Assembly: GCA_002729525.1 (NCBI GenBank)
Contig: PBYI01000033.1
Coordinates: 1 to 64,000, forward strand
Reading direction: 5' to 3'
DNA from: Nocardioides sp.
GTDB lineage: Bacteria; Actinomycetota; Actinomycetes; Propionibacteriales; Nocardioidaceae
DNA: 64,000 bases
In this document: in pieces, positions 1 to 64,000 of the stretch
How positions within the stretch are numbered: the stretch's first letter is position 1
Layout of the letters: each line of letters starts with the position of its first letter
The notes under the pieces: generated by a model
Databases searched by the model: none
What the model was told of the DNA's origin: nothing
The model's input: only the letters and a program-made list of their open reading frames with translations
Program-made: the position numbers and the translations under genes

Positions 1-181
1 CGCATGCAAAGACAGCCCGCCCATCATCGGATCGGGCGCCAGTCTCGGTAGAGGTCAGACCCCGGAACCGGGTAAGACCATCCTCCCTGTCTCGGTACGG
101 TGCTTCGCTCGTGCCTCGCTCCGCACCTACTCGACGACCGGGGGCCGCTCGACGACCGGGGCCGCTCGACGCCCGGAGCGC
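1..181. other. Intergenic region with hairpin and direct repeat
   Basis: No gene is visible between the window edge and the end of the PAS kinase gene. A hairpin-capable segment at 53-79 has GGTC and GACC outer arms and CCCGG/CCGGG inner arms. GTCTCGGTA occurs at 42-50 and again near 90-98 as a 9-bp direct repeat. The hairpin could end transcription from the minus-strand kinase operon, but there is no T-tract. A gene further left, outside the window, could also own these elements. Confidence 0.3.
130..180. repeat. Three imperfect 16-18 bp tandem repeats
   Basis: Three copies of a CTCGACGACCGGGGCCG-like unit run head to tail (130-147, 148-164, 165-180), each slightly shorter than the last. 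They stop just before the kinase stop codon. The units are GC-rich and could arise by slippage. No function is evident. Confidence 0.6.
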
Positions 182-2851
182 TCAGGCGAGCTCGCGCAGG
201 GGCAGCACGACGGTCATGGTCGTCCCGGCCCCGAGCCCGCTGCGGCAGCTGATCCGGCCGCCGTGGAGCGTGACCAGCTTCTTCGCGCTGGCGAGCCCGA
301 GACCGGTGCCGCCGTCGTCCTCGGCGAGCCGGCCGCGCTGGAACTCGTCGAAGATGGTCCGGAGGTCCTCGGGTGCGATGCCGCGGCCGTGGTCGGTGAC
401 GGTGAGGACGGCCTCGCCGCGCTCGGTGCCGACGCGGACGAGCACCTCGGTGTCGGGCTCGGAGTACTTGAGCGCGTTGGCGACGAGGTTCGTGACGACG
501 CGTCCCAGGGCGACCTTGTCGATGGTGACGGGCACCGGACCGACGGTCTCAACGCGGATGCGGCGGTCGTTGACGTGGGGGAGACCCGACACCCACGGCG
601 CGGCGAGCGCGGCGAGGTCGGCGGGCTCCATGGTCAACGGGGTGTCACCTGAGCGCAGCCGGGCGAACTCCACGAGGTCGAGGATCATCGCGAGGAGCGT
701 GTCGGCGTTGTCCTCGATGCGCGCGAGGTAGTGGTCGAAGCCCGGCACCTCCTGCTCGCGCAGGAGGCTGGCGAACCCGCGGATCGCGGTCACGGGACTG
801 CGGAAGTCGTGCTCGAACGTCGCGTAGAACGAGTCCTGCACGGTCTCCAGACGCTTGATGTCGCTCATGTCGCGGGTGACGACGGCGAAGCCCGACGCAC
901 GCCCGTCGTCACCGACGAGCGCGGTCATCACCACGTTCGCCCAGAAACGGCTGCCGTCGCTGCGCACCCGCCAACCGGTGGTCTCGACGCGTCCCTCGCG
1001 CCGCGCGGTCGCGAGCAGCGCGTCGGGCACGCCCTCGGCGCGCTCCTCCGGCGTGCAGAACACGGCGTACGACGCCCCGCGCACCTCGCTCTCGGCATGG
1101 CCGTGGACGCGCTGCGCGCCGGCGTTCCAGGTCGCGACGCGTCCCTGCTCGTCGAGCGCGACGATCGCGTAGTCGACGACGTTGGCGACGAGCGTGCGGA
1201 ACCGCGCCTCGCTCTCCCGCAGGCGGCCCTCGAGCGCGTGCTGCTCGGTGCGGTCGCGGGTGACCTTGGAGTAGCCGACGAGCGTGCCCTGCTCGTCGCG
1301 CAGCGCGGTGATCACGACGTCGCCCCAGAAACGGGAGCCGTCGCGGCGCAGCCGCCAGCCGCTGTGCTGCACCCGGCCGTCGCGGGCGGCCTGCTCGAGC
1401 AGTCGTCCCGGGAGCCCGTCGCGGCGGTCCTCCGGGGAGTAGAACATCGTGAACGACCGACCGACCGCCTGCGCGGCGGAGTAGCCCTTGACCGCCTCGG
1501 CCCCGGCGTTCCAGGAGCGGATCGTGCCCCCGGCGTCGAGGGCGATGATGGCGTAGTCCTGGACCTGCGAGACCAGCGTGCGGAAGCGCTCCTCGCTGGA
1601 GGCGAGCTCCTCCTGGAGCTGGTGCTGCTCGGTGAGGTCGCGGGTGACCTTGGAGAAGCCGGTCAGCACGCCCTCGTCGTCGCGCAGCGCCGTCAGCACG
1701 ACGTCGCCCCAGAAGCGGGTGCCGTCGCGGCGGACCCGCCAGCCCTGGTGCTCGACGGAGCCGTGCGCGGCGGCCCGGGTGAGCAGCTGCTGCGGCAGGC
1801 CGTCGCGCCGGTCGTCCTCGCCGTAGAACATCGTGAACGAGCGGCCGACGGCCTGGTCCTCCGTGTAGCCCTTGAGCGCGGCGGCGCCGGCGTTCCAGGA
1901 CCGGATGGTGCCGCTCGGGTCGAGGGCGATGATGGCGTAGTCCTGGACCTGCGAGACCAGCGAGCGGAACCGCTCCTCGCTCTCGCGCAGCTCGGTGTGC
2001 AGCTGGTGCTGGCGGGTCAGGTCGCGGGTGACCTTGGTGAAGCCGCACGGCCTCCCGTCGGCGTCGCGGCGCAGCGTGATGACGACGTCGGCCCAGAACG
2101 GCGTGCCGTCACGCCGCACCCGCCAGCCCTCGTGCTCGACCCGGCCGTCGCGACGCGCGGAGCACAGCAGGGCCTCCGGCAGCCCGGCGCGACGGTCCTC
2201 GGCGTCGTAGAAGACCGCCGACGGCCGCCCGACCACCTCCGCCTCGGTCCAGCCCTTGAGGCGCTCGGCGCCGGCGTTCCAGGAGGTGACGTGGCCGCCC
2301 TCGTCGAGGGAGATGATCGCGTAGTCGACGACCTGGCTGACGAGCTGGCGGAAGCCTGCCTCGCTCTGCTCGAGGTCCTGCTCGCGCTGGCGGTGCTCGG
2401 TCAGGTCGCGGGTGACCTTGGTGTAGCCGACGAGCCGTCCGTCGTCGTCGCGGACGGCGGTGAGCACGACCCTGCCCCAGAACGTCGTCCCGTCGCGGCG
2501 TACCCGCAGGCCCTCGTGCTCGACGCGGCCCTCGGCGCGTGCCTGCTCCAGCAGCCGCTCCGGCAGGCCCTCGCGGCGCGAGGTCCCCGGGTAGAGCATC
2601 GAGAAGTGGCGTCCGACGGCCTCCTCCTCGGTCCAGCCCTTCAGCGCCTGCGCGCCGGCGTTCCACGACCGGATGACGCCGTCGGTGTCGAGGCCGAAGA
2701 TGGCGTAGTCGACGACGTCGGCGACCAGGTCGGCGTCCTCGGGACGCCACGCCCCGGGCACGCCCGAGACGGGCCCGACCGGGTGGTCGGGCCCGTCGGG
2801 GGCGGTCGAGGGGCTGGGGGTGCGTGAGGCCGGGTGGGCCGTGGTCGACAC
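182..2851 (-). CDS. Sensor histidine kinase with five tandem PAS domains
   Basis: An 889-residue cytoplasmic sensor kinase with a GTG start. Five PAS/PAC modules of about 126 residues follow each other from residue ~40. Each opens with a (V/Q)DYAI motif, has an SWNAGA or TWNAGA core, and the first four end in KVTRDLTE-like PAC sequence. A HisKA segment (FEHDFRSPVTAI, presumed phospho-accepting His) and a HATPase_c domain (NALKYS, DHGRGI, GTGLGLA) follow. No membrane segment is seen. The modules are so alike that the gene probably grew by internal duplication. It is the last gene of the fliC-side minus-strand unit, 11 bp after the fliT-position gene, which suggests input into motility. No response regulator is adjacent. 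The start is chosen because the longer reading frame runs through the neighbouring genes. Confidence 0.85.
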   Translation of the reverse strand: MSTTAHPASRTPSPSTAPDGPDHPVGPVSGVPGAWRPEDADLVADVVDYAIFGLDTDGVIRSWNAGAQALKGWTEEEAVGRHFSMLYPGTSRREGLPERLLEQARAEGRVEHEGLRVRRDGTTFWGRVVLTAVRDDDGRLVGYTKVTRDLTEHRQREQDLEQSEAGFRQLVSQVVDYAIISLDEGGHVTSWNAGAERLKGWTEAEVVGRPSAVFYDAEDRRAGLPEALLCSARRDGRVEHEGWRVRRDGTPFWADVVITLRRDADGRPCGFTKVTRDLTRQHQLHTELRESEERFRSLVSQVQDYAIIALDPSGTIRSWNAGAAALKGYTEDQAVGRSFTMFYGEDDRRDGLPQQLLTRAAAHGSVEHQGWRVRRDGTRFWGDVVLTALRDDEGVLTGFSKVTRDLTEQHQLQEELASSEERFRTLVSQVQDYAIIALDAGGTIRSWNAGAEAVKGYSAAQAVGRSFTMFYSPEDRRDGLPGRLLEQAARDGRVQHSGWRLRRDGSRFWGDVVITALRDEQGTLVGYSKVTRDRTEQHALEGRLRESEARFRTLVANVVDYAIVALDEQGRVATWNAGAQRVHGHAESEVRGASYAVFCTPEERAEGVPDALLATARREGRVETTGWRVRSDGSRFWANVVMTALVGDDGRASGFAVVTRDMSDIKRLETVQDSFYATFEHDFRSPVTAIRGFASLLREQEVPGFDHYLARIEDNADTLLAMILDLVEFARLRSGDTPLTMEPADLAALAAPWVSGLPHVNDRRIRVETVGPVPVTIDKVALGRVVTNLVANALKYSEPDTEVLVRVGTERGEAVLTVTDHGRGIAPEDLRTIFDEFQRGRLAEDDGGTGLGLASAKKLVTLHGGRISCRSGLGAGTTMTVVLPLRELA

Positions 2852-2862
2852 AGGTGCTCCGA

Positions 2863-3261
2863 TCAGATGGCGATGTCCACGTAGACGGGGTCGTTCCCGC
2901 GCACGGAGGTGCGCGCGATGGCTTCGGCGGCGGCGCGCTGGCGCAGCGTCACCTTCAGCTCGTCGGCCATGCGGGACACGACGGCCTCCTGCCGCCGCTG
3001 GATCTCGGAGGCGCGCTCCACGAGCGCGCCGGGCAGCGGGCTGATCGCCGTCGGCGGCTCCCACTGGTCGAGCCGTACGTCGACGCCCTTCTCCAGGCCG
3101 CGCTCGCAGCGGAGGATGTCGAGCTCGAGCCGGTCGAGGGTGATCTCCCAGTCGAGGTAGGCGCGCTCGCCGGCCATGGAGCCGATGCGTACGTCGTCCG
3201 GTCCGGCAGCGCTGGTGCGTGCGCGGACGCCGCTGCTCACCGGAGCGGCCGTGGCGGTCAT
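2863..3261 (-). CDS. Small flagellar-operon protein in the fliT position
   Basis: A 132-residue hydrophilic protein, predicted mostly helical, with no signal peptide or membrane segment. Its ATG overlaps the fliS stop in an ATGA junction, so it is probably translationally coupled to fliS. In many bacteria fliD and fliS are followed by the export chaperone gene fliT. Size, charge and position fit that role, but no clear FliT signature can be read, so the assignment rests on context. The N-terminal ~30 residues look disordered, and the conserved-looking part begins near MAGERAYLDWE. A dedicated unknown factor is the alternative. Confidence 0.7.
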   Translation of the reverse strand: MTATAAPVSSGVRARTSAAGPDDVRIGSMAGERAYLDWEITLDRLELDILRCERGLEKGVDVRLDQWEPPTAISPLPGALVERASEIQRRQEAVVSRMADELKVTLRQRAAAEAIARTSVRGNDPVYVDIAI

Positions 3262-3638
3262 GCGACGCTGCTCGCCTGGAGGGCGGCCTCGCGCCAGGTG
3301 TTGCACAGGTCCTCGACGAGGGCCAGGCAGCCGGCGGTGACCTCGGGGTCGCGGCGCATGTTGGCGCGCACGAGCTGCAGGTGGAGGAAGTCGTAGATCG
3401 AGGCGAGCTGCGGCCCGCCCTCCCAGCTCTCGGAGTCGAGGCTGGAGCGGAGCTCGAGCACGATGTCCTGGGCGTGGAGGAGCGCGGGGTGCGCCGAGGC
3501 GTGGTCGCCCTGCTGCTGGGCCTCCAGCCCGCGACGGACGTCGAGGACGAGGCGCTCGTAGAGCATGACCAGCAGCCGGGCGGGGCTCGCGGTCGCGACC
3601 GATGCATCCATGTATGCGGCGCGTGCGTTGACGTTCAT
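3258..3638 (-). CDS. fliS: Flagellar export chaperone FliS
   Basis: A 126-residue protein of normal FliS length. The N-terminus (NARAAYMDASVATASPARLL) and the following VMLYERLVLDVRRGLEA are typical of FliS. FliS binds the disordered C-terminus of flagellin in the cytosol, keeps it from polymerising and delivers it to the export gate. In species with FliW it also affects CsrA control indirectly, through free flagellin. The gene lies 24 bp after fliD, has an AGGAAGG Shine-Dalgarno, and overlaps the next gene by 4 bp. Confidence 0.93.
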   Translation of the reverse strand: MNVNARAAYMDASVATASPARLLVMLYERLVLDVRRGLEAQQQGDHASAHPALLHAQDIVLELRSSLDSESWEGGPQLASIYDFLHLQLVRANMRRDPEVTAGCLALVEDLCNTWREAALQASSVA

Positions 3639-3662
3639 GGGGTGCCTTCCTTGACTTCCCGT

Positions 3663-4994
3663 TTACTCGTACGTCGGCAGTGAGGCCAGCTGACCGGCCA
3701 GCCAGTTCGACTGGCTGCTCATCTGGCTGAGGGCGGTCTCCAGCGCCGTGAACTGCCGCTCGAGCGCCGTACGGCGCAGCTCGAGGCGGCGGTCCCACTC
3801 GTCGACGCTGTCCTCCATCCGGTCGATGCCGGACTGTCGCCCGGTGATCGCGGTGGAGAGTGAACCGTCGTAGGGGTCGCTGGCCGCGGTGGCGACCGAG
3901 GCGACCTTGGCCGCGAAGCCGGAGCCCGCGGTGGTGAACATGTCCGCCGTCCCGGTGGGGTCGGCGGCGTAGGCGGCCTTGAACGTCGTCTCGTCGAACT
4001 CCAGCCGGCCGTCCCTGGTCGTCTGGATCCCGTACGCCGCCAGCGAGGTGCCGCCGGTGGTGCGGATGGTGTCCAGCAGCTGGCTGCGCAGCTGGCGGAC
4101 CGTGCCGTCGCCGGTGAGCGGCGAGGAGGTGCTGCCGTCGGCGCTGACGGCGGTCTTCACGTCGATCTCGGCGAGCGCGGCGTTGACGGCGTCGACGAGG
4201 GCCTTGACCTTGCCCGACATGCCGGCGGTGTCGCGGGTGACCCCGACGGTGACGACCGTGCCGACGGTCGCGGAGCCTGCCAGCGAGAGCGAGACCCCGG
4301 GGACGACGTCGTCGAAGGTGCCGCTGGCGCTGGTGACGACCAGGCCGGCGCCGAGGTCGATCGAGGCGTCCGAGCCGGCCCGGACGGTGGCGCCGCCGAG
4401 CAGCGGCGAGCCGTCCTGGGCGGTGAGGTCGAAGTCCTCGGTGAGTCCAGTGGCCCTCGACTCCACCAGCAGGCGGTAGGAGTCGGTGCCGACCTTGACC
4501 AGGGTGGCCTGCAGGCCTGTGTCGTTGGCCGGGTCGTTGAGGGCGTCGGCGAGGCCCTGGAGGGTGCCGTCGCCGGTGTCGATGGACACGGGCGAGCCGT
4601 CGAACCGGTCCAGCGTCACGATCGTGCTCGCGCCGGTGACCACGTCGGTGGTCGCGGCGGCGTTCGCGAAGCCCAGCTGGTGGGTGCGCGCGACGCCGGT
4701 GATGGTGACGTTGAGCTGGGTCGGGGCGGCGTCGTCGCCGGTGGTGACCGTCAGCTCGGTGCTGGAGCTGGTCGCGGTGAACGGCGCCCAGACGGTGGGG
4801 TCGGCGAGCGCCTCGGCCTTGGTGGCCAGCGACGCGAAGGTCTTGTTGACCGCCTGGAGGCTGGTGACGACGAGGTTCTCCGAGGAGATGCGCGTCTGCA
4901 GCCGCTGCTGCGGGATCGCCTCCAGCTGCATGAGCTGGTCGATGATGGTCGCGGAGTCCAGCCCGCTGGCCAGACCGCTGATGACAGCGCCCAT
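3663..4994 (-). CDS. fliD: Flagellar filament cap protein FliD (HAP2)
   Basis: A 443-residue protein with the FliD N-terminus (ISGLASGLDSATIIDQLMQLE) and the coiled-coil C-terminus expected of the filament cap (EDSVDEWDRRLELRRTALERQFTALE). FliD sits at the filament tip and helps exported flagellin fold and insert. The central region is Thr/Ala-rich and variable, as usual. The ATG is preceded by GAGGAGG. It lies downstream of flagellin and just before fliS, a common order. It may have its own promoter or depend on read-through from fliC. Confidence 0.93.
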   Translation of the reverse strand: MGAVISGLASGLDSATIIDQLMQLEAIPQQRLQTRISSENLVVTSLQAVNKTFASLATKAEALADPTVWAPFTATSSSTELTVTTGDDAAPTQLNVTITGVARTHQLGFANAAATTDVVTGASTIVTLDRFDGSPVSIDTGDGTLQGLADALNDPANDTGLQATLVKVGTDSYRLLVESRATGLTEDFDLTAQDGSPLLGGATVRAGSDASIDLGAGLVVTSASGTFDDVVPGVSLSLAGSATVGTVVTVGVTRDTAGMSGKVKALVDAVNAALAEIDVKTAVSADGSTSSPLTGDGTVRQLRSQLLDTIRTTGGTSLAAYGIQTTRDGRLEFDETTFKAAYAADPTGTADMFTTAGSGFAAKVASVATAASDPYDGSLSTAITGRQSGIDRMEDSVDEWDRRLELRRTALERQFTALETALSQMSSQSNWLAGQLASLPTYE

Positions 4995-5037
4995 GTCGTG
5001 TGCCTCCTCTCCGACTCCGGGTGGTGCGGTGGAGGGC

Positions 5038-5060
5038 GGGGCCCGTGGGGGGTGGGCCCC
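5038..5060 (-). terminator. Candidate hairpin after fliC
   Basis: GGGGCCC and GGGCCCC arms flank a 9-nt loop in the fliC-fliD gap. A second imperfect hairpin (CACCCCGG and CCGGGTGTG) lies at about 5113-5138, directly after the fliC stop. Neither has a U-tract on the minus strand. They may attenuate rather than end transcription, giving more flagellin than cap mRNA. Confidence 0.35.
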
Positions 5061-5139
5061 GACCTCCGGTCCGGGTGTCGGCCGGGGTGGTGGGGAGGGT
5101 CGTTCCCCGGTCCACCCCGGCCGTCACGCCGGGTGTGGA

Positions 5140-6279
5140 TCAGCCACGCAGCAGGCTCAGCACGCTCTGGGGAGCGGAGTTGGCCTGGGCGAGCATCGCG
5201 GTGCCGGCCTGGGAGAGGATCTGCGACCGGGTGAAGCTCATCATCTCCTGCGCCATGTCTGTGTCGCGGATCCGGCTCTCGGACGCCGAGAGGTTCTCCG
5301 AGGTCACGTTCAGGTTGTTGATCGTGTGCTCGAACCGGTTCTGCAGGGCACCGAGGTTGGCGCGGCTGGTGCTGACGGCGGCGATCGCGGTGTCGAGCGC
5401 GTCGATCGCCGAGGTGGCGCCGGCCTTGGTGGACAGGTCCACCGTGCCCAGACCGAGGTCGGAGCTGGAGAAGCCGCCGGAGCCGGTGGCCGTGTTGGCG
5501 GTGTCGGTCTTGGCGCCGGCGAAGCCGGTGCCGGTGATGGTGATCGCGGACGCGGTGACGTCGGCGTTCTTCATCTGGATCTCCAGGCCACCGGTGGAGG
5601 TGACCTTCGCGGTGAACGCCGAGGCGAAGGCGTCGTCACCGTTCAGCTGGTCGGCGATGTTGTTCGCGTCGGTGCTGGCGGTGAGTGCGGCCGTGGTGAC
5701 CGAGACGCCACCCGCGGAGAAGGTCGCCGTGGCGGCAGTCGTCGAGGCGGCACCGTTGGCGTAGGTCGCCTTCACGCCCTGGGGGGCCGAGGAGACGATG
5801 TCGACCTGGATGGTGTCGCCGGCGGCGTAGCCGACCTGGAAGTCCTTGCCGGTGAAGGTGCCGTCGAGCAGGTTGACGTTGTTGAACGTCGTCTTGCTCG
5901 CGATCCGGTCGAGCTCGCTGACCAGAGCGGTCGACTCCGACTGGATGGCGTCGCGCGAGGCCTGGTCGTTGGAGTCGTTGGCGGACTGCACGGCGAGGTC
6001 GCGCATGCGCTGCAGGATGGAGTGCGTCTCGGTGAGCGCACCCTCAGCCGTCTGCACGACGCTGACGCCGTCCTGCGTGTTGCGGACGGCGACCTTGAGG
6101 CCACCGATCTGCGAGCGCAGACCCTCGGAGATGGCAAGGCCGGCCGCGTCGTCGGCGGCACGGTTGATGCGGAAGCCGCTGGAGAGCTTCTCCAGGCTCT
6201 TCGACATCTGGTTCTGCGTGACCGACAGGTTGCGGTAGCTGTTGATCGCGTCGATGTTCTGGTTGATGCGGAGACTCAT
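5140..6279 (-). CDS. fliC: Flagellin
   Basis: A 379-residue filament subunit. The conserved D0/D1 ends are intact: the N-terminus opens SLRINQNIDAINSYRNL with KLSSGFRINRAADDAAGLAIS after it, and the C-terminus carries NRFEHTINNLNV and ends QSVLSLLRG. The middle ~150 residues are Ala/Thr/Gly-rich and variable, as in surface-exposed D2/D3 regions. It is the only flagellin gene in the window. It is preceded by a sigma-28-like promoter, a ~50-nt leader with two candidate CsrA sites, and an AGGAAGGA Shine-Dalgarno 7 nt from the ATG. Expression is therefore likely controlled by the sigma factor encoded next door and by CsrA/FliW. Confidence 0.96.
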   Translation of the reverse strand: MSLRINQNIDAINSYRNLSVTQNQMSKSLEKLSSGFRINRAADDAAGLAISEGLRSQIGGLKVAVRNTQDGVSVVQTAEGALTETHSILQRMRDLAVQSANDSNDQASRDAIQSESTALVSELDRIASKTTFNNVNLLDGTFTGKDFQVGYAAGDTIQVDIVSSAPQGVKATYANGAASTTAATATFSAGGVSVTTAALTASTDANNIADQLNGDDAFASAFTAKVTSTGGLEIQMKNADVTASAITITGTGFAGAKTDTANTATGSGGFSSSDLGLGTVDLSTKAGATSAIDALDTAIAAVSTSRANLGALQNRFEHTINNLNVTSENLSASESRIRDTDMAQEMMSFTRSQILSQAGTAMLAQANSAPQSVLSLLRG

Positions 6280-6286
6280 GATGCGT

Positions 6287-6323
6287 TCCTTCCTGGGGCG
6301 AGTCGGTGGGCCCGTCCGTGGGC
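6287..6323 (-). promoter_or_regulatory. Two candidate CsrA-binding sites in the fliC leader
   Basis: Read on the minus strand, 6323-6310 is GCCCACGGACGGGC, a 4-bp stem with an ACGGAC hexaloop presenting GGA. This is the classic shape of a CsrA site. The Shine-Dalgarno at 6294-6287 is AGGAAGGA and contains a second ANGGA. A hairpin site plus a site over the ribosome-binding site matches how CsrA represses Bacillus hag. csrA and fliW lie about 5 kb away. Confidence 0.55.
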
Positions 6324-6334
6324 TCCGCGCTCCC

Positions 6335-6361
6335 CATCGGCGGGCGACGGGGGCGCTTGAG
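6335..6361 (-). promoter_or_regulatory. Sigma-28 (FliA/WhiG)-type promoter of fliC
   Basis: The minus strand reads CTCA (6361-6358), 16 nt, then GCCGATG (6341-6335). The same arrangement occurs before cheA and flgN. It resembles the known FliA/WhiG/SigD consensus TAAA-N15/16-GCCGATAA. The predicted transcript starts near 6328. Confidence 0.65.
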
Positions 6362-6391
6362 GAAAGTGCGGGGGAATTTGTCCCGGCCGGT

Positions 6392-6407
6392 CCTGGTACG
6401 TACCAGG
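6392..6407. promoter_or_regulatory. 16-bp palindrome upstream of the fliC promoter
   Basis: CCTGGTACGTACCAGG is a perfect palindrome. Its core lies 32 bp upstream of the fliC -35 element. Fourteen of its bases recur exactly upstream of cheA (11574-11587). It is a plausible operator for a dimeric motility regulator not encoded here. Confidence 0.5.
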
Positions 6408-6440
6408 GGGATCGGGCGGGACCCCGGGTCCGGACGTGGA

Positions 6441-6470
6441 ACGACCCGTGGACCGGGGTCCACGGGTCGT
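6441..6470 (-). terminator. Terminator hairpin after the flagellar sigma gene
   Basis: A perfect 14-bp inverted repeat with only 2 nt between its arms (ACGACCCGTGGACC and GGTCCACGGGTCGT). It lies 58 bp after the sigma-factor stop and upstream of the fliC promoter. It has no T-tract, which is usual for high-GC actinobacteria. It should insulate fliC from sigma-gene transcription. Confidence 0.65.
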
Positions 6471-6528
6471 GTCCTGCGTGCGGTGCGTGCGTACGACGAC
6501 GAGGCGCGCGTCGTGCGCACGCGGAGGG

Positions 6529-7410
6529 TCAGGCGCTGGTGGCGTGCACCGCAGCCGCCGCGACCCGGCCGGTGCCGGCGGCAGCGGCGTGCCGGCTGGC
6601 GACCGCCTGGAAGTAGGCGGCGCGGCGCTGGGCGGCGCAGCCCTGCGGGCGCGGGTGCTCGGCCACCAGGTGCGGGTCGAGCGAGAAGTTCATCGCGTCG
6701 CGCAGCAGCACGAGGGCCTCGGCGCGGATCTGGGAGACCCGCGACTCGGTCACCCCGAGACGCTCGGCGATCTCGGCCATCGGGCGCTCGGCGAGGAAGT
6801 ACTCCTCGACGACCACCCGCTGGCGCTCGGGCAGCTCGGCGATCGCCGCGACGAGGTACTGGAGGCGCTCGCGGTGCTCGACGACGTCGGAGGGCAGCGG
6901 GGCGCTGCTCACCAGCACGTCGGCCAGCGTGGTCTCGCCGTCGGGCGAGGCGTTGAGCGCGACCAGGTTGGCGCGGGCCACGTCGGAGTCCGAGGCGTCG
7001 ACGTCGGCGGTGCTCCAGCCGAGGGCCGCGGCGACCTCGTGGTTCTCCGGCGGCCGGCCCAGCGCGTTGGCGAGCTGGGTGCGGGCGGCCTCGAGGTCGC
7101 GGCTGCGCCGACGGACCGAGCGCGAGGCCCAGTCGATCTGGCGCAGCTCGTCGACGACCGCGCCGCGCACGCGGCTGGCGGCGTACCGCGGGAAGGGGAC
7201 GCCGCGCTCGGGGTCGAACGACCGGGACGCCTTCACCAGGGCGGTGAGACCGGCGGACTGGAGGTCGTCGGCACTGACGTGCTCGGGGACCCGGGCCATG
7301 GTCTCGCGGACGATGTAGCCGACCAGCCGCATGTGGTCGAGGACGAGCTGCTCGCGCTCGCCGTCGGTCAGGGTGCCGGCGGTCTCGTGGGGGGTGGACT
7401 TCGTGTCCAT
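6529..7410 (-). CDS. FliA/WhiG-family RNA polymerase sigma factor
   Basis: A 293-residue sigma-70-family protein of the sigma-28 type. Region 2 is clear (DDLQSAGLTALVKASRSFD, RYAASRVRGAVVDELRQIDW), a region 3 segment follows, and region 4 carries the promoter-reading helix (MAEIAERLGVTESRVSQIRAEAL). An Ala-rich tail of ~50 residues after region 4 is unusual and dispensable-looking. Its place between fliC and the flgN operon, and the sigma-28-like promoters at three flagellar units, make it the likely motility sigma factor. The start is the ATG with a GAGG upstream. Longer in-frame extensions enter the divergent promoter region. No anti-sigma factor FlgM was identified in the window. Confidence 0.9.
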   Translation of the reverse strand: MDTKSTPHETAGTLTDGEREQLVLDHMRLVGYIVRETMARVPEHVSADDLQSAGLTALVKASRSFDPERGVPFPRYAASRVRGAVVDELRQIDWASRSVRRRSRDLEAARTQLANALGRPPENHEVAAALGWSTADVDASDSDVARANLVALNASPDGETTLADVLVSSAPLPSDVVEHRERLQYLVAAIAELPERQRVVVEEYFLAERPMAEIAERLGVTESRVSQIRAEALVLLRDAMNFSLDPHLVAEHPRPQGCAAQRRAAYFQAVASRHAAAAGTGRVAAAAVHATSA

Positions 7411-7736
7411 GGGGTGCCTCGTTCCGACCCGGGTTGTGGGGGTTGCCCGGGTTGAGCGCCCTGCAGTGCCTCGCCCCGGGTGGGGTCCGACGCGGGAGCC
7501 CAGTGGGGGGGACGGGACCTTCGGCCCCGACAGAGGTGGTGCAGGGGTCCTCGTACGAGAGGTTCCCCCGGACCAGTCCCTCCCAGGATCTGGGTTCCGT
7601 GTCCCTGCGGCTCCCATCGCAGTGACAGGAACAGGTTTGTCGGAGAATCCCCCGGGGGGAAGGGCTTCACGCCAAAACGGCCCGGACGGAATCGGATGAC
7701 CAGGACATTTGTCCTCGGGCCAATCTTGCGGTTGCT
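7411..7736. other. Divergent intergenic region between sigma gene and flgN
   Basis: About 470 bp separate the two start codons, and no gene is visible. Minus-strand GCCGAAGG at 7525-7518 could be the -10 of the sigma gene, but the matching -35 position reads CCTG, a poor fit. CTCGTACGAG at 7550-7559 is a short palindrome. AGGACATTTGTCCT at 7702-7715 is a 6-2-6 inverted repeat whose complement shares GGACAAAT with a segment upstream of fliC (6371-6384). Confidence 0.4.
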
Positions 7737-7763
7737 CTCAGGTCGGGACGAGGTGTGCCGAAG
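7737..7763 (+). promoter_or_regulatory. Sigma-28-type promoter of the flgN-flgK-flgL unit
   Basis: CTCA (7737-7740), 16 nt, then GCCGAAG (7757-7763). Spacing and sequence match the fliC and cheA promoters. The leader to flgN would be about 115 nt. Confidence 0.6.
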
Positions 7764-7886
7764 GTCATCTCTGTCGGTGTCGTGCGTCGCGCGACGGTGG
7801 TCTGGTCCGCACCCCGGGTCCTCGCCACCAGCCGGCGACCGGACCGCCACCGGACGGGCGGCCCGGACGTCCCTGAGGAGGATGCC

Positions 7887-8363
7887 ATGGAGAAGCTCGG
7901 GCAGGTCCTGTGGCAGGAGCGTGAGCTCCTGGACACGTTGCACTACCGGCTGGAGGTCGAGCAGCTGGTGCTCGCCAGCGGCCGTAGCCACCACCTGATG
8001 CGCGCCGCGCGCGACGTTGACGCCGTCCTCACCACCCTGCGTGAGACCGAGGTCCTGCGCGCCGTCGCGGCCGACGCCGCGGCCGAGGAGCTGGGGCTCG
8101 CCCCCAGCCCGTCGCTGCGCGAGCTGGCCGAGGCGTCCCCCGAGCCGTGGCGCACGATCCTCGACGAGCACCGCCAGGCGTTCTCGCGGGTCACCGAGCA
8201 GATCTCGGCCATGGCCGACACCAACCGTGAGCTGCTGACCCAGGGCTACCGCTCCGCGCGTGAGGCGCTCGCCTCGCTCGGCGAGCCGGCGACCGAGAGC
8301 TACCGGCCCGACGGTCGGGTCGTCACCGCGGCTGCCCGCCGCCTCCTCGACCAGAGCCTCTGA
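7887..8363 (+). CDS. flgN: FlgN-type flagellar export chaperone
   Basis: A 158-residue helical protein beginning MEKLGQVLWQERELLDTLHYRLEVEQL, typical of the FlgN family. FlgN binds the hook-filament junction proteins FlgK and FlgL and delivers them to the export apparatus. It lies directly upstream of flgK and flgL, the usual arrangement. The start is fixed by a GAGGAGGA Shine-Dalgarno 4 nt before the ATG. An upstream in-frame ATG at 7755 would lie inside the sigma-28-like promoter and is rejected. Confidence 0.87.
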   Translation: MEKLGQVLWQERELLDTLHYRLEVEQLVLASGRSHHLMRAARDVDAVLTTLRETEVLRAVAADAAAEELGLAPSPSLRELAEASPEPWRTILDEHRQAFSRVTEQISAMADTNRELLTQGYRSAREALASLGEPATESYRPDGRVVTAAARRLLDQSL

Positions 8364-8409
8364 GGCCGGCCGTGCACAGCGACATGCCTGCCCGAGGGAG
8401 GGGGACTCG

Positions 8410-9816
8410 ATGAGCGGCACCCTCTCCTCCCTCAACACCGCGCTCAGTGCGATCCGTTACAACCGCGTCGCCATGGACGTGGCGAGCAACAACGTCGCCA
8501 ACGTCAGCACCGAGGGCTACACCCGTCGTCGCGTGGTCGGCGAGGCCGAGGGCGCCCCCCAGGTGGCCGCCCTCTGGTCGCGGTACGACGGCGCCGGCGG
8601 CGGCGTGCGCACCGGCGCGATCGACCGGCTCTCGGACTCCCTCATCGTCGCCCGCGCCCGCACCGAGCACGGCTCGCTCGCCTACCTCGAGTCGCGCGCG
8701 ACCTCGCTGGCCCGCCTGGAGAGCGGCGTCGGCGAGCCCGGCGACTCCGGTGTCGCGGCAGCGCTTGCCGACTTCCGCTCGGCCTGGCAGGACGTCGGCA
8801 ACGACCCCGCCGGCGACGCCGCCCGCACCCAGGTGCTCACCCGGGCCGCGGCGCTCGCCGACGCCTTCCACGCCCAGGCGGCCAACGTCGAGGGCGAGGC
8901 CTCGATGCAGCGCCTGACGATGCAGGGCCTGGTGTCGGAGGTGAACACGGCCGCGGCCGAGCTCGCCGAGACCAACCGGGCGATCGCCTCGGCCCGTCTC
9001 GACGGCGTCGACGTCAACGACATGCTCGACACCCGCGACCGGCTCGCCCTCAACCTGGCCGAGCTGACCGGCGGCGTGGCCACCGAGCGCACGGACGGCG
9101 GCGTCGACGTCACCGTCGGCGGCGTCGCACTGGTCACCGGGCGCACGGCCGCCCAGCTGACCATCGCCACGGGCGTCAATCCGGACGGCACCTCCGACGG
9201 CCTGCCGGTGACCCTCGCGGTCACCAGCGGCTCCGGCGCCTCCCAGGTGACGACGCCGCTCACCAGCACCCCGCGCGGCGAGGTCGGCGCGTCGCTCGAC
9301 CTGCTCACCACGACCCTGCCGGCGTACGCCGCGGGGCTCGACGCGCTGGTCGCCGACTTCGCCGACACGATCAACACGCTGCACGCCGGGGCCTACGACC
9401 TCGACGGCAACCCGGGGGCGACGTTCTTCACCTACACGCCGGGCTCCGCGGCGTCGTCGCTGTCGCTCGCCGTGACCGACCGGCGTGCCGTCGCCGTGTC
9501 GGCGTACCCCGGCGGCGTCCTCGACGCCTCCGTGGCCGACGCCCTCGGCACCGCCGGCCAGGCCGAGCACGACTACCAGAGCCTGGTCAACGGCCTCGGC
9601 ACCGAGGTCGCCTCCAGCCGCCGGCTGGCCACCACCCAGTCCCTCCTGACCGCCCAGGTGGACTCCGCCCACGAGCAGCTCGCGGGCGTCAACCTCGACG
9701 AGGAGATGGTCTCGATGCTCTCCGCCCAACGCGCCTACGAGGCTGCGGCCCGGGTGATGACCGTGGTCGACTCGGTGCTCGACACCCTGATCAACCGGAC
9801 CGGGGTGACCCGCTGA
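8410..9816 (+). CDS. flgK: Flagellar hook-associated protein 1 FlgK
   Basis: A 468-residue hook-filament junction protein. The N-terminus opens MSGTLSSLNTALSAIRYN, with MDVASNNVANVSTEGYTRRR as the rod/hook family signature. The C-terminus (VNLDEEMVSMLSAQRAYEAAARVM) matches the D0 domain shared with other axial proteins. Exported through the flagellar type III system without a Sec signal. Its TGA overlaps the flgL start by one base (TGATG), so translation is coupled. The window has no hook or basal-body genes; those must lie elsewhere. Confidence 0.95.
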   Translation: MSGTLSSLNTALSAIRYNRVAMDVASNNVANVSTEGYTRRRVVGEAEGAPQVAALWSRYDGAGGGVRTGAIDRLSDSLIVARARTEHGSLAYLESRATSLARLESGVGEPGDSGVAAALADFRSAWQDVGNDPAGDAARTQVLTRAAALADAFHAQAANVEGEASMQRLTMQGLVSEVNTAAAELAETNRAIASARLDGVDVNDMLDTRDRLALNLAELTGGVATERTDGGVDVTVGGVALVTGRTAAQLTIATGVNPDGTSDGLPVTLAVTSGSGASQVTTPLTSTPRGEVGASLDLLTTTLPAYAAGLDALVADFADTINTLHAGAYDLDGNPGATFFTYTPGSAASSLSLAVTDRRAVAVSAYPGGVLDASVADALGTAGQAEHDYQSLVNGLGTEVASSRRLATTQSLLTAQVDSAHEQLAGVNLDEEMVSMLSAQRAYEAAARVMTVVDSVLDTLINRTGVTR

Positions 9817-10703
9817 TGGTCTCGATCCGCGTCACCCAGGGCATGCTCGTCGACCGCTCCCTCTCCTCCCTGCAGTCGGGACTGGCGAGGATGGCGGTCA
9901 CCCAGGAGAAGCTGTCGACCGGCAAGGACGTCAACCGTCCCTCCGACGACCCGACGGCCTCGACCACCGCGATGCGGCTGCGCGCCGACGTCGCCTCGAC
10001 CGAGCAGCACGTCCGCAACGCCCAGAGCGCCGACGGGTGGCTCAGCGTCACCGACTCCGCTCTCGGCACCATGGCCGACCAGGTACGTCGCGCGTCCGAC
10101 CTCGCGCTCCAGGCGGCCAACGCCACCGCGAGCGGCGCCGGCCAGGAGGCCTTCGCGGCCGAGATCGACCAGCTGCGAGACAGCCTGCTGTCGGTGGCCA
10201 ACACGACGTACCTCGGGCGTCCGGTGCTCGGCGGCATCACCGCCGGCAGCCAGGCGTTCGACGACTCCGGTGCCTTCGTCGGCGTGGCCGGCGAGGTGGT
10301 GCGCACGATCGGGCCGGGTGTCACGGTGCGCATCGACGCGCTCGGCACCGACGTGGTCGGGCCGGACGGCGCCAACCTCTTCGACGACCTCGGCGCGCTG
10401 TCGACGGCGATGCGGGCCGGCGACAGCGCCGGGGTGCAGGCCGGGATCGCCGCGCTGGCCATCCGTCTCACCCAGATCACCTCGTCGCAGGCCACGATCG
10501 GTGCGGCCCAGAACCGTGTCGACGCGACCGTCAACCAGACCGAGGACCGGCTGGTGTCGCTGAAGCTGGCGCTGTCGGAGGCCGAGGACACCGACCTGGC
10601 CGCCGCGGTCGTGGAGATGCAGGTGCACGAGGTCGCCTACCAGGCGGCTCTCGCCTCCACCGCGCGCGTCCTGCAGCCGAGCCTGGTGGACTTTCTGCGA
10701 TGA
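9816..10703 (+). CDS. flgL: Flagellar hook-associated protein 3 FlgL
   Basis: A 295-residue flagellin-like junction protein. The N-terminus (IRVTQGMLVDRSLSSLQSGLARM, then KLSTGKDVNRPSDDPT) is diagnostic of FlgL. The C-terminus carries a coiled coil ending VAYQAALASTARVLQPSLVDFL. It joins FlgK to the flagellin filament. Its start overlaps the flgK stop, and fliW follows 71 bp later. Confidence 0.94.
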   Translation: MVSIRVTQGMLVDRSLSSLQSGLARMAVTQEKLSTGKDVNRPSDDPTASTTAMRLRADVASTEQHVRNAQSADGWLSVTDSALGTMADQVRRASDLALQAANATASGAGQEAFAAEIDQLRDSLLSVANTTYLGRPVLGGITAGSQAFDDSGAFVGVAGEVVRTIGPGVTVRIDALGTDVVGPDGANLFDDLGALSTAMRAGDSAGVQAGIAALAIRLTQITSSQATIGAAQNRVDATVNQTEDRLVSLKLALSEAEDTDLAAAVVEMQVHEVAYQAALASTARVLQPSLVDFLR

Positions 10704-10774
10704 TCGACACCCGCCCACGGCCGCGCCCGCCCCGTGCGGAGGCCGCCCGCGAGACCAGGACCGGAGGAGCCACC

Positions 10775-11176
10775 ATGAGCGTCGCGACGGAGCTCCCGGT
10801 CGTGGAGATGGTGCACCCGATGCCGGGCTTCCCCGGTCACTCGCGCTTCGCGCTGGTGCAGCTCGACGACGACGGCGTGCTCTGCTCGCTGCGGTCGCTC
10901 GACGACCCCGACCTGCGCTTCCTGGTGGTGCCGGCACACGTGTTCTTCCCCGACTACGCGCCGGAGATCTCCGACAGCGTGGCCCAGGACATCGGCGTCA
11001 CCTCGGCCGACGAGGTGCTGCTGCTGACGGTGCTGACCGCCGGTGAGTCGCTGGCCGGCACCACCGCCAACCTGCTCGCCCCGGTCCTGGTCAACACCGC
11101 CACCCGGCGCGCGACCCAGGTGATCCTGGACGACCCGCAGCTCGCGACCGACGTCCCGCTCCTGTCCGCCGGGTGA
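10775..11176 (+). CDS. fliW: Flagellar assembly factor FliW
   Basis: A 133-residue FliW-family protein containing the PMPGFPGHSRFALVQLDDDG and FFPDYAPEISD segments seen in the family. FliW binds either CsrA or newly made flagellin. When flagellin accumulates it takes FliW away, leaving CsrA free to repress flagellin translation. GGAGGA precedes the ATG by 6 nt. It is followed by csrA after 55 bp, the usual pairing. Confidence 0.93.
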   Translation: MSVATELPVVEMVHPMPGFPGHSRFALVQLDDDGVLCSLRSLDDPDLRFLVVPAHVFFPDYAPEISDSVAQDIGVTSADEVLLLTVLTAGESLAGTTANLLAPVLVNTATRRATQVILDDPQLATDVPLLSAG

Positions 11177-11219
11177 GCCCGGTCGGCCCGGGATGCCCCG
11201 CACGCACCCCTCGGACCAG

Positions 11220-11231
11220 TAGCGTGGACCC
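11220..11231 (+). promoter_or_regulatory. Leaderless promoter -10 of csrA
   Basis: TAGCGT (11220-11225) lies 6 nt before the csrA ATG and no Shine-Dalgarno fits between them. This is the TANNNT-N6-start signature of leaderless actinobacterial transcripts. csrA would then be transcribed separately from fliW. Confidence 0.5.
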
Positions 11232-11474
11232 ATGCTGGTCCTGAGCCGCCGGGTGGGCGAGAGCGTGGTGATCGGCGACGACGTCACCGTCACCGTGCTG
11301 GAGGTCCGCGGCGACGTCGTGCGGATCGGCATCGACGCGCCCCGCTCCGTCGCGGTCAACCGCGCCGAGCTGCTGCGCCAGCTCGAGGACAGCAACCAGG
11401 CGGCTGCGTCGCCCAGCGACGACAAGGTCGCCAGCCTCGCCGAGGCGCTGCGCGCCCGTCGCCCACCGGGCTGA
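11232..11474 (+). CDS. csrA: Carbon storage regulator CsrA
   Basis: An 80-residue RNA-binding protein. It begins MLVLSRRVGESVVIGDD, keeps the VRIGIDAP segment and has Arg (R44 of the usual family) near AVNRAE. CsrA dimers bind GGA motifs in mRNA leaders and block ribosome access. The expected target is fliC, whose leader has two GGA sites. The C-terminal ~20 residues are a slightly long, charged tail. CsrA is rare in actinobacteria without flagella. Confidence 0.95.
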   Translation: MLVLSRRVGESVVIGDDVTVTVLEVRGDVVRIGIDAPRSVAVNRAELLRQLEDSNQAAASPSDDKVASLAEALRARRPPG

Positions 11475-11573
11475 CCGACGCCGACCCCTCCGGGGCGCCC
11501 GTCGACCTGCGGACTTGCCCGGATGTGCCACTCGTACGCCGCTGACCTGCGACGACGCGACTGACATGCGTCA

Positions 11574-11589
11574 CCTGGTACGTACCACC
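11574..11589. promoter_or_regulatory. Palindrome upstream of the cheA promoter
   Basis: CCTGGTACGTACCA (11574-11587) matches 14 bases of the palindrome upstream of fliC. TGGTACGTACCA is the symmetric core. It lies 15 bp upstream of the cheA -35 element, versus 32 bp at fliC. Confidence 0.5.
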
Positions 11590-11602
11590 GGGCCGCCTTT
11601 CC

Positions 11603-11629
11603 CTCAGGTGCCTCCGCGCCACGCCGATG
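11603..11629 (+). promoter_or_regulatory. Sigma-28-type promoter of cheA
   Basis: CTCA (11603-11606), 16 nt, then GCCGATG (11623-11629), identical in layout to the fliC promoter. The leader to the cheA ATG would be only about 20 nt and contains GGAGGAGG. Confidence 0.65.
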
Positions 11630-11656
11630 TATCCGGTGTCACGCGGAGGAGGACGC

Positions 11657-14113
11657 ATGGACGACGACGCCGAGATCGTCGCGGAGTTCCTGGTCGAGAG
11701 TCACGAGAACCTCGACCGACTCGACCGCGACCTCGTGGAGCTGGAGCAGCAGCCCGACTCCAAGGAGCTGCTCTCGAGCATCTTCCGCACGATCCACACG
11801 ATCAAGGGCACCAGCGGCTTCCTCGCCCTGGACCGCCTGGAGGCGCTGACCCACGTCGGCGAGAACCTCCTCGCCCGGCTGCGCGACGGCCGGATGACCA
11901 TGACGACCGGCACCGCCGGCGTCCTGCTCGCCATGGTGGACACCGTGCGCGCCCTGCTCGACGCGATCGAGCGGGAGGGCTCCGACGCCGCCCCCGACGT
12001 CCCCGTCGAGGACGTCGTCGCCCGCCTGGAGCGGGTCCTGGAGGGCGAGAAGGACGAGGTGTCCGCGCCGCCCGCCGCGCCCGTGGCCGAGACCACCGAC
12101 GAGCCCGAGGTCGGGACGGACGCGGCGGACGCCGTCGTCGAGCCCGCCACCGAACCCGGACCGGAGGACGCCGCGCCCGTCGCGGACCCCGGCTCCGCAC
12201 CGACCGCCGTGGACGCGGAGCCGACGCCAGCACCTGTGGGGGGTGCGGTCGGCTCCGCAGGGGCGGTCCCCGTCGAGGAGGCGCCCATGGCGACCGACGA
12301 CGTGCCCGAGCCCGTGCTCGTGGCCCCCGAGCCGACCCGTGCAGCAGCGACCGAGCCGGTCGTCGACACCGGCGCGGAGGTGGCGGTCGAACCGGTGGTC
12401 GAGGCGACCACCGAGCCGGTCGCCGAGCCGGTCGCCGAGGCCGCCGCCGAGCCGGACGGCGAGCAGCGCCGCGGCCTGGTCGACGCCACGGTGCGGGTCG
12501 ACGTCGACCTGCTGGACGGCCTCGTGCAGCTGGTCGGCGAGCTGGTGCTGACCCGCAACCAGATCCTCCAGCGCACCGACGCGGCGTCCGACGTCGAGCT
12601 GGTGCGCGCCGCACAGCGACTCGACCTGGTGGCCAGCGAGCTCCAGGAGGCGGTGATGCGCACGCGCATGCAGCCGATCGGCCAGGTCTGGTCGAAGATG
12701 CCGCGGATCGTGCGCGACCTCGCCCACCAGCTGGGCCGCGAGGTGCAGCTCGACATGGACGGCCACGACACCGAGCTCGACCGCTCGCTGCTCGAGGCGA
12801 TCCGGGGCCCGCTCACGCACCTGGTGCGCAACGCGCTCGATCACGGTCTCGAGCCGCCGGCCGAGCGCCTCGCCGCGGGCAAGACCGCCAGCGGGCGCCT
12901 GCAGCTGCGGGCCTACCACGAGAGCGGCCAGGTGGTCGTCGAGATCGCTGAGGACGGCCGCGGCATGGACCCGGCGAAGATCGGCGCCGTCGCGGTCTCG
13001 CGCGGCGTCGTCACCCGCGAGGCGCTCGCCCGGATGGACACCCGCGAGATCATCGACCTGGTGTTCCGGCCCGGCTTCAGCACCGCCGAGGCGGTCACCA
13101 ACGTCTCCGGACGCGGCGTCGGGATGGACGTCGTCCGTACCTCGATCGAGGGCATCGGCGGCAGCGTCGACCTCTCCAGCGCGGTCGGCCGGGGCACCAC
13201 CGTTCGTGTGCGGATCCCGCTGACGCTGGCGATCATCCCCGCCCTGGTGGTGGGGGAGAATGGCGAGCGCTACGCGATCCCGCAGGCCAACCTGGTCGAG
13301 CTGGTCCGCCTCGAGGGTGCCGACCTGCGTCGCGACGTGGAGGTCCTCGCCGGTGCGCCGGTGCTCCGCCTGCGCGGCCGGCTGCTTCCGCTGGTCTCGA
13401 TGTCGCACGTGCTCGGGGGCGACCCGCTGGCGGCGGGCGAGCTGCCCGACGCGCTCACCATCGTGGTGGTGCAGGCCGACGACGCCCGCTTCGGGCTGTG
13501 CGTCGGCGAGGTGCACGACACCCAGGAGATCGTGGTCAAGCCGATGGGTCGCCAGCTCAAGGCGATCCCGATGTACGCCGGCGCCACGATCATGGGCGAC
13601 GGCCGGGTGGCCCTGATCCTCGACGTCGCCGGCATCGCCCGCGACCGGGTGATCGGCGCGCCCGAGCCGGTGGCGGACGAGGGACGCGGTGCAGCCGTCG
13701 ACAGCCGGGCGCTGCTGGTGCTCGAGGTGTCGTCGGGCCGCCGGGCCGCGCTGCCGCTCACCGCGGTCTCGCGCCTGGAGGAGTTCGACGTCACCCGCAT
13801 CGAGCGCTCGGGGAGCACCGAGGTCGTGCAGTACCGCGGCGGCATCCTGCCCCTGGTGCGCCTGGCCCCGGCGATCGGACTGGTCGACACCGCCGCCGCC
13901 GACGGGCAGGTCTCCGTCGTCGTGCACGAGGGAGAGGGGCACCGCGTGGGCATCGTGATCGACCGGGTCCTCGACGTGGTCGAGGAGAACGTCGTGGCGA
14001 CGGAGGTCGGCCGGCGTGCCGGCGTCCTCGGCTCGGCGGTCGTGCAGGAGCGGGTCACCGACCTCGTCGACCTCGACGCGGTGGTCCGCCCGGCCCTGGC
14101 AGGTGCCCGATGA
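11657..14113 (+). CDS. cheA: Chemotaxis histidine kinase CheA
   Basis: An 818-residue CheA. Domains in order: an HPt domain (residues 1-105, phospho-acceptor His47 in TIHTIKGTSGF), an Ala/Pro/Glu-rich linker of ~150 residues with no recognisable CheY-binding P2 fold, the P3 dimerisation helices (LVQLVGELVLTRNQ), the ATPase domain (LVRNALDHGLEPP, EDGRGMD, GRGVGMDVV), a CheW-like P5 domain, and a second CheW-like domain (~residues 670-818). The doubled C-terminal domain could widen receptor-array contacts. The start follows GGAGGAGG, and the upstream in-frame ATG at 11627 lies inside the promoter. The stop overlaps cheW by 4 bp. No cheY, cheB or cheR lies in the window. Confidence 0.93.
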   Translation: MDDDAEIVAEFLVESHENLDRLDRDLVELEQQPDSKELLSSIFRTIHTIKGTSGFLALDRLEALTHVGENLLARLRDGRMTMTTGTAGVLLAMVDTVRALLDAIEREGSDAAPDVPVEDVVARLERVLEGEKDEVSAPPAAPVAETTDEPEVGTDAADAVVEPATEPGPEDAAPVADPGSAPTAVDAEPTPAPVGGAVGSAGAVPVEEAPMATDDVPEPVLVAPEPTRAAATEPVVDTGAEVAVEPVVEATTEPVAEPVAEAAAEPDGEQRRGLVDATVRVDVDLLDGLVQLVGELVLTRNQILQRTDAASDVELVRAAQRLDLVASELQEAVMRTRMQPIGQVWSKMPRIVRDLAHQLGREVQLDMDGHDTELDRSLLEAIRGPLTHLVRNALDHGLEPPAERLAAGKTASGRLQLRAYHESGQVVVEIAEDGRGMDPAKIGAVAVSRGVVTREALARMDTREIIDLVFRPGFSTAEAVTNVSGRGVGMDVVRTSIEGIGGSVDLSSAVGRGTTVRVRIPLTLAIIPALVVGENGERYAIPQANLVELVRLEGADLRRDVEVLAGAPVLRLRGRLLPLVSMSHVLGGDPLAAGELPDALTIVVVQADDARFGLCVGEVHDTQEIVVKPMGRQLKAIPMYAGATIMGDGRVALILDVAGIARDRVIGAPEPVADEGRGAAVDSRALLVLEVSSGRRAALPLTAVSRLEEFDVTRIERSGSTEVVQYRGGILPLVRLAPAIGLVDTAAADGQVSVVVHEGEGHRVGIVIDRVLDVVEENVVATEVGRRAGVLGSAVVQERVTDLVDLDAVVRPALAGAR

Positions 14114-14604
14114 GCCTGACCACCGCCTCGCCGGACGTCCGCACGGGTGTCCAGCCCCGCCAGATGTGCACGTTCTGGGTCGACGGACTCTACTTCGGCC
14201 TCGACGTGTCCGCTGTCCAGGAGGTCCTGCGCTACCAGCAGCTCACCGTCGTCCCGTGCGCGCCCGACGCGGTGCACGGGCTCATCAACCTCCGCGGCCA
14301 GATCGTCACGGCCGTGGACCTGCGCTGCCGGCTGGGGCTTCCCGCCAGACCGGAGGGCGACCTGCCCATGAACGTCGTCTGCCGCAGCCGGGGCGAGGTC
14401 TCCTCGCTCCTGGTCGACGACATCGGAGACGTCATCGACACCGCTGACGTCGAGCTCCAGCCCGCACCCACCAACCTGCCGTCCACGGTCCAGGAGGCCG
14501 TCGTCGGGGTGCTCCCGCTCCCCGGCGCCATCCTGCTCGTCCTGGACGCCGACCGTGCCGTCGACGTCACTGCGGCACCCGACACCACCGGAGGAAATCC
14601 GTGA
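14110..14604 (+). CDS. cheW: Chemotaxis coupling protein CheW
   Basis: A 164-residue CheW-domain protein ([24 protein letters not shown], then [17 protein letters not shown]). CheW bridges chemoreceptors and CheA in the signalling array. The ATG overlaps the cheA stop (ATGA), and the next gene overlaps its own stop (GTGA), so the three genes form one coupled operon. The N-terminal ~17 residues are an extension before the domain. Confidence 0.93.
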
Positions 14605-16547
14605 CCGAGACCGCTACCCGCCCCGCCAAGACCGGCACGCGGACCCGCGCTGCCGGCGCGGCCACCAGCACCCCGACGGCGTCCGTCACCGAGGGCGTCA
14701 CCGACCTCAGGTCGCTCCCGGGCGTGCTGGAGGCCATCCCGACCCGGGTGATGCTCGCCGACCGCGAGCTCAACATCACCTACGTCAACGCCGCCACCCG
14801 CGAGGGCCTCACCGCCCTGGCCGACTGGCTGCCGGTGTCGCCCGACCGCGTGGTCGGCGCCAACCTGGACATCTTCCACAAGAACCCGTCGTACCAGCGC
14901 AAGATCCTGGCCGACCCCGGTCTGCTGCCCCGCAAGGCGCACATCCAGGTCGGTCCGGAGACCCTCGACCTCGAGGTCCACGCGATCTACGACGAGGCCG
15001 GCGAGTACGTCGGCGCGATGGCGACGTGGGACAACATCACCCAGCAGCTGGCCCAGGAGCGGGCGCTCGAGGAGTCGATGAGCGACGCCGCGGCCGTCAA
15101 CCAGGTGCTCGTCGCGATCCAGGCGGCGACCACCGTCGAGGAGGCCGTGGCCGGCGTGCTCGACGTGGTCCGCCAGAAGTTCGACTGGGCCTACGGCTCC
15201 TACTGGTCGCTGGACCGCGACGACATGAAGCTGAAGTTCTCCCAGGAGTCCGGCGACGCAGGGCCTGAGTTCCGCAAGGTCACCCTCGAGGCGTCCTTCG
15301 CCCGCGGCGTCGGCCTGTCCGGCCGGGCCTGGGCGACCGAGGACCTGTTCTTCACCCAGGACATCGGCGAGATGACCGACTGCGTGCGGGCCCCCGTGGC
15401 GCAGAAGGTCGGCGTGAAGTCCGGCGTCTGCTTCCCGGTCACGGTGCGCGGCGAGGTCGTCGGCACGATGGACTTCTTCACCACCGAGACGCTCCACCCG
15501 TCGACCCAGCGCCTCGACGCCCTGCGCAACGTCGGCCGCCTGGTCTCCCAGGCGATCGAGCGGATCATGAAGGAGAACCGCGAGCGCGAGGAGGCCGCGG
15601 CCATCGCGGCCAAGGTCGAGGACGTCCTCCAGGTCGTCAGCGCGGCCGGCGAGGGCGATCTCACCCGCGAGATCTCGGTGAGCGGCGACGACGCGATCGG
15701 CCAGCTGGCCGGCGGCGTCTCGGCCCTGCTCGCCACGATGCGCCAGAGCATGACCGACTTCGGTCGTACGGCGGACGCGCTGGGCGTGGCCGCCGAGCAG
15801 CTGACGATCCTGTCGCAGGGCATGGGCGACGGCGCCACGATGACCTCCGACCGGGCCGCGAGCGCCAGCGAGTCGGCCGCCCGGGTGTCGGCGTCCATCC
15901 AGACCGTCGCCAGCGCGGCGGAGGAGATGACCGCCTCGATCCGCGAGATCGCCCAGAACGCCACCGAGGCCGCCTCGGTCGCCACCGGGGCCGTGAGCGT
16001 GGCCGGGTCGGCCCAGGGCACCGTCGCCAGCCTCGGCGAGTCGAGCGCGGAGATCGGCCAGGTCATCAAGGTGATCACCTCGATCGCCCAGCAGACCAAC
16101 CTGCTGGCGCTCAACGCGACCATCGAGGCCGCGCGGGCCGGCGACGCCGGCAAGGGCTTCGCGGTCGTCGCGAACGAGGTCAAGGAGCTCGCCAAGGAGA
16201 CCGCCAAGGCGACCGAGGACATCGGCCGCAAGATCGAGGCGATCCAGCACGACACCTCGGGTGCGGTCTCGGCGATCTCCGAGATCTCCGAGGTCATCGG
16301 ACGGATCAACGACATCCAGACCACCATCGCCTCGGCGGTGGAGGAGCAGACGGCCTCGACCAACGAGATCGCCCGCTCGGTCACCGAGGCCGCGGGCGGC
16401 GCCAACGGCATCGCCGACGACGTCAGCCAGGTCGCCAGCGCGGCCGACGAGACCCGGCAGGGCACGCAGAACACCCTGCAGTCGGCGACCGAGCTGGCCG
16501 CGATGGCCGCCGAGCTCAAGGCGCTGGTCGGCCGGTTCCGCTGCTGA
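14601..16547 (+). CDS. Soluble methyl-accepting chemotaxis protein (PAS-GAF-HAMP-MA)
   Basis: A 648-residue chemoreceptor with a GTG start overlapping cheW. No membrane segment or signal peptide is seen, so it should sit in a cytoplasmic array. Domains: a Thr/Ala-rich head (1-35), PAS-like ([21 protein letters not shown], to ~150), GAF-like (~150-315), a HAMP-like segment ([22 protein letters not shown]), and the MA signalling domain with the conserved hairpin tip ([18 protein letters not shown], then [15 protein letters not shown]). The PAS and GAF domains suggest it senses an internal metabolite or redox cue. Its ligand is not readable from the sequence. Confidence 0.92.
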
Positions 16548-16589
16548 CGCGGCTGGAGCCGCAGAGCCCTCCGGGGGACTTCCCCTCCT

Positions 16590-16652
16590 GACGGCCCGCA
16601 GGCCGCTCCCGCCCGGGACCACTCCTGGGCGCGGGGCGCCTCGCGGGCCGTC
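16590..16652. terminator. Distant inverted repeat between convergent genes
   Basis: GACGGCCCGC (16590-16599) and GCGGGCCGTC (16643-16652) are 10-bp complementary arms 43 nt apart between the chemoreceptor and the convergent DUF421 gene. It could act as a bidirectional terminator, but the loop is long and no T-tract follows. Confidence 0.3.
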
Positions 16653-16680
16653 GTGCTCCCGGTGCGCCTGCCCGGCGTCG

Positions 16681-17262
16681 CTAGGGCGAGGGAGGTCGGG
16701 GGAGGGCGAGATGCGCGAGCACCCGGTCGGCGTCGCGGACGCCGGTGAGGGCCTCGCCGCCGACGGGTTCGCCGACCCGGAGCACCGAGAAGGAGCCGCT
16801 GCGCTCGAGCACGACGAGGGCCACCTCGTCGAGGGACCGGACGCCGGCGCCGCGCAGCACCGCCCAGAGCGACGCCTTGTGCACACGGTGGCGGCGCAGC
16901 TCTGCGTGGTCGATCTCGCCGGCCACGACGACGGCCACGGCCCACCCGCGGGAGTCCTCGCTGCGCTGCTCGGTCCCGCCGACCCGGCCCGAGACCCACT
17001 CCAGCGCGAAGAGCGTCGCCAGCGCCAGGAGACCGGTGCCCAGGGTCGGCTCCGGGCCGAGCATCGAGCGGCCGACCACCGCGCCGAGCACGGCCACGAC
17101 GGCCAGCTCCAGCGCCGACGGAGCGGCGTTGAGCCGCTGCCCGAACCGGCTCAGCACGGTCACGAACACGGCGTACAGCACCGCGGTCGAGACCACGATC
17201 GTGACGGCGCCGAGCGGCGTCATCCCCAGGTAGTGGTGCCATTCCTCCCACGCCCAGTCCAT
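16681..17262 (-). CDS. DUF421-family membrane protein
   Basis: A 193-residue protein with about three N-terminal membrane segments (TPLGAVTIVVSTAVLYAVFV, ALELAVVAVLGAVVGRSML and LGTGLLALATLFALEWVSG). A cytoplasmic domain follows (HRVHKASLWAVLRGAGVRSLDEVALVVLERSGSFSVL), matching the YetF/DUF421 layout. The family function is unknown. No neighbour suggests one. The ATG has no clear Shine-Dalgarno and CAGACT lies 7 nt upstream, so the mRNA may be leaderless. Confidence 0.8.
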   Translation of the reverse strand: MDWAWEEWHHYLGMTPLGAVTIVVSTAVLYAVFVTVLSRFGQRLNAAPSALELAVVAVLGAVVGRSMLGPEPTLGTGLLALATLFALEWVSGRVGGTEQRSEDSRGWAVAVVVAGEIDHAELRRHRVHKASLWAVLRGAGVRSLDEVALVVLERSGSFSVLRVGEPVGGEALTGVRDADRVLAHLALPRPPSP

Positions 17263-17287
17263 GGCGCGCAGTCTGGCACCGCCCGGC

Positions 17288-18910
17288 TCAGTGGTGGCGG
17301 GGTTCGACCCAGACCGCGGTGTGCGGCGGCAGCACGGCGTCGACGTGCCCGCTGGCCACGACGACCTCGCCCATCGGCAGCGGCGCGTCGGTGGCGCCGC
17401 AGTTGAGGGCGACGGTGAGCCCCGGCCGGTGCAGCCGCAGCTCGTCGCCGTCGACCTCGATCTCCACCGCCGAGGCCGGTGGCAGGGCCCGTCGCGCGGC
17501 CAGCGCGCGGCGGTAGAAGGAGTACGTCGACGTCGGGTCGGCGCGCTGCGCCTCGACCGTCAGGCTCGCCCACCCGGCCGGCTGGGGGAGCCAGGGCTGG
17601 CCCGCCCCCGGCCCGAACCCGTACGGCGGCGCGTCGCCCGACCACGGGATCGGCACCCGGCAGCCGTCGCGGCCCGGCCCGTCGTCGTACCCGCGGGTCC
17701 AGGCGGGGTCCTGGCGCGCCTCGGGCGGGACGTCGACCTCGGGCAGGCCGAGCTCCTCGCCCTGGTAGAGGTACGACGACCCGGGCAGCGCGAGCATCGT
17801 CAGGGTGGCGGCCCGGGACCGGGCGAGACCCACCGCGGGGTCGACGGTGCCGTCGGCCAGGGCGGCGTACCGGCTCGGGTGGCGCACGACGTCGTGGTTG
17901 CTCAGCACCCAGGTCGGGTCGGCGTGGACGTCCTCCAGCGCGGCGAAGGTGCTGCGGACGACCTCGGCGAACGCCTCGGCCGACCACGGGGCGAGCAGCC
18001 AGGCGAAGTTGAAGGTCTGGTTCATCTCGTCGCTGCGCACGAAGCGGGCCATCGACGCAGGCGTCTGCGTCCAGGCCTCGGCGACGTCCATCCGGTCACC
18101 GTCGTAGGAGTCGAGGATGCCGCGCCAGCGGCGGTAGACGTCGTGCACCTCGGGCTGGTCCCACATCGGCTCGTCGATCGCGGTGCGCTCGACCATCGCC
18201 TCCTGCCGGACCTCGTCGACCGAGCGGCCCGCGGCCGAGGCCGGGAGCTCCTGGTCGCGCAGCGACTCCTCCTTGTAGAGCCCGTGCGCCACGTCCACCC
18301 GGAAGCCGTCGACGCCCCGGTCGAGCCAGAAGCGCAGGACGGAGGCGAACTCGTCGCCGATCTCGGGGTTGCGCCAGTCGAGGTCGGGCTGGGAGGAGTC
18401 GAAGAGGTGGAGGTACCACTGGCCGTCGTCGACCCGGCTCCACGACGGGCCGCCGAAGACCGACTGCCAGTTGTTGGGCGGCTCGGCGCCGTCGGGGCCG
18501 CGGCCGTCGCGGAAGAGGTAGCGCCCGCGCTCGGGGCTGCCGGGCTCGGCGGCCAGCGCCGCCCGGAACCACGCGTGGTCCTCGGAGGTGTGGTTGGGCA
18601 CCAGGTCGACGACGACGCGCAGCCCGAGCGCGTGGGCCCGCTCGAGCAGGGCGTCGGCGTCGTCGAGGGAGCCGAACAGCGGGTCGACGCCGCGGTAGTC
18701 GGCGACGTCGTACCCGTGGTCGTGCTGCGGGGAGGGGGAGAACGGGGTGATCCAGAGGGCGTCCACCCCGAGGTCGACCAGGTGCGGCAGCCGCGCGGTG
18801 ATGCCCGGCAGGTCACCGACCCCGTCGCCGTCGCCGTCGGCGAAGCTGCGGACGTAGACCTGGTAGATGACGGCGTGCCGCCACCACTCGGGCTGCTGCT
18901 CCTCGCTCAT
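17288..18910 (-). CDS. GH13 alpha-glucosidase (oligo-1,6-glucosidase type)
   Basis: A 540-residue cytoplasmic glycoside hydrolase of family 13. The N-terminus (WWRHAVIYQVYVRSFAD, then GVGDLPGI) and HDHGYDVADYRGVDPLFG are typical of the exo-acting alpha-glucosidase subgroup. Catalytic residues can be placed: Asp nucleophile in DGFRVDVAHGL, acid/base Glu in MDVAEAW, and the transition-state NHD in VLSNHDVVRH. It should release glucose from short alpha-glucans or isomaltose-like sugars. Specificity cannot be set from sequence alone. No transporter or regulator is adjacent. TAGGCT 7 nt before the ATG suggests a leaderless mRNA. A longer in-frame start enters the next gene. Confidence 0.88.
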   Translation of the reverse strand: MSEEQQPEWWRHAVIYQVYVRSFADGDGDGVGDLPGITARLPHLVDLGVDALWITPFSPSPQHDHGYDVADYRGVDPLFGSLDDADALLERAHALGLRVVVDLVPNHTSEDHAWFRAALAAEPGSPERGRYLFRDGRGPDGAEPPNNWQSVFGGPSWSRVDDGQWYLHLFDSSQPDLDWRNPEIGDEFASVLRFWLDRGVDGFRVDVAHGLYKEESLRDQELPASAAGRSVDEVRQEAMVERTAIDEPMWDQPEVHDVYRRWRGILDSYDGDRMDVAEAWTQTPASMARFVRSDEMNQTFNFAWLLAPWSAEAFAEVVRSTFAALEDVHADPTWVLSNHDVVRHPSRYAALADGTVDPAVGLARSRAATLTMLALPGSSYLYQGEELGLPEVDVPPEARQDPAWTRGYDDGPGRDGCRVPIPWSGDAPPYGFGPGAGQPWLPQPAGWASLTVEAQRADPTSTYSFYRRALAARRALPPASAVEIEVDGDELRLHRPGLTVALNCGATDAPLPMGEVVVASGHVDAVLPPHTAVWVEPRHH

Positions 18911-18942
18911 GCGGTCGAGCCTACGAGCGGCCGCCCCTCGCC

Positions 18943-19761
18943 CTAGGAGGGGCCGGCGCCCGCTCGCAGCAGGTGGTCGTCGTGGTGCAGGACGTCGCGC
19001 CACAGGTGCTCAGCCCGCGCCAGCAGACGCCCCTGTACGTCGTGCAGCGCGGCGACGGTGTGCACCCGGTCGCCGAGGGTGCCCTGGACCGCCGCGACCA
19101 CGACGTGCTCCTCGCCGAGCCGGGGCAGGTCGAGCACCTCGACGACGAGTCGCTGGTGGACGAGCAGGCGGTCGGACAGGGTGCCCGCCCAGGCCCCGAC
19201 GCAGTCGATGGCGGCCCAGGTGACCGGCAGCGTCGCGGTGGACGCGCCGGTCGCGCCGGTGCTGGCGTGCGGGGTCCAGGTGGTGGCGACCAGGCCGCGG
19301 GCCGAGCCGGGGACGTGGCCGGGGTGGATGCGCAGGCCGTCGGCGGCCGAGCGGTCGCAGCCGCAGCAGAAGCAGACCGGCACCGGGTGCAATGCCGGTC
19401 CGGGGACGACGCCGGCGCGGGCCGCCGTCCGGGCCAGGGCGGGGTCGACCGGCGCGAGCGTCTCCAGCGGACGCTCCCAGTGCGTGGCCTCCATGAGCAG
19501 CCGGTCGCCGTCCCAGGCGGTCGCGCGCCCGCCGTCCGCGCCGTCGCGGCGCTCGTCGACGCGCACCTGCACGGGCTCGTCCAGCGGGAGCACGGCGCGC
19601 AGGTCGACGGCCACGGCGCCGGGTGCCAGGTAGCGCGCGAGGGCGCCGGCGGCCCACCCGCAGTGCGCGGCGCCGCCGGTGCTGCGGAAGCGCTCGGGCA
19701 CCACGAGGTCCGGGGGGCCGGGACGGTCAGGGGGCCCGGGCTGGGGGGACCGGGTGGTCAT
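18943..19761 (-). CDS. Hotdog-fold-like protein of unknown function
   Basis: A 272-residue protein. The segment VCFCCGCDRSAADGLRIHPG resembles the C-x2-CG-N-x2-GL(R/K) loop of thioesterase-like hotdog proteins found in actinobacteria. Length is consistent with two fused hotdog repeats. The Pro-rich first ~25 residues look disordered. Substrate unknown; acyl-CoA or acyl-ACP would be the family expectation. It shares direction with the GH13 gene and lies 32 bp upstream of it, but no functional link is evident. Confidence 0.6.
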   Translation of the reverse strand: MTTRSPQPGPPDRPGPPDLVVPERFRSTGGAAHCGWAAGALARYLAPGAVAVDLRAVLPLDEPVQVRVDERRDGADGGRATAWDGDRLLMEATHWERPLETLAPVDPALARTAARAGVVPGPALHPVPVCFCCGCDRSAADGLRIHPGHVPGSARGLVATTWTPHASTGATGASTATLPVTWAAIDCVGAWAGTLSDRLLVHQRLVVEVLDLPRLGEEHVVVAAVQGTLGDRVHTVAALHDVQGRLLARAEHLWRDVLHHDDHLLRAGAGPS

Positions 19762-19848
19762 GCCTCTAGTGTCCTCCTCGATACCCCACCGGGTGAGGGG
19801 GACGAAGTCCCGGTCTGCACCGGGCCTCGGGCACCCGAGGGACGACCG

Positions 19849-21204
19849 TCAGCGGATCGCGTTCCAGCGGTCGAGGGCCTCCTGCCGCTCGGCCTTGTGG
19901 TCGACGATCGGCGCCGGGTAGCCGACGAGGTCGCGGGTGTCGCTGTCCGGGTCGTGCGGGTCGGGCACCTGCTCCGGGTCCGCCAGCTCGGGCACCCAGC
20001 GCCGGATGTAGTCGCCGCGCTTGTCGAAGCGCTCGCCCTGGCTGGTGGGGTTGAAGACCCGGAAGTACGGCGCCGCGTCGGTGCCGCAGCCGGCGGTCCA
20101 CTGCCAGCCGTGCTGGTTGGAGGCCAGGTCGCCGTCGACGAGCCAGTGCATGAAGTGCCGGGCGCCGTGCTGCCACTCCACGTGCAGGTCCTTGACCAGG
20201 AAGCTGGCGACGATCATCCGCACCCGGTTGTGCACCCAGCCGGTCGCGCGCAGCTGGCGCATCCCGGCGTCGACGACCGGGAAGCCCGTGCGGCCCTCGA
20301 CCCAGGCCTCGAAGGCCTCGTCCGGCTCGTCGTAGTGCATCTTCGCGTACTCCGGGCGGTAGTACTCCCGGGCCGACTCGGGGTGGTGGTGCAGCACGTC
20401 GGCGTAGAACTCCCGCCAGGCGATCTCCGAGCGGTAGGTCTCCGCGCCCTTCGACCGCTTCTGCCCCAGGTCGGCGAGGATCGTGCGCGGGTGGATCTCC
20501 CCGTACTTCAGGTGGTGCGACATCCGCGAGGTGCCCGCGACCCCGGGCCGGTCGCGGTCGCCGTCGTAGTCCGACAGCGGGCCGTCGAGGAAGTCCTGCC
20601 ACGCGGCCAGCGCCGCCTCCTCGCCGGCCTCGGGCAGCTCCAGGCCGTCGGGGAGGTCGACGTCGGGGAGGTCGACGGTCTCCTTCAGGTGTCGCCACGC
20701 GGGGTCGTCGGGCGCGTCGACCGGACCGCGCCAGCCGTGGTCGGCCCAGGCCTTCGAGAACGGCGTGAACACCTTGTACATCGCTCCGCTGCCGTTGCGG
20801 ACCCGGCCGGGCGCGACGGCGTACGGCGAACCGGTGCGGACGAGCTCGATCCCCTCCTCGGCGAGCGCCTTCTCGACTGCCTCGTCGCGGCGCGCGCCGT
20901 ACGGGCCGTAGTCGGCGGCGACGTGCACGCGGGTGGCCCCGACCTCTTGTGCTGCGGCCAGCACCTGCTCGACCGGGTCGCCCTCGAGCACCGAGAGGGG
21001 TACGTCGCGCCGCAGCGCCCGCAGGCTGGCCACCAGGTAGGCGCGCCGGGACGGCCCAGCGGGGTCCCACAGGGCGGGGTCGAGCACGAAGAGCGGGAGC
21101 GTGGGCCCGTCGGCGAGGGCGTCGAGCAGGGCGGGGTTGTCCCGGGTGCGCAGGTCGCGGCGGAACCACGTCACCGTGGTGGTCCGGGTGTCGTCAGCAC
21201 TCAC
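19849..21204 (-). CDS. phr: Deoxyribodipyrimidine photo-lyase
   Basis: A 451-residue cryptochrome/photolyase-family enzyme. The N-terminal Rossmann domain opens TVTWFRRDLRTRDNPAL. The FAD-binding domain carries MRQLRATGWVHNRVRMIVASFLVKDLH-type sequence and WQWTAGCGTDAAPYFRVFNP, both hallmarks of class I CPD photolyases. It splits UV-induced pyrimidine dimers using light. A GTG start at 21204 is chosen because a longer ATG start at 21285 would run across the divergent ideR start. CACGCT lies 7 nt upstream and may be a leaderless -10. Confidence 0.92.
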   Translation of the reverse strand: MSADDTRTTTVTWFRRDLRTRDNPALLDALADGPTLPLFVLDPALWDPAGPSRRAYLVASLRALRRDVPLSVLEGDPVEQVLAAAQEVGATRVHVAADYGPYGARRDEAVEKALAEEGIELVRTGSPYAVAPGRVRNGSGAMYKVFTPFSKAWADHGWRGPVDAPDDPAWRHLKETVDLPDVDLPDGLELPEAGEEAALAAWQDFLDGPLSDYDGDRDRPGVAGTSRMSHHLKYGEIHPRTILADLGQKRSKGAETYRSEIAWREFYADVLHHHPESAREYYRPEYAKMHYDEPDEAFEAWVEGRTGFPVVDAGMRQLRATGWVHNRVRMIVASFLVKDLHVEWQHGARHFMHWLVDGDLASNQHGWQWTAGCGTDAAPYFRVFNPTSQGERFDKRGDYIRRWVPELADPEQVPDPHDPDSDTRDLVGYPAPIVDHKAERQEALDRWNAIR

Positions 21205-21293
21205 CGGTGCGAGCGTGCCAGCGCCGGCCGCGGTGCGACCCACCCCGAAGGCGAAGTCGGCGCTCGTCGGCGTGATGGTCCACAATGTGCGGC

Positions 21294-21980
21294 GTGAGCG
21301 ACCTCATCGACACCACCGAGATGTATCTGCGGACCATCTACGAGCTGGTCGAGGAGGGCATCGTCCCGCTGCGCGCGCGGATCGCCGAGCGTCTCCACCA
21401 GTCCGGGCCGACCGTGTCGCAGACCGTCGCCCGGATGGAGCGCGACGGCCTGCTGACCGTCGAGGGCGACCGTCACCTCGAGCTCACCGACGAGGGTCGC
21501 AGCCTCGCCACCCGGGTGATGCGCAAGCACCGCCTCGCCGAGCGCCTGCTGACCGACGTGATCGGCCTGGAGTGGGAGCTCGTGCACGAGGAGGCGTGCC
21601 GCTGGGAGCACGTCATCTCCGAGACCGTGGAGCGGCGGCTCGTGGAGCTGCTCGAGCACCCAACCGAGTCGCCGTACGGCAACCCGATCCCGGGGCTCGA
21701 CGAGCTCGGCCAGACCCGCGTCGGCGAGGGCTTCATGGACGGCGTCGAGCCGCTCACCAAGGTCGCGGGTGCGGAGGAGGCCCGGGTGCTGGTCCGCCGC
21801 ATCTCCGAGGAGATGCAGAAGGACGAGGCCCTGATGAGCGCGCTGCGCCGCGTCGGAGCCCAGCCTGACCGCACGGTCACCGTGGTCGCCACCGACGCGG
21901 GGGTCCTGCTGGGGTCGTCGGGGGAGTCCGCCGAGATCGTGCCCGAGGCGGCCGACCACATCTTCGTGAAGCGGCTCTGA
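21294..21980 (+). CDS. ideR: Iron-dependent repressor IdeR (DtxR family)
   Basis: A 228-residue metalloregulator, full length for IdeR. The N-terminal winged helix (LIDTTEMYLRTIYELVEEG, then RIAERLHQSGPTVSQTVARMERDGLL) and dimerisation/metal domain (RKHRLAERLL, EACRWEHV) are strongly conserved. A C-terminal SH3-like domain (TVTVVATDAGVLL) closes it. With Fe2+ bound it represses siderophore and iron-uptake genes and activates storage. The GTG at 21294 gives the normal family N-terminus. CACAAT lies 7 nt before it, suggesting a leaderless mRNA. The in-frame ATG at 21285 would add only three residues. Confidence 0.92.
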   Translation: MSDLIDTTEMYLRTIYELVEEGIVPLRARIAERLHQSGPTVSQTVARMERDGLLTVEGDRHLELTDEGRSLATRVMRKHRLAERLLTDVIGLEWELVHEEACRWEHVISETVERRLVELLEHPTESPYGNPIPGLDELGQTRVGEGFMDGVEPLTKVAGAEEARVLVRRISEEMQKDEALMSALRRVGAQPDRTVTVVATDAGVLLGSSGESAEIVPEAADHIFVKRL

Positions 21981-21993
21981 CCGGGGGTGTCCC

Positions 21994-23178
21994 TCACCGG
22001 GTCTCTTCGGTCCAGGTGTCGTCGTCGCGTGTCCACGTTCGCGCGGGCGCAGGAGCGAGCGTGACGTCGGTCAGCCAGTACGTCTGGTCGGGGTCCCATC
22101 CGGCGAGGACTGAGGACGTCGTCTCGGTGACGGCGACGGCCCGACCAGCCGTCTCCAGGTAGCCGGCCACGGTGAGGTGGACGGCGTCGAGCTCCTCGGC
22201 GACCCGGGACCAGTCGGGGACGACCCACCTGCCGGCCACGCCGGTGGTCCGGAACCAGTCGTGGCGACGGGACGCCGTGACGTCCAGCGGGAAGCGTGCG
22301 CACAGCCGGGCCCACGCGCGCGGTCCGTCGACCTCGTAGACCTTCGCGGAGTCGGGCACCTCGACCGGATGCGCGGAGGCACGGTCCCAGTCGTCGGCGT
22401 CCTCGACGAGGCGCAGTCCGAGCGGTCCCTCCGCCCCGAGACCCTGCGTGGTCCGGGTCAGCTGGCGCGGCGGCGTCGACCACCACTCTCCGCTCCAGCC
22501 GGCGTGCGGGTCGGAAGGCCGATCCCGACCGGCGCGCACCTCACTGGTCACCGTCTCCGACCGCCAGCGCTCGAGGTGCTCGGCGGCCGTGCCGGCCGTC
22601 GTCGACGGGGGTGGTCGGTCGTCCTGGAACCCGACGCTCCACTGCGCGGTTCGGTCCAGTGGTCCCGCCCACCACGCCGCAGCGTCGGACGAGCCGATGG
22701 ACCCTGCGACGCGCGCGAGCGGACCCTGCATGCTGCGTCCGGCAGCGAGCACGTCCTCGCCGTCCGGTTCCTGCCAGTACCTGGCGCTGTCCACCGCCGC
22801 CACCAGCGCGTCCATCAGCAGACGATCGTCGACGTCCCCGAGCGGGACGGTGCTCGCCAGGGCCGCCACAGCCTCCGGCGCGACGTTCGGGACTGCCGGA
22901 CTGCGACCGTCCCTGGGGGCCGACAGCATCACTCGTGAGGCACCACTGCCTGGATCGAGGTGGTGCGCCGCGACGAGCACCGCCCGTGTCAGCTCCTCGG
23001 CCACCGGCGTGGCGGCATCACGAGCCGACGCCAGCAAGAGCTCCAGGCACAGGCGTCTCCCACGAGGTCCAGCCAGGAGCTGAGTGGCACCGAGCATCGG
23101 CCAACCGTAGACGCCCGTGGTCGTGACGGGCCCCACGAGCACGGCGAGCAGCCACGGGGGCACACCCGGTGAGGCCAC
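21994..23178 (-). CDS. Hypothetical protein
   Basis: A ~394-residue protein without a recognisable family. It is Trp-rich in its second half (WSGEWWSTPPRQ, DWFRTTGVAGRWVVPDWS, WDPDQTYWLTDV) and has no signal peptide. The N-terminal third has an Ala-rich helical stretch (CLELLLASARDAATPVAEELTRAVLVAAHHLD). It ends 13 bp from the convergent ideR stop. The start is uncertain: GTG at 23178 or 23163 are both possible, and neither has a clear Shine-Dalgarno. The longer open frame upstream overlaps another gene. No function is proposed. Confidence 0.6.
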   Translation of the reverse strand: MASPGVPPWLLAVLVGPVTTTGVYGWPMLGATQLLAGPRGRRLCLELLLASARDAATPVAEELTRAVLVAAHHLDPGSGASRVMLSAPRDGRSPAVPNVAPEAVAALASTVPLGDVDDRLLMDALVAAVDSARYWQEPDGEDVLAAGRSMQGPLARVAGSIGSSDAAAWWAGPLDRTAQWSVGFQDDRPPPSTTAGTAAEHLERWRSETVTSEVRAGRDRPSDPHAGWSGEWWSTPPRQLTRTTQGLGAEGPLGLRLVEDADDWDRASAHPVEVPDSAKVYEVDGPRAWARLCARFPLDVTASRRHDWFRTTGVAGRWVVPDWSRVAEELDAVHLTVAGYLETAGRAVAVTETTSSVLAGWDPDQTYWLTDVTLAPAPARTWTRDDDTWTEETR

Positions 23179-23409
23179 GTCCGGCGTACCCGACCGTGTT
23201 CGGGATCGTCCGGATACCCCCACGGACACGCCCACAGCCCCTCGATCAGGAGTAAAACCCTGGTCAGGGCGGGACTTTGGTCTCGACCGGCCTGGTGAGG
23301 TCGGACTAGCATCGACGGAGCGGTCCAGACCGGTGACAGGGCGCGTCACCCCAGGACGGCCGACTCGTTGTCCCTGAGAGCAGCGTTGCGACCAGGGAGG
23401 GACGAGGCG

Positions 23410-23793
23410 ATGCCGAACACGACATCCACGAGGGTGGCCACGAGGGTGGCCACGAGGGGAGCGTCCGTCATGCGCCTGGTGACGCTCGACCAGCGGGTGC
23501 TCGACCTGCCGGGTGAGACCACCCGGCGCCTGCGCGTGACCGACCGCGCCGGCCTCTACCGCGCGCTCGGCGTCGACGACGCCGTGGTCGCCGTCGACCA
23601 GACCGGCGAGTTCTTCGGCGCCCGGGTGCTGGAGACCGGCGAGTCCGGCTTCTGGTTGGAGATCGGCGTCCGGCTGCCGCAGAAGGTCGCCCAGGACCGC
23701 CTCAAGGGTGGCGCCGCCCCCGCCGAGCGCGAGACCACCCACACAGTGCTCGACATGCTCGGCGAGCTCCGTCGCCTGCGCCGCCAGGGCTGA
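23410..23793 (+). CDS. Small hypothetical protein
   Basis: A 127-residue protein if it starts at the ATG preceded by AGGGAGG; a second ATG at 23470, with GAGGGGAG 8 nt upstream, would give 107 residues. Between the two starts, 23426-23459 holds a 12-bp tandem repeat (CCACGAGGGTGG twice plus a partial copy) that encodes a Val-Ala-Thr-Arg repeat. The body (VTLDQRVLDLPGETTRRLRVTDRAGLYRALGVDD) looks like a compact domain with no membrane segment. No family was recognised. The later start may be the native one. Confidence 0.55.
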   Translation: MPNTTSTRVATRVATRGASVMRLVTLDQRVLDLPGETTRRLRVTDRAGLYRALGVDDAVVAVDQTGEFFGARVLETGESGFWLEIGVRLPQKVAQDRLKGGAAPAERETTHTVLDMLGELRRLRRQG

Positions 23794-23824
23794 CCCCTCC
23801 GCGGCCCCGTCCGCGCCCGACCGA

Positions 23825-24712
23825 TCAGCCCCGCGCGGCCGCCAGTGCGCGCAGGAAGTCGGTGCACCCGGCCTCGACCGTCGCCGTCGCGACGTCGTCG
23901 CCCCGGGTGGCGCCCCGGTTGACCACCACGACGGGGTTCCCGGCCTTCGCCGCCCGTCGCACGAACCGCAGTCCGCTCATCACCGTCAGGCTCGACCCGG
24001 CCACCAGCAGCGCGCCGTCCCGGTCCGCCAGCGCGTCGACCGCGTCGAAGCACCGTGCCACCCGCTCGGGCGGCACGGTCTCGCCGAAGAACACCACGTG
24101 CGGCTTGAGCACCCCGCCGCACACGTCGCACGGCGGCACCACGAAGCCGGCCGTGTCGTCGACCTCGACGTCGCCGTCGGGTCGGGTCTCGGCGGTGAGG
24201 TGCCGGTCGGCGTACCCGGGGTTGAGCTCCTCGAGCCGCTCGTGCAGCGCGACGCGGGCGCTGAGGGTGTCGCAGTCGAGGCAGACCACCTCGTCGATGC
24301 GGCCGTGCAGCGCGACGACCCGGCGCGACCCGGCGGCCTCGTGCAGGCCGTCGACGTTCTGGGTGACCAGCAGTCCGGGGTCGACCTCCGCGAGCGCGCG
24401 GTGCCCGTCGTTGGGCACCGCGGCGCGCATCCGGCGCCAGCCGACGTGCGAGCGCGCCCAGTACCGCTGGCGCGGCACCGGCCCCGACACGAACTCCTGG
24501 TACGTCATCGGGGTGCGGTCGGGCGCGCCCGGCCCGCGGTAGTCGGGGATGCCGGAGTCGGTCGACATGCCGGCACCGGTGAGCACGACCAGCGGTCGGT
24601 CGCCGAGCAGCGAGACCGCCTCGTCGGTGTCGGCCGCGTGCGGGCGAGGGCCGTGCGGGTCGGCGGGACGCCAGGTGCGCACCCGCACCTGCGGCTGCAG
24701 GGGCGCCGTCAC
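23825..24712 (-). CDS. NAD-dependent protein deacylase, Sir2 family
   Basis: A 295-residue sirtuin. The Rossmann motif LVVLTGAGMSTDSGIPDYRG, the catalytic His in TQNVDGLHEAAG...VALHG, two Cys pairs for zinc (CLDC and CDVC), and GSSLTVMSG are all present. It removes acyl groups from lysines using NAD+. The GTG start overlaps the stop of the DUF2277 gene (GTGA), so the two are co-translated. Targets cannot be predicted; acetyl-CoA synthetase is a common one in actinobacteria. Confidence 0.92.
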   Translation of the reverse strand: MTAPLQPQVRVRTWRPADPHGPRPHAADTDEAVSLLGDRPLVVLTGAGMSTDSGIPDYRGPGAPDRTPMTYQEFVSGPVPRQRYWARSHVGWRRMRAAVPNDGHRALAEVDPGLLVTQNVDGLHEAAGSRRVVALHGRIDEVVCLDCDTLSARVALHERLEELNPGYADRHLTAETRPDGDVEVDDTAGFVVPPCDVCGGVLKPHVVFFGETVPPERVARCFDAVDALADRDGALLVAGSSLTVMSGLRFVRRAAKAGNPVVVVNRGATRGDDVATATVEAGCTDFLRALAAARG

Positions 24713-24975
24713 GCGTAGCGGGCGCGGGCCCGCGCGCGCGCCTTCTCCGCCTCGACCGCCCGGTCCTTCGGCGGCGCACTGGTCACCAGCGCGTCGACCA
24801 GGTGCCGGGTGACGTGCGCGATCTCGTGCACCGCCTCGTCGAACGCCGCCTGGTTGGCCGCCGACGGCTTCGTCGCGCCGGCCACCTTGCGGACGTACTG
24901 CAGCGCCGCGGCGTGCACCTCGTCGTTCGTCGCCGGCGGCTCGAAGTTGTTGAGCGGGCGGATGTTGCGGCACAT
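24709..24975 (-). CDS. DUF2277 protein
   Basis: An 88-residue protein beginning MCRNIRPLNNFEPPATNDEV, the conserved head of the DUF2277 family. The rest is helical and ends in an Arg/Ala-rich tail (KARARARARYA). Its function is unknown. It overlaps the sirtuin gene by 4 bp, and that coupling is the only functional hint. Confidence 0.85.
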   Translation of the reverse strand: MCRNIRPLNNFEPPATNDEVHAAALQYVRKVAGATKPSAANQAAFDEAVHEIAHVTRHLVDALVTSAPPKDRAVEAEKARARARARYA

Positions 24976-25000
24976 GCGTCCAATGTACGCAGCCCCCAGG

Positions 25001-27145
25001 TCACGGCAGCCGGAAGAACGTCACGTCCTCCCCGGTCACCAGGGCCACCCGTCCGTCCGGCAGCGGCACGGTCCGTACGTCGGCGACGTCGCGGCCGTAC
25101 TCCACCTGCGTCATCGTGTTCGCCATCTCGCCGCCGCCGAGGCGCAGCGCGGAGACGTAGCCCGCCCGGCCGCGCTTCTCGACCACGGTGAGCAGCAGCC
25201 GCTGCTGCGGCAGCCAGGTCACCTGGCGGGGGTCGTCCCCGGCCCGGGTGGAGGAGCCCCGCCCGTAGTGGACGACGTCGAGGCGCCGCGGGTCGGTGAG
25301 GTCGGTGACGTCGAACAGCCCGGCCTGCCCGCCCCAGCCGCGCCACGAGCCGCCACTGCCCGGACGCGGGCCCTCGCCGATGCCGACGACCCGGCGTCCG
25401 CCGAGCGGGTGCAGGTAGGCGGAGAATCCCGGGATCTTCAGCTCGCCCAGCAGGGTCGGCTCCTCGACGTCGGTGAGGTCGACGGCGTACAGCGGGTCGG
25501 TCTGCCGGAAGGTCACCAGCAGCGCGAGCCCGTCGAACCAGCGCACCGACTGCAGCCGCTCACGGCGCCCCAGTCCGTCGAGCCGGCCGATCTCGGCCAG
25601 CTCGGTGCGTCCGCCGACCTTCTCGGCGCGCAGGGTCACCACGGAGGTGAAGTCGCCGGTCTCGCTGGTCGGGTCGAGCGCGAGGCGCAGCACGCCGTCG
25701 GCCTCGTCGAGCGACCAGCGGTCGCGCAGGCCGCCCTCGACCTCGCCGGCTCCGACGTACGTCGCCGCGGCGGGGTCCGCGGTGTCGTCGCCGTCGGTCC
25801 CGGCGCCGCCGAGGGCGAAGTCGTAGACGTGGGTGACCCCGGTGCCGGCCGTCCGGTCCTGGATCGTCCGCAACGTCGGCGTGCCGAGGGGGTCGCCCCA
25901 CCACCAGTCGACAGCCTGCTCCTGGGTGGCGAGGTAGAGGTGGTCGGTCGAGGCGTAGGCCAGCGGCGCCGCCCCGGCCAGCCCGAGCGTGCGCAGGTCG
26001 TCGGCCGCCACCCCGTCGGCGGCGACGTCCGGGCTCACCCGGAAGCCGACGACGGTCATCGTGGCCAGCGGCAGGTCGGCCCTCGGCACGGCGACGTCGG
26101 GGCAGGCGACGAGCTGCTGCGGGTCGCCCGCGCCGACCCGCACGTGCGGCAGCCAGTCGTCGATCGTGGTCTGCGCGACGAGGGCCCGGTTGCGCCGCTC
26201 GGCGGTGCGCTCCCCGACGTCGCCGTCGGGCGTGACGAAGTCGAGTCGGGGGAGGTCCTTGCGCAGCACCAACCGGACGGTGTCGCCGTGCTGGCGCGCG
26301 GCGACGACGCCGGCGTCGTACCGGGCGCGACTGGTGACGACCGGGGCGGCGGTGTCGGAGACGTCGACGGTCAGCACCGTGGTGCGGCTGTTCCCGGCGC
26401 CCTGCCCGAGCGCGACGACCGTGTCGCCGACCAGGAGCAGCTCGGCGACGTGGAGGCCGAGGTCGAGGCGGGCGGTCTCGCGCACGGCGTCGCCGGTGAC
26501 GTCGTAGAGCCGGAGGTCCTGCTCGCGCACCCGCACCAGCAGCGAGCCGTCGGTCTTCACCACGTCCGGCTCGTCGACGCCGGCCTCCTGCACGTTGGTG
26601 CCGGTGGCGCTGCTGGTGGCGGTCTCGGTCTTCGCGGAGCTCCGCGTCCTGTCGGCCCCCGCCTGGGGCACGGCGAGCTCGGCGGTGAGATCGTCGACTC
26701 GCGCCACGCCGTCCATGAACGCGGTCAGCGGGTAGCCGTTCGCGCCCACCCAGCCGTACGCCGTCACAAGGTCGCGCGCCTCGCGCCGGTAGTGCGCGAG
26801 CAGGTCGTCGCAGTCGTCGGGCGCCTCGAGCGCGCCGTAGAAGCCCACCGGCGTGGCGTCGCCGGGGGCCGGGGCGGCGGCTCCGGGCGGCTGCGGCGAG
26901 GAGGTGCTGTCCTCGCCGACGAGCGTGCCGAGCACGAACGCCGCGGCCACGCCGGCGGCGACGGCGGTGACCCGGAGCCGTCGGCCGAGGCGACGGCGGT
27001 GCAGGTCCGCGGGGGCGGCGGCGGTGTCGACGGGTGTGTCGGCTCGGTCGTCTCCGGCGGCGTCCGCGCGGGCGGCGGCGAGCACGGCGTGGATCGGCGC
27101 CTCACCCACGGGCAGGTCGTCCCAGGCCTTCTCGAGGTCGGTCAT
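25001..27145 (-). CDS. Membrane-anchored beta-propeller protein
   Basis: A 714-residue protein. Residues 1-55 are cytoplasmic (MTDLEKAWDDLPVGE head, Arg-rich stretch), followed by one membrane segment (VTAVAAGVAAAFVLGTLVG). The outer part matches the secreted C-terminal beta-propeller family: TNVQEAGVDEPDVVKTDG is its hallmark, and repeated LYDVTG, LTVDVSD, LFDVTDLTDP strands form blades. The cytoplasmic head resembles anti-sigma regions. Its ATG overlaps the stop of the upstream ECF sigma gene (ATGA). A role as that factor's membrane-bound partner is an inference from position and topology. The outer ligand is unknown. Confidence 0.82.
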   Translation of the reverse strand: MTDLEKAWDDLPVGEAPIHAVLAAARADAAGDDRADTPVDTAAAPADLHRRRLGRRLRVTAVAAGVAAAFVLGTLVGEDSTSSPQPPGAAAPAPGDATPVGFYGALEAPDDCDDLLAHYRREARDLVTAYGWVGANGYPLTAFMDGVARVDDLTAELAVPQAGADRTRSSAKTETATSSATGTNVQEAGVDEPDVVKTDGSLLVRVREQDLRLYDVTGDAVRETARLDLGLHVAELLLVGDTVVALGQGAGNSRTTVLTVDVSDTAAPVVTSRARYDAGVVAARQHGDTVRLVLRKDLPRLDFVTPDGDVGERTAERRNRALVAQTTIDDWLPHVRVGAGDPQQLVACPDVAVPRADLPLATMTVVGFRVSPDVAADGVAADDLRTLGLAGAAPLAYASTDHLYLATQEQAVDWWWGDPLGTPTLRTIQDRTAGTGVTHVYDFALGGAGTDGDDTADPAAATYVGAGEVEGGLRDRWSLDEADGVLRLALDPTSETGDFTSVVTLRAEKVGGRTELAEIGRLDGLGRRERLQSVRWFDGLALLVTFRQTDPLYAVDLTDVEEPTLLGELKIPGFSAYLHPLGGRRVVGIGEGPRPGSGGSWRGWGGQAGLFDVTDLTDPRRLDVVHYGRGSSTRAGDDPRQVTWLPQQRLLLTVVEKRGRAGYVSALRLGGGEMANTMTQVEYGRDVADVRTVPLPDGRVALVTGEDVTFFRLP

Positions 27146-27699
27146 CGGTGGTCTCCCGTCAGCTCCGGCGAGCCGGGTCGCAGGTCGTCGAGGTGGTCGT
27201 CGGCGGCGAGGTGCGCGAGGGCGCGGCTGAGGCGGCTCTTCACGGTGCCGGGCGGCACGTCGAGCGCCTCGGCGGTCTGCCGCTCGGTGAGCCCAGCGAA
27301 GTAGCGCAGCACCACCACCTGCCGGTTCAGCGGCGACAGCCCGGCCATGGCGCGGTGCACGGCGTCGGCGGTCGCGCCGCCGTCGGCGGCGTCCGGGGTG
27401 CCGCCGCTGCGGTCGACCGGCAGGTGCTCGGCCGGCCGCTCGGAGGCCGAGCGGCGGCGTCGGGCGTCGCGCAGCGCGTTGACCAGCATCCGGTAGACGT
27501 ACGCCGTCCGGTCGTCGGCCGCGGCCACGCGCGGCCACGCGGCGTACGCCTTGACCAGGGTGGTCTGGGCGACGTCCTGCGCCTCGTGCAGGTCGCAGCC
27601 CAGGAACACCGCGGAGCGCACCAGCGCTCCCCACGCGTCGCGGGCCCAGGCGGTGAACTCCGCCTCGCGCCCCGCACGCGCCTCGTGCTGCTCGCCCAC
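27142..27699 (-). CDS. ECF sigma factor (SigE-like actinobacterial type)
   Basis: A 185-residue group 4 sigma factor. Region 2 reads EFTAWARDAWGALVRSAVFLGCDLHEAQDVAQTTLVKAY-like and region 4 carries LSPLNRQVVVLRYFAGLTERQTAEALDVPPGTVKSRLSRAL. GTG start with GAGGAGGGG upstream. The next gene overlaps it and encodes a membrane protein with a possible anti-sigma head, the usual ECF arrangement. The stimulus is unknown and probably envelope-related. Confidence 0.9.
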   Translation of the reverse strand: MGEQHEARAGREAEFTAWARDAWGALVRSAVFLGCDLHEAQDVAQTTLVKAYAAWPRVAAADDRTAYVYRMLVNALRDARRRRSASERPAEHLPVDRSGGTPDAADGGATADAVHRAMAGLSPLNRQVVVLRYFAGLTERQTAEALDVPPGTVKSRLSRALAHLAADDHLDDLRPGSPELTGDHR

Positions 27700-27801
27700 A
27701 GCCCCTCCTCAGGTTGGTCGGGGGTACGACGCGCCAGGGTGCCGGTTCGGTTCCCTCCGGGGGTAGCGACGTACGACGGGGCGGCTGGCAGGGTGTCGCC
27801 C

Positions 27802-29010
27802 ATGCCTGAGACGCCTGCGAAGACCGACCGTGAGCTCGACCTGGTGCTGCTGGGTGCGACCGGGTTCACAGGCGGCCTGGTGGCCGACTACCTCGCCGAG
27901 CACGCCCCCGCCGGCCTGCGCTGGGCGCTGGCCGGCCGCAACGAGGCCAAGCTGGCCGCCGTCCGCGACCGCCTGGCCGCGAAGGCCCCCGACGCCAACA
28001 CCCTCGAGCTGGTCGTCGTCGACTCCGCCGACACCGAGGCGCTCACCGCGATGGCGGCCCGCACCAAGGTCGTCGCCAGCACGGTCGGCCCCTACCAGCA
28101 GCTCGGCGGCCCGCTGGTCGCCGCGTGCGCGGCGGCCGGCACCGACTACGCCGACATCACCGGCGAGCCGGAGTTCGTCGACGAGACCTACCTGGCGCAC
28201 CACGAGACCGCAGTCGCCTCGGGAGCCCGGATCGTGCACGCGTGCGGCTTCGACTCGGTGCCGCACGACCTCGGCGCCTACTTCACGATGCTCCAGCTCC
28301 AGCCGACCGGGAAGGTCGCGCTGCGCGGCGTCGTCCGCTCCAACGGCTCGTTCTCCGGCGGCACCTTCCACTCCGCGATCGGCGCGTTCTCGCGCGGCAA
28401 GCAGATGGGCGCCACCGCCAAGAAGCGGCGTCAGGCCGAGGGTCGTCCCGAGGGGCGCTCATCGAAGCCGGTCGCCGGGAAGCCCGGCAAGGACTCCCTG
28501 CTCGGCTACTACCTGCTGCCGCTGCCCACGATCGACCCGCAGGTCGTCGCCCGGTCGGGCGCCGCGCTGTCGTCGTACGGGCCGGAGTTCCGCTACTCCC
28601 ACTTCGCCGGTCTCAAGACCCTGCGGTACGCCGTGGGCGGCGCGGTCGGCGTCGCCGGTCTCGGGCTGGCCGCCCAGGTGCCGCCGCTGCGCAAGCAGAT
28701 CCTCGGCCGGATCAAGCAGGGCGAGGGGCCGACCCCGGAGCGGCGCGAGAAGAGCTGGTTCACCGTCGACTTCGTCGCCGAGCACGGTGGCACCACGCTG
28801 CACACGCGGGTGTCCGGCGGCGACCCGGGCTACACCGAGACCGCGAAGATGCTCAGCGAGTGCGCGCTCTCGCTGGCCTTCGACGACAACCCGCACCTGT
28901 CGGGCTGCCTGACCACGGCGCAGGCGATGGGCGACAACCTGCTCGGCCGGCTGCGGGCCGCGGGCATGCGGTTCGAGGTGCTCGACGACGGGGCCGACGC
29001 CGGCGACTGA
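27802..29010 (+). CDS. Saccharopine dehydrogenase-like / trans-acting enoyl reductase family protein
   Basis: A 402-residue protein with an N-terminal NAD(P)-binding fold (LDLVLLGATGFTGGLVADYLAEHAP) and HACGFDSVPHDLG, both typical of the actinobacterial family that includes mycobacterial trans-acting enoyl reductases. A hydrophobic segment (AVGGAVGVAGLGLAAQVPPL) lies near residue 275. Mycobacterial relatives act in lipid or glycolipid synthesis. No lipid genes lie beside it, so its substrate is unknown. It is not expected to be a true saccharopine dehydrogenase. Confidence 0.8.
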   Translation: MPETPAKTDRELDLVLLGATGFTGGLVADYLAEHAPAGLRWALAGRNEAKLAAVRDRLAAKAPDANTLELVVVDSADTEALTAMAARTKVVASTVGPYQQLGGPLVAACAAAGTDYADITGEPEFVDETYLAHHETAVASGARIVHACGFDSVPHDLGAYFTMLQLQPTGKVALRGVVRSNGSFSGGTFHSAIGAFSRGKQMGATAKKRRQAEGRPEGRSSKPVAGKPGKDSLLGYYLLPLPTIDPQVVARSGAALSSYGPEFRYSHFAGLKTLRYAVGGAVGVAGLGLAAQVPPLRKQILGRIKQGEGPTPERREKSWFTVDFVAEHGGTTLHTRVSGGDPGYTETAKMLSECALSLAFDDNPHLSGCLTTAQAMGDNLLGRLRAAGMRFEVLDDGADAGD

Positions 29011-29046
29011 GCGCCGAGCCCGCCGGCTGCCCGCCTCCTCGCACCG

Positions 29047-29340
29047 ACTTCCGGCGAGGTGCTCTTCGGCGGCCCCCGGTGGTACGTCCGCCGGCGGAGC
29101 TGGCGGTCGTGTTCCAGGACGACAGCCGCTCGCTGCTCGCGTGGACATCGGTCAGCAAGAACGTCGCCCTGCCGTTGCGTTCGCAGGGGATCGGTCGTCG
29201 GGATCGCCCGCGAGGCGCTCGAGACCGTCGCGGTCCCGCTCGGCACGCGACGTGACCAGATCACGACCAAGGCCAGGCCGGAGTTCGCCGCACTGCGCGG
29301 GCATGTCCTAGAGCAGGTCCGGCGCTCGACGGGCGCCGCC
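29047..29340 (+). pseudogene. Remnant of a NitT/TauT-type ABC transporter ATPase
   Basis: Three pieces of one protein appear in different frames. TSGEVLFGG lies at ~29047-29073. PPAELAVVFQDDSRSLLAW and VSKNVALPLRSQGIG, a Q-loop region, lie at ~29088-29193. IAREALETV, then RRDQITTKARPEFAALRGHVLEQV, the family's C-terminus, lies at ~29205-29325. Two frameshifts separate them. The Walker A, signature and Walker B segments are missing, so most of the gene is deleted. It lies between the saccharopine-like gene and the catabolic cluster and may mark a rearrangement edge. The remaining ~120 bp up to 29464 show nothing recognisable. Confidence 0.7.
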
Positions 29341-29464
29341 CGGGAGGGTGCTGAGCCGGGGGCCGCACGTCCCACCGGACCCGATGACGCCAGCTCCGAG
29401 GGCTCGGCACGTAGGTCTGAGGCACGCGAGCACACACCGGCCGCGGAGCAGCCCGCGGGCGGGC

Positions 29465-32400
29465 TCACTGCCCGGCGAGCAGCTGCGAGAGTTCGGCCCG
29501 GCGGGCGTAGTAGGTCTCTAGCGAGTGCAGCTTGATCTCCTCGTAGCCACGGACCCACTCCGGCAGACCGGCCAGCACGCGGACCTGGTCGGCGTTGTGC
29601 GCCGTGAGCCGCGCGGTGGCCTCACGCATCGCGCGGACGTAGTCGACGATCAGCGCCCGCTCCTCGCGTCGGACCTTGGCATAGCCGAAGACGTCCAGCC
29701 GCGTGCCCCGCAGCCCGCGCAGCCGGTAGAGGATGCGCAGCGCCGGCCTGGCCCACCAGCCCCGGAGCCGGATCTTCCGCTTCAGCCCGAGCGCCTTCAG
29801 GATCGGCGGGTGGAGCAGGTAGGAGTGGCGAGCGCCCGCGCCGAACTGCTCCTCCACCTGGGCCGTGAAGGCCGCGTCGATCCCGAGCCGGGCGACCTCG
29901 TACTCGTCCTTGTAGGCCATCACCTTGAAGAGCTGGCGGGCGTACTCCTCGGCGATCTCGCCGGACGGGGACCCCAGCGCCGACTCCTCCGCAGCGCGCA
30001 CCAGCTCGACCTCCGCGACGTAGCGCCGGGCGTAGCGAGCCGACTGGTACGCGATCAGCTCCTCGACCCGGATCGCGACAGCGGAGGCCAGTGCACTGCC
30101 CTCCGCTGAGTGCACGACGCCCGCGATCTCCTGCACCAGTCGTGCGGTTTTGCTCGGCGCGTCGTCCGATCCGGCGCCGCTGCTCGCGCCCTGGGCGACA
30201 TACGAGCGGCCGAGGCGGAACGCCAGGAGGTTCCGCTCGACCTGCACGCCGTTGAGGTCCAGTGCCCACTCGATGTCGGCGGGCGAGATCGGAAGCACCC
30301 CGGCCTGCACGGCGACGCCGAGGAGGAAGACGTTGGCGTAGGCGTCGTCGGCGAGGATCGTGCCGATCTCGTCACGGACGTCGACGAAGACGTTCTCGGG
30401 GCGCCGGCCGCCCCACTCGATGCGGTCGACCAGCACCTGCGTCTCCGGGAAGGTGACGGTCGGGTCGGTGATCATGCCGCCGGTCGGCGACGCGGACGTC
30501 GACACCACGGCGTACGTGCGTTCGGGGTCGATGACCGCGAGGTTGGCCTGGGCGGCCGCGACGAGGACGTCGCAGCCGAGGTACAGGTCGCACGCGCCGG
30601 GGCCGATCTTGTTGCTCCCGATGATCTCGGCGGACGACAGGCGGACGTCGGATACGACGGCGCCACCCTTCTGGGCCAGCCCCAGCTGGTCGAGGCCGAC
30701 GCAGTTCAGGCCGGCCCGGGCGGCGGCCGCGGCGAGCACCTGGGCGACGGTGACGACGCCGGTGCCCCCGACGCCAGTGATGCGCATGGTGAAGTCCAGA
30801 TCGCTCACGTGCACCTGCGGTGTGGGCAGCGAGTCCGGGTCGACTGCGCGACCCACGGCGCTGCTCGCGGGCGCCGGGCGGCCGGTCCGGTCGGACCGTG
30901 GCTTCTGGCCGGTGGCCGGGACGACCTCGACGAAGGACGGGCAGTCGCCCTTGATGCAGGAGAAGTCGAGATTGCAGGAGCCCTGGTGGATCTGGGTCTT
31001 GCGCCCGAACTCGGTGTCGACGGGCTGAACCGACAGGCAGTTGGACTTGTCGCCGCAGTCACCGCATCCCTCGCAGATCCGCTCGTTGATGAGGATCCGG
31101 CGGTCGGGCGTCTCCACCAGGCCGCGCTTGCGCTTTCGCCGAAGCTCGGTGGCGCACTCCTGCTCGTGGATGAGGACGGTTACGCCGTCGATCTTCGCCA
31201 GCTCATCCTGGACGTCGATGATGTCGTCGCGATGCCGGATGCTGGCGTTCCGGGGCAGGCGACCCCGGCCGAAGGCACGGCGGCTCGCCTGCGGGTCGTC
31301 GGTGGTGATCACGATCCTGCGGACGCCCTCGGCGAGCAGCTCGGTGACGATCTGCGGCACCGTCATCTTCCCCACAGGCGCCTGTCCGCCGGTCATGGCG
31401 ACGGTGTCGTTGTAGAGGAGCTTGAACGTCATGTGCGCGCCCGACGCGACGGCATTGCGCACGGCCAGGGAGCCGGAGTGGTGGAAGGTGCCGTCGCCGA
31501 TGTTCTGGAAGAGGTGGTCACGGGTCACGAACGGCGACATGCCGATCCATGCGCTGCCCTCGACGCCCATGGCCGCCAGGCCGATCGTCTCGCCGGAGCG
31601 TTCCTCGGGGAGCATGGCGATCATCGCGTGGCAGCCGATGCCGCCACCGACGAGTGCGCCGTCGGGGACGCGGGTCGAACTGTTGTGGGGGCAGCCGGAG
31701 CAGAAGTACGGCGTGCGAGGGAGGATCGGTAGCAGCGTGGGGACGCGCCGCGCTCTGCTTTGTGCCTCGAGCCAGGCGGCTACCGAGGCAGGGCCGCCAT
31801 GGTCGCGGATCCGTGGGCCAAGTCGCGCCGCGATGTAGTCCGCGGGCAGGTCCCCGTCGGCGCGAAACAGCTCGCTCCCTTCCTGGTCCCGCTTGCCCAG
31901 GACTCGGGGTGCGCCCGCCTGGCCGTACAGCAGGTCCTTGAGCGCCAGCTCGATGAATGCCTTCTTCTCCTCGACGACCAGGACCTCGGAGAGACCTTCC
32001 GCGAACTCGGCCACGATGCCGGGCTCGAGGGGGTGCACCATGGCCAGCTTCAGGATGCGCACACCGCTCTCGCGCAGGGTCTGCTCGGTGATGCCCATCT
32101 CGGCGAGGGCCTGGCGGACCTCGAGGTAGACCGCGCCCGCGCAGGCCAGGCCGAGCGTCGCCGTCGGGTCGCCGATGATGGTGTTCAGCCGGTTCGCCGC
32201 CGCGTACCGACGCGCGACCTCCAGGCGCTCGCGGCTCTGCGAGCGCTCCAGCCGGCCGAGGACGGGCTGGAGGAGGTGCCCGGTGACCTCGTGCTCGAAC
32301 TCCGTGCCGTCGAAGGTCCGGTCCGGCTCGGTGGGCTCGACGCGCGTGGGGTCGAGGTGGACGGTGCCCGAGCCGTCGACGACGTTCGTGGCGAGCTTCA

Positions 32401-33007
32401 GCGCCACCCAGAGCCCACTGGTCCGCGACAGTGCGATGCCGTGCAATCCGTAGTCGAGCACCTCCCCGGGATCCGCGGGCACGAGGCACGGCATGCCCAG
32501 CTCGGCGATCGCCGCCTCGGAGCTGCTGGGCACGGTGGAGGACTTGGCGGTCGAGTCGTCGCCGACGAGCGCGAGGACCCCACCGCGGCGGTCGGTGCCG
32601 GACAGGTTGCCGTGGCGGATGGCGTCGGTGGCGCGGTCGAGCCCCGGGGCCTTGCCGTACCAGATGCCGACCACGCCGTCGCCGATCCGCTCCGGCGATG
32701 CCGAGGCGATCTGCGAGCCCTGGACGGCGCTCGCCGCCAGCTCCTCGTTCACCCCCGGCTTGAAGACCACGCCGTGCTCGGCGAGAAGCGGGGACTGTCG
32801 GTGCAGCTGGAGGTCGAGGCCGGCGAGCGGCGAGCCCTCGTAGCCCGAGACGAACACGCCGGTGTCGAGCCCTCGCGCACGGTCCAGCCGCACCTGGTCC
32901 AGGGGCAGTCGGACCAGGGCATGCAAGCCGGAGAGATGGACCTCGCCGGTCCTCGCGTCGTAACGGTCCTGGAGTGGGCTCGGCGCGGTGGCCTGCTCGG
33001 TGGTCAT
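29465..33007 (-). CDS. Fused indolepyruvate-type ferredoxin oxidoreductase
   Basis: An 1180-residue single-chain 2-oxoacid:ferredoxin oxidoreductase. The N-terminal half holds the pyrimidine- and TPP-binding parts (DTGVFVSGYEGSPLAGLDLQL, GDGTFHHSGSLAVRNAV, MTGGQAPVGKMT). A cysteine-rich insert (CEGCGDCGDKSNC...CNLDFSCIKGDCPSF) should bind Fe-S clusters. The gamma-like domain (ITGVGGTGVVTVAQVLAAAA) follows. Such enzymes oxidatively decarboxylate aryl- or branched pyruvates to acyl-CoA with ferredoxin. It is divergent from pucR (103-bp gap) and faces an aromatic-degradation operon, so arylpyruvate is a likely substrate. The GGAGGA upstream fixes the ATG at 33007. Confidence 0.88.
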   Translation of the reverse strand: MTTEQATAPSPLQDRYDARTGEVHLSGLHALVRLPLDQVRLDRARGLDTGVFVSGYEGSPLAGLDLQLHRQSPLLAEHGVVFKPGVNEELAASAVQGSQIASASPERIGDGVVGIWYGKAPGLDRATDAIRHGNLSGTDRRGGVLALVGDDSTAKSSTVPSSSEAAIAELGMPCLVPADPGEVLDYGLHGIALSRTSGLWVALKLATNVVDGSGTVHLDPTRVEPTEPDRTFDGTEFEHEVTGHLLQPVLGRLERSQSRERLEVARRYAAANRLNTIIGDPTATLGLACAGAVYLEVRQALAEMGITEQTLRESGVRILKLAMVHPLEPGIVAEFAEGLSEVLVVEEKKAFIELALKDLLYGQAGAPRVLGKRDQEGSELFRADGDLPADYIAARLGPRIRDHGGPASVAAWLEAQSRARRVPTLLPILPRTPYFCSGCPHNSSTRVPDGALVGGGIGCHAMIAMLPEERSGETIGLAAMGVEGSAWIGMSPFVTRDHLFQNIGDGTFHHSGSLAVRNAVASGAHMTFKLLYNDTVAMTGGQAPVGKMTVPQIVTELLAEGVRRIVITTDDPQASRRAFGRGRLPRNASIRHRDDIIDVQDELAKIDGVTVLIHEQECATELRRKRKRGLVETPDRRILINERICEGCGDCGDKSNCLSVQPVDTEFGRKTQIHQGSCNLDFSCIKGDCPSFVEVVPATGQKPRSDRTGRPAPASSAVGRAVDPDSLPTPQVHVSDLDFTMRITGVGGTGVVTVAQVLAAAAARAGLNCVGLDQLGLAQKGGAVVSDVRLSSAEIIGSNKIGPGACDLYLGCDVLVAAAQANLAVIDPERTYAVVSTSASPTGGMITDPTVTFPETQVLVDRIEWGGRRPENVFVDVRDEIGTILADDAYANVFLLGVAVQAGVLPISPADIEWALDLNGVQVERNLLAFRLGRSYVAQGASSGAGSDDAPSKTARLVQEIAGVVHSAEGSALASAVAIRVEELIAYQSARYARRYVAEVELVRAAEESALGSPSGEIAEEYARQLFKVMAYKDEYEVARLGIDAAFTAQVEEQFGAGARHSYLLHPPILKALGLKRKIRLRGWWARPALRILYRLRGLRGTRLDVFGYAKVRREERALIVDYVRAMREATARLTAHNADQVRVLAGLPEWVRGYEEIKLHSLETYYARRAELSQLLAGQ

Positions 33008-33025
33008 GAACGTCCTCCACATGCC

Positions 33026-33049
33026 GACATCGGTGTATCCACCAGTGTC
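33026..33049. promoter_or_regulatory. Candidate operator between the oxidoreductase and pucR genes
   Basis: GACATCGGTG and CACCAGTGTC are arms of an inverted repeat (8 of 10 positions pair) around TATC, 19 bp upstream of the oxidoreductase start codon. TTGACG at 33075-33080 may be a -35. The divergent layout suggests PucR or TetR binds here; this is inference. Confidence 0.4.
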
Positions 33050-33110
33050 CGCTCCTGAGAGACTCGACTTCCATTGACGAATGCGCGAATTGTGCGCTTG
33101 GAGTGCGGCG

Positions 33111-34277
33111 ATGTCTCGTGATCTTCACAAGGTCGAACCCGACTGGGAACCGGTCCGATCGGTGCTGGGTGCGCTGCTGGAGGACCTGGGGGACCTCGCG
33201 CAGACGGTGACCGACTTCATCCGGCACACGGTGCCGGTCTATCTCGCCCTGCCCGAGGAGGAGCATCGCGCAGCCGTGGAGGGCCAGCTCATGCTGCGCC
33301 TGTGCGCGCTCGCCGAGGCGCGGCCCCTGGGGGCGGCGGCACTCGAGGCCTCGGCGGGGCTCGCCGCCGCTCGCGCCGCGGAGGGGATCCCGATCGACGC
33401 TGTCATCGCCGCCTACCAGGCGGGTGACCAGGAGATCTGGCGCTCGCTCGCGGAGCGCGGCTCGCCTGGGGTGACCTCGATGATGCCGGAGATCGGACGG
33501 ATGATGTTCGCCGCGACGAGCGCCACCACGGAAGCGATGGCGCGGGCCCACATGCGAGTCGCCCGCGGGATCGACGGTGGCCGGATCACCCTGGCTCACC
33601 AGTTCCTGCAGCTGCTCGACGACCCCGACGGCCAGGCCGAGGCCGCCGGCATCGCGCGTCGGCTCGGATTCGACCCGTCCGGTGACTTCGTCGCTCTGGC
33701 GTGGCTCGCGGGCGGCGACCCTCCCGGGTCGGCGTACGAGGCGGCATCGTCGCTCCGGGCCGCTGACCTCGATGTGGTGATCCGAGCGACCGGCCACGGG
33801 AGCGTCGAGGTGCTGGCGCAGGCCCAGGCTGCCGACCAGATGGTGGCGCACGTCGTCGACGAGCTCCCCGGAGGGCGGCTGGGGGTCGGCTTGCCGCGGC
33901 ACGGCCTCGCCGGGGCGCGGTCGAGCATCGCGGACGCGAGGACCGCGCTTCGGGCGACGACCTCGTCCCGGCCGATCGTCCGCTTCGCGGACCATTGGCT
34001 CGAGTCCGTCGTGCTCGCCGACAGCGAGCGGCTGGAGGTCATTACCCGGGCCGCGGTGGAGGCGGCCGAAGCCCACGCGCACCTGGCCGCCACGGTGGAG
34101 GCCTTCGCCGCGGCCGACATGTCGATCGCGACCACGGCGCAGGCGATCCACCTGCACGCCAACAGCGTCGCCTACCGGCTGGGGCGCTGGAGACTGCTGA
34201 CCGGGCTGGACCCGCGTACCTTCGAGGGTCTCGCCCAGTCGGTCATCGTGTGCCGCATCGCTCAGCAGCGCCAATGA
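33111..34277 (+). CDS. PucR-family transcriptional regulator
   Basis: A 388-residue regulator with a C-terminal PucR/CdaR helix-turn-helix (ADMSIATTAQAIHLHANSVAYRLGRWRLLTGLDPRTFEG) and a GGDEF-like central part. The N-terminal ~150 residues are helical and could bind a ligand. Members of this family usually activate catabolic operons in response to a substrate. It is divergent from the oxidoreductase and followed by a tetR gene. GGAG precedes the ATG at 33111; an earlier in-frame ATG at 33081 would add ten residues. Confidence 0.85.
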   Translation: MSRDLHKVEPDWEPVRSVLGALLEDLGDLAQTVTDFIRHTVPVYLALPEEEHRAAVEGQLMLRLCALAEARPLGAAALEASAGLAAARAAEGIPIDAVIAAYQAGDQEIWRSLAERGSPGVTSMMPEIGRMMFAATSATTEAMARAHMRVARGIDGGRITLAHQFLQLLDDPDGQAEAAGIARRLGFDPSGDFVALAWLAGGDPPGSAYEAASSLRAADLDVVIRATGHGSVEVLAQAQAADQMVAHVVDELPGGRLGVGLPRHGLAGARSSIADARTALRATTSSRPIVRFADHWLESVVLADSERLEVITRAAVEAAEAHAHLAATVEAFAAADMSIATTAQAIHLHANSVAYRLGRWRLLTGLDPRTFEGLAQSVIVCRIAQQRQ

Positions 34278-34318
34278 CGGCCCCCTGGCTCGGCCTCGCC
34301 CCTCACTACGCTGGCGGC

Positions 34319-34909
34319 ATGCCGAAGAACAGCCAGGAGATCCCGCACGCCGAGCGCAGACGCAAGGTGCTCGACGAGGCCGTCCGCCAGTTCGAGGCGG
34401 GGGGCTACCGCGCTACGAGCGTGAAGGCGATCGCCGGCGCACTCGGGCTCTCCTCGGCGGCGGTCCACTGGTACTTCCCCACGAAGGACGACCTCTTCGC
34501 CGAGGTGCTCACCTCGATGTTCCATGCCGCGACGGCGCAGGCGACCGCGAGCCCCACCTCGAGCGGCGATCCGCGCGCCGAGCTCATCAGCGTCCTGGCC
34601 GAGCTCGACCCCTACAAGTTCCTGGTCAGGGAGGCCTACGAGCGCCTGAACTCCTCCCCGACGCTGCAGGCGGCGTACGCCGAGATGCTGACGTGGGTCG
34701 ACGGGCGGCTCATCGATGCCATCTCCAGGCGCGTTCCCGAGGGGGCTGACGTGGCTCTGCTCGCCGACACCGCTCACGTCCTCCTGGAGGGTCTGCTGGT
34801 CAGCGTGCGCAAGACCGACCGCCCGGTGGCGGACATGATCGACCTCCTCATCGATCCTCTCGCCGCCGCAGCGGCCGCGCGTGTGACGGATCTCCCACCT
34901 TCCTCTTGA
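34319..34909 (+). CDS. TetR-family transcriptional regulator
   Basis: A 196-residue repressor. The N-terminal helix-turn-helix reads RRKVLDEAVRQFEAGGYRATSVKAIAGALGLSSAAVHWYFPTKDDLF, typical of TetR. The C-terminal ligand domain is not assignable. TACGCT lies 6 nt before the ATG and no Shine-Dalgarno is present, so the mRNA may be leaderless. The catabolic operon starts 82 bp downstream behind its own promoter and a palindrome that could be this protein's operator. Confidence 0.9.
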   Translation: MPKNSQEIPHAERRRKVLDEAVRQFEAGGYRATSVKAIAGALGLSSAAVHWYFPTKDDLFAEVLTSMFHAATAQATASPTSSGDPRAELISVLAELDPYKFLVREAYERLNSSPTLQAAYAEMLTWVDGRLIDAISRRVPEGADVALLADTAHVLLEGLLVSVRKTDRPVADMIDLLIDPLAAAAAARVTDLPPSS

Positions 34910-34966
34910 CTGTGAATTAAGACACTCGGTACTCTCTCGACGCTCAGTTAAGAGACGGTCGTCTCT
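34906..34966 (+). promoter_or_regulatory. Promoter and operator of the aromatic-degradation operon
   Basis: TTGACT (34906-34911), 18 bp, TACTCT (34930-34935) resembles a vegetative promoter. Downstream, AGAGACGGTCGTCTCT (34951-34966) is a 7-2-7 perfect inverted repeat at about +10 to +25, a position where a bound repressor would block transcription. The TetR gene next door is the natural candidate. A Shine-Dalgarno (GAGAGGA) precedes the GTG at 34992. Confidence 0.55.
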
Positions 34967-34991
34967 GCACCGCTGCTCGAGAGGAACTCCC

Positions 34992-35543
34992 GTGGTCTCA
35001 CCCGCCAAGCTCGCTCACGTCGTCCTGCGGACCGGCCAGCTGCCGCAGATGCGCGACTGGTACGTCGACGTCTTGGAGGGCCGTGTCGTCTATGCCAACG
35101 ACGCTCTGGCCTTCCTCACCTACGACGAGGAGCACCATCGCGTCGCGCTCCTCAACGCGGGCACCACGCAGACGCCCACGCCGGCGCACTCGGGCCTCGA
35201 GCACGTCGCCTTCACCTATGCCGACCTCGGCGACCTGCTCGACACCTACCAGCGGCTCAAGGCCTCCGGGACGCTGCCCTCGTGGACCGTCAACCACGGA
35301 CCGACCACGTCGTTCTACTACCGCGATCCCGACGGCAACCAGATCGAGCTGCAGATCGACAACTTCGACACCGACGAGGAGCTCGAGGAGTTCTTCAACT
35401 CCGGTGCCTTCGCCGCCAATCCCATCGGGGTGGAGTTCGATCCCGACGAGCTCCACGCTCGCCTGAAGGCGGGCGAGCCCAAGAGCGAGCTGATCAAGCA
35501 GGTCGGGACCGCGGTGACGCTCGAAGAGGCGCAGGAGAAGTGA
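34992..35543 (+). CDS. VOC-family extradiol-dioxygenase-like protein
   Basis: A 183-residue single-domain vicinal-oxygen-chelate protein. Metal ligands can be read as His (LAHVVLRTG), His (GLEHVAFTY) and Glu (DPDGNQIELQ), the H-H-E triad of type I extradiol dioxygenases and glyoxalases. Most extradiol enzymes have two such domains (~300 residues), so this one is half-size and would dimerise to form a full unit. In this operon it most likely cleaves an aromatic diol ring. A C-terminal acidic helical tail extends past the domain. It is coupled to the monooxygenase gene by a GTGA overlap. Confidence 0.78.
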   Translation: MVSPAKLAHVVLRTGQLPQMRDWYVDVLEGRVVYANDALAFLTYDEEHHRVALLNAGTTQTPTPAHSGLEHVAFTYADLGDLLDTYQRLKASGTLPSWTVNHGPTTSFYYRDPDGNQIELQIDNFDTDEELEEFFNSGAFAANPIGVEFDPDELHARLKAGEPKSELIKQVGTAVTLEEAQEK

Positions 35544-37195
35544 CCGAGACTGCCGACGTCCCGGTCCTCGTCGTCGGTGCCGGGCCGGTGGGCCTGGCGA
35601 CCGCCTACGTCCTGGGCCGCCACGGCGTGGCGACCCTGGTCTGTGAGCGGCGCGACGCCATCAACCCACATCCGCGTGCGCACGTGGTCAACATCCGCAC
35701 GATGGAGCTCTTCCGGTCGTGGGGGATCGACGAGGCCGTCCTGGCGGAGTCGCTCGGTCCCGAGTGGACCCACGTCCTGTGGAAGCACACCTTCGCGGGG
35801 GAGGAGTTCGGGCGCATCGTCTTGGAGACCGACCAGGCGGCCCACTCCGCACGGGTCTCGCCCGTGGCCACCGTCTCGTGTGCCCAGGACCGACTCCAGC
35901 AGGTCCTGCTGAGTGCCCTGCGAGCACAAGGGGTCGCCGAGGTGCGGTACGGCGTCGAGGTGACGCACGTCCAGCAGCGCGAGGGCGGGGTGACGGCGAC
36001 GCTGCGCTCCGCTGACGGCACCGTCGAGGACGTGGCCGCGCGGTACGCCGTCGTCGCCGACGGCGCGTCCGGCACCTTGTCCCAGGACCTCGGGGTCGAG
36101 ATGGAGGGCGTGCCGGAGTTCGGCCGGCAGATCAACGTCTACTTCCACGCCGACCTGACGGCGTGGACCGCCGACGACCCGGGGCTGCTCGTGTGGCTGC
36201 TCAACTCCACGGCGCCCGGAGTGATGGTCGCCATGGACGGTCGACGACGATGGACCTTCAACGTCGGCTACGACCCCGAGGTCGAGTCCGTCGAGGACTA
36301 CACCCCCGAACGCTGTGCCGATCTCATCCGGGGAGCGCTCGGGGTCGAGGACGTCGACATCGACGTCAGGTCCGTCGGCACCTGGCGGCTCGCCTCGCAG
36401 ATCGCGCGCCGCTACCGCCACGGCGACGTCTTCCTCGTCGGCGATGCGGCCCATCAGTTCCCTCCGACCGGGGGCATCGGGATGAACACCGGCATCGCCG
36501 ACGCCGACAACCTCGGCTGGAAGCTGGCGGCCGTGCTCGGCGGCTGGGCGCCCGAGTCGCTGCTGGACACCTACGACGCGGAGCGTCGCCCGGTGGCGGA
36601 GAGCAACGCACGATGGAGCGTGGAGAACGCGATCAAGATGGGGGAGTGCGGGCTCGGCCCGACGACGGCGGCGATCGTCGCGCTCCTGGAGAGCGACGAC
36701 CCCGAGGTCGCGGCGGCCGAGCGCGCTCGTCTCGCCGAGGCGATCACGCGTCAGCGCGAGCACTTCGGCTCCGTCGACCAGGAGATCGGCTACGTCTACG
36801 GCAGCGGTGAGCGACCGCTCGCCCCGCTCCACCCGGAGAGCCGCGGGGTGGCCGGGGGCCGCCCCCCGCACCGCTGGATCGATCGGTCGGGACAGCGGAT
36901 CTCCACCCTCGACCTCACGACGACCGGGTTCACCCTGGTCGCCGGGCGTGAGGGTGGGCACTGGCTCGAGGCATTCGACGATGCTGCCGGCCGCGCGCCA
37001 CGCACCGGGCACCTCGTGGGTCGCGACCTCGACACGGGTGCGGAGGACCCCCTCGGCCTCGGCGACCGCGGGGCCGTCCTGATCCGGCCCGACGGGCACA
37101 TCGCCTGGCGGTCCCCCGCCGAGGCAGCCGACCCCGGTGCGGAGCTCTGTCGGGCCATGGAGACGGCCCTCGGCGCGGTCCCGGCCCGCCAGTAG
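35540..37195 (+). CDS. FAD-dependent aromatic monooxygenase
   Basis: A 551-residue flavin hydroxylase of the PheA/TfdB/MhpA group. It has the FAD dinucleotide fold (VPVLVVGAGPVGLATAYVLGR), the second FAD motif (FLVGDAAHQFPPTGGIGMNTGIADADNLGWKLA) and a thioredoxin-like C-terminal domain (~residues 430-551). It would add a hydroxyl group ortho to an existing phenolic OH using NAD(P)H and O2, making the diol for the VOC protein. GTG start overlaps the upstream stop. Confidence 0.88.
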   Translation: MTETADVPVLVVGAGPVGLATAYVLGRHGVATLVCERRDAINPHPRAHVVNIRTMELFRSWGIDEAVLAESLGPEWTHVLWKHTFAGEEFGRIVLETDQAAHSARVSPVATVSCAQDRLQQVLLSALRAQGVAEVRYGVEVTHVQQREGGVTATLRSADGTVEDVAARYAVVADGASGTLSQDLGVEMEGVPEFGRQINVYFHADLTAWTADDPGLLVWLLNSTAPGVMVAMDGRRRWTFNVGYDPEVESVEDYTPERCADLIRGALGVEDVDIDVRSVGTWRLASQIARRYRHGDVFLVGDAAHQFPPTGGIGMNTGIADADNLGWKLAAVLGGWAPESLLDTYDAERRPVAESNARWSVENAIKMGECGLGPTTAAIVALLESDDPEVAAAERARLAEAITRQREHFGSVDQEIGYVYGSGERPLAPLHPESRGVAGGRPPHRWIDRSGQRISTLDLTTTGFTLVAGREGGHWLEAFDDAAGRAPRTGHLVGRDLDTGAEDPLGLGDRGAVLIRPDGHIAWRSPAEAADPGAELCRAMETALGAVPARQ

Positions 37196-37240
37196 TCCGC
37201 CCACCACCCCAACGGCTCAAGCACCAGGAGGCAGCAGACC

Positions 37241-38092
37241 ATGCGGATCTACACGACCGACCGAGGGATCGGCCGGGAGTCGGAGCGGGGGAGGCTCGAT
37301 CTTCTCGACCTTCCCCAGGCCGAGCTCGGAGAGCTGCTGCGGGGACCCGGCGTGGGCGCTGCGCGCGAGGCGGCGGTGACCGAGACCGTCGCACTCCACG
37401 ACGTCGAGATCCTCGCCCCGGTGACCCGGCCGGGCAAGATCGTGATCATCGGCTACAACTTCCCCAGCCACGGGGACGAGGTGCGCGAGCGGCTCGGCGA
37501 CGTGCACCTGCCGGAGGAGCCCAACTTCAGGCTCGTCGCCGGGACCGCCGTCACCGCACCTCACGCGGCGATCAGGCTGCCGGCGCTCGCCGACACGCGG
37601 GTCGACTACGAGGGCGAGGTCGCGGCGGTGATCGGTCGCGTGGCCAAGGACGTCGAGGTCGGTCACGGCTGGGAGCACGTCGCCGGCCTGACCGTCGTCA
37701 ACGACGTCACGGCGCGCGACATCCAGGCCCGGGCGATGGCGGGGGACCCCACGGCATCGCTCGGCATCGCGAAGAGCTTCGACACCTTCAAGCCGTTGGG
37801 CCCCTGCCTGGTCACCACGGACGAGATCGGCACGAGTCCCGATCTGCGGCTGGTCACCCGGGTCAACGGAGAGGTCCGCCAAGACGACCGCACCGGCAGC
37901 CTCCTCCACCCGATCCCGGCCCTCGTCTCGTACCTCTCCTCGTTCATGACGTTGGAGCCGGGTGACGTCGTCTGCACCGGCACTCCCCGAGGGATCGGGT
38001 ACTTCGCCGGCCGGTTCCTGCAGGACGGCGACGAGGTCGAGGTCGAGGTCGAGGGGATCGGTTCTGTTCGCAACACCGTGAGAAGGAGCTGA
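37241..38092 (+). CDS. Fumarylacetoacetate-hydrolase-family enzyme
   Basis: A 283-residue FAH-fold protein. The catalytic-domain signatures are present: KIVIIGYNFPSHGDE, VDYEGEVAAVIGR, NDVTARDIQ and a C-terminal PGDVVCTGTPRGIGY. The acidic metal-binding residues are in DYEGE and nearby. Such enzymes hydrolyse or isomerise ring-cleavage products (acylpyruvates, 2-hydroxyhepta-2,4-dienedioate). It would act after the dioxygenase. The N-terminal ~65 residues form the usual small lead domain. It starts 45 bp after the monooxygenase and is followed one base later by the FMN reductase gene. Confidence 0.87.
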   Translation: MRIYTTDRGIGRESERGRLDLLDLPQAELGELLRGPGVGAAREAAVTETVALHDVEILAPVTRPGKIVIIGYNFPSHGDEVRERLGDVHLPEEPNFRLVAGTAVTAPHAAIRLPALADTRVDYEGEVAAVIGRVAKDVEVGHGWEHVAGLTVVNDVTARDIQARAMAGDPTASLGIAKSFDTFKPLGPCLVTTDEIGTSPDLRLVTRVNGEVRQDDRTGSLLHPIPALVSYLSSFMTLEPGDVVCTGTPRGIGYFAGRFLQDGDEVEVEVEGIGSVRNTVRRS

Positions 38093-38093
38093 C

Positions 38094-38696
38094 ATGCCGC
38101 ACCTGAGCGTCGTCATCGGAAGTACCCGTCCCTCCCGCGTGGGCGGTCTCATCGCGCAGTGGACGGTGGCCGCCGCGACCAGGCACGGCGGGTTCGAGGT
38201 GGAGGGCGTCGACCTCGCGGAGCTGGACCTGCCGCTGCTGGACGAGCCGCACCACCCGCGGCTCGCCGACTACCAGCACGAGCACACCCGTCGCTGGAGC
38301 GAGCTGGTGGCCGGCGCGGACGCGTTCGTCTTCGTCACCCCCGAGTACAACTACGGCGCCCCGCCGGCTCTGCTCAACGCGATCGACTACCTCTTCGGCG
38401 AGTGGCAGTACGCCCCCGTGGGCTTCGTCAGCTACGGCGGGGTCTCGGCGGGCACCAGGTCGGTGCAGATGCTGAAGCAGGTCGTGACGACGCTGAAGAT
38501 GATGCCGGTGCCCGAGGCCGTCTCGATCCCGTTCTTCCCCGACTTCATCGAGGACGGCGTCTTCGCTCCTGACGAGGTGGCGGAGCAGGCCGCAGACGCG
38601 ATGTACGACGAGCTGCTGCGCTGGACGGGCGCGCTGCAGGGGCTGCGGGCCGGCGCCGTGGGACGCTCGGCGCCGACCTCGGGCGCCGAGCAATGA
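38094..38696 (+). CDS. NADPH-dependent FMN reductase family protein
   Basis: A 200-residue flavodoxin-like protein. GSTRPSRVGG forms the phosphate-binding loop and TPEYNYGAPPALLNAIDYL is the family hallmark. It may supply reduced flavin, or reduce a quinone made when the diol oxidises. The upstream monooxygenase is of the self-sufficient type and should not need it. Overlaps the acyl-CoA ligase start by 4 bp (ATGA). Confidence 0.85.
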   Translation: MPHLSVVIGSTRPSRVGGLIAQWTVAAATRHGGFEVEGVDLAELDLPLLDEPHHPRLADYQHEHTRRWSELVAGADAFVFVTPEYNYGAPPALLNAIDYLFGEWQYAPVGFVSYGGVSAGTRSVQMLKQVVTTLKMMPVPEAVSIPFFPDFIEDGVFAPDEVAEQAADAMYDELLRWTGALQGLRAGAVGRSAPTSGAEQ

Positions 38697-40183
38697 CGCG
38701 GAGCCTGATCGCCCAGCTCCCGTTCCGCCGCGAGCACCGGGCACCGCACGCGCCCTGCCTCCGCGACGCACGAGGTGGCCTCGACAACACCGAGCTCGCC
38801 GGCGCCGTCCGGCACCTGGCGAGCAGACTGGAGGAACTCGGCGTCGGGCGAGGCGACACGGTCGCCGTGCTCCTGCCCAACTGCGCCGAGGTCGTCGTCG
38901 TCATGTTCGCCGTGTGGTGCCGCGGCGCGGCGATGACACCGGTCAACCCGGCCCTGACCGACGACGAGGTGCGCTACCAGCTGCAGGACTCAGGGTCTCG
39001 AGTCGTGGTGGGCGACGCCCGGGCGGGAGCGCTCGCCGACGCGGTCGGCGCGGCGTGGGTCGACGTCGACTCCGTCCACCGCGGCGTCCACCTGTCCGGG
39101 TCGCGGCCCGATCCGTCGGCGGTCGCCGCCGTCGACGACATCGCCTTGGTCATCTACACCAGCGGCACCACGGGCCGGCCCAAGGGTGTGCTGCTCGACC
39201 ATGCCAACCTGGAGGCGATGAGCAGCTCGCTCCTGGAGCATTTCGAGCTGACCGGGGCGGACCGGAGCCTGTTGGTGCTGCCGCTGTTCCACGTCAACGG
39301 GCTGGTCGTGAGTGTGCTCTCGCCCCTGCGGTCCGGGGGCGACGTGGTCCTCGCCCCTCGCTTCGCGGCCGACACCTTCTGGGACCTGGTGGCAGAGCAC
39401 CGGCCGACCTACTTCTCGGCGGTGCCGACGATCTACGCGATGCTCGAGGCCGACGACCGCGGTGGTGTCGACAGTTCAGCCCTGCGTTTCGCCATCTGTG
39501 GGGCGGCGCCTGCTCCTGGCGGTCTCCTGGGGCGCTTCGAGCAGCGCTTCGGCGTCCCGGTCATCGAGGGCTATGGGCTCTCGGAGGGCAGCGTGGCCTC
39601 CACGATCAACCCGCTCGCCGGTCCTCGCAAGCCCGGCACCGTCGGCGTCGCTCTGCCCGGCCAGCAGGTCCACGTCGTCGCCGCCGACGGCAGGCCCGTG
39701 GCGCCGGGTGTGCCCGGCGAGGTCGTCGTCCGCGGGGCGAACGTCATGCGTGGCTACCTCGGTCGCCCGCGGGAGACCGCCGAGGTGGTCCGCGACGGCT
39801 GGCTGCACACCGGCGACGTCGGCATCCTCGACGAGGACGGCTACCTGCGCATCGTCGACCGGACGAAGGACCTGATCATCCGAGGTGGGGAGAACCTCTA
39901 CCCCAAGGAGATCGAGGAGTGCCTCCACCAGCACCCCGCCGTGCTCGAGGCGGCCGTGGTCGGCCGACCCGATGAGACGTATGGCGAGGTGCCGGTGGCC
40001 TTCGTCTCGACCCGTCCGGGAAGCGACGTGGGCGTCGAAGAGCTGCGGCAGCACTGCGCGAGGCTCCTGGCCAGGTACAAGATCCCGGCGACGATCGAGC
40101 TGCTGGACGAGCTCCCGAAGAACTCCGTCGGCAAGGTGGTCAAGGCCCCCCTGGCCGAGGCGGTGGCGCAGGCGGCGCCATAG
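38693..40183 (+). CDS. AMP-dependent acyl-CoA ligase
   Basis: A 496-residue adenylate-forming enzyme. The ATP-binding core (VIYTSGTTGRPKGVLLDH), GYGLSEGS and the hinge/C-terminal motif (TGDVGILDEDGYLRIVDRTKDLIIRGGENLYPKEIEE, split here only for reading) are intact, and the catalytic Lys lies in PKNSVGKVVKAPL. It makes CoA thioesters of aromatic or fatty acids. In this operon it could activate the entry substrate or an acid left after ring cleavage. It is the last gene of the operon. Confidence 0.88.
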   Translation: MTRSLIAQLPFRREHRAPHAPCLRDARGGLDNTELAGAVRHLASRLEELGVGRGDTVAVLLPNCAEVVVVMFAVWCRGAAMTPVNPALTDDEVRYQLQDSGSRVVVGDARAGALADAVGAAWVDVDSVHRGVHLSGSRPDPSAVAAVDDIALVIYTSGTTGRPKGVLLDHANLEAMSSSLLEHFELTGADRSLLVLPLFHVNGLVVSVLSPLRSGGDVVLAPRFAADTFWDLVAEHRPTYFSAVPTIYAMLEADDRGGVDSSALRFAICGAAPAPGGLLGRFEQRFGVPVIEGYGLSEGSVASTINPLAGPRKPGTVGVALPGQQVHVVAADGRPVAPGVPGEVVVRGANVMRGYLGRPRETAEVVRDGWLHTGDVGILDEDGYLRIVDRTKDLIIRGGENLYPKEIEECLHQHPAVLEAAVVGRPDETYGEVPVAFVSTRPGSDVGVEELRQHCARLLARYKIPATIELLDELPKNSVGKVVKAPLAEAVAQAAP

Positions 40184-40360
40184 CCGCAGGCCGACGACGC
40201 AGGACCCCAGGCCCTCCACGGTCTGGCTCTGTCGGGATGCGTCGAGTGCGGTGGTGTAGCCGAAGACCATGGACGGGCCGATGGTGGCGCCGGGGCCGGG
40301 ATAGGCCACCTCGAGGGCAGGTCCCGCGTCGGTGGGTCCACGTGGCAGAGCCCGGCCCGG

Positions 40361-40537
40361 CACGACAACAACAACATCGAGACCGACTACCTCGCCGGCG
40401 AGATCGTCCTCCTCGGTCGCCTCCACGGTGTTCCCACTCACTCCCTCAACAGCGCGTTGGCCCGACTCGCCCGACTGGAAGCAACGGAACCCGCGGGCCG
40501 AGACCGATCCAGGCCGACGCGACCCAGCGCCGCTTGA
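40361..40537 (+). pseudogene. C-terminal remnant of a ketopantoate-reductase-like gene
   Basis: One open frame of 58 codons encodes HDNNNIETDYLAGEIVLLGR, then LHGVPTHSLNSALARLARLE, matching the C-terminal helix region of PanE/ApbA proteins (usually TEID-LNG-VV-LG---G-PTP-N). It has no start and no N-terminal NADP domain. The ~180 bp before it, back to the acyl-CoA ligase, show no recognisable coding sequence. It is the right-hand debris of the catabolic island. Confidence 0.6.
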
Positions 40538-41048
40538 CCATCAGCTAGCTGCGGAGTCGACCGCTCAACTGTTGTCCGAACCTGCACGGCGGGGCCGCAG
40601 GCCGGCGCCGTCATCGCTGCTCAGACGTCCCGGAGAGCCCGTCCGTACAGTGCCTCGCCCCGGCCACAGGGGGCGTACGTGTCACGGAAGCATCTGCGCT
40701 GACCGACGTCGCTCCGATGTCTCTGCAAAGGGCTGGCAGGGTTGTCGCGGTGGGTCATCACGGAGTTGGTCGGTGGCGCGGTCGACGATTCGACGTGTGC
40801 CGCAGATCGCGAGTCCAAGCACCTTCCAAGCGCCCGGCGGGGTCGGGTCGAAGCGCGCGACTCGGCTCCCACACGTCCGCAGAGAACTCCATGGAACGGC
40901 CGTGAAATCGTCGTCAACATGCCGCTCACAGAACAGAGGTCAGGCCGACTCGGGCTGGCACTGGCCGGTACGGGTCCAGCAGGGAGCAGAGAGATGACAA
41001 ACGCGCAGATCAGAGGCCTGTTCAGCGTCGTGACCTGCGCGTTCGCGG
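40538..41048. other. Non-coding gap before tRNA-Arg
   Basis: About 510 bp with no convincing gene. Short open frames exist on both strands, but none has a recognisable domain or Shine-Dalgarno. Base use looks less GC-biased than in the surrounding genes. Read with the two pseudogenes, it looks like decayed sequence at the edge of the accessory region. Confidence 0.45.
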
Positions 41049-41124
41049 TGGTGCCCCAGGCAGGAGTCGAACCTGCGACCTTTCGCTTAGGAGGCGGCTG
41101 CTCTATCCGCTGAGCTACTGGGGC
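41049..41124 (-). tRNA. tRNA-Arg (anticodon CCT)
   Basis: A 76-nt tRNA with an encoded CCA. Acceptor GCCCCAG pairs with CTGGGGC. The D-arm is GCTC/GAGC, the anticodon loop is CTCCTAA, and the T-arm is GCAGG-TTCGACT-CCTGC. The anticodon stem is odd: GCCGC faces GCGAA, so only the three pairs nearest the loop form and the top two (27-43, 28-42) are G-A and C-A. Acceptor, D and T arms are perfect. It lies between the catabolic island (at its 3' end) and the DUF222/HNH repeat element. Confidence 0.9.
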
Positions 41125-41169
41125 GTGACGGGCTGCATCCTCTCAGGTCGCCCACCGGGCACGCTCCTT

Positions 41170-41185
41170 CAGGTGGTCGAGCCCG
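41170..41185. repeat. Extra copy of the HNH-element end repeat
   Basis: CAGGTGGTCGAGCCCG differs at one base from the element's left end at 41216-41231. The two copies are direct repeats 46 bp apart, between tRNA-Arg and the element. Confidence 0.6.
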
Positions 41186-41215
41186 ATCGAGCCTCCCCCC
41201 GGCGACCAGGCTCCT

Positions 41216-42792
41216 CAGGTGGTTGAGCCCGACCCGAGCCCTCGGCGAAGGGAAGGAGTCGAAACCACCGCGACCGTCCTCAGGGCGTGCGAGCACGCCG
41301 GCCGCGGCCGCTGGTCGGGTCGCTGGGTTTCAGCGCGGACTCGCTTCGCTCGCCCGGTGGTTCCTAAGGAGCCGAAGGACGAGGCGTCTCGAAGGGCTCA
41401 TCCACCTACGGGGGGCGGTCGTCGACCTGGAAGACCTGGCCCATGGGGCCTGTCCACTCGAAGACTCCCTCGGGTCGTCGTCGGTATCGCCATCGGGCGT
41501 GGGTCTTCATCCGGTGGTGCGTCCTGCACAGTGGGGCGAGGTTCGCTGTCGAGGTGGGGCCGCCGTCGGCGTACGGCTCGACGCGGTCGATGTCGCAGCG
41601 CTCGGCCGCGCGACTGCAGAACGGGAACACGCAGGTCGGATGCAGCCATGGGGCCTGGGATGCGAGTTTCTCTGTCGGGACGTAGGTGTCAGTCGAGCAG
41701 TTCGCGGCCAGGTCGAGGACTTCCCGGACGGTCACCTTCGTGGCCGACGTGCACCAGTCACGCACCTGGTCGACCGAGACACTCACCGGCAGGCCAGGGC
41801 GAACGAAGGCCTCGCAGGTCGCCTGCCCGTTCACGACATTCACGACCAGCGGGCGACGCCCGGTGCCGCCGGTCTGGAGATCGAGGGCGCCTCGGCCGCG
41901 GGCGAGGTCGCCGAGGGCCTTGGCGCGGCGTACGCCGCGCGGGTCGTCCGACCCGGCGCCCTTGAGCCTCGCGGCGCCGGCGCGCAGCGCGTTTTCGAGG
42001 TCGAGCGCGTCGTCGAGATCCAGCAGCGCATCGATCGAGACCAGTCCGTGCCGGGTGTCGTCGAGGTCGACGATCACGTCGCGGTGATCCGCCGGGTCCT
42101 CGGGCAGCAGGTCGGGCGCGAACCGGACCATCGCCTCGTCAACGGTCCGGTCGATCTGCGCCAGCGTCGTGCGTGCGGCGGCCCAGGCGAGCTGGTGGTC
42201 GACGTACGCCGCACCAGCCTCGGGGAGCGTGCACGTCGCCGCGGCGGCAATCTTGCGCGCCTTCCACAACGGCAGATCGAGCGCGGTGACCCGGGACCAG
42301 ATGCGAGGCAGCCGGTAGCGCAGTTCGATCAGCTCACCGACATACCTGCTACCCGACTGGCGTGACAGCCCGAGGGCGGCGGCGATCTCGTAGGCCTCGT
42401 CCTCCTCCACCACCGGTGCGCCCGGTCCGGCCAGGTGCAGAGCCTGGGAACCAAAGCGGTCCTTGCTCATCTCGTCCAGGTGCTCGTCGGAGCATTCGTC
42501 GGCGGCGCGGTCCTCGGGGAGCCGTCGCGCGGCGACCCACTCCAGCACCGCCAGCGCCTTGTCGAGCTGGGCGCGCTGCTCGACGTCCGCGGCAGCCCTG
42601 ACGGCGGCGGCGAGACCGACCGGGGTCGGTGAGTCGTCGCAGGTCAGGAGTGCTTCTCGCATGCCCCGATTCCAGGTGCGACCACGACAACCAACCCTGG
42701 CCTCGGAGGGCCGGCTGTGGACGCGGTGGGTGGTCGGCTGACCGGGGTGTCGACACCGCCCTCGCTGGCGCTCGGGCGGGCTCAACCACCTG
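41216..42792. mobile_element. DUF222/HNH element with 16-bp inverted ends
   Basis: CAGGTGGTTGAGCCCG (41216-41231) and its exact complement CGGGCTCAACCACCTG (42777-42792) bracket one HNH gene in a 1577-bp unit. Inside the left end, GGTGGTT/AACCACC pairs delimit palindromic units at 41218-~41278 and ~41355-41407. M. tuberculosis REP13E12 repeats also carry DUF222/HNH genes and move between sites. No target-site duplication was identified and no transposase is present, so mobility is inference. Confidence 0.5.
41406..42662 (-). CDS. DUF222 and HNH-endonuclease domain protein
   Basis: A 418-residue protein with an N-terminal helical DUF222 domain (~residues 20-300) and a C-terminal HNH nuclease (CVFPFCSRAAERCDIDRVEPYADGG then CRTHHRMKTH). 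The Cys pairs could hold a structural zinc, and the His residues form the ββα-metal active site. This family is multi-copy in actinobacteria and is the coding part of REP13E12-type repeats. The gene lies wholly within the inverted ends of the element, and its stop abuts the internal repeats. The start at the ATG follows the natural domain edge. No strong Shine-Dalgarno is seen. Confidence 0.87.
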   Translation of the reverse strand: MREALLTCDDSPTPVGLAAAVRAAADVEQRAQLDKALAVLEWVAARRLPEDRAADECSDEHLDEMSKDRFGSQALHLAGPGAPVVEEDEAYEIAAALGLSRQSGSRYVGELIELRYRLPRIWSRVTALDLPLWKARKIAAAATCTLPEAGAAYVDHQLAWAAARTTLAQIDRTVDEAMVRFAPDLLPEDPADHRDVIVDLDDTRHGLVSIDALLDLDDALDLENALRAGAARLKGAGSDDPRGVRRAKALGDLARGRGALDLQTGGTGRRPLVVNVVNGQATCEAFVRPGLPVSVSVDQVRDWCTSATKVTVREVLDLAANCSTDTYVPTEKLASQAPWLHPTCVFPFCSRAAERCDIDRVEPYADGGPTSTANLAPLCRTHHRMKTHARWRYRRRPEGVFEWTGPMGQVFQVDDRPP

Positions 42793-43003
42793 GGATCGGC
42801 TCGCCCAGCTGAGCCGCCGACGCCCGACACGCGCGCTCACCTGCGCGGGTGTGGCGCATGGCCGAGGTCACGCAGCGGATCTTTTGGCCCGTCACCACCC
42901 AGCCCGCACAATGAAGGCTGGCCTGAGCTGGTCGTCGCCCGGACCCCGAACCGGTGACACGCCCCGGGCCGACCTCCCCGATCCTCCCCGACCACGAGGT
43001 GCC

Positions 43004-44200
43004 ATGAGCGACGCGACCGTGCCCGGAGACCCCTCCGGCGACGAGCTGTCCCGCCCCGCCCGTCGGGTGAAGCCCAAGCGCCGTGGCCGTCCGCACCCGT
43101 CGCGCACCGTCGGCACGGTCGTGATGAGCACGACGCTGGTGCTGGCGATGCTGACGGCGCTGAGCGTGGTCTTCCTCTACCGCCACCTCAACGACAACCT
43201 CGACTTCCAGGACGTCTCGAGCCAGCTCGACGACCGCCCGACGAAGCAGGCGTCGGAGGAAGGCCCGTACGAGCCGGTCAACATCCTGGTGATGGGGTCC
43301 GACAGCCGCGAGGGCGACGGCAACAACATCGACAACCTCACCGGCAGCGGCGAGCGGTCCGACACGACGATGATGTTCCACCTGTCGGCCGACCGAAGCT
43401 TCGCCTACGGCATCTCCATCCCGCGCGACTCCCTGGTCGACCGCCCCGAGTGCACCACCGAGGACGGCGACACGATCCCGGCCGCCGACAACGTCATGTG
43501 GAACGAGGCGTTCTCGGTCGGCGGGCCGGCCTGCACGATGCAGCAGTTCGAGCAGCTGACGGGGATCCGCCTCGACAACTACGTCGTGCTCGACTTCAAC
43601 GGGTTCCAGGACATGGTCGAGGCCATCGACGGCGTCGAGGTCTGCATCCCGGAGGACATCGTCGACCCGGCACACGGCATCAACATCCCGGCCGGCACCC
43701 GCGAGATCGAGGGCAAGCAGGCACTCAACTACGTCCGCGCCCGCTACACGCTCGGCGACGGCTCCGACCTCAGCCGCATCAAACGCCAGCAGGCCTTCAT
43801 CGCCGCGATGGCCGGCAAGGTCGTCTCCTCCGACGTGCTGACCCGGGTCGACCGGGTGATCGGGTTCCTCGACGCCGCCACCAGCTCGCTGCAGACCGAC
43901 TTCGAGTCGGTCACCCAGATCGGCAAGATCGGCAACTCGTTCCGCAGCATCGGCCTCGACAAGATCAAGTTCGTGACCGTGCCGTGGCAGTACGCCCCGT
44001 CCGACCCCAACCGCGTCGAGTGGCTGCCGGAGGCCGACCGCCTCTGGAAGCGCGTCATCGACGACGTGCCGCTCACCCGGGGGCTCCAGCAGGGCGTCAT
44101 CAAGGCCAGCGACAAGGTCTCCGGCGGCGGGTCCACCGGGGGCAAGAAGGCCTCCGCCGCCCAGACCGAGGCGCGTCAGCAAGCAGGGCTCTGCGTGTGA
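43004..44200 (+). CDS. LytR-CpsA-Psr family cell-wall glycopolymer transferase
   Basis: A 398-residue protein with a basic cytoplasmic head (~35 residues), one membrane segment (VVMSTTLVLAMLTALSVVFLY) and an extracellular LCP domain. Typical motifs are VNILVMGSDSREG, ERSDTTMMFHLS, ISIPRDSLVD and the Arg-rich YVRARYTLGDGSDLSRIKRQQ. LCP enzymes move lipid-linked polymers such as teichoic acid or arabinogalactan onto peptidoglycan. GAGG precedes the ATG. Its stop overlaps the start of the next small gene. Confidence 0.9.
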   Translation: MSDATVPGDPSGDELSRPARRVKPKRRGRPHPSRTVGTVVMSTTLVLAMLTALSVVFLYRHLNDNLDFQDVSSQLDDRPTKQASEEGPYEPVNILVMGSDSREGDGNNIDNLTGSGERSDTTMMFHLSADRSFAYGISIPRDSLVDRPECTTEDGDTIPAADNVMWNEAFSVGGPACTMQQFEQLTGIRLDNYVVLDFNGFQDMVEAIDGVEVCIPEDIVDPAHGINIPAGTREIEGKQALNYVRARYTLGDGSDLSRIKRQQAFIAAMAGKVVSSDVLTRVDRVIGFLDAATSSLQTDFESVTQIGKIGNSFRSIGLDKIKFVTVPWQYAPSDPNRVEWLPEADRLWKRVIDDVPLTRGLQQGVIKASDKVSGGGSTGGKKASAAQTEARQQAGLCV

Positions 44201-44442
44201 CCACCGAGCCGGACCGCCCCGAGGGGGACGAGCCCTCGGCTGACCTGGTCGACACCGAGGCCGACGCAGAGTCCGGTACGCCGGAGCTCAGCGCGTGGGA
44301 GCGCCGGCGGCGGCGCGCGGCGGTGTTCGGCGACGCGATGCCCGACACCACGTCGGACGAGCGCGGCCAGGGCGACGAGCGCGGCGGCCGCAGCAGCGAC
44401 CAGTGGCTGCTCGACCAGGTGCCGCCCCACCACGGCTCCTGA
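44197..44442 (+). CDS. Small charged protein downstream of LCP
   Basis: An 81-residue, acidic then Arg-rich protein with no membrane segment (ELSAWERRRRRAAVFGDAMPDTT, ending DQWLLDQVPPHH). The GTG start overlaps the LCP stop, so it is co-translated. No family was recognised. The aromatic-Pro-His tail looks conserved rather than random, which supports it as a real gene. Confidence 0.7.
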   Translation: MTTEPDRPEGDEPSADLVDTEADAESGTPELSAWERRRRRAAVFGDAMPDTTSDERGQGDERGGRSSDQWLLDQVPPHHGS

Positions 44443-44466
44443 GGGAGCCGGGGGAACGGCGCGGCG

Positions 44467-44868
44467 TCAGGCCAGGTCGGACGTGGGGCCGCTCGGGTGG
44501 TCGCCGGTCTGCTTGGCGAGCAGGTCGCGGATCTCCTGGAGCAGCTTGATGTCCTCCGGGGTGCCCGGCTGCGGGCTGGGGTAGAACCGCTCCTTGGCCT
44601 TCACGTACGGCGTCACCACGAAGAAGTAGACGACCGCGGCGAGGATCAGGAACGCCACCAGCGCGGTGAGGAACGGGCCCACGGCGATGTCGCCGGGCGC
44701 GTAGTCGTCGAAGTTGGGCTGCGAGCCGCCGGTCGCCTTGGCGATCGCCGAGAGCAGCAGCTCGGTGAAGGCGGTGACGACGGCGCCGAAGGACGTGCCG
44801 ATGATGACCGCGACGGCCAGGTCGACCAGGTTGCCGCGGAGGAGGAAGGTCTTGAAGCCGCTGAGCAC
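44467..44868 (-). CDS. mscL: Large-conductance mechanosensitive channel MscL
   Basis: A 133-residue channel subunit with two membrane helices. TM1 follows the family motif (LSGFKTFLLRGNLVDLAVAVIIGTSFGAVV), TM2 is FLTALVAFLILAAVVYFFVV, and a C-terminal helix (EDIKLLQEIRDLLAKQ) follows. The pentamer opens under membrane tension and releases solutes after osmotic downshock. GTG start with AGGAG upstream. Length is normal. Confidence 0.95.
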   Translation of the reverse strand: MLSGFKTFLLRGNLVDLAVAVIIGTSFGAVVTAFTELLLSAIAKATGGSQPNFDDYAPGDIAVGPFLTALVAFLILAAVVYFFVVTPYVKAKERFYPSPQPGTPEDIKLLQEIRDLLAKQTGDHPSGPTSDLA

Positions 44869-44945
44869 GGGCTGCTCCTGACGTCGTGAGGTGGGTGACC
44901 GGCAGGCCGGGCGCAGCCCGGAGCCCGGCCCGCGCGACTGCGACC

Positions 44946-45608
44946 CTAGTGCGCGCTCCAGGTGAACGTCACCAGGGTGCGGGCCGCGGCGTCGGCGACG
45001 TCGGTCACGTCGTCGGGCTCCAGCCCCACCACCACGAGCCGCCCGCCGGACAGCCCGCCCGCGCCCGCTCCGAGCCCACCGGTGGCCGGGCCGTCGGCGT
45101 CGGAGGGCGTCGCCAGCACCGGTACGTCGGCAGCCACGGTAGTCGCCGTCCCCGCGGTCGGGTCGGCCGCCACCAGGTCGACGACGTCGCCCACCTCCAG
45201 CAGGTCGGCCATGCCGGCGTCCGGGAGTCGCACGGGTGTCGCCACCCGCCCCTCGTCGGCCAGCCCGGGCCCGAGCAACCGGGTGGTGGTGACCGGCTCG
45301 CCGAGCCCCAGCGCCCCCGCCGTACGACGCCCGACCGCGTCGGCCGCCGCGTCGGACGCACCCTCGGGCACGGTGCCGACCCGGTAGCGGACGACCGTCA
45401 CGTCGTCGGCCCCGAGCACCGACCCGGCCGGCACGTCGCGCGCGGCGACCAGCACCGGCTCGGTCGGCTCGGGAGGAGGCGCCACGGCTCGTACGCCGGA
45501 GCCGACCGCGACGGCGGTCAGCAGTGCGGCCAGGCTCCGGCGGCGTCGGAGCACCCCGCGGCGCAGAGCGCGCCAGCGGGAGCGGAGCGGGGAGTCGAGG
45601 AGGGCCAT
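44946..45608 (-). CDS. SAF-domain (CpaB-like) exported protein
   Basis: A 220-residue protein with a basic N-terminus and a hydrophobic segment (RSLAALLTAVAVGSGVRAVA), then a SAF domain (VLVAARDVPAGSVLGADDVTVVRYRVGTVPEG) as in Flp-pilus CpaB/RcpC. No tad/flp genes are nearby, and this short form is common in actinobacteria next to fmdB and mscL. It probably acts at the cell envelope. The exact role is unknown. Confidence 0.8.
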   Translation of the reverse strand: MALLDSPLRSRWRALRRGVLRRRRSLAALLTAVAVGSGVRAVAPPPEPTEPVLVAARDVPAGSVLGADDVTVVRYRVGTVPEGASDAAADAVGRRTAGALGLGEPVTTTRLLGPGLADEGRVATPVRLPDAGMADLLEVGDVVDLVAADPTAGTATTVAADVPVLATPSDADGPATGGLGAGAGGLSGGRLVVVGLEPDDVTDVADAAARTLVTFTWSAH

Positions 45609-45685
45609 GCCACGACGCTAGGTCGCGACGGCCTCACGTGCAGCGCTCCTCCACAGGCCCGGACGGGCCTGCGGGAAAGACCAGG

Positions 45686-46063
45686 TCAGGAGGCCTTCGA
45701 CCCGCTGCCGGACGTGCTCGAGGACGACGAGGACGACGAACCCGAGGACGACCCCGACGAGGAGGAGGACGAGGACGAGGAGGAGGACGAGCCGGAGTCC
45801 TTCGAGCCCGAGCTCCCGGAGGAGTCGGAGGAGGACGACGCCGACGACGAGTCGCCCGAGGACGAGGAGGACGAGCCCGCGCCGCTGGTGCGGCTGTCGG
45901 TCTTGTAGAAGCCCGAGCCCTTGAACACGACGCCGACGGCGTTGTAGACCTTGCGCAGCCGGCCGGTGCACTGCGGGCACTCGGTCAGCGCGTCGTCGGT
46001 GAACTTCTGCACCTGCTCGAAGGCGTGACCGCACTCGGTGCAGGCGTACTGGTAGGTCGGCAC
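45686..46063 (-). CDS. FmdB-family zinc-ribbon protein with polyserine tail
   Basis: A 125-residue protein. The N-terminal ~55 residues are a zinc ribbon (PTYQYACTECGHAFEQVQKF...CPQCTGRLRKVYNAVGVVFKG), as in FmdB/CxxC_CxxC_SSSS proteins. The rest is almost only Ser with Gly, Asp and Lys, a longer low-complexity tail than needed for the family name. The DNA there is a near-repeat of GAG/GAC triplets on the plus strand. GTG start with TGAGGAG upstream. Function unknown; regulatory roles have been suggested for relatives. Confidence 0.87.
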   Translation of the reverse strand: MPTYQYACTECGHAFEQVQKFTDDALTECPQCTGRLRKVYNAVGVVFKGSGFYKTDSRTSGAGSSSSSSGDSSSASSSSDSSGSSGSKDSGSSSSSSSSSSSSGSSSGSSSSSSSSTSGSGSKAS

Positions 46064-46234
46064 GACGATCTCCTCAAGAACTCGCCCAGGATCTGCGCGC
46101 GGGCCGGGGCCTCGACCGTCACCGATCTGGCACTCCCGCCCGACGAGTGCCAATCATACGCCAGCACCCCACCCGGCTCCGACCCGACGGCTGCCCGAGC
46201 GGGCGAGAGACGCGCGGGTGAGAATGGCCCGGCC

Positions 46235-48814
46235 ATGACCGACGCCCCCGCCACCCCTCCGGCCCCGGCGTCGCGCGCCGTACGACGCCTGGTCGTCGCC
46301 GGCGTGCTCCTGGTCCTCCTCGTCGGCGCGGTGGTCGCCGCCGGCGTGGTCGTCGTACGCCGTCCGCTACCGCAGGTCGACGGCACGGCCGCCGTGCCCG
46401 GCCTGTCCGCGGAGGTGACCGTCCGCCGCGACGCCGACGGGGCGGCGTACCTCGAGGCGTCGACCGCGACCGACCTCGCGCTCGCGCAGGGCTACGTGCA
46501 GGCGCAGGACCGGTTCTGGCAGATGGACGTCGCCCGCCGCACGGCCTCCGGCCGGCTGGCGGAGCTCCTCGGGGCCGACGCCGTGGAGAGCGACCTCTAC
46601 GCCCGCACGCTGGGGTTCCGGGACGTCGCCGAGGCGGAGCTGCCGCTGCTCGCACCGGCGACGCGGGGGTTCCTGGAGGCCTTCGCCGACGGGGTCAACG
46701 CCTACCTCGACGACCGCTCGGGCAGCCGGCTGTCGCTGGAGTACGGCGCGCTCGACGTCGCCGGGCGGGCCGTGACGCCGTACGACTGGACGCCCGCGGA
46801 CTCCCTGGCCGTGCTGACCGCCCGCGCCTGGGACCTCGACCGGCAGGGGGTCACCGACGAGGTCTCGCGCCGGCTGGCCAGCGACGCGGTCGGCGCCGAG
46901 CGGGCCGCCGAGCTCTACCCGCGCTACGCGCTGCGCCGACGCGAGCCGGTCGTCACCGAGGGTGCGGTCGTCGACGACGTCTACGAGCAGGGAGCCACGC
47001 GCGGAGGCACCCGCAACCCGCGCCGGGCGGTCCCCTTCGCGACGGACGGTGCCGCAGCCGCGCTGGCAGCCGTCGAGGCCGGTCTGGCCCGCGGGCCCGT
47101 CGTCTCCGGACGCGGTGAGGGCCTCGGCAGCAACGCCTGGGCGGTCTCCGGCGACCGGACCACCACCGGCGCGCCGCTCCTGGCGGCGGACCCGCACCTG
47201 GCGCCGACCTCGCCCGGTGCCTACCTGACGGTCGGTCTGCGCTGCGCGCCCGTCACCGCCGCCTGCCCGTACGACGTGTCCGGGCTGTCGGTCCCCGGAG
47301 TGCCCGGCGTCGTGGCCGGTCAGAACGGACGCGTCGCCTGGGCGACCGCCCACCTCGACGCCGACACCACCGACCTCTACCTGGAGCGGGTCCGCGGCGA
47401 CCAGTGGCGCCGCGACGGCTCCTGGGAGCAGCTCGACGTGCGCACCGAGACCGTCCGGGTCGCCGGCGCCGACGACGTCGACCTCACCGTGCGCAGCACC
47501 GTGCACGGACCGGTGCTCTCCGACGTCGACTCCGCCCTCGACGCGCTCGCGAGCCGCTCGCCCGACGACGACGCCCCCGGCCCCGGCGAGCCCGAGGTCG
47601 CGGTGTCGCTGTCCTGGACGGGCCTGCAGCCGGCCCGCTCGATGGACGCCGTCCTGGCACTCGACCGGGCGTCCGGCTGGGCCGACGTCCGCGCGGCCGC
47701 GGCGCTCTGGCAGGTGCCCGCCCAGTCCGTCGTGTACGCCGACCGCGACGGCCACGTGGGTTACCAGGCCGCCGGGCGGGTGCCCGTGCGCAAGTCCGGC
47801 AACGGCGGTCGGCTCCCCGGTCGGGGCTGGCGCGCCTCCTCGGACTGGACCGGGGACGACGTGCCCACGGCCGCGCTGCCGAGCGTGCTCGACCCCGAGG
47901 GCGGCGTCGTGGTCGCCGCCAACCAGGCCGTCGTCGGCCGCGGCTACCCCTACCTGCTCACCACCGAGCCCGACCCGGGCTTCCGCGCCGACCGGGCGCG
48001 TCGGCTGCTGAGCGGCGGCGCGCTGCTGGACGCCGACGACGTCGAGGCCGTCCAGCACGACGTCCGCGACCCGCTGGCCGACGTCCTGCTCCCGCACCTC
48101 CTGCGCGTCGAGCTGCCCGCGGGCTACGCGTCGGCCGGGCAGCGGCTCCTCGCCGACTGGGACCTCGACCAGGACGCCGACAGCGCGGCGGCGGCGTACT
48201 ACGACGTCGTGTGGGCACGACTGCTGCAGACCGCCTTCGACGACGAGCTGACCGGTCCGGCGCGCCCCGACGGCGGCGCGCGCTGGTACGTCGTGGTCGA
48301 GCGGCTGCTGGACCGGCCGGACGACCCGTGGTGGGACGACGTCACCACCGACGTCCGCGAGGGCCGCGACGACGTGCTGCGCCAGGCCCTCCTCGACGCC
48401 CGCGACGTGCTCACCGAGCGGCAGGCCGTCGACACGGGGGAGTGGACGTGGGGCGCGCTGCACGTGCTGCGCCGCGACCCCGGAGCGGTCGCCGACCTGC
48501 TGCCGGGCCTGCGGCGCGTGCTGGAGCCGTCGACCGTCGGCGCGGGCGGCAGCAGCGGCACGATCGCCGCGACGACCTGGGACACCCGCGAGGGGTACGC
48601 CGTCACCTCGGCGCCCGCCGCCCGGCTCGTCGTCGACCTCGCCGACCCGGACGCCTCCCGGTGGGTGCTCCTCGGTGGCGCCTCCGGGCACGCCCGCAGC
48701 GGTCGGTGGGACGACCAGACCGACGCCGTGCTCGACGGGGAGGGGCGGCCGTGGCCGGTCACGCCCGAGGCCGTCGCCGAGGCGGCCGAGGCCGTGCTCG
48801 TGCTGACGCCGTAG
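46235..48814 (+). CDS. Penicillin acylase family protein
   Basis: An 859-residue N-terminal-nucleophile hydrolase. One membrane or signal segment (LVVAGVLLVLLVGAVVAAGVVVV) anchors or exports it. The alpha part (to ~residue 298) includes AQGYVQAQDRFWQMDVARR. Maturation would cut before Ser299 in GLGSNAWAVSG, the catalytic nucleophile, and the beta part has the oxyanion region VVAANQAVVGRGYPYLLTTE-like. Such enzymes hydrolyse amides: beta-lactam side chains or acyl-homoserine lactones. No antibiotic or quorum genes are nearby, so the substrate is open. Confidence 0.88.
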   Translation: MTDAPATPPAPASRAVRRLVVAGVLLVLLVGAVVAAGVVVVRRPLPQVDGTAAVPGLSAEVTVRRDADGAAYLEASTATDLALAQGYVQAQDRFWQMDVARRTASGRLAELLGADAVESDLYARTLGFRDVAEAELPLLAPATRGFLEAFADGVNAYLDDRSGSRLSLEYGALDVAGRAVTPYDWTPADSLAVLTARAWDLDRQGVTDEVSRRLASDAVGAERAAELYPRYALRRREPVVTEGAVVDDVYEQGATRGGTRNPRRAVPFATDGAAAALAAVEAGLARGPVVSGRGEGLGSNAWAVSGDRTTTGAPLLAADPHLAPTSPGAYLTVGLRCAPVTAACPYDVSGLSVPGVPGVVAGQNGRVAWATAHLDADTTDLYLERVRGDQWRRDGSWEQLDVRTETVRVAGADDVDLTVRSTVHGPVLSDVDSALDALASRSPDDDAPGPGEPEVAVSLSWTGLQPARSMDAVLALDRASGWADVRAAAALWQVPAQSVVYADRDGHVGYQAAGRVPVRKSGNGGRLPGRGWRASSDWTGDDVPTAALPSVLDPEGGVVVAANQAVVGRGYPYLLTTEPDPGFRADRARRLLSGGALLDADDVEAVQHDVRDPLADVLLPHLLRVELPAGYASAGQRLLADWDLDQDADSAAAAYYDVVWARLLQTAFDDELTGPARPDGGARWYVVVERLLDRPDDPWWDDVTTDVREGRDDVLRQALLDARDVLTERQAVDTGEWTWGALHVLRRDPGAVADLLPGLRRVLEPSTVGAGGSSGTIAATTWDTREGYAVTSAPAARLVVDLADPDASRWVLLGGASGHARSGRWDDQTDAVLDGEGRPWPVTPEAVAEAAEAVLVLTP

Positions 48815-48826
48815 GGGACAGCGGCC

Positions 48827-49459
48827 CTAGGGGAAGATGTGCTTCCCGCTCGGCGTGACCACCGCGTCGACGGCCCGGTCGTGCGGTTCCACCGGCAGCA
48901 CCAGGCCGACCTCCTCGTCGTACAGCAGGACCATCGTGAAGGCGCCCGGCCCGACCCGCGCCAGCGCGCGGTCGTAGGAGCCGCCGCCGCGGCCGAGGCG
49001 TACGCCGGCGTCGTCGACCGCGAGCCCGGGCAGGACCATCGCGTCGACGTCGCGCACGGCGTCGACCCCGAGCCGGGGGCCGACGGGCTCGCGCAGCCCC
49101 ATCCGCCCGGGCTCGAGGACCCCGGCGGCAGCCGGGTCGCCGGTGAGCTCGGCCCAGTCGAGGTCGCCGTCGGGCAGCAGCACGGGCAGCAGCACCCGTT
49201 TGCCCTGCTCGAGCAGACCGTTGAGCAGCCAGGAGGTGCCCGGCTCGCTCCCGAAGGAGACGTACGCCGCCACGGTCGCGGCGCCGGCGACCTCGGGGGC
49301 CTCCATCGTGTGCCAGCAGACGGCCCGGGACGCGACGCCGCGCTCGGCGTCCGGACGGTGGTTCCGGGCGGTCGTCAGCTGATCCCGGATCGCGACCTTG
49401 GCGATCGCTCGCTCGGTCGGTCGTCCACCGGAACCTGCGGGAGGTTGTGACACGGCCAC
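48827..49459 (-). CDS. 5-formyltetrahydrofolate cyclo-ligase
   Basis: A 210-residue enzyme of one-carbon metabolism that converts 5-formyl-THF to 5,10-methenyl-THF with ATP. The C-terminal signature (VLPGLAVDDAGVRLGRGGGSYDRAL) is clear. The GTG at 49459 is chosen because a -10 (TAGGCT on the minus strand) lies 6 nt before it, fitting a leaderless mRNA. GTG at 49453 is the alternative. Divergent from the UDP-glucose pyrophosphorylase gene with only 24 bp between starts. Confidence 0.9.
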   Translation of the reverse strand: MAVSQPPAGSGGRPTERAIAKVAIRDQLTTARNHRPDAERGVASRAVCWHTMEAPEVAGAATVAAYVSFGSEPGTSWLLNGLLEQGKRVLLPVLLPDGDLDWAELTGDPAAAGVLEPGRMGLREPVGPRLGVDAVRDVDAMVLPGLAVDDAGVRLGRGGGSYDRALARVGPGAFTMVLLYDEEVGLVLPVEPHDRAVDAVVTPSGKHIFP

Positions 49460-49461
49460 GT

Positions 49462-49479
49462 GACGAGCCTAGGCTCGTC
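49462..49479. promoter_or_regulatory. Palindromic divergent leaderless promoter
   Basis: GACGAGCCTAGGCTCGTC is a perfect 18-bp palindrome filling most of the 24-bp gap between two start codons. TAGGCT is read on the plus strand (49470-49475, 8 nt before the pyrophosphorylase ATG) and on the minus strand (49471-49466, 6 nt before the cyclo-ligase GTG). Both mRNAs would lack leaders and compete for one site. Confidence 0.6.
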
Positions 49480-49483
49480 TCTC

Positions 49484-50866
49484 ATGGGAAGTCCCGCGAT
49501 GATGAAGGCCCGCGAGAAGATGCTGGCCGCAGGGGTGGACGAGGTCGCCGTCGACACGTTCTGCCACTACTTCCGGCTGCTCGAGCACGGTGAGACCGGC
49601 ATGGTCCCGGAGTCGACGATCGACCCCGTCGACATGGACAGCCTCGCCGACGTCGAGGTCGACGACGACGTGGCTGCGCAGGCGCTGCGCACGACGGCCG
49701 TCATCAAGCTCAACGGCGGTCTCGGCACCTCGATGGGCATGGACCGCGCGAAGTCGCTGCTGTGCGTGCGCAAGGGCATGTCCTTCCTCGACATCATCGC
49801 CCGTCAGGTGCTCAAGCTCCGCGAGACCTACGACGCCCCGCTCCCGCTGATCCTGATGAACTCCTTCCGCACCAGCGAGGACACCATGGCCGCGCTCGCG
49901 CGGTACGACGCCCTCCCGGTGAAGGGCCTGCCGCTGGAGTTCCTGCAGAACAAGGAGCCCAAGCTCCTCGTCGACGGCCTCGAGCCGGTCTCGTGGGAGC
50001 CCGACCCCGACCTCGAGTGGTGCCCGCCCGGGCACGGTGACGTCTACACCGCGCTGCGCGGCACCGGCCTGCTCGACGCGCTGCTGGAGCAGGGCTACGA
50101 GCGGGTCTTCATCTCCAACTCCGACAACCTCGGCGCGGTCGCGACCCCCGAGGTCGCCGGCTGGTTCGCCGCGAGCGGCGCGCCGTTCGCGATCGAGGCC
50201 GTACGCCGTACGCCGTCGGACCGCAAGGGCGGCCACTTCGCCCGTCGCAAGGCCGACGGTCGTCTGGTGCTCCGCGAGACCGCGCAGACGCCGGACGAGG
50301 ACAAGGACGCGCTCGCCGACCTGAGCCGCCACCAGTTCTGCTCGACCAACAACCTCTGGGTCGACCTGCGCGCGCTCAAGGAGGCACTCGACGTGCGCGA
50401 GGGCATTCTCGGGCTGCCGCTGATCCGCAACGTCAAGAACGTCGACCCCAGCGACAAGACCTCGCCGAAGGTCGTCCAGGTCGAGACCGCGATGGGCGCG
50501 GCGATCGAGGTCTTCGAGGGCGCTCAGCTCATCGAGGTCGGCCGCGACCGCTTCGTGCCGGTGAAGACCACCAACGACCTGCTGGTGCTGCGCTCGGACG
50601 TCTACGAGATCGGCGCCGACTTCGTGCTCGACCAGGTCGCCTCCGAGGTGCCGTTCATCGACCTCGACGACGACCACTACAAGCTGGTCGGCGACTTCGA
50701 CAAGCACTTCCCCGAGGGCGCGCCCTCGCTGGCCAAGGCCTCCTCGCTGCGCATCGAGGGCGACTGGACCTTCGCCAAGGGCGTGCAGGTCATCGGTGAC
50801 GTCCGGCTCAGTGGCGACGGCACCCGCCGCCTCGACCCGGGCGAGGTCCTCGAGGGCGGCGCCTGA
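49484..50866 (+). CDS. UTP-glucose-1-phosphate uridylyltransferase (UGP2-like)
   Basis: A 460-residue pyrophosphorylase of the eukaryote-like UDPGP family, not the ~300-residue bacterial GalU type. VIKLNGGLGTSMGMDRAKS (residues ~73-91) is the nucleotide-binding motif; ISNSDNLGAV and the Lys in VKTTNDLLVLRSD are further hallmarks. It makes UDP-glucose for wall polymers and glycans. First gene of the glp-moaC-mogA-rimJ-glpR run, with 16 bp to glp. Start chosen at the ATG closest to the -10 element. Confidence 0.92.
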   Translation: MGSPAMMKAREKMLAAGVDEVAVDTFCHYFRLLEHGETGMVPESTIDPVDMDSLADVEVDDDVAAQALRTTAVIKLNGGLGTSMGMDRAKSLLCVRKGMSFLDIIARQVLKLRETYDAPLPLILMNSFRTSEDTMAALARYDALPVKGLPLEFLQNKEPKLLVDGLEPVSWEPDPDLEWCPPGHGDVYTALRGTGLLDALLEQGYERVFISNSDNLGAVATPEVAGWFAASGAPFAIEAVRRTPSDRKGGHFARRKADGRLVLRETAQTPDEDKDALADLSRHQFCSTNNLWVDLRALKEALDVREGILGLPLIRNVKNVDPSDKTSPKVVQVETAMGAAIEVFEGAQLIEVGRDRFVPVKTTNDLLVLRSDVYEIGADFVLDQVASEVPFIDLDDDHYKLVGDFDKHFPEGAPSLAKASSLRIEGDWTFAKGVQVIGDVRLSGDGTRRLDPGEVLEGGA

Positions 50867-50882
50867 TCGTGCGCGGTCGCCC

Positions 50883-52169
50883 GTGAGCGCCCTGCGCACC
50901 GTCGAGGAGCACCTCGCGGCGGTCCTGGCCGGCGTCACGCCGCTGGACGACTTCCGGCAGCCGCTGCTCGACGCCCTCGACCTCGCCTGCGCCGAGGACG
51001 TCGTCGCCGACGTCGCCCTCCCGCGCTTCGACAACTCCTCCATGGACGGCTACGCGGTCGTCCAGGCCGACGTGGTCACCGCCTCCGACGAGGCGCCGGT
51101 GCGGCTGCCGGTCGTCGGTGAGATCGGTGCGGGCATGGGCGCCGACGCGGTCACCCGGCTCGACCCCGGCACCTGCGCCAAGATCATGACCGGTGCCCCG
51201 TTGCCCGAGGGCGCCGACGCCGTCGTCCCCTACGAGTGGACCGACCGGGGCGCCCCGGAGGTCTGGATCACCCGGTCCCCGGCGACCGGCCAGCACGTGC
51301 GGTACGCCGGCGAGGACGTCGACCACGGCGACCTGCTCGTCGAGGCCGGCACCCGCCTCGGTCCGCGTCACGTCGGGCTGCTCGCCTCCGTCGGTCGGGC
51401 CGGCGTACGCGTGCGGCCGCGGCCGCGGGTGGCGGTGCTGTCGACCGGGTCGGAGCTGCGCGAGGCCGGCACGCCGCTGGACGACGACGCCGACCGCGAC
51501 GCGATCTACGACGGCAACTCCTGGCTGCTGGCCGCCGCCGTACGCCGGGCGGGCGGGATCCCGCTGCGGGTCGGGCTGGTGCCCGACCGTCCCGACGCGT
51601 TCCTGCGGGTCCTGCGCGAGCAGCGCGGCCGGGCCGACGCCGTGATCACCTCCGGCGGCATCTCGATGGGCGACTGGGACGTCGTCAAGGAGGCGCTGTC
51701 CGGCGGCGCCGGCGACGACCACGACGTCTGGTTCGGCGGCGTCGCGATGCAGCCGGGCAAGCCGCAGGGCTTCGGCCACCTGCTGCACGGCGGCACCGAG
51801 GACCGCCCGCCCCGCCGGGTGCCGTTCTTCGCGCTGCCCGGCAACCCGGTGTCGTCGTACGTCAGCTTCGAGCTGTTCGTGCGGCCCGCGCTGCGCCGGA
51901 TGATGGGTCTGGCCCCGGAGTCGCACGTGCCGGTGACGGCGCGGCTCACGCACCGGGTGACCAGCCCGCCTGGCCGTCGCCAGTTCCTGCGCGGCGCGCT
52001 GACGGTCGCGACCGACGGGAGCGGGGCACAGGTCGAGCCTGTCGGCGGACCCGGCTCGCACCTGCTGGGCGACCTCGCGTCGTCCGACGCGCTCATCGTC
52101 GTGCCCGAGGACGCCACCGTGCTGGAAGCAGGCGCGGACGTCACGGTGCTGCGGCTGGACCAGGACTGA
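50883..52169 (+). CDS. glp: MoeA/gephyrin-like protein Glp
   Basis: A 428-residue molybdopterin molybdotransferase-fold protein. DNSSMDGYAV, SGGISMGDWD and GNPVSSYVSFELFVRP are all typical of MoeA. In Corynebacterium the equivalent protein, Glp, binds FtsZ and the membrane receptor GlpR and works in cell division. The downstream glpR homologue in this window supports the Glp assignment. moaC and mogA lie between them, so a true molybdenum-cofactor role is also possible. GTG start 16 bp after the pyrophosphorylase. Confidence 0.88.
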   Translation: MSALRTVEEHLAAVLAGVTPLDDFRQPLLDALDLACAEDVVADVALPRFDNSSMDGYAVVQADVVTASDEAPVRLPVVGEIGAGMGADAVTRLDPGTCAKIMTGAPLPEGADAVVPYEWTDRGAPEVWITRSPATGQHVRYAGEDVDHGDLLVEAGTRLGPRHVGLLASVGRAGVRVRPRPRVAVLSTGSELREAGTPLDDDADRDAIYDGNSWLLAAAVRRAGGIPLRVGLVPDRPDAFLRVLREQRGRADAVITSGGISMGDWDVVKEALSGGAGDDHDVWFGGVAMQPGKPQGFGHLLHGGTEDRPPRRVPFFALPGNPVSSYVSFELFVRPALRRMMGLAPESHVPVTARLTHRVTSPPGRRQFLRGALTVATDGSGAQVEPVGGPGSHLLGDLASSDALIVVPEDATVLEAGADVTVLRLDQD

Positions 52170-52235
52170 CCCGGCGGCCAGACTGACGCCGGCGCGCCGC
52201 TCGGGGCGCGCACCAACGACGAGGGAGTGACCGCG

Positions 52236-52706
52236 GTGGCCGACCGGCTGACGCACGTCGACGAGCGCGGCTCCGCGCGGATGGTCGACGTCTCGGGCAA
52301 GGACGTCACGGCGCGTACCGCCACGGCGTCCGGACGCGTGCTGGTGTCGGCGGCGGTCGTCGACCTGCTCCGCGGCGCGGGCGTGCCGAAGGGCGACACC
52401 CTCGCGGTGGCCCGGCTCGCCGGCATCATGGGCGCCAAGCAGACCTCGACGCTGATCCCGCTGTGCCACCCGCTGGCGCTCTCCTCGGTGACCGTCGACC
52501 TGGAGGTCGAGGACGACGCCGTCCGCATCGAGGCCGCCGTGCGCACCACCGACCGCACCGGCGTCGAGATGGAGGCGCTCACGGCCGTCTCGGTCGCCGC
52601 CCTCACCGTCGTCGACATGGTCAAGGCCGTCGACAAGGCCGCGGTCATCACCGACGTCCGGGTCGAGACCAAGACCGGCGGGAAGTCCGGGGACTTCCGC
52701 CGGTGA
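52236..52706 (+). CDS. moaC: Cyclic pyranopterin monophosphate synthase MoaC
   Basis: A 156-residue MoaC. LTHVDERGSARMVDVSGKDVTAR, then STLIPLCHPL and DRTGVEMEALTAVSVAALTVVDMVKA are the family hallmarks; active-site residues lie in these segments. It forms cyclic pyranopterin monophosphate in molybdenum-cofactor synthesis. The GTG at 52236 is chosen because GAGGGAG (52221-52227) is 8 nt upstream; GTG at 52227 would overlap that Shine-Dalgarno. Its stop overlaps the next start (GTGA). moaA is not in the window. Confidence 0.92.
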   Translation: MADRLTHVDERGSARMVDVSGKDVTARTATASGRVLVSAAVVDLLRGAGVPKGDTLAVARLAGIMGAKQTSTLIPLCHPLALSSVTVDLEVEDDAVRIEAAVRTTDRTGVEMEALTAVSVAALTVVDMVKAVDKAAVITDVRVETKTGGKSGDFRR

Positions 52707-53191
52707 CCGCCAGCAGCGGCCTGCCCGCCGTGGTCGTGGTGGCCTCCAACCGTGCCGCCGCCGGCGTGTACGACGACACGACCGGTCCGCTCATCGCCGA
52801 CGCGCTGCGCGAGCTCGGGTTCGACTGCGGCGACCCTCGGGTCGTGCCCGACGGCGACCCGGTGGGTGCCGCGATCGCCGACGCGGTGGGTGCGGGCGCG
52901 CGGGTCGTGCTCACCACGGGCGGCACGGGCCTGACGCCGACCGACCGGACCCCCGAGCAGACCCGCCCCCTGCTCGACCGCGAGGTGCCGGGCCTGGCCG
53001 AGGCGATCCGCGCGGCCGGGGTGGCCAAGGGCGTGCCGACCGCGGTGCTCTCGCGCGGGATCGCGGGCGTCGCGGGGGAGTGCCTGGTGGTCAACCTGCC
53101 GGGCTCGCGCGGCGGGGTGAAGGACGCGCTCGACGTGCTGCGCCCGGTGCTGGTGCACGCCGTCGAGCAGGTCGTCGGGAGCGACCACTGA
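52703..53191 (+). CDS. Molybdenum cofactor protein MogA/MoaB family
   Basis: A 162-residue MoCF-biosynthesis domain protein. The MPT-binding core TTGGTGLTPTDRTPEQT and NLPGSRGGVKDALDVL are present. It would adenylylate molybdopterin before metal insertion. GTG start overlaps the moaC stop; its own stop overlaps the CTG that begins the next gene. Length is normal. Confidence 0.9.
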   Translation: MTASSGLPAVVVVASNRAAAGVYDDTTGPLIADALRELGFDCGDPRVVPDGDPVGAAIADAVGAGARVVLTTGGTGLTPTDRTPEQTRPLLDREVPGLAEAIRAAGVAKGVPTAVLSRGIAGVAGECLVVNLPGSRGGVKDALDVLRPVLVHAVEQVVGSDH

Positions 53192-53823
53192 GCCGCCGGG
53201 CGCCGGGCTGGCCGGCGTACCTCGAGAGCGGCCGCGACCCCGTCGTGCGGCTGCGGCCGCTGCGCTCCGGCGACATCGACGCGTGGCGTGAGACGCGGCG
53301 CCGCAACGCGGCCTGGCTGCTGCCGTGGGACGCCACCGCCCCGCCGAGCTCGCCGAGCCGGCCGGTGACGTTCCGCTCGCTGGTGCGCAAGCTGCACGCC
53401 CAGGCCCGCGCCGGGCAGACCCTGCCGCTGGCGCTCGAGGTCGACGAGACCTTCGCCGGGCAGGTGACAGTCAACAATATCGTGCGCGGGTCCGCGCAGT
53501 TCGCGAGCATCGGCTACTGGATCGACCAGCGGTTCGCCGGCCGCGGCGTCATGCCCCGCGCGGTCGCGATGGTCGTCGACCACTGCTTCGGCGACATGGC
53601 GCTGCACCGCATCGAGATCGCGATCCGACCCGAGAACACCAACTCGCTGCGGGTGATGGAGAAGCTCGACATCGGGGAGGTCGGCTACGCGCCGCGCTAC
53701 CTGCACATCGACAACGCCTGGCGCGACCACCGGCTGTTCGCGATCACCAAGGAGGAGGTCCCGCTCGGACTGCTCCGTCGGTGGGAGGACTCCGTGCGCC
53801 GTCCCCAGACCGACGTCGGCTGA
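53188..53823 (+). CDS. RimJ/RimL-type GNAT acetyltransferase
   Basis: A 211-residue N-acetyltransferase. VVRLRPLRSGDIDAW opens the GNAT fold and GYWIDQRFAGRGVMPRAVAMVVDHCF is the acetyl-CoA-binding motif, followed by LHRIEIAIRPENTNSLRVMEKLD. No ATG, GTG or TTG precedes the domain in frame after the last gene; the best start is a CTG at 53188 that overlaps the mogA stop as CTGA. That gives RRAPGWPAYLESG before the domain, as relatives have. Such enzymes acetylate protein N-termini. It is a conserved neighbour of glp in actinobacteria. Confidence 0.85.
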   Translation: MSRRAPGWPAYLESGRDPVVRLRPLRSGDIDAWRETRRRNAAWLLPWDATAPPSSPSRPVTFRSLVRKLHAQARAGQTLPLALEVDETFAGQVTVNNIVRGSAQFASIGYWIDQRFAGRGVMPRAVAMVVDHCFGDMALHRIEIAIRPENTNSLRVMEKLDIGEVGYAPRYLHIDNAWRDHRLFAITKEEVPLGLLRRWEDSVRRPQTDVG

Positions 53824-53909
53824 GACGACCCCATGAGTCACACCAGCCATTTGCGACACACCCCTGGACATCCGGTGAGTCGTCAGGTAGCGCTCCTACG
53901 CTCTGGCAC

Positions 53910-54884
53910 GTGGACCTGAGCGCGCTCATCTTCGTGGCCCTCGCCCTGGCCTGGGCGGCCTACCTCGTGCCCAAGGCGCTCCGTCACCACGAGGAGTCCG
54001 CCGCCGACCGGTCGGAGGAGACCGTCACCGAGCGGGTGCGTGTCGTCGCCCGTCGGGAGAAGGTCGACCGCTCCACCTCGACGCTGGTCGTCGACCGCGA
54101 GGTGCGCGAGAAGCGCCGCCCCGCGTCGCAGACCACGAGTCGTACGGTGCCCGCCCCGGCCCTCGCGCCGCGTCGTGAGGAGTCCACCTCCGAGCGTCGC
54201 CCGGTGCCGGCCGGCCACCGCGAGGCCGCCGCCCGCGCCGCCCGTCGACGCCGCCGCGTGCTCGGCTCGATCCTGGCCGCTCTCGCCGTGGTCGGCGTGC
54301 TCGCCGCCACCGCCGTCCTCAGCCCCGTCTGGGTCGCCGCTCCGGCCGCGCTCCTGGTCGCCTGGCTCGTCGCCTGCCGGGTGATGGTCAAGCGCGAGCG
54401 CCGCGTCCTCTACCGCGCCCGTGGCACCGCGATGCGCGCCCGGGCCGGCTCCCTGCTGCGCATGGAAGGCCCCGGCGGCGCCCCGGTCGTCCGTGCCGGC
54501 GACACCCCGGCTGCCGAGCTCCTCGACGAGGCCGAGGCCGCGCTCGAGGGCGAGTTGCTCGACGACGAGGCGCACACCGAGGAGGTCCCGGCGGTCCGCG
54601 AGGACGTCGTCGAGGCCGACGTGCGCGTCGAGGACCTCCCCGCCGCCGAGACGGAGGGCGAGGAGATGGTCGGTGGCTGGGCCCCGCGCCCGGCCCACGT
54701 GCCGACGTACGTCTCCAAGCAGGCCGCGCGCCGCACCGTGCGCACCATCGACCTGGACTCCACCGGCGTGTGGACCTCGGGCCGCACCGACGCCGACGCC
54801 GCCGTGGCCCGCGAGGCCGAGGAGGCCGCTCGCGAGCAGGCCCGCGACGAGCGCGACGACGACCGCCGCGCCAGTGGCTCCTGA
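53910..54884 (+). CDS. glpR: Glp receptor GlpR / SepX-like divisome membrane protein
   Basis: A 324-residue protein with an N-terminal membrane segment (SALIFVALALAWAAYLVPKAL), a basic cytoplasmic loop, two more membrane segments (SILAALAVVGVLAATAVLS and WVAAPAALLVAWLVACRVMV), and a long acidic C-terminal tail (~residues 190-324). This layout and the position after glp and rimJ match corynebacterial GlpR and Streptomyces SepX, which link Glp and FtsZ to the division septum. GTG start with TACGCT 7 nt upstream suggests a leaderless mRNA separate from rimJ. Confidence 0.85.
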   Translation: MDLSALIFVALALAWAAYLVPKALRHHEESAADRSEETVTERVRVVARREKVDRSTSTLVVDREVREKRRPASQTTSRTVPAPALAPRREESTSERRPVPAGHREAAARAARRRRRVLGSILAALAVVGVLAATAVLSPVWVAAPAALLVAWLVACRVMVKRERRVLYRARGTAMRARAGSLLRMEGPGGAPVVRAGDTPAAELLDEAEAALEGELLDDEAHTEEVPAVREDVVEADVRVEDLPAAETEGEEMVGGWAPRPAHVPTYVSKQAARRTVRTIDLDSTGVWTSGRTDADAAVAREAEEAAREQARDERDDDRRASGS

Positions 54885-54964
54885 CGCCCCTCGGGTGACC
54901 CGGTCCGGATTCGGGCTCGCGTCGCCCGGGTGCTAGCGTTTACCTCCGTCCGCGAGGACGACCT

Positions 54965-55039
<75 letters not shown>

Positions 55040-55054
55040 GAGTTTGTCGGCCGT

Positions 55055-55131
55055 GTGGCTGCGGTGCGTTGGTAGCGCACTGTGCCGATGGCAATGAGGA
55101 AGTCACGGGTTCGAATCCCCTCAGCTCCACC
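55055..55131 (+). pseudogene. Decayed second copy of tRNA-Ala
   Basis: The last 25 bp (GGGTTCGAATCCCCTCAGCTCCACC, read in two parts) equal 55015-55039 exactly, and GTTGGTAGCGC and CAATGAG also match. The 5' T-stem (CACGG against CCCCT) and the anticodon stem no longer pair, and the acceptor has a mismatch. It should not fold as a working tRNA. Confidence 0.7.
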
Positions 55132-55185
55132 AAAGTGCTCGGAGGGCAACCCTGCCCCTGAGCAACACCACTAGTGAACGCATCT

Positions 55186-55222
55186 CCTCCCGTCCGGGTT
55201 TCCGGGCGGGAGGTTTGCTTTT
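55186..55222 (+). terminator. Rho-independent terminator after tRNA-Ala
   Basis: CCTCCCGTCCGG and CCGGGCGGGAGG form a 12-bp stem (one G-T pair) with a GTTT loop, followed by TTTGCTTTT. It is the clearest intrinsic terminator in the window. Confidence 0.88.
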
Positions 55223-55329
55223 CGGTCTCAAGTTGCCGGTGGACGTGGGCGGGTACGAGGCGTGAGAGCAGGTGGGCGTGATGCTGCATCACGCCCTCTG
55301 GTGTCACACCGGGTCACTAGGCTCCGCGG

Positions 55330-55830
55330 GTGCTCCAGACACCTGCGTCGCTCGCCGTCGGCCTGCTCTGCGTCCTCCCGCTCGTCGCGGCGTGCGGAGG
55401 CGACGAGACGCCGGCTCCGGGCTCGGCCGACCTGACCGTCGACGGCAGGTCGAGCACCGCCCTGGCCGACGTGCCGGAGGCGGACTCGCCGGAGGGCGCC
55501 GTGCGGATGCTGCTGACGGCGTACGGCGAGAACGACGCCGACACGGCCTGCGCCCTCCAGACGGTGCGCTACACGCAGGCGGCCCTGGAGGAGAGCATCG
55601 GCGCCGACACGCTCGGGGATGACGCGACCTGTGCCGACGGGATCCAGCTGGGTGCCGACCTCTACGAGCTACGCGGGCTGGACGCCTCGACCGCCGACGT
55701 CGAGCGGGTGGACGAGGAGGGCGACGTCGTCACGGTCGAGGTCCGGTGGAGCGGCGCCGAGGGCGACGCGACCGCGTTCCGGGTCGTCGACGCCGGCGGC
55801 ACCTGGCTGGTCGACGGCTCCGGCGAGTAG
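55330..55830 (+). CDS. Lipoprotein of unknown function
   Basis: A 166-residue lipoprotein. The signal peptide ends in a lipobox (PLVAAC), with Cys near residue 22 as the first mature residue, so it is anchored to the outer face of the membrane. The mature part resembles the small NTF2-like lipoproteins common in actinobacteria (EGAVRMLLTAYGENDADTACAL). Ligand unknown. GTG start with TAGGCT exactly 6 nt upstream suggests a leaderless mRNA. Confidence 0.8.
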   Translation: MLQTPASLAVGLLCVLPLVAACGGDETPAPGSADLTVDGRSSTALADVPEADSPEGAVRMLLTAYGENDADTACALQTVRYTQAALEESIGADTLGDDATCADGIQLGADLYELRGLDASTADVERVDEEGDVVTVEVRWSGAEGDATAFRVVDAGGTWLVDGSGE

Positions 55831-55869
55831 CGCGGGCCGCGGCACGGGCGTCTCGGTTAGCCTGCGCGG

Positions 55870-55899
55870 ATGAGCACGACCGACCGGAGCAGGCCGTGA
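55870..55899 (+). CDS. Leaderless 9-residue upstream ORF
   Basis: ATG to TGA encodes MSTTDRSRP. TAGCCT (55858-55863) lies 6 nt before the ATG, the leaderless signature, and the stop overlaps the GTG of the next gene (GTGA). Ribosomes starting on the leaderless ATG would finish where the next gene begins, so it could couple or tune translation. The peptide itself may not matter. Confidence 0.45.
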   Translation: MSTTDRSRP

Positions 55900-56321
55900 G
55901 CGACGAGACCCGCATGCTCGAGGACACCCTCAGCCTGGGCGAGGTCGCCCGCCGCAACGGCGTCGGCGTCGACGCGCTCCGGCTGCTCGCCCAGGACGGC
56001 GTGCTGCCGGTGGCGCACGGCCGGGTCGGCCACGTCCGCGTCCCGCGTGCCGCCTGCCCGGATCCCGACGAGGTGCGGGCCCTGCTCGCCCGCCGCCGTG
56101 CGGAGCTCGCCGAGGAGGCGGCCGGCCAGGTCGCCCGGGTGCGCCGCGGCGTCGACTCGCTGGAGCGCCTGGTGGAGTCGGCGCGCAGCCACCCGGAGGA
56201 CCCGCCCGCGGTCGGCGACGGGCTCGTGCACGCCTCGGTCGTGCTGGACGACCTCGTCGAGCGCCTCTGCGCGTACGACGACGCGTTGCGGCGCGCGGGT
56301 ACGCCCACCGCCGGGGGCTGA
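55896..56321 (+). CDS. Helix-turn-helix (MerR-like) small protein
   Basis: A 141-residue protein. The head (LSLGEVARRNGVGVDALRLLAQDGVLPVAHGRVGHVRVPRAA) resembles a MerR-type or excisionase-type DNA-binding wing. The rest is a helical region (EVRALLARRRAELAEEAAGQVARVRRGVDSLERLVE) suited to dimerisation. No effector domain is seen. It starts at a GTG coupled to the short upstream ORF. Target unknown. Confidence 0.65.
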   Translation: MSDETRMLEDTLSLGEVARRNGVGVDALRLLAQDGVLPVAHGRVGHVRVPRAACPDPDEVRALLARRRAELAEEAAGQVARVRRGVDSLERLVESARSHPEDPPAVGDGLVHASVVLDDLVERLCAYDDALRRAGTPTAGG

Positions 56322-56523
56322 CGGGCGGTCTGGTCCACCTCCCCGGATCTGTCCGGACCTGACCGGCTTCGCCCGCGCCGGTGTGCGTGTCTCGCTACGG
56401 TCGGTGGTGCCCGGACGCGGTGTCCTCCCTGCGACAGTTCCCACCACGCCTGGCGTGACCGCCCGCTGCGCTCCCACTTCCGCGGCTGGCGGTGCAGGGG
56501 CGACGCGGACGTCCGGTGACGCA

Positions 56524-56557
56524 CCACCGGCCCGGACGTGAGCGTCCGGGCCGGTGG
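56524..56557 (-). terminator. Strong hairpin after the secreted-protein gene
   Basis: A 15-bp perfect inverted repeat (CCACCGGCCCGGACG and CGTCCGGGCCGGTGG) with a TGAG loop lies 38 bp beyond the minus-strand stop at 56595. It could also serve the convergent plus-strand gene ending at 56321. No T-tract. Confidence 0.65.
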
Positions 56558-56594
56558 AGGCGAGCTGGTCGGGCGGTCGCCCGAGCGCGGTCGG

Positions 56595-57302
56595 TCAGTA
56601 GCGACGCGCGCGGATCTTGATGCGGGTGGTCGCGTAGCGCTTGGAGCCCTTGGCGGTCAGGCGGTAGAGGATGCCCTTGCGGTTGCCGTCCATCGAGAAG
56701 GTCGTCTGACCCTTGTTGTTGGTCTTCGGCCGCTGCACGGTGCGCCACTTGCCGTTCTTCTTGCGCTGCAGCACGGTGCGCTTGTTGCGGTAGTCGGGGG
56801 TGATCTTCACCCGAGCGGTCGGACGCTTGCGCTTCGCGGAGAGGTCCTTGAAGCCCATCTTGCGGCCGGTGACCACCTTGATCGGCTTCGAGAACTTGCC
56901 CGGGTAAGTGTACGTCGTGCTGCCGCTGGAGTAGGTGCCTCCGGTGTAGGCGAGGCGGTAGTAGGCGTTGCCGTTGAACTTGTCGTAGTTCGGGTAGTAG
57001 GCGAAGCCCGGGCTGGTGTCGACGCCGACGTTCTTCCAGGTCTTCGAGCCCAGCCACAGCCGCTGGAGGATCACGCGGCCGGCCAGCGGGCCGTTGCCCT
57101 GGGCGTCCTTCACGGCGCCGGTGAGCGACAGGTAGTCGCCGTAGGTGCCGCGCTTGTCGAGGTCCTTGGCGAAGGCGACGTTGACGGCGACCGTCTCGGC
57201 GCTGGCGGGGGCCGCAGTCATGGTGGGGACGGCGAGGGTCGTCACGGCGAGGGCAGCTGCGGTGACGAGACCGCGGAGCCGGGGGAGGCGCATGAGGGGC
57301 AT
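56595..57302 (-). CDS. Secreted basic protein of unknown function
   Basis: A 235-residue protein with a Sec signal peptide (LRGLVTAAALAVTTLAVPTMTAAPASA). The mature part is Lys/Arg/Tyr-rich and has two similar halves built on RVILQRLWLGSKTWKNVG and RTVLQRKKNGKWRTVQ, a strand-type repeat often seen in actinobacterial exported proteins. The high positive charge suggests binding to wall polymers or DNA; this is inference. No catalytic motif is seen. Confidence 0.75.
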   Translation of the reverse strand: MPLMRLPRLRGLVTAAALAVTTLAVPTMTAAPASAETVAVNVAFAKDLDKRGTYGDYLSLTGAVKDAQGNGPLAGRVILQRLWLGSKTWKNVGVDTSPGFAYYPNYDKFNGNAYYRLAYTGGTYSSGSTTYTYPGKFSKPIKVVTGRKMGFKDLSAKRKRPTARVKITPDYRNKRTVLQRKKNGKWRTVQRPKTNNKGQTTFSMDGNRKGILYRLTAKGSKRYATTRIKIRARRY

Positions 57303-57512
57303 CCGTTTCTGATCTGTGAGCGAGGGTGGTGCGGCCCGAGTGGGTCGCCGGGGGACTGCCCGCGGCGCGTTCGCGGTAAACCTCCTCGATGTGGTTTCGC
57401 CGGACTTTCTGGCCTGTCGGCACGCTCACCTACAGTGGGCACTCGCCGAACGCGACGACGTCGTCGCAGGTCGGCCCGCCAGCGCCGACCAGTCTGATGG
57501 GGGAGACCGCCC

Positions 57513-58340
57513 GTGCGCACCGTCCGCACCCTCCGCACCGCTCTCGTGGTGGTGTTCGCCGCGCTGCTCTCCCTGCTGGTCGTCGGCGTCACCGTCGCGC
57601 CCAGTGGTGAGACCGCGGGTCGCACGGTGCGCAGCACGCTCGACGGCGAGAAGGTGCGCATCACCTTCCCCACCGGCGAGGCCAGGCCCAAGGGGCTGGC
57701 CATCTGGTTCCACGGCCAGGGCGGCAACGTCAACGACCGCGTCGACGGCCCCTTCCTGAGCGCGCTGGTCCGCCACGGCTACGCCCTCGCGTCGTCCGAC
57801 TTCCACCTTCAGTCGTGGGGCAACGAGGCGTCCACCGCCGACACCCTCGCCCTGGTCGAGTGGGCCGAGGAGCAGGCCGGCGTCCCGGTCACCCTGTGGG
57901 TCTCCGGCTCGATGGGCGGCTCGATCTCCCTCAACGCCATGCGCTTCGGCGCCCCCGTCCCGCCCTGCTGGTACGGCGTGAAGCCGGCCGTCTCGCTCAC
58001 CCAGATGGACCGCGTGCCGACCGCCCGCAAGTACATCGCGGCGGCGTACGGCGGCGAGGTGCCGGTCGAGCGCGACCCGGTCCGCAACACCGACGGCCTG
58101 CCGGTCGACGTCCGCTACCGCGTCGTGGCCTCGCCCGACGACAAGTGGGTCCCGATCGACGAGAACGGCGGCGCCGTCGCCTCACGGCTGGCCGCCCGCG
58201 GCGCCGAGGTCACCTACTTCCTCGCCCACGGCGCGCACAACGACCCGTCGCACTGGGACGCCACCGACCTGGTCAACTTCGCCAACGCGTGCGCCGGTGA
58301 CGAGGGCGTGGTCGTGAAGTCCGACCGCGCCAGCGGCTGA
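57513..58340 (+). CDS. Exported alpha/beta-hydrolase
   Basis: A 275-residue hydrolase with an N-terminal membrane/signal segment (TALVVVFAALLSLLVVGVTVA). IWFHGQGGNVNDR provides the oxyanion loop, SGSMGGS the nucleophile elbow (Ser in G-S-M-G-G), and GAHND the catalytic His. It should act outside the membrane on an ester or similar bond. Substrate unknown. GTG start with GGGGGAG upstream. Confidence 0.8.
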   Translation: MRTVRTLRTALVVVFAALLSLLVVGVTVAPSGETAGRTVRSTLDGEKVRITFPTGEARPKGLAIWFHGQGGNVNDRVDGPFLSALVRHGYALASSDFHLQSWGNEASTADTLALVEWAEEQAGVPVTLWVSGSMGGSISLNAMRFGAPVPPCWYGVKPAVSLTQMDRVPTARKYIAAAYGGEVPVERDPVRNTDGLPVDVRYRVVASPDDKWVPIDENGGAVASRLAARGAEVTYFLAHGAHNDPSHWDATDLVNFANACAGDEGVVVKSDRASG

Positions 58341-58364
58341 CGCCGGGCTCCGACCCGACGTGGC

Positions 58365-58790
58365 TCAGTCCGGCAGCAGGTCCCGTCCGGCGAGGAACCG
58401 TCGTACGTCGATCCGCAGCGCCACCCGGTCCGGGTTGGGGCGCGGCTGCCGGTAGCGGCCGGCGTACCGCTCGCAGGCCCGCGCGACCGCAGCCGGGTCG
58501 TGGTGCACGACCGCGGTGCCCTCGATGGTCGACCACCGGCGCCCGTCGACCTGGCAGGCCGTGACCGGCCCGCCCTCGATGCCGGCGGCGAGCAGGTTGC
58601 GCACCTTGCGGCTGCCGCCCGACGAGATGACCCAGGCGCACTCCTGCTCCGGGTCGAGCGCGACACCGACCGGCACGGTGTGCGGCAGCCCGTCGGGGCG
58701 CAGCGTGGTCAGCGTGAGCAGGTGCCGCTCGGTCCAGAAGTCGTGGAGGGCCTCGGGAAGGGCCTCCCAGCCGGGGGTGAAGCTCGCCAT
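58365..58790 (-). CDS. Pyridoxamine-phosphate-oxidase-fold (PPOX/F420) protein
   Basis: A 141-residue split-barrel protein (HLLTLTTLRPDGLPHTVPVGVALD, then SGGSRKVRNLLAAG). Relatives bind FMN or F420 and reduce small molecules. Actinobacteria have many F420-linked versions, so a TIGR-type F420-dependent enzyme is likely, but the cofactor cannot be proved here. ATG start with AGGAGC upstream. Confidence 0.83.
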   Translation of the reverse strand: MASFTPGWEALPEALHDFWTERHLLTLTTLRPDGLPHTVPVGVALDPEQECAWVISSGGSRKVRNLLAAGIEGGPVTACQVDGRRWSTIEGTAVVHHDPAAVARACERYAGRYRQPRPNPDRVALRIDVRRFLAGRDLLPD

Positions 58791-58825
58791 CGTGCTCCTC
58801 GGGTGTCTGCGGGTGGGGAGCGCGC

Positions 58826-60586
58826 CTAGATCCAGCGCGAGAACCACATGCGATCCAACCACCCGCTGCGCGAGATCACCTCGAAGGAGAGGATCGGGTA
58901 GAAGTACGCGAAGTTCAGCAGCACCAGCACCGCGAACGACCCGGCCACGACCACGCCGACCGTCCGGCGGCGCGACGGCTCCCGGGACGGGCCGATCAGC
59001 CGGCCGAGCACCAGGGTGAGGGCCAGCACCAGGAACGGCAGCGTCGCGACGGCGTAGAAGAAGAAGATCGGCCGGTCGTCGTACATCAGCCACGGCAGCC
59101 AGGTCGACAGCGCTCCGGCCACCGCCACGCCGTAGCGCCAGTCGCGGGCGCCCGCCCACAGCACGCCCGCCGCGAGCAGCGCGAGCGCGCCGCCCCACCA
59201 CAGCACCGGCGTGCCGATCAGGAGCACCTGGCGGTAGCAGACGCTGCCGTCCGGGGCCCGGCACCCCTGCTCGCCGGGCTGGATCTCCAGGTCGGTCGCG
59301 GCGCCCACCGGGCGGTTGACCAGCAGCCATCCCGACGGCAGCGACTGGTAGACGTGCGAGGAGCAGTTCAGGTAGTGCGTGTGGAAGATGTAGACGTCGT
59401 GGTGGTACGACGCTAGCGACCGCAGTGACTGCCACACCTCGCCCAGGCCGGTGGCGTCGGGCTCGGTCGCGGTGGGCCACCGGGCGTCGTCGTCGGAGGT
59501 GTTGTCCGAGGTGCGTTCGTCGCCCTCGCCGACGCACCCGTTCTCGCTGACGAACCCGGTGTACTGCGTCGAGGACAGGCTCTCCTCGTACGCCGAGGCG
59601 TGCACCAGCCAGCCGCTCCACGACGCGACATACACGACGAGGGCGACCAGCACGAGCTGGAGGAAGGCCGGTACGCCGTCGACCAGCGCGCTGCGCACGA
59701 CCGACCAGCGCACCCCGAACGAGCGCCGGGCGCCGGCGCTCCACAGCCACACCAGCACCCCGAAGGCCGCCAGCGGGTAGGCGGCCGTCCACTTCGTGCC
59801 GACGCCGAGGCCGAAGCAGACGCCGGCGGCCAGCAGCCAGGGCCGCCACAGCAACGGGCCGACGGGTCCCCAGCCGCGCCGGGTGCCGGGCGGGGCGTCG
59901 GGGTCGATGAGTCGGGCCAGCCGGGCGCGGTGGTGGTCGCGGTCGGCGACGACGCACGCGACGCCGGCGAGGATGAAGAAGGCCAGGAAGATGTCGAGCA
60001 GCGCCAGTCGCGACAGCGTGAACTGCAGGCCGTCGAGCATCAGCAGCAGCCCGGCGAGCAGGCCGAGCACGGTCGACCCGGTGAGGCGCCGGGCGAGGCG
60101 CACCATCACCAGCACCATGAGCGACCCGACGACGGCGGCGGCGATGCGCCAGCCGAACGGGTCCATCCCGAACGCCTTCTCACCCAGGCCGATCAGCCAC
60201 TTGCCGACCTCGGGGTGCACGATCATCGATGGGTCGTCGTTCCAGATGCCCGTGGTGCGGCCGCTCAGGATGACGTCGTTGATCGGGGTGCCGTCGATCT
60301 CGTCGGGGTAGGACAGCACGTAGCCGTGGTTGACCAGCGACCAGGCGTCCTTGGCGTAGTAGGTCTCGTCGAAGGCGAACCGGGCCGGGTCGCCGAGCCG
60401 CCAGACCCGCATCGCGAAGGCGACCAGCGTCAGCGCGAGCGCGGCGCCCCACGAGCCCAGGCGCCCGCCGACGGCCTGCTCGAGCCGGTCGGCGCGGGCG
60501 CGGGCCCGCTGCCAGGCGCTCGGCCGCCCTCCGGCGTCGTGCCCGGTGCCTGACGGCACCTGGGGAGGAGTGAGGGTGCCGGCCAC
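58826..60586 (-). CDS. pmt: Protein O-mannosyltransferase (PMT family)
   Basis: A 586-residue integral membrane glycosyltransferase with about ten membrane segments. The first luminal loop has FDETYYAKDAWSLVNHGY, whose acidic D-E pair is the catalytic motif of GT39 enzymes, and HPEVGKWLIGLGEKAFG follows. It moves mannose from polyprenyl phosphate to secreted proteins as they cross the membrane. Divergent from rsmI with 58 bp between, as in mycobacteria and relatives. GTG start; TACAGT lies 8 nt upstream. Confidence 0.9.
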   Translation of the reverse strand: MAGTLTPPQVPSGTGHDAGGRPSAWQRARARADRLEQAVGGRLGSWGAALALTLVAFAMRVWRLGDPARFAFDETYYAKDAWSLVNHGYVLSYPDEIDGTPINDVILSGRTTGIWNDDPSMIVHPEVGKWLIGLGEKAFGMDPFGWRIAAAVVGSLMVLVMVRLARRLTGSTVLGLLAGLLLMLDGLQFTLSRLALLDIFLAFFILAGVACVVADRDHHRARLARLIDPDAPPGTRRGWGPVGPLLWRPWLLAAGVCFGLGVGTKWTAAYPLAAFGVLVWLWSAGARRSFGVRWSVVRSALVDGVPAFLQLVLVALVVYVASWSGWLVHASAYEESLSSTQYTGFVSENGCVGEGDERTSDNTSDDDARWPTATEPDATGLGEVWQSLRSLASYHHDVYIFHTHYLNCSSHVYQSLPSGWLLVNRPVGAATDLEIQPGEQGCRAPDGSVCYRQVLLIGTPVLWWGGALALLAAGVLWAGARDWRYGVAVAGALSTWLPWLMYDDRPIFFFYAVATLPFLVLALTLVLGRLIGPSREPSRRRTVGVVVAGSFAVLVLLNFAYFYPILSFEVISRSGWLDRMWFSRWI

Positions 60587-60644
60587 GAGGAGCGACTGTA
60601 CGGGGGACGTCGTCGGCGACGCGGGACCTGACAGGATCGTCCGG

Positions 60645-61538
60645 GTGAGCGACCCCACCGACCAGCGCGCCGGCTCCGGCGGCGTCCTCGTCCTCGCCGG
60701 TACGCCGATCGGGCGCGTGGACGACGCCTCCCCGCGGCTGGTCGCCGAGCTGGCTCGCGCCGACGTGGTCGCCGCCGAGGACACCCGGCGGCTGCGCCGG
60801 CTCGCCACCGAGCTCGGCGTGGAGCTCTCCGGCCAGGTCGTGAGCTACTTCGAGGGCAACGAGCAGCAGCGCACCCCGCGGTTGCTGGAGTCGCTGGAGG
60901 CCGGTCAGCGCGTGCTGCTGGTGACCGACGCCGGCATGCCGAGCGTCTCCGACCCCGGCTACCGGCTGGTGGCCGCCGCGGTCGAGGCCGACGTGCCGGT
61001 GACCGCGGTGCCCGGCCCGTCGGCGGTGCTCACCGCGCTCGCCGTCAGCGGTCTGCCGGTCGACCGGTTCTGCTTCGAGGGCTTCGCGCCCCGTAAGGCC
61101 GGCGAGCGCGCCCGCCGCTTCGCCGACCTGGCCGACGAGCAGCGCACGATGGTGTTCTTCGAGTCCCCGCACCGCACCGCCGCCACGCTGGCCTCGATGG
61201 CCGAGGCGTGGGGCGCCGACCGTCGTGGCGCGGTCGCCCGGGAGCTCACCAAGACCTACGAGGAGGTCGTGCGCGGTCCGCTCGCCGACCTCGCGGCCTG
61301 GGCCGAGGGCGGCGTGCGGGGCGAGGTCACCCTCGTCGTCGAGGGCGCCGCGCCCGCCAGCGCCGTCGGCACCGACCCGGCGGGGCTGCGCGCGACGGTG
61401 GCGGCACGCGAGGATGAGGGCATGAGCCGCAAGGACGCGATCAAGGACGTCGCCCGCCTGGCCGGGCTGCCCAAGCGCGAGGTGTACGACGTGGTGCACG
61501 CCCGCGGCGAGGACGAGCCCGAGGAGGGGACCCGATGA
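60645..61538 (+). CDS. rsmI: 16S rRNA 2'-O-ribose C1402 methyltransferase RsmI
   Basis: A 297-residue SAM-dependent enzyme. LVLAGTPIGRVDD, VVAAEDTRRLRRL, LVTDAGMPSVSDPGY, VPGPSAVLTALAVSGLP and FFESPHR are all family motifs, and ARELTKTYEEVVRG follows. It methylates C1402 in the ribosomal P-site. GTG start with CAGGAT 7 nt upstream. Its end overlaps the next gene by 4 bp (ATGA). Confidence 0.94.
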   Translation: MSDPTDQRAGSGGVLVLAGTPIGRVDDASPRLVAELARADVVAAEDTRRLRRLATELGVELSGQVVSYFEGNEQQRTPRLLESLEAGQRVLLVTDAGMPSVSDPGYRLVAAAVEADVPVTAVPGPSAVLTALAVSGLPVDRFCFEGFAPRKAGERARRFADLADEQRTMVFFESPHRTAATLASMAEAWGADRRGAVARELTKTYEEVVRGPLADLAAWAEGGVRGEVTLVVEGAAPASAVGTDPAGLRATVAAREDEGMSRKDAIKDVARLAGLPKREVYDVVHARGEDEPEEGTR

Positions 61539-62392
61539 GCGTCCGCAGGCTGACGACGTACGAGCGGGACGGGCTGGTCTTCGACGTCACCGACGACGGC
61601 CCGTTCGACGGCGACCCGGTGGTGCTGCTGCACGGGTTCCCCGAGAAGGGCTCGTGCTGGGCCCAGGTCACCGAGCGGCTGCACGCCGCCGGCCTGCGCA
61701 CCTACGCCCCCGACCAGCGCGGCTACAGCCCCGGCGCCCGCCCGCGGCGGCGCCGCGACTACCGCGTCGACGTGCTGATCGAGGACGTGGTCGCGCTCAT
61801 CGACCGCATCGGTCGCCCCGTGCACCTCGTCGGGCACGACTGGGGCTCCGTGGTCGGCTGGGGCGTCGCCGCCAAGCGGCCCGACCTGGTGCGCACCTGG
61901 ACCGCGGTGTCCGTGCCGCACCCGATCGCCTTCGCCCGGTCCTGGTTCACCTCGCGGCAGGGCCTCAAGAGCTGGTACATGCTGCTGTTCAACGTGCCCG
62001 GGCTCGTCGAGACCGTCGGCCGCCGCGCCCCCGGGCGGCTGCGCGGCGCGATGCGGAAGGCCGGGATGGACCACGCCGACGTGCAGCGCTTCCAGCACGA
62101 GATCCTCGACGACGACGCGCTGCTCGGCGGGCTGATGTGGTACCGCGGGCTGCCGCTGGTCGACTCCTCCGCGAAGCGTCCGCGGGTGTCGGTGCCGACG
62201 ACGCTGGTCTGGAGCGACGAGGACGTGGCGATCGCGCGGGCCTCGGTCGACACCACGCCGCGCTACGTCGACGCGCCGTACGAGCTGGTCGAGCTGCGCG
62301 GCGTCAGCCACTGGATCCCCAGCCAGGCGCCGGACGCGCTCGCCGAGGCCGTCCTGGCCCGGGTCGCCTCCGTCGCGGACGGTGCCGCGTGA
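61535..62392 (+). CDS. Alpha/beta-hydrolase (epoxide hydrolase-like)
   Basis: A 285-residue hydrolase. VVLLHGFPEKGSCW is the HG-x-P oxyanion motif, VGHDWGSVVGWG holds the nucleophile Asp, and HWIPSQAPD the catalytic His. This pattern fits epoxide hydrolases and haloalkane dehalogenases. Substrate unknown. It sits in the conserved pmt-rsmI-tatD-rpf neighbourhood, coupled to rsmI and to tatD by 4-bp overlaps. Confidence 0.86.
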   Translation: MSVRRLTTYERDGLVFDVTDDGPFDGDPVVLLHGFPEKGSCWAQVTERLHAAGLRTYAPDQRGYSPGARPRRRRDYRVDVLIEDVVALIDRIGRPVHLVGHDWGSVVGWGVAAKRPDLVRTWTAVSVPHPIAFARSWFTSRQGLKSWYMLLFNVPGLVETVGRRAPGRLRGAMRKAGMDHADVQRFQHEILDDDALLGGLMWYRGLPLVDSSAKRPRVSVPTTLVWSDEDVAIARASVDTTPRYVDAPYELVELRGVSHWIPSQAPDALAEAVLARVASVADGAA

Positions 62393-63270
62393 GCCAGGCC
62401 CGCTCCCGCTCGTCGACCAACGAGGACGGCAGCCGCCGCGACCGCGAGCGCCCACCCGCGCCCGAGCCGCTGCCGCACCCGGTCGTGGACAACCACTGCC
62501 ACCTCGACATCGCCGACGGCGACTGGCTGTCCACGGAGGACGCGGTCGCCGCGGCCGCTGCCGTCGGCGTGCCCCGCATCGTGCAGATCGGCTGCGACCT
62601 GCCCGGCGCCCGCTGGGCCGTCCAGGCCGCCGCGGAGCACGACGCGCTCGTCGCCGGCGTCGCGCTGCACCCCAACGAGGCGCCCCTGCTCGCCGAGCGC
62701 GGTGAGCTCGACGCGGCGCTGGCCGAGATCGAGGCCCTCGCGCAGACCCACGACGCCGTGCGCGCGGTGGGGGAGACCGGGCTCGACCGGTTCCGCACGG
62801 GCGAGGACGGGTACGCCGCACAGGTCGCGTCGTTCCGCCGCCACGTCGACATCGCCAAGCGCCTCGACAAGACCCTCGTCATCCACGACCGCGACGCGCA
62901 CGACGGCGTGCTCGAGGTCATCGACTCCGAGGGCGCACCCGACCGGTGGGTCATGCACTGCTTCTCCGGCGACGCCGACTTCGCCCGGGCCTGCCTCGAC
63001 CGCGGCGCCTGGCTCTCCTTCGCCGGCACGGTCACCTTCAAGAACGCCCAGCACCTGCGCGACGCCCTCGCGGTCGCTCCGCAGGACCGGGTGCTGGTGG
63101 AGACCGACGCGCCGTTCCTGACCCCCACGCCGTACCGCGGGCGGCCCAACGCCTCCTACCTGGTGCCGCACACGATGCGGTTGATGGCGCAGGTGCGCGG
63201 CGAGGACCTCGGCGAGCTCTGCGCCGCCGTCGAGGCCAACACGTACGCCGCGTTCGGCGGCGCCTGGTAG
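62389..63270 (+). CDS. tatD: TatD-family DNase
   Basis: A 293-residue metal-dependent hydrolase. DNHCHLD, GVALHPNEA, GETGLD, IHDRDAHDG, HCFSGD and ETDAPFLTP carry the His, Glu and Asp metal ligands of the TIM-barrel site. TatD enzymes are 3'-5' DNases with roles in repair and quality control. The first ~25 residues are a charged extension. GTG start overlaps the upstream stop. A gene for Rpf follows, the usual order. Confidence 0.92.
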   Translation: MSQARSRSSTNEDGSRRDRERPPAPEPLPHPVVDNHCHLDIADGDWLSTEDAVAAAAAVGVPRIVQIGCDLPGARWAVQAAAEHDALVAGVALHPNEAPLLAERGELDAALAEIEALAQTHDAVRAVGETGLDRFRTGEDGYAAQVASFRRHVDIAKRLDKTLVIHDRDAHDGVLEVIDSEGAPDRWVMHCFSGDADFARACLDRGAWLSFAGTVTFKNAQHLRDALAVAPQDRVLVETDAPFLTPTPYRGRPNASYLVPHTMRLMAQVRGEDLGELCAAVEANTYAAFGGAW

Positions 63271-63582
63271 TCCGCCGGGGTCCTCGGGAGCCCCGTCGAG
63301 GACACCTGTGGGGGTGTGCTGAGCACGTGAGACGGGTCACGGACCACGCGGGGCGGAGGTCCCGCGGGTTTGCATCCCGTGCCCCGATGTGTGTCTGCTG
63401 GAAACCGGCCTCCCGGTTCCGCACGTGATCCGGAAGGCCACCGAGGAGGGTCCGACCGCCCCTTCCCAGCCGGCCCCATCGCGCCGGCAGGTGGTCCCCG
63501 AGCACCGTCCTCCGCGCCCCGACCCGGCCACCGCCGGGCCACCAGGGCGCTGCACGCCGCCCGGACACGCGAGGAGACGCCG
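63271..63582. other. Leader region upstream of rpf
   Basis: About 310 bp without a gene. GTCCTCG/CGAGGAC (63280-63303) forms a 7-bp hairpin that may end tatD transcription. GGAAACCGGCCTCCCGGTTCC (63401-63421, read in two parts) forms a hairpin with an AACCGG/CCGGTT stem. Its length suggests a regulated leader; rpf genes in some actinobacteria carry a c-di-AMP riboswitch, but its core could not be recognised here. GAGGAG before the ATG is the Shine-Dalgarno. Confidence 0.4.
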
Positions 63583-64000
63583 ATGTCGACCGACCCGACC
63601 GAGAACACCCAGCCGCTGAGCCTCGACGACCTCGGGCAGCAGCAGGCCGGGGGTCCCGAGACCTCCACCACCGAGGGCCGCTTCGCGCGCCTGGCCCGGC
63701 TCACCCGCAGCCGCGTGGTCGTCGCCGGCCTGGTCGCCGTGGTGCTGCTCGCCGTGGGCGGGACGACGTACGGCTACGCCACGATGGGCGACGACGTCAC
63801 CCTCGCCGTCGACGGGCAGGCCCGCCAGCTCACCACCACCGCCGAGACCGTCGGGGACCTGCTCGACGAGGAGGGCGTCGAGGTCGGCTCCCGCGACCTC
63901 GTCGCGCCCGGGCTGGACACCCCGCTCAGCGACGGCAGCGAGGTCAGCGTCCGGATCGCCAAGCAGGTCGAGCTCACCGTCGACGGGAAGACCACGTCGC
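63583..64000 (+). CDS. Resuscitation-promoting factor (Rpf), partial
   Basis: The first 139 codons of a gene that runs off the window. A cytoplasmic head (~45 residues) leads to one membrane segment (VVVAGLVAVVLLAVGGTTYGY). Then a DUF348 repeat (DVTLAVDGQARQLTTTAETVGDLLDEEGVEVGSRD) is complete, and a second begins (VELTVDGK). DUF348 repeats followed by G5 and a lysozyme-like Rpf domain are the layout of RpfB, a muralytic factor that wakes dormant cells. The catalytic domain lies beyond the edge. Confidence 0.82.
   Translation, partial: MSTDPTENTQPLSLDDLGQQQAGGPETSTTEGRFARLARLTRSRVVVAGLVAVVLLAVGGTTYGYATMGDDVTLAVDGQARQLTTTAETVGDLLDEEGVEVGSRDLVAPGLDTPLSDGSEVSVRIAKQVELTVDGKTTS

Follow-up and report, generated by a model that had tools for sequence, protein, structure and literature searches.

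The window, i.e. the whole stretch of 64,000 nucleotides of a Nocardioides sp. contig (PBYI01000033.1) that was analysed, encodes a flagellin, a FliA/WhiG-type sigma factor and the chemotaxis histidine kinase CheA (Table 1); genes for FlgL and CsrA, with NCBIfam scores above the cut-off, are also present nearby. The regions upstream of fliC and cheA have one 14-mer in common. It was originally predicted to be a 14-bp palindrome, and the two copies are indeed identical, but the 14-mer itself is not palindromic and the symmetric part common to both sites is the 12-mer TGGTACGTACCA. Both copies of the 12-mer are non-coding and each is located, as predicted, upstream of a sigma-28-like promoter with GCCGATG. 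The distance from the site to the TCA of the -35 element is 33 nt at fliC and 16 nt at cheA (the 32 and 15 bp given originally fit if the -35 is read as CTCA), and the site centres are positioned 39.5 and 22.5 nt upstream of TCA, respectively, which corresponds to approximately -72 and -55 if transcription is assumed to start 7 nt past the -10. The two spacings differ by 17 bp, approximately 1.6 helix turns, and the sites are out of helical phase.

Table 1. Features at the fliC and cheA loci, numbered from the first nucleotide of the window
Feature	Position	Strand	Basis
fliC, flagellin	5140..6279	-	best NCBIfam models flagellin, scores under the curated cut-offs
Sigma-28-like promoter of fliC (TCAAG ... 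GCCGATG)	6335..6360	-	pattern
Site 1, upstream of fliC: perfect 16-bp palindrome CCTGGTACGTACCAGG; 14-mer CCTGGTACGTACCA at 6392-6405, 12-bp core TGGTACGTACCA at 6394-6405	6392..6407	.	sequence
Inverted repeat of 30 nt, 3' of the sigma-factor gene, between that gene and site 1	6441..6470	.	sequence
FliA/WhiG-type sigma factor	6529..7410	-	TIGR02479, 188.9 bits vs cut-off 189.6
Site 2, upstream of cheA: same 14-mer; perfect 12-bp palindrome TGGTACGTACCA at 11576-11587	11574..11587	.	sequence
Sigma-28-like promoter of cheA (TCAGG ... GCCGATG)	11604..11629	+	pattern
cheA, chemotaxis histidine kinase	11657..14113	+	best NCBIfam models CheA, scores under the curated cut-offs

The FliA/WhiG-type sigma factor presumably reads both the fliC and the cheA promoter. 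Relative to the flagellar sigma-28 consensus as given in the part of PMC8325347 that was consulted (-35 TAAA, -10 GCCGATAA), the promoters in the window are alike in their -10 sequence, GCCGAT, and in that a FliA/WhiG-type factor is encoded next to fliC, whereas their -35 sequence is TCA(A/G) instead of TAAA and the palindromes are no part of the known promoter. The TCA(A/G) form is seen repeatedly in the genus, at flagellar operons as well as at cheA and fliC; a sigma-28-like promoter of the same form is present upstream in 77 of 82 cheA regions, and a similar one is visible by eye before most of 49 other fliC genes. Elsewhere in the genome, an 18-bp palindrome, GTGGGACAGGTGTCCCAC, followed by TGGTACGGACGG is located directly before the sigma-28-like promoter of an unassigned ORF (L220, ~1285-1345; G000:C48).

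The 30-nt inverted repeat is probably the terminator of the sigma-factor gene. For the two sites, a terminator or an RNA hairpin was ruled out by eye, the palindrome being loopless and a separate inverted repeat following the sigma-factor gene.

Rarity and conservation of the shared palindrome

The original prediction named two findings that would speak against it, a 14-mer that is frequent genome-wide and one that is not conserved upstream of these genes in relatives. With respect to the first, the 14-mer is not common: its core, which is AT-richer than the genome, occurs exactly twice in 5.02 Mb (5,020,691 bases, 71 contigs), at the fliC and cheA sites, and three further places match it with one mismatch. 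Having only two exact copies in the genome, the word does not represent a dispersed repeat family. Moreover, since the flanks of the two sites are unrelated (28 of 120 positions identical; beyond the 12-mer only two left-hand bases in common), promoter duplication and gene conversion were ruled out.

The second point turned out differently. Among the 215 genus genomes, 82 have a cheA match and 93 a FliC match, and the fliC upstream region was analysed for 50 of the latter. A site with up to two mismatches is absent from the 81 other cheA and 49 other fliC regions, the best having at least three, i.e. conservation upstream of fliC and cheA is lacking in all relatives examined. In the family (341 genomes), a sigma-28-like promoter preceded by the 10-bp core was detected in nine genomes: this one (both motility sites), one HutC locus (see below) and seven others for which the 3-kb surroundings match neither the motility nor the HutC queries. 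This is the only genome of the 341 with site and promoter at motility genes. The 10-bp core is also absent from 26 named loci of a second collection (24 include the cheA start and 20 the fliC start; the best identities of CheA segments are 64-83%; 19 of the 26 are titled Nocardioides and some evidently duplicate the genus-genome set), among which no closer relative keeping the site was found.

A general motility operator was ruled out even within this genome, where five flagellar/chemotaxis promoters of the sigma-28 type have no match better than four mismatches (flgB 5, FlbD-like 5, fliM 4, flhA 4, cheB 6; gene names partly by eye); for the unassigned ORF on C48 and a ClpC-like gene the best matches have three and six mismatches, respectively. 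The site pair is taken to be private to this lineage, as far as examined, and since no relative examined has sites at fliC and cheA, the two appear to have been added recently, at the level of the species, and to be of an ordinary kind. The data do not support a motility system that is conserved or categorically new.

Lack of conservation is also what would be expected if the two copies were chance palindromes without function in a high-GC genome, noticed through scanning for repeats, and all rarity tests are post hoc to the choice of word in the original prediction. In line with chance, the window has eight recurring perfect 12-bp palindromes of different sequence, TGGTACGTACCA being one of them, and loose matches are no rarer than in shuffles: a search of the window allowing two mismatches found only the two sites, yet 16 of 100 shuffles also gave two, and by itself this search is weak rarity evidence, not significant. 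In addition, among 1322 cross-genome pairs of fliC and cheA upstream regions one also shares 14 nt. Against chance stand the AT-richness of the word relative to the genome together with its mere two exact copies in 5 Mb, and the outcome of resampling the non-coding segments within 3600-14113 by a first-order Markov model, in which an identical perfect 12-bp palindrome appeared in two segments in 0.1% of 20,000 runs. In the stretches of 100 nt before the two -35 elements (fliC and cheA), the longest common word has 14 nt here compared with 6-10 nt in 27 other genomes, a within-genome outlier among 28 (of 47 genomes, 19 were left out with the promoter pattern too near the segment start and 28 had both regions usable). 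Taken together, we consider a chance origin unlikely; if an operator function were not confirmed, the case would illustrate that checks across the whole genome and in relatives are required before an exact repeated palindrome of a high-GC genome is labelled a motility operator.

Because the sites are exact, symmetric and non-coding, are present in two copies in 5 Mb and lie just upstream of sigma-28-like promoters, a shared operator for the two motility promoters is probably the best reading. The 12-mer was found in no paper of the literature searched. The general pattern TGGTNNNNACCA, with 139 places in the genome compared with 44 for its control, was too unspecific as a search pattern and was dropped.

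The 12-mer at HutC loci and a candidate regulator

Exact copies of TGGTACGTACCA are present in 31 of the 215 genus genomes, this one included, and the reversed control in four. In 27 of the 30 other genomes the word adjoins a gene for a DasR/NagR-like GntR-HutC regulator (26 of 29 loci in a first survey, and the 30th locus); the background outside HutC loci is three of 214 other genomes. The usual context of the word in these genomes is TTGGTACGGTCTGGTACGTACCAGTT, and at 24 of the 30 sites a second TGGTAC/GTACCA half-site is present in tandem, which both window sites lack. An operator-like element, TTGGTACGGTCTGGTACGTACCAG, recurs beside the NagR/DasR-like gene in L006-L033 and L263 (e.g. L006, 1488-1514). 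The GntR-UTRA neighbour in L006, the one member compared, has DasR and YvoA/NagR as its best solved relatives. Of the 27 loci, L006 and L005 are the two at which the HutC neighbours were typed by family, and in both amino-sugar genes are adjacent: in L006 an SIS protein (closest model glucosamine-6-phosphate deaminase) and a PTS EIIC (closest model GlcNAc), both under the cut-off, and in L005 nagB (above the cut-off). Genus members that are motile and have kept the word next to a HutC gene do not have it at their motility promoters.

The operator had been attributed to an undescribed motility regulator, and in the open literature searched we found no described transcriptional regulator of Nocardioides flagella. 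Since the 12-mer in the genus mainly adjoins DasR/NagR-like GntR-HutC genes, this attribution is not the best reading; the shared operator is retained, while its regulator is better read as being of this known type.

According to the parts of the respective sources that were consulted, four bases separate GT from AC in HutC motifs and their general consensus centre is MTAK (PMC4494728), Arg38 and Arg48 of NagR read the G at -5 and -4 (PMC4333415), and the DasR consensus is A(G/C)TGGTCTAGACCA(G/C)T with the centre CTAG (PMC4398421). Compared with the dre operators of DasR (Streptomyces coelicolor) and NagR/YvoA (Bacillus subtilis) as described there, TGGTACGTACCA is alike in its TGGT/ACCA outer half-sites, in the HutC spacing GT-N4-AC and in having G at -5 and -4 of the half-sites. 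It is unlike them in its centre, ACGT and not CTAG or MTAK (the HutC-adjacent word of the genus has ACGT as well), and in its placement, both exact copies being at the fliC and cheA promoters and not at the gene of their own regulator or at amino-sugar genes; the window sites are putative operators. The operator-like word at the NagR/DasR-like genes of the genus has a 12-mer identical to that of the window, but there it is usually tandem and beside the regulator gene, whereas the window has single sites and the assembly no such gene.

Specifically, the assembly encodes no orthologue of the genus HutC regulator (36% for the best UTRA match), and matches to its SIS neighbour in this genome are only 33-35%; the HutC/amino-sugar cluster of the genus seems to be missing from this genome (listed completeness 99.05%). 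Three UTRA (HutC-type) proteins are encoded in the genome. One of these, on C34 (G000:C34:31031-31744), has DasR as its best solved relative and is the only one with Arg at both aligned guanine-reading positions (NagR Arg38/Arg48), the other two having it at one; matches to it at E <= 1e-40 are present in 198 of the 215 genus genomes. We take the DasR-like C34 protein as the best candidate binder in this genome. An operator deduced from its own promoter was ruled out, as TGGTAC is absent from 30 promoters, its own and those of 29 orthologues. A sigma-28-like promoter pattern without an assigned ORF was observed at a distance of approximately 1 kb from another feature of interest, a HutC-type gene that is one of the three (L221, 1200-1240, and L225; G000:C56).

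We propose tentatively, giving it somewhat less than an even chance, that in this lineage one dimeric transcription factor uses the two sites as operators to tune the sigma-28-type promoters of both genes, fliC and cheA. The factor would most likely belong to the GntR/HutC family, perhaps as a sugar-sensing regulator of the DasR/NagR type. The HutC type is put first because the 12-mer has the HutC spacing and most often adjoins a DasR/NagR-like gene in the genus. A dimer, perhaps of HutC type, would bind both sites and modulate fliC and cheA transcription, and the outcome would be a metabolite-controlled adjustment of flagellin and chemotaxis; we infer the protein binding, the identity of the binder, the direction of its effect and its effector alike. 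HutC proteins, like GntR proteins in general, are mostly repressors. The offset of 17 bp (~1.6 turns) speaks against class-I activation working in the same way at the two sites; repression would fit better, or the offset would be neutral for it. Counted against a HutC-type binder are the lack of conservation, the absent regulator, the centre ACGT, the lack of TGGTAC at the C34 promoters, the motile genus members in which the word stays at the HutC locus and off the motility promoters, the sites being out of helical phase, and the missing tandem half-site of the relatives, which makes us slightly less confident. If confirmed, the arrangement would connect a nutrient-sensing regulator directly with swimming and chemotaxis, and would provide a clear example of rewiring that took place recently through two point-like new operators.

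The same evidence on rarity and position would hold for a real operator pair that is bound by a regulator of another family, e.g. LacI-type, and whose identity with the HutC-adjacent word is coincidental. LacI-type operators frequently have a central CG. Such a regulator would accord with the absence of the genus HutC regulator and of the tandem half-site here, and with a CG centre that is unlike the HutC consensus in the consulted part of PMC4494728. However, the exact 12-mer is rare outside HutC loci (3/214), and its use by an unrelated factor would be a coincidence; we regard another family as doubtful, although it has to be taken seriously.

Other elements upstream of cheA and fliC in the genus

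Palindromes upstream of cheA (arm of at least 5, gap of at most 3) were surveyed in 77 of the 82 regions, five having been dropped with the promoter not recognisable or the upstream sequence too short. In 14 genus genomes (e.g. L043, L045 and L047), which apparently are one lineage, the palindrome GGGACYNGGTCCC lies upstream of the cheA -35 at a constant spacing, its centre being 22-24 nt away. We take this box to resemble a DevR-type box. The likeness to DevR/OsdR (DosR) boxes is limited to GGGACYNGGTCCC of these other lineages, and the window sites do not match the OsdR consensus, AGGGCCGATCGGCCCT, as it stands in the consulted part of PMC5069765. Besides cheA, one other context of GGGACYNGGTCCC recurs. 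A GGGACYNGGTCCC regulon was rejected, the forward counts (15 over 14 genomes) not being above the reversed control (25).

The cheA copy in the window might be the local version of a position-fixed regulator site, represented in other lineages by GGGACYNGGTCCC with an equal spacing to the -35, with regulator and site having diverged together. A palindrome with its centre 22-25.5 nt before the cheA -35 is indeed present in 17 of the 77 regions compared with 0-7 per other bin, and the centre here is at 22.5 nt. Yet 14 of these 17 are one motif and look like one lineage, and without them the remaining 3/63 equal the background; GGGAC-N2-5-GTCCC is present in none of 50 fliC regions, and the fliC site of the window is 17 bp further out. 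A site of this kind appears very improbable. We also consider it improbable that a metabolite-sensing GntR regulator of the DasR type has been wired directly onto the fliC and cheA promoters via two identical new operators and that the different palindrome at the same -35 distance in front of sister-lineage cheA reflects a turnover of operators, and possibly of the regulators too, at one docking position that stays fixed before sigma-28 promoters.

Upstream of fliC, several relatives (L123-L129, L131 and L140) have long inverted repeats with arms that diverge yet remain complementary and with the 3' arm overlapping the fliC -35; these may terminate transcription of the upstream gene or form a regulatory structure. 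Finally, the fliC leader in the window has a hairpin (6310-6323, minus strand) with a GGA-bearing hexaloop (ACGGAC) before the ribosome-binding site of fliC. An A-N-GGA loop is present in 49 of 50 fliC leaders; the stem has 4 bp or more in 47 of the 50 and comes in 15 variants. Both csrA and fliW (the latter named by eye) are in the same cluster as fliC. In Bacillus subtilis, the hag leader carries a CsrA-binding site, and by analogy the fliC leader hairpin looks like one as well.
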